Source of the DNA: a virus
Virus record (IMG/VR): IMGVR_UViG_3300045973_000984
Coordinates: 1-37,024 of that record
Length of the DNA: 37,024 bases
Direction: 5' to 3' (one strand)
This document shows positions 1 through 37,024 of this stretch, one piece after another. Position 1 is the first letter of the stretch; every line of letters starts with the position of its first letter. Both the position numbers and the translations under genes were made by a program. The notes beneath the pieces were generated by a model, which did not search any database, was not told the origin of the DNA, and worked only from the letters and a program-made list of their open reading frames with translations.

Positions 1-2
1 TG

Positions 3-2222
3 GTGGACAAATACCGGGATCAAGCAGTGTTTGTAGGCACTCCTGAGGAGCGTGTCTCTTTCATCGCTGCTTTCGGGCACGTTCCTTACCTTCCAACGAG
101 AACTCTGCTAGACCTGGCCAAGGTCGTCGCAGGCTGCCACCTTTACGTAGGCAACCAAAGCTGCCCTTACGCTATCGCAGAGGGTCTCAAGGTCAGCACG
201 GTGCAAGAGACCAGTGCCAGGTTGCCAAACTGCCTGTTTAATCGTCCTAACGTGATTTACGGCAGGGACAAATACACCTATACGCCAGATATTTCGAGTT
301 TGCCCATTCTGCCGGGACGCCGACACTACATTACTGATAAGCGAGTAGAGGCCGAATACGTTCCTTCACTTGTGCCTGTGCATCGTGGGTTGGTATTTGC
401 GCATAGCGGTGACTTGGGAGACATAATTTACAGTCTGCCTGCTATTAAAAGTCTTGGAGGCGGAGATTTAGTGCTATACCCTACAGGACATACGCGGGAA
501 AAGATGTCTCCAGGCAAGACTGAGTTTTTGAGGTCTCTGCTACTAAATCAGAGCTATATCAAAAACGTACGCTATTCAGATTCAGTTCCTAGCTGTGACT
601 ACGACCTAAATGCTTTTAGACGGTGGTGGACTGACACCAAATATAGAGAATCTGCTATTAAGTGGTTAAACTCTATAGGTATATTTGAACCTTACAACCT
701 AACGCTTATCACGTGCGCGGCGTTCAAAGTGTCGGGAGTATCTCCTTTAGACCCGTGGATAAGCGTACCTCCAAAAATAATATCCCCTGTAGTCGTATCA
801 AGAACGCTTAGATACAGGAATTTAGTGTTTGACTGGAGAAAAGTTTATGCTGATTACGGTAAATGCTCTGTATTCGTAGGGCTGAAAGAGGAGTGGGAAT
901 GCTTTGTTAAAGATTTCGGGCATATACCGTATTATAGCGTTAAAAACGCTATGGAGGCGGCCAGCGTAATAGCCGGGTGTGACATTTTCATAGGTAATCA
1001 GTCGTTCCTATACTCTTTAGCAGAGGCTCTTAAAAAAAGGTCTATACAGGAAACGCATAATGAAGATAATAGGTTCAATCTGGTGCACCCGGCGCACTGC
1101 AAGCGTAATAACGCTGTTCACGTCATAGACTCATTTCCTTTGATGCCTAAAATCGGCATCTATCCATCGTCTTCCGTGTCTGACGCTAGCCCTGTGCATA
1201 AAAAGCTCAGCGTATCAGGGCTGCTTGTAGGGTATACTGGATATGGCCAATTAACCGAGGAAGTTTATTCTTCACTACTGTCTAACGGAATTAAATTTCA
1301 GTCCAGACCCCTGTGCAAAAACGATGCTTTCGGGTCCAATTACCCTAAAAGGTATGATAGCTTAGAGAGCAGCGATGCTCCTGACTTTGAGCTGTTAATA
1401 AGCCCTCCAGACTGTGAAAACATAAGATGTGCCAACACGGCTCAGATGACAATGTGGGAGACCACAAAGCTTCCACAGGACAGATTTGATAATTTAACTA
1501 GAAGAAGAGCTATACTCGTGCCTTCTGAATGGGGAAAAAACTGTCTTGTATCCCAAGGGCTAAGGGTTCCAATATACAAAGTTCCTCTAGGGATACACCC
1601 TCACGTCTACTTTTCCAGGCCTAGAAGAAAAGAAAACGGGATAAGGTGCATATTCGGAGCAGCAGGTAGAATGCAGCACGGGGGAGTAAGAAAGGGTCTT
1701 CGAGACGTCATACGTGTTTTTTTAGAAACATTTGCATCTGTAGCCGACGTAAGACTCCATATCAAGTGCTATCCAGACTGCAATATATCGTGTAGCGATC
1801 CACGAGTAATTGTAACGCAGACCCACCTGTCTGAAGACGATCTAGCTAATTGGATAGCTGGAATAGACTGCTTTGTGTCTTTATCCAAAGCTGAGGGGTG
1901 GGGATTGCTCCAACACCAGTCTCTGGCTATAGGAAGACCTCTCATGTCCACGTTGTACGGAGGAGTATGCGAGTTTTTTAATCCTGAATTTGGATACGTA
2001 GTGAAGCACGATGAAGTAGTATCCGACGGATTCTACTCTAAAACAGGCTACTGGGCTGAACCTGATTTTAATGACGTCAAGCGCAAGATGCTGGAAGTGT
2101 ATAACGACGTGGATTCTGCTTTATCCAAAGGATTATTAGCCTCAAAGTCCGTATCTAATCTGACGTGGAACAACATGGGAATTAAACTGATAGAGGTGCT
2201 AAAAGAAATCGGATACGTATGA
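3..2222 (+). CDS. Multi-domain glycosyltransferase (GT9-like repeats plus GT4-like domain), 5' partial
   Basis: Probable sugar transferase acting on a phage or host glycan. The frame is open at the window edge and the protein begins inside a domain, so the true start lies upstream. Residues about 8-70 and 290-350 are two copies of the same heptosyltransferase-like (GT9) C-terminal segment: both have VFVG, then FGH[VI]PY, then AGC, a GNQS signature and QET. Residues about 125-380 form a full GT9-like unit with an N-terminal GDLGDIIYSLPA motif. Residues about 500-700 are a GT-B/GT4-like domain (VPSEWGKNCL, a PLGIHP turn, SKAEGWGL as the sugar-nucleotide-binding EGxG-type motif). The stop overlaps the next start by 4 bases, suggesting coupled translation. 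Base composition falls from about 55-58% GC (counted at 61-180) to about 42% (661-720, 841-900), so the copies may have different origins. Acceptor and donor sugars cannot be read from sequence. Confidence 0.8.
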   Translation: MDKYRDQAVFVGTPEERVSFIAAFGHVPYLPTRTLLDLAKVVAGCHLYVGNQSCPYAIAEGLKVSTVQETSARLPNCLFNRPNVIYGRDKYTYTPDISSLPILPGRRHYITDKRVEAEYVPSLVPVHRGLVFAHSGDLGDIIYSLPAIKSLGGGDLVLYPTGHTREKMSPGKTEFLRSLLLNQSYIKNVRYSDSVPSCDYDLNAFRRWWTDTKYRESAIKWLNSIGIFEPYNLTLITCAAFKVSGVSPLDPWISVPPKIISPVVVSRTLRYRNLVFDWRKVYADYGKCSVFVGLKEEWECFVKDFGHIPYYSVKNAMEAASVIAGCDIFIGNQSFLYSLAEALKKRSIQETHNEDNRFNLVHPAHCKRNNAVHVIDSFPLMPKIGIYPSSSVSDASPVHKKLSVSGLLVGYTGYGQLTEEVYSSLLSNGIKFQSRPLCKNDAFGSNYPKRYDSLESSDAPDFELLISPPDCENIRCANTAQMTMWETTKLPQDRFDNLTRRRAILVPSEWGKNCLVSQGLRVPIYKVPLGIHPHVYFSRPRRKENGIRCIFGAAGRMQHGGVRKGLRDVIRVFLETFASVADVRLHIKCYPDCNISCSDPRVIVTQTHLSEDDLANWIAGIDCFVSLSKAEGWGLLQHQSLAIGRPLMSTLYGGVCEFFNPEFGYVVKHDEVVSDGFYSKTGYWAEPDFNDVKRKMLEVYNDVDSALSKGLLASKSVSNLTWNNMGIKLIEVLKEIGYV

Positions 2223-3460
2223 AATACATTGATATACCGGGATGGTACGATTTTGATAACTTTTACGATGAAATCATACGTGACTGCCCGGACGGGTGCT
2301 CTATCGTGGAAGTAGGGTGCTGGTTTGGAAAGTCAACGATAGACTTAGCAAAAAAAGTAATAAAGTCTAACAAGTCTGTGACTATATTTGCAGTGGACAC
2401 CTGGAAAGGGGACGCATACAGTGCTGATCAGTCCAGTGTTATAAGCTCGAATCACCCAGGTTACGTCTGGAACTGCTTTGTGCAGAATGTAAAAGATAAT
2501 GGCGTTGGGAGCATAATAGTTCCGATGTGCATGCCATCTGTAGAAGCGTCTAAAATGTTTCAGGATAAAAGTGTGTTTATGGTATTTATAGACGCTGGCC
2601 ATGACTATGAGTCTGTTAAACAAGACGTACAGGCGTGGAAGCCTAAAATTCAAGAAGGAGGTATTCTCGCCGGTCATGACTATTCAGCCGCTGAAGTAAA
2701 ATCAGCCGTGGATGCTAGCGTGGCGGCACTACCTGTAAGCCCTAGTTCATGGAAGCACAGGGTTACGAGATTGCACCCGGTTTCGGGTTACATGATGACA
2801 ATGAATGAAGAAAGATGTGTAGCCTCCTCTTTAACGTGCCTGTCAAATTACGTGGACCACATCACCCTGCTCGACGCCGGGTCTAATGATTCCACGTTAG
2901 ACATAGTGCGAGGACTGAATCTTAGAGTCCCTGTAGATATAATAGTTTTTCCTCAGAAGGACAGCAGGTATGAGGCAGGGTTCAGGGAGTCGCTAAGAAG
3001 GAATATGTGTTTAAGTGCATGTCCTTACGACTGGGTATTGACTATTGATGCAGACGAACTGCTAGACGACGTGCCTGGAGACTACTTTAGGGCTTCATGC
3101 GAGAATATGACATTTGACAGGTATAACCTGCTTAATGAGACTGAAAATATACTGGCGTATAAAGTGGATGGTGTCGATATTCCGTGGTATCCAGATAGGC
3201 AAGTTAGATTTTTTAACAAGACGGACGTGTCGTATTCCAAGGACAGCCTGCACTGCTTCGCCAAAATCAAGGACGGAACTCCTATTTCAGCTTGTGCGTC
3301 CACAGTTGTGTCTGAAGTTAAGATATGGCACTTTCATTCATTCGTTAGAGAGTTCAGGCATAGCCTGTCTAAAGACCCTAACCGGTATTCTTACTTAAAG
3401 ACTGAGGCTGTGACTCGTCCTCTTCCGGCTCACTTTAGCCTGATAAACTGTTTACCGTAA
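2219..3460 (+). CDS. SAM methyltransferase - GT2 glycosyltransferase fusion
   Basis: Two-enzyme fusion. Residues about 25-175 resemble class I SAM-dependent methyltransferases of the Methyltransf_24 type: IVEVGCWFGKST is the glycine-rich SAM loop, FAVDTWKGD follows at the second strand, and FIDAGHDYESV and GGILAGHDY are typical of sugar O-methyltransferases. Residues about 190-400 look like a GT2 (GT-A) glycosyltransferase: MTMNEERC start, LLDAGSNDST, and a TIDADE metal-binding DxD-type motif. The start overlaps the previous stop (ATGA), so it is probably translated with the upstream glycosyltransferase, and both likely build or decorate one glycan. The gene is AT-richer than the primase region, like the second half of its neighbour. 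It ends 7 bases from the convergent gene at 3468 with no obvious terminator. Domain calls are from motifs; substrates are unknown. Confidence 0.75.
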   Translation: MKYIDIPGWYDFDNFYDEIIRDCPDGCSIVEVGCWFGKSTIDLAKKVIKSNKSVTIFAVDTWKGDAYSADQSSVISSNHPGYVWNCFVQNVKDNGVGSIIVPMCMPSVEASKMFQDKSVFMVFIDAGHDYESVKQDVQAWKPKIQEGGILAGHDYSAAEVKSAVDASVAALPVSPSSWKHRVTRLHPVSGYMMTMNEERCVASSLTCLSNYVDHITLLDAGSNDSTLDIVRGLNLRVPVDIIVFPQKDSRYEAGFRESLRRNMCLSACPYDWVLTIDADELLDDVPGDYFRASCENMTFDRYNLLNETENILAYKVDGVDIPWYPDRQVRFFNKTDVSYSKDSLHCFAKIKDGTPISACASTVVSEVKIWHFHSFVREFRHSLSKDPNRYSYLKTEAVTRPLPAHFSLINCLP

Positions 3461-3467
3461 AAGTCAG

Positions 3468-4463
3468 TTACATCTCTAGCTGATCAATTACTGCCTGGTT
3501 GAAGAGTGATTCTTCCGTAATGTTCTCTATACCGGTGTTTAGTTCAGTGCATACGTTGTCTTTGTGCTTTTCAATAGCGTCAGCAGGATCTTCATGTATT
3601 CCTACTGGAATGTAAGACGCAGGCTTATACAAAAAGCTTACTTTACTAAAGTCAGGGCAGACTAACGTGCATCTTGCAGACTGGGCTTCGTACAGCCTGT
3701 TGGACCACAAACCGTGTCCAGAAGGGCACAAGGCCAGTTCAGACGAGCACAGGGCACTTATAGCATCACTGTGCGAAAGTGCGCTAGTAAAAAATCGAGA
3801 CGAGCCAGGGTACACAGCGCAGACCTGCTTCTGGCTGAGATAGGCTACATTGCCTCTATCTACCAGGCCTCCAGTCACCTCTATACCCCTTTTTTCAAAA
3901 TGTTTAAGCCAGTTTAAGCGCTGAAAATACTGATGGGTGTGCCAGTGAGACTTTATATCTTTTCCGTAAACAATTTTTCCTTTGACTACCGGGTTTTCAC
4001 GAACTTCTTCGCAATTTAAGTTCAGCCCTAAGTCATCTATATCTTTTTTTACCATTAAAGAGGTGGAGCTTCCGTAAAAACAAATACCTTTTCTTTTGTA
4101 GCTCACACTGCTGATATGCCTCTTTATCCAATAGGCATAGTTCATTAAAGTAATGTACGGCAAGGCTATCATTCGGCAAGGGTCTGACGTCAGATAGCAC
4201 AACTTACCGTAATACACGTTGTCACCTGTGATGTTTCTGTACCTCCAGTATTCGTCACACAGATCAAACACGACGACTTTTTTGAACCGGCACGTAGGGA
4301 TTCGGCTTGACCAGTACGAATGGCCTAAAAATAGGATATCACTACTGGTGGTACTTAACTCACGCACGCTCCGCACTTCGTTCAGGTTGGCGTTGGAAGC
4401 AAGCCAATCCCGGAGATAGTTCGATCCAGGATCTCCGCACAAAAATGTGATCGAAACGGGCAT
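3468..4463 (-). CDS. Glycosyltransferase, CgeB/GT-B-like
   Basis: A 331-residue protein likely to be a GT-B fold sugar transferase. The C-terminal half has SELALCPSGHGLWSNRLYEAQSARCTLV, the arrangement of the nucleotide-sugar-binding region in CgeB-like and GT1/GT4 enzymes (short loop, then [NS]R[LV]YEA and a small-residue helix). The N-terminal half has a Rossmann-like start (ITFLCGDPGSN) and a KGICFYGSSTS strand-loop at about residue 125. Its start lies 3 bases after the stop of the small gene at 4467, so the two form one leftward unit. AT-rich codon use matches the two rightward glycosyltransferase genes it faces, suggesting one acquired glycan block spread over both strands. Family assignment rests on weak motifs; donor and acceptor are unknown. 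Confidence 0.6.
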   Translation of the reverse strand: MPVSITFLCGDPGSNYLRDWLASNANLNEVRSVRELSTTSSDILFLGHSYWSSRIPTCRFKKVVVFDLCDEYWRYRNITGDNVYYGKLCYLTSDPCRMIALPYITLMNYAYWIKRHISSVSYKRKGICFYGSSTSLMVKKDIDDLGLNLNCEEVRENPVVKGKIVYGKDIKSHWHTHQYFQRLNWLKHFEKRGIEVTGGLVDRGNVAYLSQKQVCAVYPGSSRFFTSALSHSDAISALCSSELALCPSGHGLWSNRLYEAQSARCTLVCPDFSKVSFLYKPASYIPVGIHEDPADAIEKHKDNVCTELNTGIENITEESLFNQAVIDQLEM

Positions 4464-4466
4464 GGG

Positions 4467-4673
4467 TCAGCTCGGGATCGCCAGAGCACCCAGGTTAGGG
4501 ATACGCGGAGCTTCCTCAGGCTTGACAGGCTCCTGAGGAATCCTGGCCATCATGCCGAGAGCGAACGCCGTCTTGTTCTGATTGTCCTGACGAATGCTCG
4601 CCATCTGGGCAGAATCTCGTTGATTTGCATCGAATTGGCTTGCGATATTGATAAAATTATTCAAACTGCTCAT
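4467..4673 (-). CDS. Small hypothetical protein
   Basis: A 68-residue protein that I do not recognise. The N-terminal half is a polar, probably helical segment rich in Asn, Gln and Asp. The C-terminal third is proline-rich and ends in an ordered-looking IPNLGALAIPS tail. It has no signal peptide or membrane helix. It is first in a leftward pair with the glycosyltransferase at 4463 (3-base gap). The ATG at 4673 has no Shine-Dalgarno sequence, but GTTCT lies 10 bases upstream within GGTTCTAGTTAGTG. Only 17 bases separate it from the divergent primase start, so any promoter must overlap coding sequence. The higher GC content links it to the primase side rather than to the AT-rich glycosyltransferases. 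Confidence 0.6.
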   Translation of the reverse strand: MSSLNNFINIASQFDANQRDSAQMASIRQDNQNKTAFALGMMARIPQEPVKPEEAPRIPNLGALAIPS

Positions 4674-4690
4674 ATCACTAACTAGAACCG

Positions 4691-5743
4691 ATGTCCGCCG
4701 AGAAATTGAAATACGAGATCGCAGCCGCCTTCGAGGTCGTTAAAGACCGTTCGTCGGCGGAAGAGATCGTTATCATCTGCCCGGTGCCGGGCTGCGGAGA
4801 CAAGAGCGGGAACAGGAGCATCAACCTCAAGACGGGAAGAAGCCACTGCTGGCGCTGCCAAGACAATCAGCCAAAGCACGTTGCGTCTCTGTTCAGGTCC
4901 GTAGGTCTGGAATACACCGCCGATCTCAGCCTAGACGCGAACGAGCTTCAGCTCCAGATGGCAGGCACCGTGCGGAGCGTGCTGACGCCAGTGCAGGACA
5001 TCAAGCTGCCAGAGGGATTCACAGAGCTTTCTAAGGACCGCAAGAGCTGCTACTGGAGATTTTGTAAACGAATGGCAGAAAGAAAGCGCCTGGGGATCGA
5101 GGACCTGGAAGAGGCCGGGGCGGGATTCACCCGAGAGGGCTACTGGGAGCCGTTTTGCATCTTTCCCTGTTACGAGGGGGATCGGACCGTATATTACCAG
5201 GGCCGAACGTACAACGACGAAGGGTTCGAGACCACCAAGAAATTTCCAAGCAAGAAAGTCGTCCCGTTCGGACCCAGCTACTGGGTCTATAATCTCGACG
5301 CACTGAAGGACCCTGCCGTGGCGCTCGTCATCATCGTTGAATCTGTGCTGAACGTGCTTTCACTGCGCAGACGCCTACGAGAGCTGGGGATAGAGCGCGA
5401 GATCATCCCTGTCTGCATCTTCACTCATCGTATCAGCAAGGCCCAGATCGCAAAGTTGCAGCGCTATAAGCACGTGAAGGACTTCTGCATTCTTTATGAC
5501 AGTGATTCCAGTGGACTCGCCTCACAGGCCGGTATCAGCGTGGGCACCGTCCTCCCTGTGACCGTGGCACACATGCCGACCGGCGTGAACAAAGACGGAT
5601 CGGTCCGGCTGACCAACGACGCGAACGATGACGTGGACGCCGCCCTGGGTGCTGTGCTGAAGCGCGATGCACCGGCTGAAAAGGATACCTTTATGCAGAA
5701 GATGCTGGCAGCCTCCAGCGCTAAGGTCGGGTCGTTCACTTGA
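4691..5743 (+). CDS. DNA primase, zinc-ribbon and TOPRIM
   Basis: Synthesises RNA primers for phage DNA replication. It has an N-terminal zinc ribbon, C30-x4-C35 and C53-x2-C56 (ICPVPGCG, then HCWRCQ), as in DnaG/T7 gp4-type primases. A TOPRIM domain covers about residues 195-290: the acidic VIIVESVLNVLSL strand is followed by ILYDSDSSGLAS, the DxDxxG metal-binding motif. At 350 residues it is a stand-alone primase with no fused helicase domain. The start has no Shine-Dalgarno sequence and sits 17 bases from a divergent gene. The C-terminus (from about residue 300) is acidic and Ala-rich with no recognisable helicase-binding domain. The likely partner is a replicative helicase outside the window. 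The UvsW-like helicase and winged-helix protein at 23181-25899 belong to the same process. Confidence 0.8.
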   Translation: MSAEKLKYEIAAAFEVVKDRSSAEEIVIICPVPGCGDKSGNRSINLKTGRSHCWRCQDNQPKHVASLFRSVGLEYTADLSLDANELQLQMAGTVRSVLTPVQDIKLPEGFTELSKDRKSCYWRFCKRMAERKRLGIEDLEEAGAGFTREGYWEPFCIFPCYEGDRTVYYQGRTYNDEGFETTKKFPSKKVVPFGPSYWVYNLDALKDPAVALVIIVESVLNVLSLRRRLRELGIEREIIPVCIFTHRISKAQIAKLQRYKHVKDFCILYDSDSSGLASQAGISVGTVLPVTVAHMPTGVNKDGSVRLTNDANDDVDAALGAVLKRDAPAEKDTFMQKMLAASSAKVGSFT

Positions 5744-5746
5744 GAT

Positions 5747-5776
5747 GTAAACATTCCGTGGGTGGTTCTTACACCC
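5747..5776 (+). promoter_or_regulatory. Bipartite start-proximal element, copy 1
   Basis: GTAAACAT (5747-5754), 8 bases, TGGTTCT (5763-5769), then 7 bases to the ATG at 5777. The same boxes with identical 8-base spacing occur at 21698-21720. It lies between the primase stop and the GroES-like start. It may be a promoter giving a nearly leaderless transcript, or a phage-specific control site. No experimental support is available. Confidence 0.45.
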
Positions 5777-6361
5777 ATGAAGATTAACGTAATGCCGGGC
5801 CGGATTCTTGTTAAAAAGTATGAGGTAAAACTCAAAGGATCCATCATGCTGCCGCCGAGTCGCACCAAGATGTACGAGATCGGCCAAGTCGTCGATAACG
5901 GCAGCCTCCAGAAATTCGGACAGGACGGAAAATTCTCGACGGCGGAGACATACAAGCCGGGTGATCTCGTGCTGTTCATGCTGCCTTCATTCTCTTTGCC
6001 TGGAATTTCATTCGACATCAAGGGCGTGTCTCACTGCTTCCTCAATGCCGGAGACGTGATCGCCCGGCTGGCGAACGACACCATCGAGATCAAATCATTC
6101 CAGATCACAGGTGTTTACGTGCTGCTGCTTCCCACACTGCGCCAGACAGGGGCCATCATCATTCCCAGCGCCGCAGAAGAAGCCAAGAAGGAAAACCTCC
6201 ACTTTAGCGTGCTCCAGACGGGGCGTGACGTGAAAGAATCGTTCGACCAAGGCCAAGAAGTGTTCCCGGACAAGGGCCGGATCAATCCGCTCGTCATCGA
6301 CGGCCAGGACTACGCGTACGTTGACTATCAATTCATCTATGGCTCTCTGAGCATCGACTGA
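5777..6361 (+). CDS. Tandem GroES/Cpn10-like co-chaperonin
   Basis: A 194-residue protein with two consecutive GroES-like folds. Domain 1 (about 1-98) has MPGRILVKKYE, then GSIMLPPS where GroES has its GGI[VI]LP mobile loop, YEIGQVVDNG matching the GEVVAVG strand, KPGDLVLF, and DVIARL at the end. Domain 2 (about 107-190) repeats this order: GVYVLLLP, TGAIIIPSAA, HFSVLQTGRD, a degenerate GQEVF, and VIDGQDYAYVDYQFIYGSL matching the GroES C-terminal strand. Phages use Cpn10 homologues (T4 gp31) to help the host chaperonin fold the capsid protein. Tandem Cpn10 is known from chloroplast Cpn20. A GTG 15 bases upstream is in frame, but the ATG at 5777 is preferred because it begins the domain and has the GTTCT-N7 element. 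No GroEL homologue lies in the window. Domain 2 is the more divergent copy. Confidence 0.75.
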   Translation: MKINVMPGRILVKKYEVKLKGSIMLPPSRTKMYEIGQVVDNGSLQKFGQDGKFSTAETYKPGDLVLFMLPSFSLPGISFDIKGVSHCFLNAGDVIARLANDTIEIKSFQITGVYVLLLPTLRQTGAIIIPSAAEEAKKENLHFSVLQTGRDVKESFDQGQEVFPDKGRINPLVIDGQDYAYVDYQFIYGSLSID

Positions 6362-6378
6362 TCCCTGCTAGTTAAGGT

Positions 6379-9300
6379 GTGAGCGAATTACGAATTGATT
6401 GGGGTCAGGCACGCTACTCCAAGGGTGACACCTTGGAGGCTAAAATTCAATTCGTAAGCTCTACCAGCACCAATTACGCGTCTTTATCATGGACGCTGTA
6501 CCTCAACGGAGTTCGGGAGCTTGAAGGTACCTCTAAAGTCATACGGCATACCGGCTCCCAGCATGGCGTTTATAGGCTGGTAGGGCGTGCCGTGGGCTAC
6601 GACGGTCAGGTAGCGATAGGCGACTCTTCCACCGTAGTGTCTGGCGACTTTGAAATCCAGTCCACGCTGAAGCCAGAGGCAGGCCGAACAATGCAGAGTC
6701 TTGGCTACGTTTACACTTGCGAGCAGACCGGTCCTCCTTCAGCGTTCACTTCCGGGGCACCTGTATCGGCTGCGTGCGAAGACATTTACCTCCTACCTGG
6801 AACCACCTATTTTAGAGTCGAGCCTGATCCGAGCACCTCCTCGCTGCCGGGCCAAGTAGTGACCAGAACTCCCACTGGAAACTGGAGCGTGACTGGAGCT
6901 GCAACAGGGTTGCCCTATGAATGCCTGGAGAACATCTATTACGTCCCGGCCCCGGCTGACCTCAAGCTGCGGATTTCCACAGAGACGTTCGCCCTGCCGA
7001 GTGGAGTAGTTCCAGCCTACCGATTTAGGATTCGGATTCAGTGCTTCTTCGATGGGGTGCAGGTCTATAGATTCTTGCCGTGCCCGGACACTCAGGCCCT
7101 GAGCGGAGCACTTGCGTCGGATCGCCGATTCGCAGTGCTGTTCAGTAATGTGGATCTGGCCGTAGATGCTGACACCGGCGAAAACAGGCTCGGAGCGCCG
7201 TCCGGCTCGGTCCAGAGTTACGTCACTGATCTTCCCAGCTCCCTATCCATTCCTTTAACTCCCGACGGGTTGCCTGACGCTTCAAACGCAGGCACTCGGA
7301 TGTCCTATACAGACCAAAACTGGATCACCACGTACGACCCGTTGCAGCCTGGCACCTTAGAAGTTGATGCCCGCTCCACTTACGCTATCGAGAAGAGCAG
7401 GCCATTCGTCATCTCGTTCATGATGCCTTCCTTCCCGATGATCGTTCAGAGGCCCAGGAGAGTTTACGGCTGGGTGGCGCTTTACATGGCCGGTGGATTT
7501 GTAAACGCTGGAACTTCAGCAAGCATAGAGGTGACTTCCGCCGGTGGAAACAGCTCGAAATCTGTGGTCGTACCTATTACTGGTGATTTCGATAGCGCTG
7601 ACTATTCAACCTACCTGAAGGTGGGTGAGGCCTCTGTCGATATAAGCGATGCAGAGTTCGTGGATAACGGATTGACAGGCACGGTTGTTTTAGACGAGTC
7701 CGCAGTAAGCGGAACGACGTGGCCTGTGGGCACAGACATCCCGGACCCTTACATGCCGGAGCCAGTCATCTATTCCACGTCGTCTGCGGCGTTCGCCCGG
7801 TATAACGGAGCCTGCTACTATAACGACGGTCCTGTAGAGACTGATCCGGGTGCTGATCTCCGCCCGATGACTGAAGACATCACGAGCTGCTCAGACCCGG
7901 AAGGGTCCGCTACGGTCGGAGGTGTAGGGATGTATTGCTACGGAGAGGTGAATGGTAAAGGCACCTTGCTGGTTCCTCAGCCGATGTATAATCCAGCCCT
8001 CTACGTGGCTCCTGTGAGCCAGGCCACCCATTGCTACTGCAACCCGTGTCTGGTGACTCCATGGGCGAATCCAGTGCCTGCATTTACACCGTTCGTGTCC
8101 TACGATGATAAGAGCTTTTGTGGTATCCCGTGGAGATACGACCCGTGCGAAGGCAGTGCCACCTCCCTCATTATTCCGTACGCTGTGGGCGCGGTGCCAC
8201 ACGAAACAGTAGCCTTGGATGGGAACTGCTACAGCAACCGGGGTGTCTCCAAGGATACGACTGGGTGCCGAGTAGTCAAGCTGACCGATGTAGCCGTGGC
8301 CTACGACTGTCAGGACGCTCTGTGCTTTACACCGGGAGGAGGCTCTGTGGATCCTGAGCTGGCGGGCATGACCGCCCGCTACCAGGATTACGAGACCGGA
8401 AAAGATGTGGATGTTTACATCGACCACGCCGACGCCGGAGTGCCCTATTTCGCTGTGATCCCGGAAACCTATGACTCAGGTCAAAACGGTCTTACAGACG
8501 GTCGAGCGGACGTTTGCGTTTCCGCAGGCGGAAAAGAGCACTATTTGTTTACATCCGCCGGTACCGGAACGATTGAGTTCGACTTTTACTCTCCCGGCGG
8601 GAAAGGGGTCCTGCTGCGCTATAGGAACAGCACAGTCACAGCTTACCCTGCTCAGTCATCAAGCACGAGCATCGACGTGATTCCAGGAGATAAGATTCTG
8701 TTTAGGATAGCCACCTACAAGACGGTAATCGTCAGCGTCTGCTGGAAGCCAGTGGTCGCGAAACCAAGGGTCTATGCTCAAGGGTCCATCACTCCCGGTT
8801 CCAGCACTCCAGTGACGGCTGTCGGATTCACAGGTCTCACCGACAGAAGCCCGTATTCCTTCTACGGCACTTTACCAGCAGACGTTCAAGTCAGTGAGGT
8901 CAACCCGGACTGCATTCTGACGGTGACGGCCCAGGGAGCAGAGCATGTGCTCATCCGCACCAGGAGCGTGACAGACGTGGCTCCAAGCTTGCCAAGTGGT
9001 GCTGCGTGGTACGCGAACCAAGCTCTCACCGGCCCGCTGACGTTTCGTCTTTACGCTGGGCGAGAGAATGCAGGCCAGAACGGGGACATGGATGTGTGGC
9101 TCGGCACTCCCGGTGTGCTGCCGGACGCTTTCTCCATGAGTCAGTATAAAGCTATTGTCAAGGTAAGCACTACGACGCTCACAGACCGGGTTTTCAACGT
9201 GACTCGAAACAGCCTTCGAGTAATCTCCTCTGGGCAGGTCGCATCCCATGTATCTCCATCCGATTATATTGCGAGCGACGGTGATCGGATCACTGTCCAG

Positions 9301-9408
9301 CCATCAAACTCAACAGTGCAGCCTTCTACGCTAGAGATAGGTGGAAAGACCTACGTGAAGGCACAAAGCAGGCCGGGCCTGGCCTATACCGTTACTGCTG
9401 TCAGCTAG
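6379..9408 (+). CDS. Large cysteine-rich virion (tail/adhesin-like) protein
   Basis: A 1,009-residue, Ser/Thr/Gly-rich, beta-type protein with no transmembrane segment, most likely an external virion protein. Residues about 1-95 look like an Ig/PKD-type domain (LSWTLYLNG, VYRLVGRAVGYDG). The middle third is unusually cysteine-rich for a phage fibre. It includes two related units with [NG]xCYxNxG followed by D, T and a later C (about residues 473-510 and 610-650) and a CYCNPC cluster between them. The C-terminal third has further beta-sandwich-like repeats. The start is GTG at 6379 inside the 16-mer GCTAGTTAAGGTGTGA, which also surrounds the GTG start at 12965. The gene follows the GroES-like gene by 17 bases and its last 8 bases overlap the convergent gene at 9401. 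I do not recognise the family; receptor binding is inferred from composition. Confidence 0.65.
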   Translation: MSELRIDWGQARYSKGDTLEAKIQFVSSTSTNYASLSWTLYLNGVRELEGTSKVIRHTGSQHGVYRLVGRAVGYDGQVAIGDSSTVVSGDFEIQSTLKPEAGRTMQSLGYVYTCEQTGPPSAFTSGAPVSAACEDIYLLPGTTYFRVEPDPSTSSLPGQVVTRTPTGNWSVTGAATGLPYECLENIYYVPAPADLKLRISTETFALPSGVVPAYRFRIRIQCFFDGVQVYRFLPCPDTQALSGALASDRRFAVLFSNVDLAVDADTGENRLGAPSGSVQSYVTDLPSSLSIPLTPDGLPDASNAGTRMSYTDQNWITTYDPLQPGTLEVDARSTYAIEKSRPFVISFMMPSFPMIVQRPRRVYGWVALYMAGGFVNAGTSASIEVTSAGGNSSKSVVVPITGDFDSADYSTYLKVGEASVDISDAEFVDNGLTGTVVLDESAVSGTTWPVGTDIPDPYMPEPVIYSTSSAAFARYNGACYYNDGPVETDPGADLRPMTEDITSCSDPEGSATVGGVGMYCYGEVNGKGTLLVPQPMYNPALYVAPVSQATHCYCNPCLVTPWANPVPAFTPFVSYDDKSFCGIPWRYDPCEGSATSLIIPYAVGAVPHETVALDGNCYSNRGVSKDTTGCRVVKLTDVAVAYDCQDALCFTPGGGSVDPELAGMTARYQDYETGKDVDVYIDHADAGVPYFAVIPETYDSGQNGLTDGRADVCVSAGGKEHYLFTSAGTGTIEFDFYSPGGKGVLLRYRNSTVTAYPAQSSSTSIDVIPGDKILFRIATYKTVIVSVCWKPVVAKPRVYAQGSITPGSSTPVTAVGFTGLTDRSPYSFYGTLPADVQVSEVNPDCILTVTAQGAEHVLIRTRSVTDVAPSLPSGAAWYANQALTGPLTFRLYAGRENAGQNGDMDVWLGTPGVLPDAFSMSQYKAIVKVSTTTLTDRVFNVTRNSLRVISSGQVASHVSPSDYIASDGDRITVQPSNSTVQPSTLEIGGKTYVKAQSRPGLAYTVTAVS

Positions 9409-9997
9409 GTGGTAAAGCAGCGCAATCCGAAGCCATCAGGCTGTTGTACTCAACGTCCATATCCATCTTGGCGATGTTCTTGAGAATCTTCTCGCTGAGC
9501 ACGGGATCCTTCTGAATCAGGTCTTGCGCTGCGATCAGGATGTTCCTGAATGCCTCTTTGGTAGGGTCTTCTGAATCGTCACGCACCGTCACGAGTGTAG
9601 GTGGCAAAGTCCCGGTCCTCCTGAATGATCCTGTGATCTGTATCACGCACCCGGTTCCGGCAATGTGCTCCACCTTGGCAGTCACCCTGTCACTGTCGTA
9701 GGTGTATCCAGGGTAGCTGGTCACGTGTGCCACTTTAGGTGCATCCTTGACCATCATCTCCAAGATAAACCCGCCCATCTCGATACAGAAGCCAGAGTGC
9801 CCGCAGTCAGCTACAGTTGTGAACCCTACCTTGTGCAGCAGACTGTTGGCTACTCTCAAGGCCTTGAAAAACAGTGTAGCCCTCTGAGCTTTCGTGAGAG
9901 GTCCTGCCTGCGGTGCTGGTCTGCTTACGGCATGGACCTTGGGATCGTACTTGGTGATGGCCCCTGTTTCACTGGCGATATAACCGATCTGTTTCAC
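9401..9997 (-). CDS. Hypothetical protein
   Basis: A 198-residue protein of unknown function. A helical segment (about 36-55) precedes a central alpha/beta part (ADCGHSGFCIEMGGFILEMMV, then beta strands with paired VTAKVEHI and CVIQITG) and a charged helical tail (TKEAFRNILIAAQDLI). No signal peptide or known motif was found. The frame extends to a TTG at 10033, but that would run through a terminator stem. I prefer GTG at 9997, which has GTTCT exactly 7 bases upstream, the spacing seen at four other starts. It begins just after the terminator of the gene at 10067, so it probably depends on its own promoter or on read-through. It overlaps the convergent virion gene by 8 bases at the 3' end. 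Confidence 0.6.
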   Translation of the reverse strand: MKQIGYIASETGAITKYDPKVHAVSRPAPQAGPLTKAQRATLFFKALRVANSLLHKVGFTTVADCGHSGFCIEMGGFILEMMVKDAPKVAHVTSYPGYTYDSDRVTAKVEHIAGTGCVIQITGSFRRTGTLPPTLVTVRDDSEDPTKEAFRNILIAAQDLIQKDPVLSEKILKNIAKMDMDVEYNSLMASDCAALPPS

Positions 9998-10010
9998 ACA
10001 GATCAGAACG

Positions 10011-10041
10011 AAAAAGGGCGGACTCGTTTCCAAGTCCGCCC
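10011..10041 (-). terminator. Rho-independent terminator
   Basis: On the minus strand a perfect 9-bp stem (GGGCGGACT / AGTCCGCCC, 8-base loop) is followed directly by five T residues. It sits 26 bases after the stop of the gene at 10067-10636 and would end its transcript. Confidence 0.85.
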
Positions 10042-10066
10042 GTGACTACGTGACCTATGCCGAAAA

Positions 10067-10636
10067 CTAGGAACTGGTGGGTTCGTTGTAATTCGCGCCC
10101 GCAGGATTGACGATGCCGGTGGTGGCGTCAATCGAACCCCACTTCTTCGTGAGAGACGCCGTATTATACCCCTGATCGAATCCAAAGCCTGCTCTGCCAG
10201 AGGCGCTTATGTCGATTTGAGCGCCTCGGAGATCAGACGGATTGCGCATGACCGAGGAGATGTTCACAGTGGTCGAGCGCACGACAACACCATTCACGGT
10301 GTCGGCGATTCCAGACCCAAAGAATCCAATGCGCTTGCTGAGCAGGTTGAAGCTGCGAGTGACGCAGCCTTTGGCTGCGACAATGATTTCAGGCCCGATG
10401 CTCGTGCCGATCAGGCCACTGGGCGCGATGCCAGTGATGACGGGGCTGACGTCCGAGTAGCCGGACGGAGAGGTTGTGGGTGACACGAAGGCTTTCACGC
10501 GGATATACGCGTCGATGTTGCCGGTATTCTCGAAGATAAAGTCGACTGCCCCGAGACGAGATCCGGCAGCCATTGCGTAGCCGCTGAAGCGGGAAGCGTC
10601 AGTATTGAACGAAATTAAACTTGATTGATTTGACAT
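10067..10636 (-). CDS. Probable structural protein
   Basis: A 189-residue Gly/Ser/Ala-rich beta-type protein without signal peptide or membrane helix. VDFIFENTGNIDAYIRVKAF is typical of a beta-sandwich virion or decoration domain, and the C-terminal half (SASGRAGFGFDQGYNTASLTKK) is small-residue-rich. It has its own 137-base upstream region and its own strong terminator, an arrangement expected of an abundant product. The N-terminal TDASRFS resembles the TDASRLS of the Ig-domain protein at 19880-20482, possibly a shared virion-anchoring segment, but this is short. The ATG at 10636 is preceded by an A/T-rich leader with no Shine-Dalgarno sequence. Alternatives are a minor capsid or tail decoration protein; I cannot choose between them. 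Confidence 0.6.
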   Translation of the reverse strand: MSNQSSLISFNTDASRFSGYAMAAGSRLGAVDFIFENTGNIDAYIRVKAFVSPTTSPSGYSDVSPVITGIAPSGLIGTSIGPEIIVAAKGCVTRSFNLLSKRIGFFGSGIADTVNGVVVRSTTVNISSVMRNPSDLRGAQIDISASGRAGFGFDQGYNTASLTKKWGSIDATTGIVNPAGANYNEPTSS

Positions 10637-10773
10637 ACGTTATTTGATTTAATGTTTTCTGCACCTTCAGTTTATTCTTTCAGTGCTTCTTCACACACTT
10701 AAAAACCTTGCTGCACACGACCGTGCTCAATACGATTCAACTTTAATACGGATAGGCGCAGTCACTTGATTGT
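10637..10773 (-). promoter_or_regulatory. Upstream region of the structural gene
   Basis: This 137-base non-coding stretch must hold the promoter and leader of the leftward gene at 10636. No canonical -35/-10 pair or Shine-Dalgarno sequence is evident. The last 50 bases before the ATG are A/T-rich. At its distal edge lies ATTGTTTACAAT (10769-10780), the same 12-mer that forms both arms of the dyad at 23129-23153. Confidence 0.4.
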
Positions 10774-10929
10774 TTACAATTTCTGGAATATTAAGATCAG
10801 GCTGGAGCACCACACGAAGGTGGACGCCAGTTTGTACCCTTTTTCCCGCTGGAACTCACACGCTGAAACGATAGCTTTGTCGATCTCAGGCTCGACAGAC
10901 AGGTCTATGCGAAAGACGAGGGTGCCCAT
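10774..10929 (-). CDS. Small DUF4177-like protein
   Basis: A 51-residue protein read directly from the minus strand: it begins MGTLVFRIDLSVEPE and ends SLILIFQKL. The middle segment EFQREKGYKLASTF followed by a hydrophobic final strand matches the pattern of DUF4177-type small proteins, in which a helix leads to a G[WY].L strand and a terminal LIFQ[KR]-like strand. Only one base separates the upstream lipoprotein stop from this ATG, so it is the last gene of the leftward unit starting at 12662. The stop codon overlaps the 12-mer ATTGTTTACAAT. Function is unknown. Family assignment is from pattern only. Confidence 0.6.
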   Translation of the reverse strand: MGTLVFRIDLSVEPEIDKAIVSACEFQREKGYKLASTFVWCSSLILIFQKL

Positions 10930-10930
10930 G

Positions 10931-11371
10931 CTATTTCGGAGCTAGTGGAATTGAAAACAGGTTGGACGTAGGTGCCAGCGGGATCGCATTCATCTTGGAC
11001 GTAATCGCTGCGACGGAGTTGGAACTCAGAGCACCTGTGGCATCCTTGGCGAACATAAGCGATGCGCCAGGCTGACTTACAGCGTTGCGGCCTACTGCGA
11101 GGCGCTGATAGATGAACCCGCCTTTGAGCATGTTCTCCATGCGGATTTCCATCATCACGTCCGGCACGGAAGAAGGGTCGTTGGTGTTGCCAGGCACGTG
11201 TGCGAACTCGGCGCGGCCATAGCCCAGCTTCACCTCGTAGAGCTGAGTGGCCGGGTTTTCAGCGACTTGCGCTCCGAAGAATGTCCCTGTGGACACCATG
11301 ACGTTGTTTTTGAAACTGGTGCACCCTGTCAGTGTCAGCATCCCTGCTAAGATTATAATGATATGTTTCAT
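10931..11371 (-). CDS. Phage-encoded lipoprotein
   Basis: A 146-residue exported lipoprotein. Residues 1-17 (MKHIIIILAGMLTLTGC) form a type II signal peptide with lipobox LTGC, so the mature protein would carry a lipid on Cys17 and sit in the inner or outer membrane. The rest is a soluble beta/alpha region (LYEVKLGYGRAEFAHVPG, EIRMENMLKGGFIYQRLAVG) with no further membrane segment. It follows the shorter lipoprotein at 11375 by 3 bases in the same operon. Phage lipoproteins commonly act in superinfection exclusion or as outer spanins, but the size and folded domain do not fit a typical o-spanin. I do not recognise the family. Confidence 0.7.
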   Translation of the reverse strand: MKHIIIILAGMLTLTGCTSFKNNVMVSTGTFFGAQVAENPATQLYEVKLGYGRAEFAHVPGNTNDPSSVPDVMMEIRMENMLKGGFIYQRLAVGRNAVSQPGASLMFAKDATGALSSNSVAAITSKMNAIPLAPTSNLFSIPLAPK

Positions 11372-11374
11372 AAA

Positions 11375-11617
11375 CTATCTATGTATCTCCAGAACTGTAT
11401 TCGAGTTGGTCGGTATTGAGGTGACGGTGCACTTGGAGGCCCCTACGTTAAGCTGGCCTCCTCCAGAGTAGACACCGATAGCTTTAGCCTCAGTCACCTT
11501 TACCTGATTGGTCTGGCTTACGGTGAAGATACCGAACCCTAGGATGATGTGGCGCTCGTGGCCTACAGGCACACACCCTGCCAGCACCACAGTCATCAGT
11601 AATATGATTTTGTGCAT
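11375..11617 (-). CDS. Small phage-encoded lipoprotein
   Basis: An 80-residue lipoprotein. MHKIILLMTVVLAGC is a type II signal peptide with lipobox VLAGC; the mature part is about 66 residues with short strands (HIILGFGIFTV, CTVTSIPTNSNTVLEI). The ATG at 11617 is preferred over an upstream in-frame start at 11641 because it begins the signal peptide and has a good Shine-Dalgarno sequence (GGAG, 7 bases upstream), one of very few in the window. It overlaps the stop of the phosphoesterase gene at 11619 to within a base. With the lipoprotein at 10931 it forms a pair, which could act together at the envelope. Function is unknown. Confidence 0.7.
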   Translation of the reverse strand: MHKIILLMTVVLAGCVPVGHERHIILGFGIFTVSQTNQVKVTEAKAIGVYSGGGQLNVGASKCTVTSIPTNSNTVLEIHR

Positions 11618-11618
11618 G

Positions 11619-12662
11619 TTACACTCCAGATACTTGCTCACCGTATTCGAGCATCGCTTCGATGTCTATCGGGATGCCGTTCGCCTGCGGTGAATTCTTC
11701 TCTAGGTACCTGCGCATGATGTCCTGCTTCGTTCGAGGGATCACCGCCCCTGAGTCTGTGCCGCTCTCGGTGGACCCTACCGGCTGCTGATAATCGTAAA
11801 CAGGCTCGTCAGCCCTGCCGGAGAGAGGACTGGCGTAAAACTGCTCGGTCTCTTCCACGCTGTGGAGCACGACCTTGAACCTGTCTTCAGAATCCGGCGT
11901 GACCCCGCTCACGAACTCAGGCAAGGACACACAGGAATATTCAGGGAATCCTTCTAAGACAACCCATTCCAGGTTGATCTCTCCATCTTCGATATCCAGG
12001 ATGCCGACGCGCTTCTTCTCGCCAGCTTCTCCCCAGTCCTGCTGGAACGGGGATCCCACGTAGTGGATTTTTCCGATGCTCTGCGGCTTGTGAATGTGCC
12101 CCATGAGCGTTAAGTCAGCGAAATCGAATTCTTTCCTGTCAATACCAGAAGACGACATTCCTCCAGGCATGTGGCATCCGAATATCTCTGCGTGCCCCAG
12201 CACCACCGTAGGCCCTCCGCCCCGGTGCTTTCTCAGGAAGTCTGTGATGACCCTGTTGTCGTCATGATAGCTCATGCACAGAATGTTTACACCCTGAAAA
12301 GCGAAGGGCAGATTCTCGCACGACTCCACTACCCGGAAGAATTGCCTGAACATCTTGCCCGAATGCACGCTCGTGTCCTTCGAGTATTGTTCATGGTTTC
12401 CAACGAGTTTGATGTTCCATTTCCCAGCGTATTTCTGAAGCCTGTCACAGAGCAGGTCGATGACCTTCACCGGGACATAGCTCCGGTCGTCGGTTGTATC
12501 ACCCAGGTCCCACAGGGTGTCACAGGCCCGCTCCTTATATATCCGATCCAGTTGGTCGAAAAACTTCTCAAGGCGGTACATTTGAAGCGGCTTCGTAGGG
12601 TCGTTAAAACACCTCTCGTGCCCATCACCGCCGTGCAAATCTGTATAAACGAGTGCTCTCAT
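11619..12662 (-). CDS. SbcD/Mre11/T4 gp47-like nuclease subunit
   Basis: A 347-residue calcineurin-like metallophosphoesterase of the SbcD/gp47 type, the nuclease half of DNA-end processing complexes. Metal-binding motifs occur in the family order: DLH near residue 8, WDLGDTTDD, VGNHEQ, LGHAE and LMGHIHKPQ, followed by YVGSPFQQDWGE, the Mre11/SbcD capping loop. Its length suits gp47-type proteins. No SbcC/gp46 ATPase is in the window. Nearly all virion and lipoprotein genes to its left are on the same strand, and it begins that leftward unit. The start ATG at 12662 has GTTCT 8 bases upstream and no Shine-Dalgarno sequence. Role inferred: recombination, replication fork processing or host DNA degradation. 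Confidence 0.8.
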   Translation of the reverse strand: MRALVYTDLHGGDGHERCFNDPTKPLQMYRLEKFFDQLDRIYKERACDTLWDLGDTTDDRSYVPVKVIDLLCDRLQKYAGKWNIKLVGNHEQYSKDTSVHSGKMFRQFFRVVESCENLPFAFQGVNILCMSYHDDNRVITDFLRKHRGGGPTVVLGHAEIFGCHMPGGMSSSGIDRKEFDFADLTLMGHIHKPQSIGKIHYVGSPFQQDWGEAGEKKRVGILDIEDGEINLEWVVLEGFPEYSCVSLPEFVSGVTPDSEDRFKVVLHSVEETEQFYASPLSGRADEPVYDYQQPVGSTESGTDSGAVIPRTKQDIMRRYLEKNSPQANGIPIDIEAMLEYGEQVSGV

Positions 12663-12700
12663 GCTCGGATAGAACGCGGTGAGCTGCCTGAATTAGGTGG

Positions 12701-12722
12701 GATTGAAAACTAAATTTCAATC
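12701..12722. promoter_or_regulatory. Inverted repeat in divergent promoter region
   Basis: GATTGAAA and TTTCAATC form a perfect 8-bp dyad around a 6-base A/T-rich centre, midway between the divergent starts at 12662 and 12768. It could be an operator for a dimeric regulator. No T-tract follows on either strand, so a terminator is less likely. Confidence 0.45.
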
Positions 12723-12767
12723 GTTTTAGGCACGAATACCTCATTTTCAGGTTTGGTTCTAATAGGT

Positions 12768-12968
12768 GTGAGAGTTACATGTGTGAAGCTATACACGCTT
12801 AAAGTAAACGGTAATGTAATATGTGAGGTCTCGATGGACGTCCCATCGCGGCTCCCCATGCCTGTTCAGCTTGACCCTGTCTGGCTGAGGGGCGTGGTAG
12901 CTGAGGCTGTGCGCACCTATTTTCATCCGGGAGCAAAATTAGAATCACAACCGCTAGTTAAGGTGTGA
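12768..12968 (+). CDS. Small hypothetical protein
   Basis: A 66-residue protein of unknown function with a hydrophobic beta start (VRVTCVKLYTLKVNGNVICEV), a proline-containing middle and a helical end (LRGVVAEAVRTYF). GTG at 12768 is chosen because GTTCT lies exactly 7 bases upstream, as at four other starts; a TTG at 12753 is in frame but has no support. The stop overlaps the next start (GTGA). It opens a rightward three-gene unit ending at the hairpin at 13679. Confidence 0.5.
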   Translation: MRVTCVKLYTLKVNGNVICEVSMDVPSRLPMPVQLDPVWLRGVVAEAVRTYFHPGAKLESQPLVKV

Positions 12969-13378
12969 CTGCTCAAGAATTATCAAGACTGTTGATCGAG
13001 GCTGCCGACGCAGACATCGACCCGAAGGTTCAGGCCTACGTGAACCGGCTGATGCTCCGTATCGCCTCGCAAAGCTCTCTGTCCATGTACTTGGTAGATC
13101 AGACGACTTTCAAGCCTGGCATAGCGGGCAGCACCAGTGATCAGGTCGAGGACGGTGATTTTAACGAAGGCGACAAGGACAGCGACGAAACCGTAATCGT
13201 GCAGCTATCCTTCCGACGTCTTCCCAAGGAGATCATAGCTCCCCTGCTCAGGATGATCGCTGCTCCGCGTGATCCTAAGCTCTTCCAGTTCATCAAAGAT
13301 GGCCAGGCTCGCACTGGCATCCATATCGAACTCAAATCGACGGATTTCCCTGGCGAGGAAATTGATTATGCCTTCTGA
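12965..13378 (+). CDS. Hypothetical protein
   Basis: A 137-residue acidic protein, not recognised. Residues 1-45 are helical (ELSRLLIEAADADI); residues 55-80 are a Gly/Asp/Ser-rich linker; residues 80-137 have strands and a helix (VIVQLSFRRLPKEIIAPLLRMI, TGIHIELKSTDF). The GTG start overlaps the previous stop and lies within the 16-mer GCTAGTTAAGGTGTGA, which also holds the GTG start at 6379. The next gene starts 11 bases before this one ends, so the three genes are probably cotranslated. Confidence 0.55.
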   Translation: MTAQELSRLLIEAADADIDPKVQAYVNRLMLRIASQSSLSMYLVDQTTFKPGIAGSTSDQVEDGDFNEGDKDSDETVIVQLSFRRLPKEIIAPLLRMIAAPRDPKLFQFIKDGQARTGIHIELKSTDFPGEEIDYAF

Positions 13379-13676
13379 TACCGTCTTGCGCATTGCCGGG
13401 CTGTACATTGAAGACGAGGCCGCGCCTAAACCTCCCGTGCTGGATTGGATTCAGGCGGAGTGCCGAAACGGCAAATTTACTGAGGCCCTGCATGAAGCTG
13501 CGAAAGACCAGATCGAGATGCTCCGTGTTGACCTGGCCGTCGTAGAAAGCGCGTCAGAGTCTGAGATCGTCGTGAAAGTCCCAGGCTGCGTCTGCGATCA
13601 CGAATCCAACCACCCGTTCCCTACGGACGTGCTCTTTTCTTTGAATCCTGTGTCACGCTCTTGCACCAGGCTTTGA
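13368..13676 (+). CDS. Hypothetical protein
   Basis: A 102-residue protein starting MPSDTVLRIAG, of unknown function. It has a helical centre (FTEALHEAAKDQIEMLRVDLAVVE) and two cysteines in a CVCDH motif near residue 77 that might bind a metal. The ATG at 13368 is preferred to a longer in-frame version starting at 13269, whose extra N-terminus is a serine-rich translation of the antisense of the preceding gene. It overlaps that gene by 11 bases and ends 2 bases before a strong hairpin. Confidence 0.5.
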   Translation: MPSDTVLRIAGLYIEDEAAPKPPVLDWIQAECRNGKFTEALHEAAKDQIEMLRVDLAVVESASESEIVVKVPGCVCDHESNHPFPTDVLFSLNPVSRSCTRL

Positions 13677-13678
13677 AC

Positions 13679-13715
13679 ACAAGAAGCACGCTCTTTGATT
13701 GAGCGTGCTTCTTGT
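13679..13715. terminator. Convergent-gene hairpin, probable bidirectional terminator
   Basis: A perfect 15-bp stem (ACAAGAAGCACGCTC with its complement, 7-base loop TTTGATT) lies between the convergent stops at 13676 and 13733. T-tracts are weak on both strands (a CTTTCTTTT stretch about 12 bases downstream on the plus strand). It would end transcription from both sides or protect 3' ends. Confidence 0.7.
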
Positions 13716-13732
13716 CCCGAATGCCCTTTCTT

Positions 13733-13966
13733 TTAAGCTTTTTCAAGAGGAGCGACCGGTTGACTATTTGGATCCGTCCTCATGTGTTTCGGATCGGTAT
13801 AGACCACTCTGCCTGCCAGAAAGTCGAGACCGATCTTGCGAAAAAACTTCGCGACGGATGATGCGTGCAATACCCCGTGATCTTCCGTGAACTTGGTAAC
13901 AGCGGTTGCTTGTTCCTGCGTAACCCGGAAAGAGACGATACCTGTTTTAAGCGATTTTTCAGCCAT
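13733..13966 (-). CDS. Ribbon-helix-helix-like DNA-binding protein
   Basis: A 77-residue basic protein. IVSFRVTQEQATAV (residues 10-23) has the alternating beta strand then helix that opens Arc/CopG/MetJ-type ribbon-helix-helix proteins, and LHASSVAKFFRKIGLDFL fits the second helix with its [ST]-rich turn. Such dimers bind short inverted or direct repeats and usually control their own promoter, or act in plasmid copy or mobilisation control. AGAAC (13974-13978) and GTTCT (13991-13995) form an inverted pair just upstream of its start and could be its own operator. GTTCT is exactly 7 bases before the ATG on the minus strand. It is alone on its strand, flanked by the hairpin at 13679 and the portal gene. 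Candidate regulator of the window. Confidence 0.6.
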   Translation of the reverse strand: MAEKSLKTGIVSFRVTQEQATAVTKFTEDHGVLHASSVAKFFRKIGLDFLAGRVVYTDPKHMRTDPNSQPVAPLEKA

Positions 13967-14074
13967 GGCTTACAGAACGGATTCAGTCCAGTTCTTAAAA
14001 GCGTGTCGATGCCAAATGTTTCGCGGTAAAATAGAGTCGTCCGTATTTAGCTTTGGCGACACGTCACTTTTAAC
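13967..14074. promoter_or_regulatory. Divergent regulatory region with possible leader peptide
   Basis: This 108-base region separates the ribbon-helix-helix gene from the portal gene. It holds the AGAAC-N12-GTTCT inverted pair (13974-13995). Downstream of the rightward GTTCT, exactly 7 bases on, is a GTG (14003) opening an 8-codon reading frame (VSMPNVSR, then TAA). It may be a leader peptide or a coincidence. TAAAAT occurs near 14026 as a weak -10 candidate. Confidence 0.35.
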
Positions 14075-15994
14075 ATGGCCAATACAACTGCAACATCGTT
14101 ACTGAAGCTTCTGGGCCTGATCGGCACCTCCGGTCATCCCACGGGGAGCCTGGTGCCCCACTCGGGTGCCCCTTCAGCAGAGCAAGACCTTTTTCGTGAT
14201 TTTAACGAGGCAGGCCAAATCGCCAATCCTGATGCGTGGGCGAGATTTAACTCGTACATGCGTCGTCCGACGACGTTCGACGGTCAGCTCCAGCTCTGGG
14301 CTGAAATGGGCGAGTGGGACCTGATGGCTGCGGCGCTGAAAGAGATCGTGGAGGAAGCTACTCAGACAGACTCCAACAGCCCGGCTACACTGTGGTACCA
14401 ATGCAATGACAGTGAGTTCGAGGATGACCTTAACGGCATGACGGCTAACTGCAACGTCGAGGAGTTGCTCCCGTCCCAGATTCACAACGTGGCCTGCCTG
14501 GGCAATGCCTTCGAGAAGCTGGAGTACGCTCCAGGTGAGGGCGTGATGGGCATGTCCTTCATCCACCCGATGGATATTCGGCGCTACTGGCTGGAGCGCA
14601 ACAGGAAAGTGGTCGGATTCAAGTGGACCGGGCACAAGCCGAATAAAGAATCTGCTTTCGTTCACCCAGACAACCAGACTCCTATCGAGCGCGTGGCTCT
14701 TTCCAACGGCCAGGACATCGAGGATTTGTGGTATCCGTGGGATATGCTGCATTTCAGGCACATGTGTAAGCTCCGTATCAGTGAACACGGCGAACCTATT
14801 TTCAGCGAAGCCGAAGGCATCTATAAGAAGCTCAAGATGGCCATCGACCAGATGGCTGTGCATCGCGCCCAAGTGCAGCCGGATCGCTACGTGGTCCACA
14901 TCGACACGAAGGACCAACCGCCGATGGAGCAGATGAAGACTGTCCAGCGCTGGAAACAGACTCTTCGCAGCAAGATGAGCTTTGGTCTTCCGAATCAAGG
15001 CAGTAACGGACTCACCCAGGACGTTACTGATCCGAACGGGTTTCAGAGCTTCTACAATGCCTGGTCGCTCGACACCGTCCTGTGGGTCGCGAACCCTACC
15101 GGATTCGCGCACACGATTGACAAGATTCAAGGCACTCAGAATGTGCCGGACGTGTATGACATTGAGCTTCTTACAGACCTGTTTTACAGCATCATCGGAA
15201 TGCCACGGTCCTGGTTCGGTGCCAAGAGTGGAGGCGGTGGCGGGGGCGGAGATCAGGCCATGAGTGGAAAAGCGCTGCTCGCACAAGACATGCGCTTCCT
15301 GCGTAAAATCAAAGGTATCCGCCGTCCCATCATCAACGGCTACACCTGGCTGGGCTATTTTCACGCTGTGCTGAAAGGCAAGGACATCCGGGAGCTGGAC
15401 ATCAAGGCCATGATGCCTCCCATCGGAGGACTTGAGGACCAGATGAAGCTGGAAATGCTTGAGAAGCAGACCAACGTCATGAACCTTCTGTCTGAGGTCA
15501 TGAAGAATTACAATCTGCCTCGCGAAGCCTGGGTGGAGACCGTGTTCAAGCGCTATATGAAGCTGCCGGACGACGTGGTGAACCTTTTCATCACGGCACT
15601 GCCGGACGAGATCGAAGCCAACCCGATGGAAAGTTTACATTCCAAACGGGCACCTTATACCTCCTCTATCCTGAAAGAGATTGAGGACAAAGTTCGCCAG
15701 CAACCGAAGCTCGCTTCGCTGCTTGAAGAGTTGAAACAAGGTATTAGCGGTGATGCCACACCGGGAAAGAAGCGCAGCGAGCGAAAGATGTACGAAAACA
15801 TGTTCAGCCCGCAGAGCATGAACATGCGCGGGCAGATGAGCGGCTTTGACCGGGTGGTATCATTTTACGGCAGGGACCCGAAAGAATCAGTGCAGCAGAC
15901 CGAAGGCGCTGCACCTGCGGTGATACCAAAGCTTCTGTCTGAGTCTGCGCCGGTGATCGCACCTTATCGTCAATTCTTACCGAGCAGAATGTAA
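14075..15994 (+). CDS. Portal protein, T4 gp20-like
   Basis: A 639-residue portal subunit, the twelve-fold ring through which DNA enters and leaves the capsid and to which the neck attaches. Sequence order resembles myovirus gp20 portals: an N-terminal arm with a flexible Gly/Ser/Pro stretch, a long alpha/beta wing (WSTKLWYQCNDSEFEDDLNGM-like region, VEELLPSQIHNVACLGNAFEKLEY, MDIRRYWLERNRKVVGFKW, DMLHFRHMCKL), a helical stem and a clip-region helix (IYKKLKMAIDQMAVHRAQVQPDRYVVHI), and the VYDIELLTDLFYSIIGMPRSWFG signature. An odd run of seven glycines after WFGAKSG (about residues 386-392) may be a flexible loop. A C-terminal tail of about 100 residues is polar. It ends TAATG with the next gene. 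No terminase or capsid protease lies in the window. Confidence 0.8.
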   Translation: MANTTATSLLKLLGLIGTSGHPTGSLVPHSGAPSAEQDLFRDFNEAGQIANPDAWARFNSYMRRPTTFDGQLQLWAEMGEWDLMAAALKEIVEEATQTDSNSPATLWYQCNDSEFEDDLNGMTANCNVEELLPSQIHNVACLGNAFEKLEYAPGEGVMGMSFIHPMDIRRYWLERNRKVVGFKWTGHKPNKESAFVHPDNQTPIERVALSNGQDIEDLWYPWDMLHFRHMCKLRISEHGEPIFSEAEGIYKKLKMAIDQMAVHRAQVQPDRYVVHIDTKDQPPMEQMKTVQRWKQTLRSKMSFGLPNQGSNGLTQDVTDPNGFQSFYNAWSLDTVLWVANPTGFAHTIDKIQGTQNVPDVYDIELLTDLFYSIIGMPRSWFGAKSGGGGGGGDQAMSGKALLAQDMRFLRKIKGIRRPIINGYTWLGYFHAVLKGKDIRELDIKAMMPPIGGLEDQMKLEMLEKQTNVMNLLSEVMKNYNLPREAWVETVFKRYMKLPDDVVNLFITALPDEIEANPMESLHSKRAPYTSSILKEIEDKVRQQPKLASLLEELKQGISGDATPGKKRSERKMYENMFSPQSMNMRGQMSGFDRVVSFYGRDPKESVQQTEGAAPAVIPKLLSESAPVIAPYRQFLPSRM

Positions 15995-16713
15995 TGCCCT
16001 CTATCGTCACATCAGTCTCTAAGATCAATGTCCTGACGACTATCCCAGGCAAGGGCTATTATCCGTTTCATTTTTCGGCAACGGTGACGGAAGTGGCTGG
16101 TATCAACACCGTCTCGGCTACGCTGGACTGGAATGATGGGACTCCTCCTGTTGTTTTCGCGCCCGGCACTGCCCACGGTGGCACCCCGTACACGGTTGAC
16201 TCCACACGCAGCCTTACCGTTGGAACCTACTTCGTTAAGCTGACTGCCACGAATTACAGGTCTCCGGTGCCGGACGTGACTGTGGACTGCTACACGCTCA
16301 TAGTTCAGGCAGATCAGATGGTTTCCAGCACGAGCGCCTATTTGTTCGGGCCGGTGCTCCCGTCAGACGAAGGCCACCCTAACGTCTCAGAGTGGAACTT
16401 CAACATGGGCACCGATGTCCAGGTGCTCCGGTCCGCTGTAAAGATGCTGCTCATCACTGAAAAAGGAGAGCGTCTGATGAATCCGTCCTACGGGACCCGC
16501 CTACGGCGTGCAGTGTTCGAGCCGAACGACGATGCGCTCGCAGGGATTATTCGGCAGGAGATCGAGGACGCGATTAGCACGTTCGAGCCTCGGGTGTCCA
16601 TCGAATCCATCGACGTGCAGAAGCTCTCCCCTCGCGAGGTGATTGTAAACATTCTATTCCTTTCCAAACTGGATCAGACTTCATTTTCCGTTTCACTCCC
16701 ATTCCTCCAATGA
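15994..16713 (+). CDS. PKD/Ig domain fused to gp25-like baseplate wedge protein
   Basis: A 239-residue baseplate protein. Residues about 1-105 are a PKD/Ig-like beta sandwich (TLDWNDGTPPVVF, then GTYFVKLTATN), and residues about 125-235 are the GPW/gp25 fold: MLLITEKGERLMNPSYGTRLRRAVFEPNDD is the conserved family core. gp25-type proteins form the wedge core that links hub to sheath at the start of contraction. They are normally about 110-140 residues, so the N-terminal domain is an addition. The start overlaps the portal stop (TAATG) and its end overlaps the next gene (ATGA). This supports cotranslation of neck and baseplate parts. Confidence 0.75.
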   Translation: MPSIVTSVSKINVLTTIPGKGYYPFHFSATVTEVAGINTVSATLDWNDGTPPVVFAPGTAHGGTPYTVDSTRSLTVGTYFVKLTATNYRSPVPDVTVDCYTLIVQADQMVSSTSAYLFGPVLPSDEGHPNVSEWNFNMGTDVQVLRSAVKMLLITEKGERLMNPSYGTRLRRAVFEPNDDALAGIIRQEIEDAISTFEPRVSIESIDVQKLSPREVIVNILFLSKLDQTSFSVSLPFLQ

Positions 16714-17063
16714 CGACGAGATCAAAAACCAAAGAGTCGGATACGGTGAACCGAAGAGAGTTCGTCAAGAGATGGATGATAGAATGTGGAGTCACCTACG
16801 ATGTCGCGTGCCAGATTTACAGGTCAATGGTCTCCACGTTCGAGGAAGGTGTTGCGAACGGGCACAAGATCACCATCGGCAGGCTCGGCGCTCTGCTGCC
16901 TCAGTGGCAGGAATCCAGGCAGGTCACCATGGGGTTCAGGCGCACTCCCGGTAAAGGTGTTGTCAAACAGAAGCAAGTCTACACCCTCGATCCACGATAC
17001 AGATTCCGATTCAAGATATATAAAGAGTGGATGTCCACTCGTCACTTGAATTGGTACGAATAA
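16710..17063 (+). CDS. HU/IHF-like DNA-binding protein
   Basis: A 117-residue protein probably of the HU/IHF superfamily, most like its phage and HU-CCDC81-type members. It has an N-terminal helix pair (TVNRREFVKRWMIE and YDVACQIYRSMVSTFEEGVANG), then HKITIGRLGALLPQW, matching the family's strand-turn before the arm, a basic arm region (RRTPGKGVVKQKQVYTL) and a final RYRFRFKIYKEWM helix. It would bend or coat DNA, or bind virion DNA, but the position between gp25-like and fibre genes could also mean a neck or baseplate role. Its start overlaps the previous stop (ATGA). Assignment is moderate. Confidence 0.5.
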   Translation: MTTRSKTKESDTVNRREFVKRWMIECGVTYDVACQIYRSMVSTFEEGVANGHKITIGRLGALLPQWQESRQVTMGFRRTPGKGVVKQKQVYTLDPRYRFRFKIYKEWMSTRHLNWYE

Positions 17064-17078
17064 CCGCCACCTAACGAT

Positions 17079-18752
17079 ATGATAAATCCGGTTTCAATTC
17101 CTTCTGCTGCTGCCATCTCCTACGGAGACGGCGATGTCCGTCACTTCGGCGAAGGAGACGCAATGGACGTGCCCGGCATGTCCAACCCCACACGCCATCT
17201 CGCAGATCGGGATGTGATCTTGGCTAAAAAGCTGAATGAGGTCATCGCTGATGTGAATAACAAGGAGCAGTATGTCCCGATGCCTATCCTGCGGACCACG
17301 CTGCCCCCGAACGCAGAGGAGATCATCCAGAACTTCCGAATCCCTCCGAATTTCGAGTGCCGGGTGCTGAACGCGACCGTCACGTCGCTGCCTGCGTCCG
17401 CCAGCGCAGAGTTGGACATCTACTATGCCTCAAACAGCTACGGCAACTCGACAGGCACTCAGATTGTCAGCACGTCCACGGAATACACCGGGGGCACGAC
17501 ATTCTTCTCCAGCGGTGAACTGGTCATCACTCTGAAAAACAGAGGTGGATCCACGCTGGAAATGATAGCGTCGGTCCTGCTCACTCTTCGGCCTATCGGA
17601 TCGACATCCAGTTATCTGCTGACCTCGGCCACGGCGGCCCCCGCAGGTCCTCCTGGACAGAGGGGATTGCAGGGCGTCCCAGGTGTTGCCGGACCTGCCG
17701 GGTCTCAAGGAAGTCCGGGTCTGGTGTGGAGAGATACCTGGTCAAATTCACCAGGCATTTACGCTGACAAAGACGTTGTATTTTACCAAGGGTCGTCGTG
17801 GAAAGCGACTGCCGCGACGGTGGCAACCGATATCCCTGGATCAGCTCCGTCAAAATGGACGCTCGTCGCTAAAGAGGGTGACCCAGGTTTCAACTGGAGA
17901 GGAGATTACAGTGATGCGATTGCCTACGCCGTAAATGATGCTGTTTATTACCCGCCCAACGGCAACAGCTACGTGTGCGTCGCAATAGCAACAGGATTAA
18001 ATCCTCCTGCTAATCCTAGCAAGTGGGGCATCATCGCCAAGGCCGGAGCGAACGGTCTCAACTATAGGGGCGTGTGGACGAACGTGCCTTCACCTGTTTA
18101 CGCCCAAGGAGACGTTGTAAACATTGCTGTATCTCCTGGAGTTTACCAGACGTACGTGGCTACTTCCACGGGCGTGTCCGCAATTCCTCCTGCCGGAGAC
18201 TGGAGTGCCTTGTTCAGCTCACCGGCGAATGGTTTTTCGGTCAAGAGCGCATCCGGCACGATTTACACGGAGAGTGACTTTTCGCTATTAAGCACCTCTG
18301 GCCCTTACACCAGTGTGGCATCTGGCACAACGTGGCCGGTGTTCACGGAAATCACTGTCGGAGATGCCACTAGCGGTCGCGGGATGAGGGTGCTCAAGTT
18401 CAACCAGTATGCCAGGTGGCTGGGTTCGATCACATTGAAGCTGCCATCTGTCACAGGCCTGTCCGACGCAGCTTCTACGAATTGGCAAGTTTCTGATGTC
18501 GTCCTCAGCACGAATAACCCTGGGGCTGGATCTCCGAGTGCAGACACCTCCCGAACACTTCAATCTTCAGGAACTGTCAGCACGGTGCAGGCTTCCACGA
18601 ATCAAGGATTTGGAGTCACATCCTACGGAACAATCACCAGTTCGTCGTTCGTACAGTCCGGGAACAAGGTCACAATCACAAATCCGGTGGGCAGTGCAAC
18701 GAACAGCTACCTGGCGCTGATTGGATTCTCGGTTTACGCTCCTGCGCCTTAG
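17079..18752 (+). CDS. Tail fibre-like protein with collagen stretch and carbohydrate-binding repeats
   Basis: A 557-residue fibre or adhesin. Residues 1-185 are the probable attachment part. Residues about 190-214 form an uninterrupted collagen-like Gly-X-Y run of eight triplets (GPPGQRGLQGVPGVAGPAGS and onward), a trimeric rod. Residues about 216-270, 271-327 and 328-386 are three related modules of the chitin-binding CBM5/12 type (W, then Y, GDxV or NDAV, and a closing W, each about 55 residues). The first two end in a short K-x-G-x-x-G segment (KEGDPG, KAGANG). The C-terminal 170 residues are a Ser/Thr-rich beta region that probably contacts the receptor. It ends 3 bases from the convergent gene at 18756. 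Start at 17079 lacks a Shine-Dalgarno sequence. Confidence 0.75.
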   Translation: MINPVSIPSAAAISYGDGDVRHFGEGDAMDVPGMSNPTRHLADRDVILAKKLNEVIADVNNKEQYVPMPILRTTLPPNAEEIIQNFRIPPNFECRVLNATVTSLPASASAELDIYYASNSYGNSTGTQIVSTSTEYTGGTTFFSSGELVITLKNRGGSTLEMIASVLLTLRPIGSTSSYLLTSATAAPAGPPGQRGLQGVPGVAGPAGSQGSPGLVWRDTWSNSPGIYADKDVVFYQGSSWKATAATVATDIPGSAPSKWTLVAKEGDPGFNWRGDYSDAIAYAVNDAVYYPPNGNSYVCVAIATGLNPPANPSKWGIIAKAGANGLNYRGVWTNVPSPVYAQGDVVNIAVSPGVYQTYVATSTGVSAIPPAGDWSALFSSPANGFSVKSASGTIYTESDFSLLSTSGPYTSVASGTTWPVFTEITVGDATSGRGMRVLKFNQYARWLGSITLKLPSVTGLSDAASTNWQVSDVVLSTNNPGAGSPSADTSRTLQSSGTVSTVQASTNQGFGVTSYGTITSSSFVQSGNKVTITNPVGSATNSYLALIGFSVYAPAP

Positions 18753-18755
18753 TGG

Positions 18756-19880
18756 TTAAGCCCGGCGAGAGGTGCTGATCTGAAGGCCGTTGCTGTAAAC
18801 TACTGCTCCTCCAGGAGTGGTGGTGTTATCGAACTTGCAGCGCACAAAGCAAATGGGATCTGCAATGCCGTCGTTTCCTATAGCAATGGCAGCCCAGATG
18901 ACGAGGGTCGTTCTCACAGGAGGCTCAGCGTAAATGATGCCAGTAGCCCCGGTCATTGCTCGTCCGTCTGCGGACCCTGTGAACGCAAATGCAACGCTGT
19001 AGTTTCCGCTGCCTACCGACACGCTTGGCCCTGACGGATACCCCGGCATTGCAGTAACAGATTGCCAGGCGTAGCCGTCCAAGCTATACTGCCATTCAAA
19101 GGAGATAGGAGGTGTGCCTCCTACTTCAAGCTCTGCTGTGAACTGTGCCAGGGGGTTGGCATCCTGCCAGACACTGAAAATCTTGCAATTCACAGGGTCG
19201 ATGGAATTTGAAGCGCCTCCGCCAGTAACGGTCACCAGAGGGCAAAGAGAGGTCAAATTTGGAATCTGAGGAGGCCCTCCTCCGTTGGAATCACTGACGA
19301 TAGTCCAACGAGCGCCTCCAATAACGAGATTCACACCTTTACGCCCGACGACATGCCCTGCACTGTCATGCACTGTCCTGTCGTTCCATGACAGACCACC
19401 GTGAGAAGTTTCCGCCGGGCTGCCTGCGTGATCCGTCAAGATGGCATTGGCATTGCTGGCCACCACATTCTGTTCCACTGAAAACGAGGTCGTCAGCACT
19501 GAGGGTGCAGGGCTGCCTACAGTGACATCCAGCGCAGGATCGGCCTGCTGAGGTGATACGCTCCCGGTGAACACAGGCAGCGTAATGTCCGGGTCTGTGA
19601 CTAGAGGGTTGGACTGGTTAAGGCCTCCGTCTTTCTGCGCCGGAGCGTAAAACACGTTTCCGCCTACCGTGAGTCGAGCTTCGTGGTGCAGCGTAACTGG
19701 TCCAGCGGGGCCAGAGTGATAGCAGCCTCCAGAGTCCTGATAGACCTGCTGAATGCCTGTCCACCCGTGCGATTTGGACATGCTCACGTTTACATGGTCG
19801 TTCAAGTTGTCCGAAAGGGATCCCAGGCTGGCCGTGATGTCCTTTACTTCGCCCTGTGTGACTAAATTGGATCGGCTCAT
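18756..19880 (-). CDS. Virion structural protein
   Basis: A 374-residue beta-rich, Ser/Gly/Pro-rich protein, probably external to the virion. Residues 1-55 are polar and could be a coiled anchoring helix (LVTQGEVKDITASLGSLSDNLNDHV). A later Ig-type region (about 235-345) contains a PPISFEWQYSLDGYAWQSV stretch. The ATG at 19880 is preferred over a TTG one codon upstream, because GGAG lies 8-10 bases before it and the upstream stop overlaps it (TGATG). It is the last gene of the leftward unit from 21609. It faces the fibre gene tail-to-tail with only 3 bases between stops and no terminator. Receptor or decoration role is inferred. Confidence 0.6.
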   Translation of the reverse strand: MSRSNLVTQGEVKDITASLGSLSDNLNDHVNVSMSKSHGWTGIQQVYQDSGGCYHSGPAGPVTLHHEARLTVGGNVFYAPAQKDGGLNQSNPLVTDPDITLPVFTGSVSPQQADPALDVTVGSPAPSVLTTSFSVEQNVVASNANAILTDHAGSPAETSHGGLSWNDRTVHDSAGHVVGRKGVNLVIGGARWTIVSDSNGGGPPQIPNLTSLCPLVTVTGGGASNSIDPVNCKIFSVWQDANPLAQFTAELEVGGTPPISFEWQYSLDGYAWQSVTAMPGYPSGPSVSVGSGNYSVAFAFTGSADGRAMTGATGIIYAEPPVRTTLVIWAAIAIGNDGIADPICFVRCKFDNTTTPGGAVVYSNGLQISTSRRA

Positions 19881-20482
19881 CAAAAAACTCCAAAAGTTTG
19901 CGCAGAGACGAAGCTACTGAAGAACCCGCCTTCTTTCTGCTTGATATTGACGTTGTAAGATATGGACACCGCCACTACAGCGACGTGCGAGTTTACCTGC
20001 CCAAAGATGTTGTAAATCGAGCAATAGTAGTCCCCTATATCGCCTTGGTTCGCATTGGTTATCGCAAACTGGTTGGATGTGGCCCCTGTGATCTTGTTGC
20101 CGTTTTTGAACCACTGGTATTCCAGGATAGGTGAGCCGTCTGCGATCACGAATAGGCCCACAGAACCTCCAGGATTACAGGACACAGACACTGGCTGAGT
20201 CGTGATCGTAGGGGCTGAGGCATTGGTGCCAGTGAACGAGAAGGGCACGATGGGCAGCACGACGCTAAAATCGCTACCGTTCGCCGTTAGCGGAATCCTG
20301 AGCCTGCTGCTGTTCGGTATCGTGTTCCCGCAGGAGTCCACCCATGGCCTGTCTATCACCTGAATCTGGTAGTGCCCGGCCCAGTCAGCGTTGATGTGGG
20401 ACGACACCCCTTTAGCATAGTAATCCACGTTTTGTGAAGCGCTAAGCCTTGAGGCGTCCGTCAGTAAGGGTGTGCTGCTCAT
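19880..20482 (-). CDS. Virion protein with Ig-like domain
   Basis: A 200-residue protein. Residues about 95-180 match an I-set Ig-like fold: TITTQPVSVSCNPGGSV, then YQWFKNGNKITGAT and GDIGDYYCSIYN, with a cysteine in the usual C-terminal strand. Domains of this kind are common in phage head and tail decorations and bind bacterial surface sugars weakly. Residues 1-90 are a separate beta part whose TDASRLS resembles TDASRFS in the protein at 10067-10636. The N-terminal half may attach to the virion. Its stop overlaps the next start (TGATG). Confidence 0.7.
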   Translation of the reverse strand: MSSTPLLTDASRLSASQNVDYYAKGVSSHINADWAGHYQIQVIDRPWVDSCGNTIPNSSRLRIPLTANGSDFSVVLPIVPFSFTGTNASAPTITTQPVSVSCNPGGSVGLFVIADGSPILEYQWFKNGNKITGATSNQFAITNANQGDIGDYYCSIYNIFGQVNSHVAVVAVSISYNVNIKQKEGGFFSSFVSAQTFGVF

Positions 20483-20503
20483 TCAGGTTTTTAGCTTGAT
20501 ATC

Positions 20504-21220
20504 TTAACGGGTATGTTGCATTTTTTGGTCCACTACGTTTCCATCTTCAATAGCGTCCTGTGCTGCACGATCCAATAGAGCTTTAGCCTCTGGATAATTA
20601 TCATCCCCTTTGTATGCTACCATCCTGTTTCCGGTTAATATGATTTTATAGTCCCACGCGCCCTCAAGCTTTTTGGCAATTCGCTGCACAATGTGCGTTC
20701 GTCTTTTATCCTTATTTAGGATTTCGATTATGCCTGGATTGTGCTTTCTAGCATATTCTAATACGGTTTTCGCGACCGTGGCATAGATGCGCATCACCTC
20801 CTGCACACTCATCCTACGGTCAGGGGAGGCGTACCCCCGACTTGCTTTCGGCTTAAAGTCGAACTCACAGATATGGTTAAATTGATAGCAACTTATCTCG
20901 TATTCTATTCCACCTACTGTAAACTGCCAATCAGTGTCTTCTACCCGGTCCCGCGTCGGCGTATTATTAGAAAACCTAAATACATGATGGCCGGTAATTC
21001 TAGTGGGATAAGGTTCGCTGTCGCCCATCTCCGTCAAACAAACAGGCACAGATTCAAGCAGGCCATCTGCCTTCTCTTTCAGGTCATGAATCGCATCGAG
21101 CACTCGAAGCAGTTTTCGACGGGTAGTGTCAGCCCGCTGCCATTCTCCAGCCGTCGTTTCTGCGGTGTGCCGGGCGCGAAGGTCGTCGCGCTCCTTTTCC
21201 AGTGATGTGAGTGATCTCAT
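20504..21220 (-). CDS. Uncharacterised phage protein
   Basis: A 238-residue protein with an N-terminal coiled coil (about 1-50, RSLTSLEKERDDLRARH), a beta part (WQFTVGGIEYEISCYQ) and a helix-rich part: VMRIYATVAKTVLEYARKHNP, then RRTHIVQRIAKKLEG. The latter resembles a widespread type of uncharacterised phage protein with a V[FY]ATVxxxIxxFxxxxxP helix followed by R..[LI]Y..[LI]A[KR]. I know no function for that group. It overlaps the preceding gene by ATGA and is followed by a 21-base gap to the Ig-domain gene. Codon use is AT-richer than that of its operon neighbours. Confidence 0.5.
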   Translation of the reverse strand: MRSLTSLEKERDDLRARHTAETTAGEWQRADTTRRKLLRVLDAIHDLKEKADGLLESVPVCLTEMGDSEPYPTRITGHHVFRFSNNTPTRDRVEDTDWQFTVGGIEYEISCYQFNHICEFDFKPKASRGYASPDRRMSVQEVMRIYATVAKTVLEYARKHNPGIIEILNKDKRRTHIVQRIAKKLEGAWDYKIILTGNRMVAYKGDDNYPEAKALLDRAAQDAIEDGNVVDQKMQHTR

Positions 21221-21609
21221 TCACGTGTCGGAGGGCGTTCCAGCAAATCGTCCGCTTCATTTCCAGGAGCGGGCGCTTCTTCCGGCTCGGCAGCAGGCTG
21301 TGGCTCTTCCTCGGCACCGATCTCTTTTCCGACCAGCTCGGGATCGCGCCCGCCATCTTCATTCGGCACGCCCGCTTCATCACCCTCTTCAGAAGCCTGC
21401 TTCTCGGCATCCTTGGCCGCCTTGAACTCTTCCTCATCTTGGCCGGGACCAGCAACATTCTGGAGGTAGAATCCGATCTCCGCAAAAGTCTCATCAGCGA
21501 TGGCGTCGGCATGGCTCTTCTCAAGCGCCTTGTAGATGGCGTTAAGCTGACCCCACGACAAAGACACGGTGTAATCGTTGTACGTATCTTTCTTTTTTCG
21601 TAATTCCAT
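21217..21609 (-). CDS. Acidic hypothetical protein
   Basis: A 130-residue protein, first gene of the leftward operon. Residues 1-60 are folded-looking and helical (WGQLNAIYKALEKSHADAIADETFAEIGFYL). The rest is a disordered Glu/Ala/Pro/Asp tail (EEEPQPAAEPEEAPAPGNEADD), strongly acidic. It could be a scaffold-like or DNA-mimic protein. No motif assigns a function. The ATG at 21609 has an A/T-rich leader without Shine-Dalgarno sequence. Confidence 0.5.
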   Translation of the reverse strand: MELRKKKDTYNDYTVSLSWGQLNAIYKALEKSHADAIADETFAEIGFYLQNVAGPGQDEEEFKAAKDAEKQASEEGDEAGVPNEDGGRDPELVGKEIGAEEEPQPAAEPEEAPAPGNEADDLLERPPTRE

Positions 21610-21697
21610 ATTATTAAATCAGTTACAAGCCTTCTACTCGAATATTCGGCACACGGACCCTGTGCTATTAACTATACCTTTAGAACAGCAATATAAT

Positions 21698-21725
21698 GTA
21701 AACATCTTGACAGTGGTTCTCACCT
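21698..21725 (+). promoter_or_regulatory. Bipartite start-proximal element, copy 2
   Basis: GTAAACAT (21698-21705), 8 bases, TGGTTCT (21714-21720), matching 5747-5769 in sequence and spacing. An ATG follows 5 bases on at 21726 and opens a 71-codon frame, out of frame with the glycosyltransferase that starts at 21778. The site lies in the divergent region 21610-21777 between the leftward operon and the glycosyltransferase. Confidence 0.45.
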
Positions 21726-21777
21726 ATGGATGCGAAGCAGATAGTTAAAGCCCAAAATATAAAGCAACTCGTTCAGT

Positions 21778-23142
21778 ATGAATCTTGTAACCTTAGCGGA
21801 AAGTGTGTCAATCGTGTTCGAGAAATCCACCGGATACACCACCTCGTCTTTCGAGGCTGGGCGAGAGTACGTCATGTCCCTCTCGCAGTTCAACCGGCTG
21901 ACGAAGGATCCTGCCGTGAATCAGCGGGTGTTCAAGAATAGCCGAATCGAAGCTCGCATACCGAACTTCAACATCAACGCTAGGAAGCCTGGCAGCCAGA
22001 AGCTTCTGCTCTATAATGGATCTGGCGGCTACGGGGACCAGATCATGACGTGGCCTTTCGCTCGCATCCTCACCACGATGGGATTCGAGATCCACGTGAT
22101 GTGTGACCCAGGAAACACGGTGTGCTGGTGGAATTTCCCGTGGATCAAGTCGCTTCAGCCTGTCCCGATGCAGTACGAGCAGTTCAAAATGTTCGATTAC
22201 CACGTCATGATGGAGGGCGTCACCAATACGGACGAGCACCAAGATCAGGACCATCCCCTCGATACCATGCTCCGTAAAGTGGGGATCGACCCGTACACCG
22301 TGGATGCGAAGCTCAAGGTCATGCGGCCCAATTTCACGTTCCTGGAGATGCAGTCCGTGAATCAGTTTGCCGGTAAAAACATTGGCATGTATCAGCTCTC
22401 CGCCTCCAACCAGACCCGGAGCTTGCCTCCGAGCGACAGCGCGTTCATGCTGAGTAAAATAGCCGATGCCTACCCGAACATCCACTGGCTGGCGCTCTAC
22501 GACAAGTTCAACCTGGAATCCTATCACACGGACCTTCACTGCCCGAAATGCAAAGGCAGCGGAAAAGCGGATAGCCACCCTCTTGCCTCGCTCGTTATTC
22601 CGACCTCAGGTAGCAATACGGTGCTGAGGTCTTGGTCCACCGGCACGATGATCGGAGACACGGCGGTCATGACGGACGCAGGAACCTACACAGACAGTGT
22701 GCCTCCGGCACCAGCGTCAACACCTGCACAAGAGGTGTGCCCTAAATGCAAAGGGTCAGGCACGATCCGGCCTAATATCCAAGCTTACTGCGCTCCGTCA
22801 CTGCGTGAGCTGTGGGCGCTCACCACGAAGGCAGCGATAGTCATCTCGCCGGACTCGATGATGATTCATGTAGCCGGAAGCATGAATGTTCCTTGCGTGG
22901 GCCTGTGGGGACTGACCAAGCCGGTGAACCGGGTGAAATACTATGTGAACCATGTCTCGGTGTGGAAAAACGAGGCGTGCCCGTTCGCACCCTGCTATTC
23001 CTACGGCGGAAACTTCCCGCGATACTGCCCTCCTCGAAAAGAGAGGAAGGTGTGCGAATGCCTCGGAGCGATCTCGCCTCAGGATGTCCTGACTGCCATG
23101 AGCCAGCTCGTGCCACCCAGCAGCTCTAATTGTAAACAATAA
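21778..23142 (+). CDS. GT9-like glycosyltransferase with zinc-knuckle insertion
   Basis: A 454-residue protein of the ADP-heptose/GT9 type. The N-terminal Rossmann half has GSGGYGDQIMTWPFARIL, the motif that opens GT9 enzymes. The C-terminal half has WALTTKAAIVISPDSMMIHVAGSMNVPCVGLWG, the family donor-binding core (PDSxxxHxA), and ends in a cysteine-rich tail (EACPFAPCY). Between them, C255-x2-C258 and C321-x2-C324 each sit in CPKCKGSG, the CxxCxGxG repeat of DnaJ zinc domains, enclosing 62 residues: an inserted zinc ribbon not normal for GT9. Likely role: transferring a sugar onto host surface glycan or phage component. No Shine-Dalgarno sequence precedes ATG 21778. Its stop lies inside the dyad at 23129. 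Confidence 0.75.
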   Translation: MNLVTLAESVSIVFEKSTGYTTSSFEAGREYVMSLSQFNRLTKDPAVNQRVFKNSRIEARIPNFNINARKPGSQKLLLYNGSGGYGDQIMTWPFARILTTMGFEIHVMCDPGNTVCWWNFPWIKSLQPVPMQYEQFKMFDYHVMMEGVTNTDEHQDQDHPLDTMLRKVGIDPYTVDAKLKVMRPNFTFLEMQSVNQFAGKNIGMYQLSASNQTRSLPPSDSAFMLSKIADAYPNIHWLALYDKFNLESYHTDLHCPKCKGSGKADSHPLASLVIPTSGSNTVLRSWSTGTMIGDTAVMTDAGTYTDSVPPAPASTPAQEVCPKCKGSGTIRPNIQAYCAPSLRELWALTTKAAIVISPDSMMIHVAGSMNVPCVGLWGLTKPVNRVKYYVNHVSVWKNEACPFAPCYSYGGNFPRYCPPRKERKVCECLGAISPQDVLTAMSQLVPPSSSNCKQ

Positions 23143-23153
23143 TTGTTTACAAT
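23129..23153. promoter_or_regulatory. Perfect 25-base dyad, probable operator
   Basis: Arms ATTGTAAACAAT (23129-23140) and ATTGTTTACAAT (23142-23153) are perfectly complementary around a single A. Each arm is itself a 5-bp dyad (ATTGT, 2 bases, ACAAT). One arm recurs exactly at 10769-10780. The dyad overlaps the glycosyltransferase stop and ends 27 bases before the helicase start, with no T-tract. An operator for a dimeric regulator is more likely than a terminator. Confidence 0.6.
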
Positions 23154-23180
23154 GTGGCTCTGAGATGATATTCCTTCCCC

Positions 23181-25103
23181 ATGATTCGCATCATTGAAGG
23201 GCCTACGAAGCTCAAGCTGGTTGGTGAAGACTGGGAATTAAAGACCCTGCACCTGCTCTTTCGCGTGCATCCAAAGGGTTACGAGCACGCGCCGTCTCAC
23301 AAGGCATTTGTGATGACGAATGGTCAGGATGGGTGGGATGGCTATATCTCTCCTATCCGCATTTACCAGAGAGGCACCGCAGACTGCCTCCGGGGTCACC
23401 GGGATCGGATCATCGCAGCCTGCCTGGAGAAGGGTATCGAGACAGATACCAGCCAATGCCTAGTATCTCCGTTCAAGACCTTGACGACGGATGACATCCC
23501 GGACGACATCGTCGTGGCCGACTTCAAGTTGGATCAGTATCAGCGAGAGGCTATCGTGCGCTGGCTGAACGCTGGGATGGGCATAAATAAAATTGCAGTT
23601 TCTGGCGGGAAGAGTTGTGCTTTCGCAGCGGTGGCTGCCATGATCAAGCGCCGGTTCCCTACAGAGCGTATTCTTTACGTCACCCAGAGCGAGCGGCTTG
23701 TAAGGCAAGCCTACAAGGACTTCACGGGGTTCCTTCCAGGGTTCGACATCACGCAATACGGGGGTTCTGCGAAGGACAACACCGGAAAAGACATCGTAAT
23801 CGCGACTATTGCAATGATTTGGAGAAACCGTCAAGAGCTAACTCAGACAAAGTGGTTTAGAGAATTTACGGCTGTCCTGGTGGACGAGGCTCATCACGCA
23901 TCTTCCTCATCCGCTAAGCAGCTTCTAATGCAGCTACCCTGTTTCTTCCGGCTCGGCGCTTCTGATACGGTCCATATTGAAGACAAGGTCAAGTCAGACA
24001 CGATGGTCGGGCTTCTCGGGCCAGTCCGCTACACGGTGCCGGTGGCCACCTACATCGCCTTGGGACGGTCTGCCAAGCCTACCATCTACCTTGTGGAGAA
24101 TCGTGAGTGGATCAACAAGCACAAGAAATATCCTCACCAAGCAGAGCCGAACACCCCGGCTTGGTGCCTGGTCGAAGGCGATTGGAAGCGCGGCACCTAT
24201 GTAGGACCTGTTTACGAGCGAGACGAGAACGGGGAGATCGTGATGCGCAAGGTGCGCGAGCTTGAAGGCACCAATGACACCAAGGTGGACGCGGCAGGCC
24301 GGGTGATCCTACGCAAAGTGCAGGATGCAGACAAGCAGGGAGGCTACACCTGGCAGGACAGAGAGGGTCACGTGGTCAGCGCGGCAGATATGGAATATGA
24401 TCCAGGCCTGTCAACGCTCGTTGACTCCAAGACGGCGAACTGGATCGAGGTCTTGAAGCCTGTCGTGTTGGACGGCTATCACTCTGTACAGTTCAAGGGT
24501 GATGATCATGCTTTCGACGTGGATTCCCGCTACTGCATCTTGGATCGGGTCATCGACAAGGCGATCACGAGTTTCAAGGAGCGCAACCTCCTGATCGTGG
24601 AATGGGCCAAGTATTACTCCAAAGTGAACAACTGGCCCACCCTCGTGGTCTGCACCCGCACGATGCACGTGCTGATCCTGGAGACGCTGCTGAAGCGTGC
24701 GCTAGGCGATGACATGGTTCAGGTGCTGTTCAGTGACCACACCTCCAAGCAGCGCGACGAGGCCTTCGACTGGTTCAAGAGTACCCCGGGGAGCGTCTTG
24801 ATCAGCCCGCTGGTCAAGGAGGGCGTGTCCATTAACGAGATAAAAGCAGGCATCATATCCGATTATATCACCGGGGCTGAGGCATTCGGGCAGATTCTGG
24901 GCCGGTTCATCCGCAAAAAGAAAGAAGGGGACAACACGGCTTTCATCACGGCTTTCCTCGATGTTCAGCACCCCAGCCTCCGAAAAGGGTCCCGAGCGAT
25001 GTTTTCAAGACTGTTCAATATCCGAGGGTATACTTTCGCCTATCCCTGCCTCGGCCCGAGCACCATCGCTTCCGCAAAGGTGTACGAGCGCTTGGACGAG
25101 TAG
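23181..25103 (+). CDS. SF2 DNA helicase, UvsW-like
   Basis: A 640-residue superfamily 2 helicase resembling T4 UvsW, which unwinds branched DNA and R-loops and switches origin-dependent to recombination-dependent replication. Motifs in order: DYQREAI-type Q/Ia region (KLDQYQREAIVRWL), Walker A IAVSGGKSCAF (near residue 137), motif Ib, motif II VDEAHH, motif III region FRLGASDT, motif V VSINEIKAG, and motif VI QILGRFIRKK with the arginine finger. Between III and IV lies an extra segment of about 130 residues (300-430) that is charged. The N-terminal 100 residues are a probable DNA-binding domain. A perfect dyad lies just upstream. The gene is followed by the winged-helix protein at 25135 after 31 bases and lies next to the candidate origin. 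Confidence 0.8.
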   Translation: MIRIIEGPTKLKLVGEDWELKTLHLLFRVHPKGYEHAPSHKAFVMTNGQDGWDGYISPIRIYQRGTADCLRGHRDRIIAACLEKGIETDTSQCLVSPFKTLTTDDIPDDIVVADFKLDQYQREAIVRWLNAGMGINKIAVSGGKSCAFAAVAAMIKRRFPTERILYVTQSERLVRQAYKDFTGFLPGFDITQYGGSAKDNTGKDIVIATIAMIWRNRQELTQTKWFREFTAVLVDEAHHASSSSAKQLLMQLPCFFRLGASDTVHIEDKVKSDTMVGLLGPVRYTVPVATYIALGRSAKPTIYLVENREWINKHKKYPHQAEPNTPAWCLVEGDWKRGTYVGPVYERDENGEIVMRKVRELEGTNDTKVDAAGRVILRKVQDADKQGGYTWQDREGHVVSAADMEYDPGLSTLVDSKTANWIEVLKPVVLDGYHSVQFKGDDHAFDVDSRYCILDRVIDKAITSFKERNLLIVEWAKYYSKVNNWPTLVVCTRTMHVLILETLLKRALGDDMVQVLFSDHTSKQRDEAFDWFKSTPGSVLISPLVKEGVSINEIKAGIISDYITGAEAFGQILGRFIRKKKEGDNTAFITAFLDVQHPSLRKGSRAMFSRLFNIRGYTFAYPCLGPSTIASAKVYERLDE

Positions 25104-25134
25104 GTACGGCCACACTTAAAAAGTTCTAACACTC

Positions 25135-25899
25135 ATGGAAAACACAATTCCAGATCACGATATTCGTTTTCGCACACCGATGCCTGAGGAAGAGCAGAAC
25201 GGGCATCTGCATAAATTCAACCCTGCCGTGGCTGCAACGCACGGCATAAACGCTGCCGTGGTCTATCAGTGCATCCGTTGGCACTGCCTGGAGCCTAAAA
25301 ACAAGAGCAGGAGCTGGAAGGTGTCCCACGCTGACCTGATCACGTACCTGCCTTACTTGACTAAAATGATGCTGCGCACAGCCTTGTCGAAATTAACGCG
25401 CAGGCATCACGTGACCGGCAGGCTGTTGTTGGCAGCCGAAGACGGGGCTGACAGGGTTTACTCTTTAGGCCGAGAGGCCGAGAAGGCTGCTGCGCACTCG
25501 TTTGACACTGAAATGGCGATCAAGCACGGGATACTGCCCGCAGTAATCTATGACAACATGGTGTACTGGATCGCAGAATCAGTGGATATCGCTGACGATC
25601 TCATCCCTTGCGTAGCCACCTCTCCCACTGCGTGGTCTAAGCTGCATCCGTATGCGCCCTTGCGGACGGTTAATAGGGCTTTCGCTATCTTGGAAACGTC
25701 AAGAGAGATAGGCAGGATAGTCAGAAAGACTAAAAATAGGGCACCTTACTGGGCCATCCCTCTCGGGGCTGGAAAGCTGGATCGCTGGTATTACCTCCAC
25801 TCGAAGACTAAAAAGAAGGCGGACGCCGCTAAGGCAGCATCTGAAATTCCGGTCAGAGTCTGCGATAAGACGCCTTCGTTCGATCCTGATCTCGACTAG
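25135..25899 (+). CDS. Duplicated winged-helix replication initiator-like protein
   Basis: A 254-residue protein built of two similar winged-helix units. Unit 1 (about 28-110): AAVVYQCIRWHC, WKVSHADLITYLPYLTKMMLRTALSKLTRRHHV. Unit 2 (about 125-220): PAVIYDNMVYWI, then SPTAWSKLHPYAPLRTVNRAFAILETSREIG. Each unit has a helix followed by a winged helix in the order found in phage replisome organisers and DnaD/RepA-type initiators. The C-terminus is basic and lysine-rich. Directly downstream is an iteron array, the classic arrangement of a Rep protein and its binding sites, so it is proposed to initiate replication there. ATG at 25135 has GTTCT exactly 7 bases upstream. Alternative: transcription regulator of the same fold. 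Confidence 0.6.
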   Translation: MENTIPDHDIRFRTPMPEEEQNGHLHKFNPAVAATHGINAAVVYQCIRWHCLEPKNKSRSWKVSHADLITYLPYLTKMMLRTALSKLTRRHHVTGRLLLAAEDGADRVYSLGREAEKAAAHSFDTEMAIKHGILPAVIYDNMVYWIAESVDIADDLIPCVATSPTAWSKLHPYAPLRTVNRAFAILETSREIGRIVRKTKNRAPYWAIPLGAGKLDRWYYLHSKTKKKADAAKAASEIPVRVCDKTPSFDPDLD

Positions 25900-25970
25900 T
25901 ATGCAACTGCCTTACTATATTGAGTTTATAGAATGTTTACAAATCAATAGGCAATTTAGAAGGCCATTTG

Positions 25971-26046
25971 GCCAAATTAACACACCTCAGTGCCAAATTA
26001 ACACACCTCAGTGCCAAATTAACATAGGCTTGGCCAAATTAACACA
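25971..26046 (+). repeat. Iteron array, four direct repeats
   Basis: Four direct copies of GCCAAATTAACA[CT]A start at 25971, 25992, 26013 and 26033, spaced 21, 21 and 20 bases, about two helical turns, so all face the same side of the DNA. Copies 1 and 2 are identical across the full 21-base unit including the CCTCAG spacer. Copy 3 has CATA instead of CACA. The first copy lies within the palindrome ATTTGGCCAAAT. Confidence 0.8.
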
Positions 26047-26166
26047 GAAACATCAATTCCGATCAAGCGGGCATTGAGAGTCAAAATGACAAGATCTATT
26101 AGAAGATTATTTAAGGTCTGCTACGCTTACGCTACGCAAACCAAGATCCAATGAAAAGATAGCAAA

Positions 26167-26221
26167 CGAGGCTTAAAAAGCCTCGCTCGCGGCCTTCGGC
26201 CAAGTGGGTCACTTCGTGACC
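26167..26221. repeat. Three tandem hairpins
   Basis: Three adjacent dyads: CGAGGCTT/AAGCCTCG with an AAA loop (26167-26185), GGCC-TTC-GGCC (26191-26201), and GGTCAC-TTC-GTGACC (26207-26221). Two share a TTC loop. No T-tract follows, so they may be origin secondary structure or an mRNA leader for the gene at 26288. Confidence 0.5.
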
Positions 26222-26287
26222 TTCGCTTCGCCGGGTGACGCGAACGAGAGCGGAAACGGAGGAAGACTGAAAGGAGGAAGAGAAGGA

Positions 26288-26497
26288 ATGAAAGAAAGCA
26301 CAGAAGGAAGCGAAGGAAGCGAAGGAAGCGAAGGAAGCGAAGGAAGACGGCAGGGCATGGAAGCAATAAGAAGGAAGCTGGAAGAAGAGAGCCTGAGAGC
26401 ACGCATCAGGGAATGTAGCGAAGCGATAGCAAGAATGAAAGAGGAGGAAGTAGGGAGCACTATCCAGAGATGTGGCACGAGCGAAGCGAGCAGATGA
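26288..26497 (+). CDS. Small protein with Gly-Ser-Glu repeats and helix
   Basis: A 69-residue protein starting MKESTEGSEGSE. Residues 6-19 encode tandem Gly-Ser-Glu units from a 9-base DNA repeat. The remainder is a charged, probably coiled-coil helix (AIRRKLEEESLRARIRECSEAIARMKEEE). ATG at 26288 is preferred over a GTG at 26204 because it has a strong AAAGGAGG about 10 bases upstream, the clearest Shine-Dalgarno sequence in the window. Its TGA overlaps the ATG at 26494 (ATGA), consistent with coupled translation of the next gene. Function unknown. A non-coding repeat is the alternative. Confidence 0.45.
   Translation: MKESTEGSEGSEGSEGSEGRRQGMEAIRRKLEEESLRARIRECSEAIARMKEEEVGSTIQRCGTSEASR
26303..26347 (+). 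repeat. 9-base tandem repeat
   Basis: Four perfect GAAGGAAGC units (26303-26338) and a fifth with the last base changed (26339-26347). It encodes in-frame Gly-Ser-Glu repeats in the small gene at 26288, and may vary in copy number by slippage. Confidence 0.75.
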
Positions 26498-28542
26498 AGG
26501 AACAATCCAGAGAGGAGCCGGAGGCGACCCAGCGAGAGCGGATCAGGAATAAGCCCAGCACACGCCGCAGGCGATCCTGGGCACCCAAGCGGGAGCAAGG
26601 GAGCGCGGAGCGCTACGAACGAATCCAGAGGGCACAGGCGAAGCCGGTCAGCCCTATAGTTAGAGGTGTGGCAGACGAAATCATTAAAGGCTTGTTGGGA
26701 GCGCCGCTCCCGTCCCCAGTCCTGGAGGACGAGGACGACGATGCGATTAACGCAAACGAGCTGATTCCTGAGCTGAACTCAAAGTGGAGCACAGAGATCG
26801 TATGGTCTAACATGTGCCAGAAGGTCAGGATCAAGTACACAGACGAAGTGCAGGGCACGTGGAATCTGGGCAAGTACTATTCAGTGGCAGAAGCAGTGGC
26901 TAAAGCGAAGGACATCGTGCGCGAGGTTGAAACTCTGGACGCCAGGCAACCGTACACGCCTGAAGGCAGGTTTTGGGAATGGTACAATAAAGGTTACACC
27001 AGCCACGAGAATGCAAACAGCCAGACCGTTGCTCCGTTGATTTTAGAAGACGAGGATGACGACGCCATCAACGCTGAAGATTTACTGGCAGAGGATACAC
27101 CTTTAGTAGCAACCCGTAATTCAGACCCTCACTGGAGAATGGAAGCACGAACCCAGCACCTTCCAAACTTCGGAGGTAAATCCACGATAATATGGATTTA
27201 TTACAACAATACCGAGGAGGCAACCTGGAGGCTCACAATAGACGCCTCACCTTTGGAAGTTTTAAGCAGGCTGGACACTTTGTACAAGAACACACTGATC
27301 AGAGAAAAGGCGTGTCCGTATGATCCAGCGGCACACACTTTCTGGCAGTGGTATGCCGCAGGAAACCTTCCTGAATCAGTTACAGCTAAGCTCGTAAACG
27401 AGGATGAAGACGACGATGCCATTGATCAGATGGACATAATGCCTGTTGACCCGGAAGAAGAGCTGCTCGTTCGTCTGAACGCGTACCCGGACGACAGTTC
27501 TGATGACCGAAGGTCTCGCCGGTGGTGTGAAACCAAACTGGAGCATGACGACGAGGAGCAGTGCTATGTCCTCTTCCAGTACAGCGAGGAGTCAGAAGCA
27601 CCCCTTCAGGGCAAAGCCAATGCCCTGTATCTGACTCACCAGTTCGCAGCCATCGAAGAGGACTCAGACGACAGGCTTATCATTCCATACGACAAGGTGA
27701 CAGCAATCGACAGGCACGACCTTCACAACCTGGAGATATGCTGGTCCTGCTACAAGGCAGATGGGATCGTGGACAAGGGTTTTTACGAGGATTATCTGGA
27801 AGAAGAGCGCGAGAGGGCCTGGAATGAGGATGACGAGATTAACAACCGCGAGCCTGAATACACCCGTCTCAGCATCCGAACGGAGTTCATTAACGGCTTG
27901 ATCGAGAAGTTCCCTGCCTATGCGGAGAAGATCAAAGAGTTCAGTGCAGCCACTACGTGGGGGATTCAGGGCGTTAAGCTGTATGCTGGAGACGCGTACT
28001 CGATGCTCAACGAAGTCGCTAAGCGCAATAAAATCGAGTGGTCAGGCGCAGACCAAGGAGAGCAGTGGATTCGCGTGGACGACGTCCTCAACAAGGTCAC
28101 GGAAAACACGATTCGTCATTGGCTGAATCCAGTTCCTTACGACCAGCTAGAGCTGGAGATAGAGTCTTGCGCTCAAGTCGTGGCCCAGCTTCTGGAGGAG
28201 GATGAAGATGATGATGCGATCAACCAGACAGAGCTGGTGGAGGTTGATCCATGGCCTGCGAACCACACGTTGACGCAAATGAAGCGTGCGTGCCCTCTAT
28301 TTTTCGCCCGAGGCAACGCCAGATATTTCGGAACCCGAGGAACGTATAAGCGTGGAAACTTTCTTATACTCCACAACGTAAAGGAGTTCGATAACTATAC
28401 GCTGACGGCGTACGTGATTTACGAGTTCGTCCCTACAGAGTATGCGCCGAAAGGCATGCTCGTGCATCGTGGCACCGTGGACGAACTCGATAAGGCCGAG
28501 CGAGCCATTCAGTACGGGGAATTTAAGGGGAATCAGCCATGA
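26494..28542 (+). CDS. Modular protein with four EDEDDDAI acidic signatures
   Basis: A 682-residue protein of unknown function built from modules that each begin with an acidic signature, LEDEDDDAIN-x-x-[DE]L. Copies start at residues 77, 184, 303 and 567 (nucleotides 26722, 27043, 27400, 28192). Modules 1 and 2 (about 107 and 119 residues) are alike: W-rich strands, then PY[TD]P-xxxx-FW[EQ]WY-xx-G before the next signature. Module 3 (about 264 residues) ends in a domain with FINGLIEKFPAYAEKI and NTIRHWLNPVP, also found in the protein at 28944. Residues 1-70 are basic (RRRRSWAPKR). The upstream frame to ATG 26470 is possible, but ATG 26494 overlaps the preceding stop (ATGA) and is preferred. 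Synonymous codons differ among signature copies, so protein selection is evident. Possible virion or polyprotein-like protein. Confidence 0.7.
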   Translation: MKEQSREEPEATQRERIRNKPSTRRRRSWAPKREQGSAERYERIQRAQAKPVSPIVRGVADEIIKGLLGAPLPSPVLEDEDDDAINANELIPELNSKWSTEIVWSNMCQKVRIKYTDEVQGTWNLGKYYSVAEAVAKAKDIVREVETLDARQPYTPEGRFWEWYNKGYTSHENANSQTVAPLILEDEDDDAINAEDLLAEDTPLVATRNSDPHWRMEARTQHLPNFGGKSTIIWIYYNNTEEATWRLTIDASPLEVLSRLDTLYKNTLIREKACPYDPAAHTFWQWYAAGNLPESVTAKLVNEDEDDDAIDQMDIMPVDPEEELLVRLNAYPDDSSDDRRSRRWCETKLEHDDEEQCYVLFQYSEESEAPLQGKANALYLTHQFAAIEEDSDDRLIIPYDKVTAIDRHDLHNLEICWSCYKADGIVDKGFYEDYLEEERERAWNEDDEINNREPEYTRLSIRTEFINGLIEKFPAYAEKIKEFSAATTWGIQGVKLYAGDAYSMLNEVAKRNKIEWSGADQGEQWIRVDDVLNKVTENTIRHWLNPVPYDQLELEIESCAQVVAQLLEEDEDDDAINQTELVEVDPWPANHTLTQMKRACPLFFARGNARYFGTRGTYKRGNFLILHNVKEFDNYTLTAYVIYEFVPTEYAPKGMLVHRGTVDELDKAERAIQYGEFKGNQP

Positions 28543-28940
28543 TCGCTCGGATCGCAAATTTTACCTGCGTGTGGCAGATCAATGAGTCGGGTCATCCTGC
28601 TCTCTCAGATGCCCAGATTCGTTACCTGGCTGGCCGTGGTGGCTGGCTGATCAACGCGGAGCTGCATCAGACCCCTATCGACCGCGAGGTCGGTAATGGG
28701 GATTGTAGCGTGTGCGCCGGGCAAGGTGTGCCTGACCTGGACAGGGTGCAGAGTCTCATGGACAGGTACCCGTGGGGCCGGTTCTCTGTTGACGTGGGTG
28801 GCCCCTCCAGCACTTCAGCCTACATCTACATCGGGACGAATGATATGAATGCCTGGCGGGATGATTACAAGGCCCAGTGGGGAGACGTGGAAAAGCCTCA
28901 GTATTGGTCACACGATGTCCAGTCGCTGAAAATGGAATAA
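28539..28940 (+). CDS. Hypothetical protein
   Basis: A 133-residue protein, not recognised. It has an N-terminal strand (IARIANFTCVWQIN), a PALSDAQIRYLAGRGGWLINAEL segment, a CSVCAGQG motif (Cys-x2-Cys) and an SAYIYIGTNDM strand. The ATG overlaps the stop of the modular protein (ATGA), and the next modular protein starts 3 bases after its stop. The three are thus one cotranslated unit. No signature copy of EDEDDDAI is present in it. Confidence 0.55.
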   Translation: MIARIANFTCVWQINESGHPALSDAQIRYLAGRGGWLINAELHQTPIDREVGNGDCSVCAGQGVPDLDRVQSLMDRYPWGRFSVDVGGPSSTSAYIYIGTNDMNAWRDDYKAQWGDVEKPQYWSHDVQSLKME

Positions 28941-28943
28941 TTT

Positions 28944-30833
28944 ATGGCAGAGGAATCACTTAATACCGAGCTACTGCTGCGACAAGTCTTGGAGGATGAA
29001 GACGATGACGCCATCAACCAGAGCGATTTAATCCCTAAGGGAAAGGTGATCGAAGGCCCGTGGACGTTTGACACTGTGGCGAGAGGCCAACACAACTTAG
29101 GAATGCCCTTTAACCCGGAAGGGCTGTACGACATCGTCGCGCGGTGGAAGGGCAGGACTGTTTACGAACAGCCATCTAAGACACGGTCGGTCAAGAAGAC
29201 GCTTAAACAGCTACAGGACTCGATTTTATCGTTCGAGGACGCCCTTCCCTATGATCCTGCCCGGTTCAAGGATCCTATCGACTGGTTCATGGCTGCCAAG
29301 TGTGCGATGACCGGAGAATCCTGCCAGGATCAAGAGGTGGACGAGTCCTTGCTCAAAGAGGACGAAGACGACGATGCTATCGACCAGGGTGACCTGATGA
29401 CTCCGATTGCTCCTCCGATAGAGGAGGTGCGGAAGTGGCTGGAGGAAAATACGGACGCTGAGGATAATGCCGCGTACAATGATCCAGAAGAGGACATTAG
29501 GTATAAGTTTTCAAGCTGGGGCCTGTATCACGGCACGACGGTAGATGTTGCGAATGCCAGGGGGTTTGCCAAGAAGTATAAGTTCGTTCACTTGGAGGAG
29601 TCTGCGGACCACGACGAAGGCCACGCTGAGATCGTTGATAACGAATTGCCAGACGTTCCAGGCGATGAGTTTGAGAAATTTAAGGAGGATTTTGAAGGTT
29701 TAAGCGACTATCCTAGCTTGGACGACGAGGTATGGAGTTCGGTTCAATCGGAATTCCAAGACAAGCAGTGGGACTCGTTCTGGAAGAAAGAGTTCAAAGA
29801 CAGTCTCGTAAAAGAATATCCATACCTGAATGGCATTATAGACGCCCTTTACGAGGGCGACTATTTCTACGAGATGGTCCACGAGGCTGAGGATCACGCG
29901 AATGAGGTCTGGATCGAAGAGACAGGGTGCAGCTTCCATTATCGAACAGAAGCAGTGATGAAGCATATCACCGTGGAAGAGCTGCTGAAATACGCAGAAA
30001 TGGAGCCGGAACGGCAATACGAGGAATTTTCGGAGTACACTCAGAAGGATTTTACCGGGGTGCTGGTGGAGTATTTTCCAGACCGTAAAGCAGGGATTGA
30101 CGCAGTCATGGCGACCCCTACCGGGTTTGCCTTGTTCAAAGATGCCGTTAAGAGATACAATTCAGGGGCATCTGAATATTGGCACATCATTGAAGAGATG
30201 ACTCCTGCCTTTCTAAACCACTGGCTGCCGATTAAAGGTTCGCAACCAGGCCCTGGACAGGCAACCTTGCCACTGGGCGAGACAGAGGGCGTGCACGACC
30301 ATTCTTGCGTGATGGCGACCGTGGCAGATGAAGTTTCTGGCGCGGTGATCACCTGGGGCAGAACCCGAGTGGATGACGAGGATGTTTACGAAGGTGAAGG
30401 CGACGATGTAAAAGGCCGAGAGAACGAGCCACACGTGACCGTGCTCTACGGGCTGACTGAAACGAAGCCCAGTCCCGAGCTGCTGAAGATCATCGAGGAT
30501 ACCAAGCCGTTTACCGTGGAGGTAGGCACTTCGTCGATGTTCGAGAACGAGGAATACGACGTGCTCAAGTTCGATGTGGAAAGCGAAGACTTGAGGGCGC
30601 TCAACACCAAGCTGAAGGAGCTGAACTACACGGAGACGCATCCAGGGTATCATCCCCACCTGGCTGTGGCTTACGTGAAAAAGGGCACCTGCAAAGAGGC
30701 TACAGGCCAGCATCTCATGGTCGGCGATGACGAAGGAAAGGTCGTTTTCGAGGTGAACGAGGTCGTGTTTAGTGGCAGCGGCGAAGAAGGGACCAAGACA
30801 ACCCTGTTTCTCGGAAAGCCTAACGTGCTGTAG
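28944..30833 (+). CDS. Modular EDEDDDAI protein with C-terminal 2H phosphodiesterase
   Basis: A 629-residue protein sharing modules with its neighbour at 26494. EDEDDDAI signatures begin at residues 16 and 137 (nucleotides 28989, 29352). Module 5 has the LPYDPARFKDPIDWF end motif. The middle contains two related units with FKDSLVKEYPYLNGII and FTGVLVEYFPDRKAGI, the latter ending in LNHWLPIKG; they match FINGLIEKFPAYAEKI and RHWLNPVP in the neighbour. The C-terminus (about 450-600) is a 2H phosphodiesterase: PHVTVLYG holds the first His-x-Thr (H497, T499) and PHLAVAYV the second (H572), where Ala574 replaces the usual Thr/Ser. 2H enzymes cleave 2'-5' or cyclic phosphodiesters; phage Acb1 degrades CBASS signals. 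An anti-defence or virion role is inference. The serine/threonine loss at the second motif may weaken activity. Confidence 0.7.
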   Translation: MAEESLNTELLLRQVLEDEDDDAINQSDLIPKGKVIEGPWTFDTVARGQHNLGMPFNPEGLYDIVARWKGRTVYEQPSKTRSVKKTLKQLQDSILSFEDALPYDPARFKDPIDWFMAAKCAMTGESCQDQEVDESLLKEDEDDDAIDQGDLMTPIAPPIEEVRKWLEENTDAEDNAAYNDPEEDIRYKFSSWGLYHGTTVDVANARGFAKKYKFVHLEESADHDEGHAEIVDNELPDVPGDEFEKFKEDFEGLSDYPSLDDEVWSSVQSEFQDKQWDSFWKKEFKDSLVKEYPYLNGIIDALYEGDYFYEMVHEAEDHANEVWIEETGCSFHYRTEAVMKHITVEELLKYAEMEPERQYEEFSEYTQKDFTGVLVEYFPDRKAGIDAVMATPTGFALFKDAVKRYNSGASEYWHIIEEMTPAFLNHWLPIKGSQPGPGQATLPLGETEGVHDHSCVMATVADEVSGAVITWGRTRVDDEDVYEGEGDDVKGRENEPHVTVLYGLTETKPSPELLKIIEDTKPFTVEVGTSSMFENEEYDVLKFDVESEDLRALNTKLKELNYTETHPGYHPHLAVAYVKKGTCKEATGQHLMVGDDEGKVVFEVNEVVFSGSGEEGTKTTLFLGKPNVL

Positions 30834-30863
30834 GCCGCGACCGGCTCCTCTAGTTAGTATGGA

Positions 30864-33800
30864 ATGAGCTTACAGAATCTTGCTGAGTCCGCCCTATATT
30901 CCCTTCTGCCGGAAGGGCTGATAAGTCTTGATGAGCAAAGACTAATACAATCCGTGGTGGGCGGAATCGACGACCGGATGTCTGATCAACGGTCCTACAT
31001 CTCAAAACTGGAGATGCTGGTCTCTTGCCAGGGTCTGCCTGAGACTGATTCTGCTGGAAATCCAGCACTTAACGCAGTTATCACTCGCATCCAGTCCCCT
31101 AAAGGCAAAGTTTACAATCGCTCACTCGACATCCACGACGATACCCCGTCGGCAGACGATCCGGCACTGATCACCTGGGCAGCAGAGCAACTGAATCTGG
31201 ACGACGAGCACGTGCTGCTCGGGGTGAGCTATGGAGTGGATCCTCTGCGCACCGTCGATGCCAACATCCTGCCGTACCTGGCCTCCACCGTGGGTGCAGT
31301 CCTTTACCAGACCGCAGCACAGGATCCTGCCAACACAGACTCGGATGCCAGGCGACTGCTTCAGACGTGGTTTTCTCGACTCCAGATCAAGGGCACGTCG
31401 GCCAGCTTCGAGGCATTGGGCCGCCTGCTGGGATTCGATGATGTGCGGATGACTCCACTGTGGAGCAGGCTCAGTCCTCGGGTGCCTAACGACATCGGTG
31501 CGCCAGAGAACAACGAGGATCTGGCAGCGGTCCCGGACTTCCAGCCTCAGCAGGAGATCAACTCGTTTTACGACCCTCTTCAGATGAACGACGGTCCGTT
31601 CTTCGCCTGGAGCGGAACAGCCACGGCGCAGTACGGAACCAACAGCACTGAGTTTTACACGCAATCAGTGAACGGATTCAATCCTTTCTTCAAGGTCCTG
31701 GTGACAGGGGAAGCGCCAACTGACCCAGATTCAGAGCTGTCTCCGTTCGTTCTGTCCGGCGGAGGGCCGGAGACCAAGGCCTACGTGGACATCCCTGGAT
31801 CAGGTCTCCGATTTGAAGCCATCGCCGCCGGAGAGAGCTTTAACGGAATGGCGATTGTCGTCCAGGATTGGAACAGCGGGACGCACCGGGTGATGTCTGT
31901 GACGGATCGGCTGTCGGCGATCAAATACCGCAGCTCCTTTTACGATCTGGCGCTGACCATGGATTTTGATTCAGCGGAGCAGCGCTTCGGGAAGCAGGTC
32001 GTCACCGCCAACTCGGACCTCATCTCCAGCCCATCCTCCGCTAATTTCGGGCAGACAGCCGTGTCACCCTTCCGGGCTTGGTCCAGCGGATCCATTTATC
32101 AGGATCAAGAGATCAAAGACTGGACTACCAGCACAGACGTGAACGGAGCGCAGATCGTAGCTGCGGGCCGAGTGCAATCCGGGCTTACGGACTACCAACT
32201 GAATATGGCAGGCCTGGCGGCAGCCGGGAACCAGGTGGTGCAGGCCATGGAGGAGGTTCGACCCGCTACTCGGACCCCTCGCAGTGTGCATGTCGGTTAC
32301 ACACTCCAGGACCAGGCGGGATATGCCAATTACAGCTCGTTCGGAACCGTGACCTCGGTAAGCGTGGACGGCACCTCTTACGGCGTGCTCACCGGGCAGC
32401 CGTATCCTCCTTATCAGGTCGTGTTTGAGGCGGAATCCAGGGAAAATGGGACAGTGACTCTGAGCGAGATACTGACCGGGGAATCCTCTCCGACAGCTCC
32501 TCAGATAATCGGTCTGTCTGGATCCAATATCAGTCTGAGCGGGACGTTCGATTATAGTGACGCCTCCTGGATGTTTACGACGGACACCGGGACTGCGGAT
32601 TCTGTAAACATTTATGCTCGCTTTGCCCCGGCATCCACAGAGGTGGTTCGGGACAACCTGCCTGCGAATGCCGACCCCACAACGATTGCTGTGAGCAGCG
32701 ATGGCGGATGGGCAGTCGGATTCGGAGGTTCTCCTGCTGAATCCGCAGCATGTTTCGCCCAAAGAGCGGTCACTGACTTAGTCACAGGGTGGAACCCGGA
32801 CGCCTATTTTTACGCCGGAGACAATAGCCAGACCGACGGACGGTTGTCGCAAGCAGAGGTAAACCTCGGACCAGAACAGGCGTTTATCGCCGCGAAGAAG
32901 TTTTTTGTTACCTACGGGAACCATGACCTGGCGAACCCTTTGATGGCTGGTGGAGTTGCTGACGGATGGGACATGTCGGCGGAGATCAACTTGATGCCTT
33001 ATTTGCCTGGAAACGGCAGATACTACCACGTCAGGATCGGGCACGTGGAGCTGTTTTCGATTAACGCGGGATACAACACAAGCGCCCCTCCAAACCCAGG
33101 TTTTAGGGGTGATGGCTCTATTCCGACTGAGCCGGACGGAAACTGGTGTGAGGCCAAAGGCACCCAGGTTACAGGCGGGACTCTGACTCTGAGGTGCGCC
33201 CGACGGTACACGGTGGTGTCAGCCTCCGGTAGCGTGGAATACCCGGTAGCAAGCGGGAACCACTATAGTGACGGGGACGTGATTCAGGCCAGCTTTACAG
33301 CAGACAACACGACCGCAACCGTGACGGGTACAGTGAGACTGGACCTGCTCAACAGCGTTCAGGCTGAAAACATTAAGCAGTGGCTATTGAAATCCAACGC
33401 CCCGTGGAAAGTGGTGATGTTCCACTACCCTAATGAGTTCTCGAACGTAGTCGGCGGAGCCTGGTCATTAAATCAATACAGTCGGTTGCTGTGGCCTTGG
33501 AAAGAGTGGGGAGTAGACGTAGTGATTAACGGGCATGTCCACGTGTACTCCAGAGGTGTTCAGGACGATGTCACGCACATTATCATAGGGTTAGGAGGGT
33601 CGGCTATTGCTTCTTTCTCCTATCCACAGACTTACCAGAGTCCTTACGCTCTCCGAGAATACCCTTCGCATTTGGACGCCCTGCACCCTGATACGACGAA
33701 CTTGAACGGCGCGATGAAGTGGATCGTGACCCCTACGCTGCTGTCCGCTGTTGTTCAGACAACGACAGTTAGGGAGGTGACAGGCGTCGATCCTGTTATT

Positions 33801-36497
33801 GCAACGATTGACACCTGGAGCCTATCCAAACCCGAGATGGCTGTGGATTACCAGGCCCGGCCTGAGGATGAACTGGATGAGCCGGTGACAGAGATCACAG
33901 ACGATTATCCGTGGAAGCGCGACATCGTCGGCGGGGGTGAACTCGTGGACACCTCGATGTATGATCCTGCGGAGGCCGACCTCACAACTACGCCAGTAGG
34001 ATCGACAGTTGCAGTATCCGGTCAGGACGGAGCGCAATATGCAGTCACCCTGGACAGCACAGGAGCAGTTACTCCACGATTCAAAATCGAAGCCCGGTCA
34101 ACCGAACCCTACGTGCCGGGGCAAACGGCTGTCGCCTATACCGGTGCTTTCAAGTCTCTGAGTTCATTGGATGCCCGACAGGAGGAATCTCGACCCCGTC
34201 GCGTCCTGGGCCAGGACGTGTCTCAAGTGGATGTTAATTTCTCCTCCAACTACGGTGTGAGGTATTCCGTTGATGACATGGATCGAGCTATGGAGTCCGG
34301 GTGGGGCCTCTACCCGTTCGGAATCGTGAACGGAGTGCTCGTGGCTGATCCAATGAAATTCAACGGGCCTCACCACAGGGACGGTCTTGTGGCATGGTAT
34401 CCGATGCTGGAGCACCCAATGGACACCGTCCGGGTGGATGACCACGCTGTTTACGGGAACCACCTGGTTCCCATTGCAGGGTTCACAGCGACCAACCGGG
34501 CTATCGACGCCGATAGAGGATGCGTCACCAGCCTGCAAGCAGAATCAGTGCTTGCGTCAGAGGCAGCACCCAGCCTGCCAGCCAGCTTCAGCTTCGGATT
34601 CTGGATCAAGTATAACGCGAATACCGAAACGGACTCGACCACGACGATCCTATCGTTCGGACCCGTGTCTGTTCAGCTTTGTGCTACAACACCGGCTTAC
34701 GGTATAACAGTGAGCCTGTCCGGGCTGGCCTCACCGTTCGACCAGGTGCAGGTGTCGGAGCAGGGATTTGATTACGGATGGGTGTACTATGCGGCGACGT
34801 GGGATGCCGAGACACTCACATTCAATCAGTACCACTCCAGCGATCTGACAGAGTTCACAAGCTGGTATGGAGCAGGCATCCAGATACCTGGAGCAGTGCT
34901 GGACACCGGTGCTTTCAGCGTGACATCACTAGCTGGTAGTCCCATGGGGGCATATACACTGCAAGACGTTAGGATATGGAACAAAGTCAAAACCCAGCAG
35001 GAGCTGGCTCTGGCGAGATACCATGCCCCGTCGCCTACGGCTGTCCAATACCGGCCAGCCTGGTTGCAGTCTGTGAATAGCCAGGATCGCTACGGCGTGC
35101 GCGTCCTTTCTACAGGCTACGTGGCCCCGGACCTTCTGCCAGTGTCGATCAAGACTCCTGTTCAGGCTTGGGTCACACGCTACAAGGACACAGGGGAATA
35201 TGCCGCCCAGTCGCGACGAAAAGAGGTCGGACTAGGGTCCGGTAACACACCTCAGGTTGAGCAAACCCTCGGATTACAGTGGGACACGATGACATCGTCA
35301 GGCACCATCGCAGTGTCCAGCACAGGTGCAGAGGACGTAAATAACCCCGCGTGGCTGGCAGGAGGCCAAGCAGGCCAGGTTTTGTCCTTGAACAGTCCAG
35401 GCACCGTTTATAACAGTCACCAGTACGGCACGAATTCAACACTCATGCCTACCGGTATGAGCATTCCATGGCCCAACGGTCAGGTCGGGACGAACCCGTG
35501 TCGAGACCGGGTATGGGTGCTGGATGATGTTGGAGATTCCATGTATGAGGTTAGGGTGACTAAGGATGCGTTCGGCGCACCTTCCTTGCAGGCTACCCTC
35601 GTCGGCACCGATCACGTAGAGCAACTCACAGGGGCAGCCCTCTCGATGAGCGGCACGGTGACCAGCAGCCGGATGACGGTCAGTGCATCCCACGGGACCG
35701 TCTACGCTCAGCCTTACACTGGAACGGTGACTTCACCTCCGATTTATCTGTATTGCAACGAGGAGTCCAAAGTGAGCTTGGATGCCTCAGGGGTATTCAG
35801 TGCGTGGACTGATCCAACTGACTTCGGTCGCAACCAGTCAGCGCCAACAGCAGCCCTTCAGTCGAACGGCAAACTGTCATTCCAGGTAGCGAACAGCCTT
35901 CCTGCGGGTTTCTACAGGTTGGCCATAACGTCTGGAAACATCGGGCAGGTGGACTCAGAGTTCAAAGGGTTCAAGACAGTGATCACAGCAGGTGACGTTG
36001 CTTTCGAGGCAGTGCTCTGCCAGCACAGCACTGGGGCAGATTTCACAGCTACCGATACGTTCGAGTTCAAGGTGCCCTCTCCGTTGCCAGGCCCGTGGAT
36101 ATTGTCTGTTGATTGGACGAACAGTCTCCGAGACTCCCGGCATGGAACCGCCCGGCAGCTCAAGATCACTGGCATCGAGGCTGTGCTGCTGAATACCTCG
36201 TTATACAGACTGGACTTAGGAGCCTCAGCCGTCACTCTCGCGAGCTTGGATACGGCAGCGTTCCCGGCGACACCCGGCGGGTGGGTGGCAACGATCACGA
36301 GCGCAGGCACAGCTTACTCGTACACCCATGAGTCCCAGATTCGTGTCAGTAACGAGACTGTCGAGACGAAGCAACCGCTGTCCAACGTCCTGACATCGAA
36401 TACCTCAGATCGGACAGAAGATGTCTTGATCGGATCGCCGGTGACCATCTCTGATGCCGTAAGGCCTTCACTACCGATCTACTCACCAATCGTCTAA
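30864..36497 (+). CDS. Giant baseplate/tail protein with metallophosphoesterase and LamG domains
   Basis: A 1,877-residue protein. Residues 1-200 resemble P2 gpI-type baseplate proteins: NILPYLASTVGAVL, then a helix pair and RLQIKGTSASFEALGRLLGF, the KGT-x-x-x-x-x-L-x-x-x-LG signature. Residues about 605-920 are a calcineurin-like metallophosphoesterase of the purple-acid-phosphatase type, with the metal ligands in order: D613 (SSDGGW), GDN at 652-654, GNHD at 685-688, FHYP, and NGHVHVY (H891, H893). Residues about 1170-1390 look like a LamG/concanavalin-type lectin (GLVAWYP to VRIWNKVKTQQEL). Other parts are Ser/Thr/Gly-rich beta regions with two related QDxxxYxVxLxSTGxVxP segments (about 1055 and 1410). 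The ATG at 30864 lacks a Shine-Dalgarno sequence. It ends TAATG with the next gene. It would place a phosphoesterase on the tail tip, possibly for cell-surface polymers. Confidence 0.7.
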   Translation: MSLQNLAESALYSLLPEGLISLDEQRLIQSVVGGIDDRMSDQRSYISKLEMLVSCQGLPETDSAGNPALNAVITRIQSPKGKVYNRSLDIHDDTPSADDPALITWAAEQLNLDDEHVLLGVSYGVDPLRTVDANILPYLASTVGAVLYQTAAQDPANTDSDARRLLQTWFSRLQIKGTSASFEALGRLLGFDDVRMTPLWSRLSPRVPNDIGAPENNEDLAAVPDFQPQQEINSFYDPLQMNDGPFFAWSGTATAQYGTNSTEFYTQSVNGFNPFFKVLVTGEAPTDPDSELSPFVLSGGGPETKAYVDIPGSGLRFEAIAAGESFNGMAIVVQDWNSGTHRVMSVTDRLSAIKYRSSFYDLALTMDFDSAEQRFGKQVVTANSDLISSPSSANFGQTAVSPFRAWSSGSIYQDQEIKDWTTSTDVNGAQIVAAGRVQSGLTDYQLNMAGLAAAGNQVVQAMEEVRPATRTPRSVHVGYTLQDQAGYANYSSFGTVTSVSVDGTSYGVLTGQPYPPYQVVFEAESRENGTVTLSEILTGESSPTAPQIIGLSGSNISLSGTFDYSDASWMFTTDTGTADSVNIYARFAPASTEVVRDNLPANADPTTIAVSSDGGWAVGFGGSPAESAACFAQRAVTDLVTGWNPDAYFYAGDNSQTDGRLSQAEVNLGPEQAFIAAKKFFVTYGNHDLANPLMAGGVADGWDMSAEINLMPYLPGNGRYYHVRIGHVELFSINAGYNTSAPPNPGFRGDGSIPTEPDGNWCEAKGTQVTGGTLTLRCARRYTVVSASGSVEYPVASGNHYSDGDVIQASFTADNTTATVTGTVRLDLLNSVQAENIKQWLLKSNAPWKVVMFHYPNEFSNVVGGAWSLNQYSRLLWPWKEWGVDVVINGHVHVYSRGVQDDVTHIIIGLGGSAIASFSYPQTYQSPYALREYPSHLDALHPDTTNLNGAMKWIVTPTLLSAVVQTTTVREVTGVDPVIATIDTWSLSKPEMAVDYQARPEDELDEPVTEITDDYPWKRDIVGGGELVDTSMYDPAEADLTTTPVGSTVAVSGQDGAQYAVTLDSTGAVTPRFKIEARSTEPYVPGQTAVAYTGAFKSLSSLDARQEESRPRRVLGQDVSQVDVNFSSNYGVRYSVDDMDRAMESGWGLYPFGIVNGVLVADPMKFNGPHHRDGLVAWYPMLEHPMDTVRVDDHAVYGNHLVPIAGFTATNRAIDADRGCVTSLQAESVLASEAAPSLPASFSFGFWIKYNANTETDSTTTILSFGPVSVQLCATTPAYGITVSLSGLASPFDQVQVSEQGFDYGWVYYAATWDAETLTFNQYHSSDLTEFTSWYGAGIQIPGAVLDTGAFSVTSLAGSPMGAYTLQDVRIWNKVKTQQELALARYHAPSPTAVQYRPAWLQSVNSQDRYGVRVLSTGYVAPDLLPVSIKTPVQAWVTRYKDTGEYAAQSRRKEVGLGSGNTPQVEQTLGLQWDTMTSSGTIAVSSTGAEDVNNPAWLAGGQAGQVLSLNSPGTVYNSHQYGTNSTLMPTGMSIPWPNGQVGTNPCRDRVWVLDDVGDSMYEVRVTKDAFGAPSLQATLVGTDHVEQLTGAALSMSGTVTSSRMTVSASHGTVYAQPYTGTVTSPPIYLYCNEESKVSLDASGVFSAWTDPTDFGRNQSAPTAALQSNGKLSFQVANSLPAGFYRLAITSGNIGQVDSEFKGFKTVITAGDVAFEAVLCQHSTGADFTATDTFEFKVPSPLPGPWILSVDWTNSLRDSRHGTARQLKITGIEAVLLNTSLYRLDLGASAVTLASLDTAAFPATPGGWVATITSAGTAYSYTHESQIRVSNETVETKQPLSNVLTSNTSDRTEDVLIGSPVTISDAVRPSLPIYSPIV

Positions 36498-37024
36498 TGG
36501 AAAACACAGGTACAATAAAGACCTTTTCAGTCCCAGGCGGCGCTTCCGACGGTTCTATCACGTACGTGTGGAAGTTCTGGGACGGGTCCGTGGTAGTGAG
36601 CACACAGCCTACGGTGGCTAAGACCCTCAACACCGGCGGGACAGGCCTGCCTGTGACGTGCGAGTACTGTGATTGCTACGGAAACTCACGAACCCTATCA
36701 ACGACAGTAGATGTAAACGCGCCGCCGGTTATTGTAGGCAGTCCTCGCATATCCGCGAATGACAAGATGTTCCCGTTTTCATCTGCCTTGTCTGCATCGT
36801 TTTATGACCCGGATGGGACAACGTCTGCCTCGACAATGAAGTGGTTCGACGGATCAACGCTGCTGTCCACAAGCTCGCTAGTGCTTGAATCGACTGGAAC
36901 TTACGCAGGGACATACGCTGCCAGCTACACCAATGATCGGACGATCACCCAAGTGATCGTTGACGCGGCCAGTGGAACCACCAAGCTCGACTATTACGTC
37001 AGAGGCTACGCCGCCAGTGGATTG
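36497..37024 (+). CDS. Ig-like virion protein, 3' partial
   Basis: An open reading frame of at least 176 codons with no stop before the window end, starting MENTGTIKTFSVPGG. It is a Ser/Thr/Gly-rich beta protein with two Ig/PKD-like units: ITYVWKFWDGSVVVS to VTCEYCDCYGN (about 21-75), and LSASFYDPDGTTSASTMKWFDG to GTYAGTYAASYTND (about 98-155), both with the W-[KF]-x-WDG or W-F-DG core. The ATG overlaps the stop of the giant tail protein (TAATG), so it is translated with it and is likely a companion fibre or decoration protein. The C-terminal part and family are not visible. Confidence 0.65.
   Translation, partial: MENTGTIKTFSVPGGASDGSITYVWKFWDGSVVVSTQPTVAKTLNTGGTGLPVTCEYCDCYGNSRTLSTTVDVNAPPVIVGSPRISANDKMFPFSSALSASFYDPDGTTSASTMKWFDGSTLLSTSSLVLESTGTYAGTYAASYTNDRTITQVIVDAASGTTKLDYYVRGYAASGL

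Follow-up and report, generated by a model that had tools for sequence, protein, structure and literature searches.

Iterons are a standard component of lambda O-type phage origins, and the lambda O protein recruits the helicase via its partner P. At ori-lambda four iterons spaced by about 20 bp are situated beside an A/T-rich tract and are bound by the phage initiator, which possesses a winged-helix (wH) domain, iterons inside its own gene, and a variable C-terminus (PMC7466680). The same plan is characteristic of the RepA_N initiator of plasmid pSK41, in which the A-tract-centred iterons are also intragenic (PMC5703833), while PLE RepA of the Vibrio cholerae satellites is a RepA_N initiator with A-tract-centred iterons in non-coding DNA (PMC7145576). 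RepA_N initiators contain a single wH domain per chain together with a C-terminal domain, which contacts DnaG in pSK41. The Rep_3 initiators (RepE, pi, and RepA) combine two wH domains per chain with direct iterons of about 20–22 bp located outside the gene.

The closest sequence relatives of the protein described here belong to phrog_11233 and its kin (phrog_6493, 428, 270, and 678), for example, the replication protein of Flavobacterium phage elemoE/F and that of Vibrio phage 1.247. These proteins carry the same wH domain in one copy, followed by a C-terminal domain, and their genes contain iterons directly after the wH-coding region and often a 25-bp element. The locus under study was found in the linear IMG/VR virus record IMGVR_UViG_3300045973_000984, the whole of which (37,024 bases) was analysed and is designated below as the window. 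In contrast to the phrog_11233 kin the wH domain is present here twice, the C-terminal domain and the 25-bp element are missing, and the iterons follow the stop codon and are spaced by 21 bp instead of 22 bp.

Gene content around the locus

By its gene content the window is most readily taken as part of the genome of a large T4-like myovirus: it encodes a portal protein akin to the portals of 160–600 kb phages, a baseplate wedge subunit, an SbcD-like nuclease, a primase, and GroES (a GroES-like co-chaperonin at 5762–6361; Cpn10, 2e-9). No terminase or major capsid protein was found among the window proteins scanned; therefore the genome is probably incomplete.

The initiator-like gene is preceded by a gene for a UvsW-like SF2 DNA helicase (23181–25103, plus strand), which matched phrog_16 DNA helicase (2.6e-38) and, in tblastn, the uvsW genes of T4-like phages. 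A gap of 31 bp separates this gene from the initiator gene, which follows on the same strand, and the two are likely members of one operon. The original prediction expected a GC-skew inflection at about 26 kb, which was not seen, as there is no sign change at fourfold-degenerate sites; the cumulative GC-skew minimum is near 22–24 kb and coincides with the switch to plus-strand genes, and the check is uninformative owing to the change of gene orientation at 21.7 kb.

The tandem winged-helix protein and its single-domain relatives

The initiator-like protein of 254 amino acids (25135–25899, plus strand) resembles nothing in Pfam or NCBIfam, while in PHROGs it is labelled “replication initiation protein” (phrog_11233, 4.4e-11). 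A profile of the relatives, built without the window protein, matched it twice and gave no other significant match in the window. The first wH domain (about residues 24–112; 25204–25470) was recognized with an i-E-value of 2.2e-7 and aligned over the entire domain, and the second (about residues 119–222; 25489–25800) with an i-E-value of 1.6e-12. Direct alignment of one half of the protein with the other scored 51 against 26.5 ± 4.5 for shuffled sequences, none of 2000 reaching it, and either half used as query retrieved the same single N-terminal domain in about 44 viral proteins. A search with an alignment headed by the window protein retrieved 44 viral contigs, and in those whose protein was matched by both halves the matches fell on one and the same N-terminal domain. 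Both copies are full-length across the domain and the 254-codon frame is intact. The wH domain of this protein thus belongs to a phage initiator family and its duplication is real, as was foreseen from the sequence when a duplicated winged-helix protein was noticed there. In the phylogenetic tree both domains are situated on very long branches, and the tree therefore does not tell a duplication within the gene from a fusion between paralogues.

The second domain was modelled by AlphaFold from a 54-row alignment as a wH fold, with pLDDT mostly 85–95 in its blocks and about 67 around the wing; an alignment-free model (pLDDT 36) was discarded, and the first domain lacks a confident model because MAFFT places every relative on domain 2. 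The best structural matches of domain 2 were the N-terminal domains of RepA_N initiators, including those of plasmids pSK41 and pTZ2162, which ranked first, third, and fifth in VIA-align (4pql, Z 8.3; 4pt7, Z 8.1; 5kbj, Z 7.5), and PLE RepA (4ro3, Z 6.6) was also among the top matches; however, Z values of about 8 are near the usual wH background, and the family comparison consequently rests mainly on sequence. Neither Pfam RepA_N (PF06970) nor Pfam Rep_3 (PF01051) gave a match at E ≤ 10. The likeness to Rep_3 initiators, which likewise combine direct iterons outside the gene with a chain containing two wH domains, is one of plan only and not of homology; the duplication arose here in a different family. 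The sequence comparison with lambda O was made through the “O-like” PHROGs matches of the kin: all 54 members of the alignment matched phrog_11233 “replication initiation protein” and 44 matched “replication initiation O-like.”

Phages, prophages, and bacterial chromosomes supplied about 150 relatives, drawn from viral contigs as well as bacterial genomes with some overlap of loci between the searches; each has one wH copy, none being doubled. Neither a two-domain relative nor another genome arranged in this way was found, close relatives of the entire 254-aa protein were absent from IMG/VR and GTDB genomes, the iteron pair pattern had no match elsewhere in IMG/VR, and a helicase-based search yielded no relatives of the locus. 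The C-terminal domain of the relatives, which would serve helicase/primase recruitment, had no match in the 254-aa protein or anywhere in the window.

Most inspected single-domain relatives contain about three repeats with 22-bp spacing inside their own gene, directly 3' of the wH-coding part. Most of these repeats, of the type CCATTTGCCCAAAAGGTCAAATG, are imperfect palindromes centred on an A-tract; they are visible across 54 aligned origins, and for most of the 28 genes examined none of 100 shuffles scored as high for repeats as the gene itself. Many relatives therefore have intragenic iterons. In many of them the iterons are followed by the 25-bp element CCTATACCAGATATAAACACAGATA, which encodes PIPDINTD and is missing in some kin as well as in the window. 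The element is shared at DNA level by initiator genes of diverse phages: it was found exactly in 43 IMG/VR contigs, always in the same reading frame, and in 42 of them the ORF also encodes a recognizable wH domain upstream of it. Among 15 non-redundant PIP genes, selected by protein similarity, the codons CCT ATA CCA/T are used in 13, against 4% predicted from codon usage, and ATA stands for Ile in all 15, including loci with 50–55% GC; conservation of CCTATACCAGATATAAACACAGATA thus exceeds the protein level. With a 35-nt query containing it, identity over most of the query length was 100% in Flavobacterium phages and 93–97% in Vibrio phages. According to these data CCTATACCAGATATAAACACAGATA is probably an origin element; a literature search found no paper naming either the element or PIPDINTD.

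In this way the comparison revealed a phage initiator family of wide distribution, marked by intragenic 22-bp iterons and by a conserved 25-bp element, and the phage origins predicted from it can be put to the test. Closely similar single-domain members are also present in many Rhodobacteraceae genomes, mostly on large chromosomal contigs, and may mark a common prophage or satellite.

The iteron array and its flanking DNA

The four direct repeats noticed originally were confirmed. The core GCCAAATTAACA (12 nt; 14–15 nt if a few mismatches are tolerated) is identical in all four copies, at 25971–25982, 25992–26003, 26013–26024, and 26033–26044 on the plus strand, with spacings of 21, 21, and 20 (TRF score 108). 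The four copies occupy the stretch 72–146 bp after the ORF 25135–25899. The array scored 42, whereas the best of 100 shuffled sequences reached 30, and the exact 11-mer CCAAATTAACA occurs at these four sites only in the 37 kb. The window iterons are direct repeats and not palindromic. A fifth iteron-like site within the gene (25388, 2 mismatches) was dismissed, as chance matches of that quality are expected.

The iterons are located in the longest non-coding gap of the window, which measures at least 304 bp, or 570 bp if the doubtful ORF 26204–26497 is not a gene. This ORF is purine-rich and has an odd composition at fourfold sites, and about five tandem copies of GAAGGAAGC are found within its purine-rich stretch (26303–26346). 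The A/T-rich patch expected after the repeats is present (26073–26122, among the ten most easily melted 50-mers of the window), but a stronger one, not anticipated, precedes them: the stretch 25911–25960, between the gene and the iterons, is by duplex stability the second weakest of all 50-mers in the window and represents a candidate unwinding element. The expected hairpins were found as well, one at 26162–26190, strong, with a 13-bp stem and terminator-like on the minus strand, and another at 26207–26221 (GGTCAC-TTC-GTGACC); folding of 26150–26250 gave a z of −3.5.

The window DNA was compared with the iterons of the relatives by a matrix constructed from three repeats of each of 25 non-redundant origins, the window excluded, and both strands were scanned. 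Of about 74,000 sites in the window this matrix ranked first the site 25961–25982 (AGGCCATTTGGCCAAATTAACA), comprising iteron 1 and its flanking bases, and with column-permuted matrices a site in the iteron 1 region was first in 1.8% of 500 trials. The first matrix, made from 54 unthinned origins and the two repeats nearest to the 25-bp element, placed iteron 1 second (25961, 11.2), the top score (16.1) falling at 17162 within the tail fibre gene, so the result depends somewhat on matrix construction. At the same place CCATTTGGCCAAAT (25964–25977, plus strand) differs by 1 mismatch from the family iteron core CCATTTGCCCAAAT and includes the 12-bp palindrome ATTTGGCCAAAT, and the single occurrence of the 14-mer CCATTTGSCCAAAT in the window is at iteron 1. 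The first iteron of the window hence resembles the iterons of the relatives. Only iteron 1 with its flank scores well on the family matrix; iterons 2–4 share GCCAAAT and are devoid of the left arm CCATTTG. The best match to CCTATACCAGATATAAACACAGATA in the window is 16/25 and lies elsewhere than after the iterons. A crude palindrome score was dropped, as units of the window and of the family were not distinguished by it, and triple-site matrix scores, probably A/T-driven, were set aside.

Possible role in replication and alternative readings

The occurrence of a phrog_11233-type protein together with a matrix match at iteron 1 indicates that the protein and its likely target fit one family. 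Because protein family and target DNA agree independently, the earlier suggestion of an iteron origin adjoining its initiator is supported, and we consider it likely that a large T4-like myovirus here possesses a theta-type phage origin accompanied by its initiator; origin function is here deduced from sequence. Against this reading stand the missing C-terminal recruitment domain and 25-bp element, the good family match of one iteron only, the flat skew at fourfold sites, and the occurrence of wH domains in plain regulators too.

According to the origin reading the protein, as two tandem copies of the wH domain that phrog_11233 and O-like initiators carry once, would bind the four iterons, which at a 21-bp spacing would be presented one per two helical turns on a single DNA face. 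The bound iterons would be bent into a nucleoprotein array, the adjoining A/T-rich DNA (25911–25960 and/or 26073–26122) would be opened by the initiator, and the phage replisome would then load at the opened DNA, as at ori-lambda or RepA_N origins. The general plan of four iterons, an A/T-rich tract, and a phage initiator is that of ori-lambda, except that the lambda iterons lie inside O and those of the window outside the gene. The relatives are expected to bind their palindromic 22-bp iterons as a dimer, by analogy with RepA_N, while a single chain of the fused, two-domain protein could suffice to recognize iterons that are asymmetric and non-palindromic. As a guess, the neighbouring UvsW-like helicase may aid replisome loading where the C-terminal domain is absent.

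A more specific version of the origin reading is only tentatively proposed and is rather doubtful as a whole: a T4-like myophage would replicate from a dedicated iteron origin, its initiator having arisen by tandem wH fusion, on a path parallel to that of the Rep_3 plasmid initiators, and reading asymmetric iterons as a single chain, while the origin would have moved outside the coding sequence and the UvsW-like helicase would help strand opening or replisome loading instead of a C-terminal domain. T4 itself initiates from transcript-primed R-loops. If true, this version would provide a protein-directed origin in a T4-like large phage, unlike T4, and a clean case of a palindrome-binding initiator turned into a two-domain reader of direct iterons.

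As an alternative, the protein might have lost its C-terminal initiation domain and bind the four sites as an operator array, repressing or activating either the genes from 26470 or its own operon. Such a role would account for the missing C-terminal domain, for the position of the iterons between the gene and the next plus-strand gene, and for the hairpins and promoter-like matches close by; nevertheless, every annotated relative is an initiator, the most meltable DNA of the region flanks the iteron array, and four direct repeats at 21 bp, placed 3' of a gene, are commonly met in origins but seldom in the operator of a promoter, which makes a regulator unlikely. Less probable still is a decayed or captured origin, that is, a remnant initiator-origin cassette of another phage kept as a competitor which titrates or blocks the initiators of related phages. 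The very long branches of both wH domains, the loss of the C-terminal domain and the 25-bp element, and the prevalence of the kin in smaller phages, as opposed to the large T4-like phage here, are consistent with this explanation, but both domains are complete in an unbroken 254-codon frame, and the near-identical iterons suggest maintenance or recent expansion and not decay. The initially suggested phage-plasmid, in which an extrachromosomal prophage would be replicated by a plasmid-type Rep and iterons, is very improbable despite an anatomy like that of iteron plasmids and a domain fold resembling RepA_N plasmid initiators, since no homologue was found in plasmid records, no Rep_3, RepA_N, ParA, or ParB match was obtained in the window, the ribbon-helix-helix protein mentioned originally was not recovered by Pfam RHH_1 at E up to 10, large-myovirus structural genes are encoded in the same record, and the same iteron-bearing protein family serves phages directly as initiators. 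Of these points the missing Par genes are weak evidence, because the window covers only part of a large myovirus genome.

Away from the candidate origin two further regions of the window were distinguished. The segment 1–4463 encodes glycosyltransferases and a methyltransferase-like protein, and its first 3.5–4 kb have 45% GC against 52–57% across most of the remaining sequence, suggesting recent acquisition. Downstream, a protein of 629 amino acids (28944–30833) contains a C-terminal 2'-5' RNA ligase/Acb1-like (anti-CBASS) domain (Pfam 2_5_RNA_ligase2, 3e-9; Acb1, 0.0012).

Follow-up and report, generated by a model that had tools for sequence, protein, structure and literature searches.

Organization of the Locus

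The window, a stretch of 37,024 nucleotides of viral DNA (positions 1 to 37,024 of the IMG/VR record IMGVR_UViG_3300045973_000984), carries on its plus strand the paralogous ORFs A (26668–28542) and C (28944–30833), joined by the untagged gene B (28539–28940; 133 aa). The start of ORF A is most likely the GTG at 26668 and not the ATG at 26470; the GTG start is common to the window and the relatives G002, G006, G007 and G010, and is forced in G006 by an in-frame stop just upstream. The peptide EDEDDDAI was found six times in the window, with four copies in ORF A (26725–26748, 27046–27069, 27400–27423 and 28198–28221) and two in ORF C (28992–29015 and 29358–29381). The original prediction had named six copies in these two proteins and all are present at the sites it gave, with its coordinates up to 6 nt off the first E codon. 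None of 2000 shuffles of A and C contained EDEDDDAI, and no similar motif was found in the ORFs of the window other than A and C. The peptide was carried by none of the families in the libraries searched, in line with the earlier statement that it belonged to no known family. An exact scan of IMG/VR (2.9 million viral contigs) for DNA encoding EDEDDDAI returned four further contigs, in which it lies in unrelated proteins, and the peptide extended by [ND]xx[DE] had no further match in the same scan. Synonymous differences between the copies averaged 4.33 of eight codons, compared with 4.18 expected under a random draw from the codon usage of the genes. The invariance of the peptide, with codons as scrambled as random draws and flanking modules that have diverged to about 30% identity, indicates selection on the tag peptide, in keeping with the original view that the peptide itself is conserved.

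Each tag opens a module, the six copies sitting at module boundaries of A and C as predicted. Modules A1 (26728–27048, about 107 aa), A2 (27049–27402, about 118 aa) and C1 (28995–29360, about 122 aa) represent one small domain, with identities of 29% between A1 and A2 and 33% between A2 and C1; A1 is also homologous to a C-terminal module of relative G007. The common PY[TD]P...FW[EQ]WY end ascribed to several modules holds for A1 (PYTP..FWEWY) and A2 (PYDP..FWQWY), whereas C1 ends in PYDP...IDWF. A second domain, with an HWL end, does occur in both proteins as stated earlier, in the paralogous modules A3 (27403–28200, about 266 aa; with a counterpart in C of the relatives) and C2 (29361–30290). 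ORF A closes with module A4 (28201–28539), conserved in five of the five relatives with the locus (34–45% identity), and ORF C with a 2H phosphoesterase domain (30303–30809). The AF2 model of A was poor (mean pLDDT 47), which was attributed to a shallow alignment, and was usable for A1 and A4 only; A1 reached about 55–78 at residues 20–90, with a beta-beta-beta-alpha arrangement. In the model of C, the HWL domain (residues 161–320) lies mostly at pLDDT 70–90, with most of the 2H domain above 80, and both tags fall outside the folded domains in low-confidence, presumably disordered segments (pLDDT below 50, at residues 128–154 for the second).

Tags in Related Phages

Direct searches of IMG/VR and of named phages returned no relatives of A, and 2H domains were the only matches obtained with A and C. 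A search with the portal protein recovered 22 relatives (51–75% identity), of which five (G001, G002, G006, G007 and G010) keep the A-B-C order, with gene B 52–60% identical to that of the window. Gene B, searched against genome contigs, gave nothing beyond one weak 25-residue match. In the relatives with the locus, A is conserved at its beginning and its end and carries differing cassettes in between, with exchange at the tags; C carries the HWL domain directly after a tag, followed by the 2H domain in complete copies.

Copies that are not conserved in relatives had been named as grounds for refutation. The letters EDEDDDAI are absent from the relatives, but the motif is kept in substance: the equivalent joints are occupied by a different tag, which [LIV]xE directly precedes in nearly every case, in the form [LIV]-x-E↓[S/A/G/D]-acidic run-x-x-K-[DE]-[LV] (the arrow marking the predicted cut). 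Such joints read IIRQLLE↓ADDDEASWKDA, ALQE↓SDGDFDVKEV, ALQE↓GEGDDFEVKDL, MVQE↓GLEDDDFDLKSL and KRRLIE↓SDDQES. The two better-covered relatives hold about 25 tags each, both at N-termini and internally, in polyproteins of up to 2152 residues. When a relaxed upstream site was also required, 28 tags were counted in G002, mostly in chains of 2152, 1779, 1343 and 582 residues, followed by G006 (26, one discounted), G010 (7) and G007 (4). Polyproteins of 1146–2152 residues carry up to about ten tags each, with a module spacing of mostly 90–250 residues. A genome-wide search of G006 with the downstream half only gave 19 copies after de-duplication (24 matches listed), and the reversed G006 proteins gave no copy of comparable acidity. 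Similarly, an independent acidic-site scan found 26 sites in G006 against 6 in its reversed proteins, 16 against 1 in G002, 7 against 1 in the window and 6 against 1 in G007, with 6 against 5 in G011 and 1 against 1 in G022. Repeated tags were not above background in G011 and G022 (portal identity 51–55%), in which [LIV]xE N-termini were seen in some proteins. The corrected tag-pattern scan returned only the clade members already known, plus isolated matches resembling chance or an unrelated conserved peptide.

The tag differs from phage to phage, with DWK[DE][VA] in G002, F[DE]xKD[LI] in G006 and EDEDDDAI[ND]xx[DE][LI] in the window, and the identity of the tag core was found to be 0.42 within phages compared with 0.36 between them (0 of 1000 label shuffles). 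If the tag tracks a partner, for instance a protease or scaffold, likeness within a phage is to be expected; recent paralogy within a genome may also add to it. The tagged chains of the relatives contain NUDIX domains (E down to 1e-18), as well as weak matches below the cut-off to a CxxCxxCC chelating domain (E 0.006) and to PARP (E 0.02); most modules had no match. Of three polyproteins compared with named phages, two had no match; in the third, no more than about 12% of the length was matched, and every match listed fell at its NUDIX module.

Predicted Cleavage-Site Consensus and Prohead Protease

The sequence upstream of the tags was evaluated in the relatives G002, G006, G007 and G010 with the downstream K[DE] motif as the sole anchor for the tags. 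[LIVM]xE[ASGDN] was found just upstream in 47 of 59 tags, compared with 1 of 57 and 2 of 59 shifted control windows (3 of 116). Among the 45 tags with E[ASG], L, I, V, M or F was present at P3 in 80%, and at P2, P4 and P5 in 22%, 16% and 18%, respectively, against a background of 26%. Sites of T4 gp21 mostly carry small residues at P1'. This position is S, A, G or D in the relatives and D in all six window sites; D lies within the range of the clade, since G006 uses it at 9 of 26 sites. The six window tags all fit [VIL]xE, with predicted cuts after the first E of EDEDDDAI at VLE↓D, ILE↓D, VNE↓D and LEE↓D in ORF A and at VLE↓D and LKE↓D in ORF C. The predicted cleavage point, the [LIV]xE just upstream, was absent from the original prediction. 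T4 gp21 cuts after L/I-X-E (PMC9026906), and as judged from sequence the P3/P1 pattern of the tags is that of this prohead protease. [LIV]xE alone is a weak motif, however, and is also found at the N-terminus of a tail protein (MSLQNLAE↓S).

Of 11 records tested, five (G004, G006, G010, G011 and G022) had S77 protease and gp23-type capsid genes scoring above the curated cut-off. Neither was found in the 37-kb window, which is a fragment without the capsid gene region. The S77 protease ORFs lie at 8233–9849 in L073, 304–2016 (minus strand) in L074, 6435–8102 in L075, 7332–8996 in L076 and 7027–8589 in L077; their length of 520–570 residues suggests that they may be fusions of a gp21-like protease with a scaffold-like C-terminal part.

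N-Terminal Peptides

ORF A of the window begins with a capsid-targeting-like peptide of 20 residues, (M)ADEIIKGLLGAPLPSPVLE↓ (26668–26727), and ORF C with MAEESLNTELLLRQVLE↓ (28944–28994), the latter comparable to MKNLTKRRLIE↓SDD in relative G010. The corresponding A peptides of G002, G006, G007 and G010 are 11 residues long and end in [LIV]xE (MIDQIIRQLLE, MAKEIIQHLLE, MTDEIIKHLLE and MIREILAFVTE, respectively), and the probable head-core proteins of G006 and G004 have similar N-termini (MDSTIKRILGE↓AEDD and MADIIKLILGE↓ADD). In T4, the first 10 residues of IPIII are sufficient for targeting and end at a gp21 site (PMC9026906). A putative targeting peptide of this kind, of about ten residues and ending in L/I-x-E, is found in A of the relatives and in C of the window and of G010.

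The 2H Phosphoesterase Domain

The C-terminal domain of C was assigned to the 2H phosphoesterases (Acb1/LigT/Usb1 fold) by PF13563 (E 3e-9) and by Foldseek with the predicted model, which matched Usb1 (E 2e-5), LigT and Acb1 (E 1e-4); its score against the Acb1 profile model was below the cut-off. The domain shares its fold and the positions of both catalytic His residues with 2H phosphoesterases, including the anti-CBASS protein Acb1, with HVT at residue 497 and HLA at residue 572. It differs from them in being fused to a tagged polyprotein and in its second motif (30657–30668, residues 572–575), which is HLA and not HxT/S. Close relatives have HLT or HMT at this position, and the activity of the window enzyme may therefore be changed. 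As part of the system considered below, the module could eliminate nucleotide signals used in defence or take part in RNA end processing. A similar 2H gene, standing alone, is found in a 595-kb uncultured phage (L013, LR756511.1), with a distantly related portal gene some 2 kb away.

Proposed Mechanism and Alternatives

A and C are probably head-packaged effector polyproteins cut by a prohead protease, with EDEDDDAI as the version of the tag used by the window phage. They would be effector polyproteins of a large T4-like phage, in which the full tag is [LIV]-x-E↓D-E-D-D-D-A-I-[ND]-x-x-[DE]-[LI] and EDEDDDAI its downstream half. An amphipathic N-terminal peptide of about 11–20 residues would target each polyprotein into the prohead, where a gp21-type (S77) protease would cleave each [LIV]xE site behind its E. 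This would detach the targeting peptide and release the modules for injection alongside the DNA. The tags, their boundary position, the site consensus and the protease of the relatives are computed findings; that the chains are packaged, cut and injected is inferred by analogy with T4, and the targets of the module enzymes are likewise putative. This reading is suggested by the recurrence of [LIV]xE↓[ASGD], acidic residues and K[DE] at homologous joints of the relatives, by the excess of upstream sites over controls together with the complete fit of the window sites, by the S77 protease and gp23-type capsid genes of the relatives and the N-termini resembling head-core proteins, by the long multi-tag chains with NUDIX and 2H modules and cassette differences at the tags, and by the position of both tags of C outside the folded domains of the model. 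Counted against it are the D at P1' in every window site, the lack of a protease or capsid gene in the window and the weakness of [LIV]xE as a motif. The comparative evidence favors two of the three roles suggested originally, polyprotein processing site and packaging signal, and docking could be a second role of the same peptide.

The strongest alternative is that the tag serves capsid targeting or scaffold binding and is repeated for avidity, with the chains packaged whole and only the N-terminal peptide removed. The targeting-like N-termini agree with this, the downstream acidic half is conserved beyond the needs of a T4-type cleavage site, and D at P1' could make the internal sites poor substrates; nevertheless, [LIV]xE accompanies internal as well as N-terminal tags, beyond what targeting alone explains, and the alternative is considered unlikely. 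Less probable still, at about half that weight, is a docking peptide, a short linear motif that binds a single partner from phage or host and has no connection with the head, in which case the modules would be scaffolded enzymes. It would account for the extreme conservation of the peptide with saturated codons, and the genome-specific versions of the tag suggest co-evolution with a partner, but the [LIV]xE consensus and the N-terminal peptides common to head-core proteins are left unexplained. An acidic inter-domain linker without specific function is highly improbable, despite the location of tags in segments predicted to be disordered or of low confidence, and is strongly disfavored by the counts: six invariant copies have saturated synonymous sites, and the tag has a precise consensus on both sides of the cut and is near-absent from reversed-protein controls. 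A calcium-binding EF-hand or dockerin-like loop was rejected as scarcely credible, since the likeness of E-D-E-D-D-D-A-I-N-x-x-E-L to D-x-D-x-D-G-x-I-x-x-x-E-L (acidic spacing, I at loop position 8 and E/D at 12) is offset by E for Asp at position 1 and D for Gly at position 6 in all six copies, by the lack of any Pfam match up to E 0.1 and by the variable length of the tags in relatives, which breaks the spacing.

Taking processing by the prohead protease as the preferred reading, we lean slightly towards a broader one, in which an environmental clade of large phages carries dozens of effector modules on a few chains, with a combined targeting and cleavage tag at each joint that is homogenized within a phage and diverges between phages, the modules being swapped as cassettes and released in the head by the capsid protease in a manner reminiscent of RNA viruses. 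If true, phages would have a counterpart to the polyprotein systems of RNA viruses, with the protease of capsid maturation as its driver, and the loading of many effectors by one phage would be explained. The tag would also serve as a sequence handle for predicting the virion-delivered effector repertoire from genomes, including candidate anti-defence enzymes of unknown fold, and the similarity of tags within a phage would make co-evolution of protease or scaffold and substrate testable.

Relation to Known Systems

The T4 internal head proteins (IPI–IPIII and Alt) resemble the tagged chains in the short N-terminal amphipathic peptide ending in [LI]xE, the gp21-type protease present in the clade and the presumed injection of effectors. 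T4 internal proteins have a single N-terminal propeptide, and Alt also a C-terminal one (PMC9026906), whereas here the site and acidic tag recur in one chain up to about ten times. In phiKZ and SPN3US, the ejection proteins form a large virion cargo, and multiple head proteins are cleaved behind a short motif that has E as its last residue (PMC5694885, PMC10052503); multiple head proteins cut by a prohead protease are likewise predicted here. Apart from self-cleavage of the protease, the cuts identified in giant phages release N-terminal propeptides (PMC10052503), and no repeated module-delimiting tag is described in the text consulted. Polyvalent proteins combine many enzymatic domains per chain, including 2H, were proposed to be delivered with DNA and were likened to RNA-virus polyproteins (Iyer et al. 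2017; PMC5512222). As in these proteins of phages and conjugative elements, several unrelated effector domains are found in one polypeptide here, with 2H, NUDIX and uncharacterised modules in the tagged chains. Their release was proposed to occur via embedded peptidase domains, whereas the joints described here fit a separate head protease and a genome-specific tag. In the open-licence literature, polyvalent proteins and prohead processing were found described separately, and their combination was not found. The window tag is presumed, by analogy, to be the variant, particular to its lineage, of a processing and targeting tag that recurs in head-packaged effector polyproteins, and the system is best read as a new variant on T4 internal proteins and polyvalent proteins.

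Other Features of the Window

Downstream of ORF C, a tail-like protein of 1877 residues (30864–36497; weak Tail_P2_I) with an embedded calcineurin-like phosphoesterase (PF00149, E 8e-10) has no relative in named phages. A GroES-like co-chaperonin gene is located at 5762–6361; jumbo phages of groups 2 and 3 are reported to carry HSP10 (PMC7824862). The string GTARTTAnGG, or a near variant, precedes by about 4 nt the start codon of genes whose N-termini resemble capsid-targeting peptides, at 26655–26667 and 12950–12964 in the window and also in L055, L057, L058, L073, L075 and L076. Exact copies precede an ORF start in 5 of 6 cases in G002 and 4 of 7 in G006, and the string may act as a late promoter or as an unusual signal for ribosome binding. 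The same string stands upstream of a small window ORF (12965–13378) that begins (M)TAQELSRLLIE↓AADAD and is a candidate capsid-targeted protein, with a similar N-terminus, MTDRELAILLIE, in G002.
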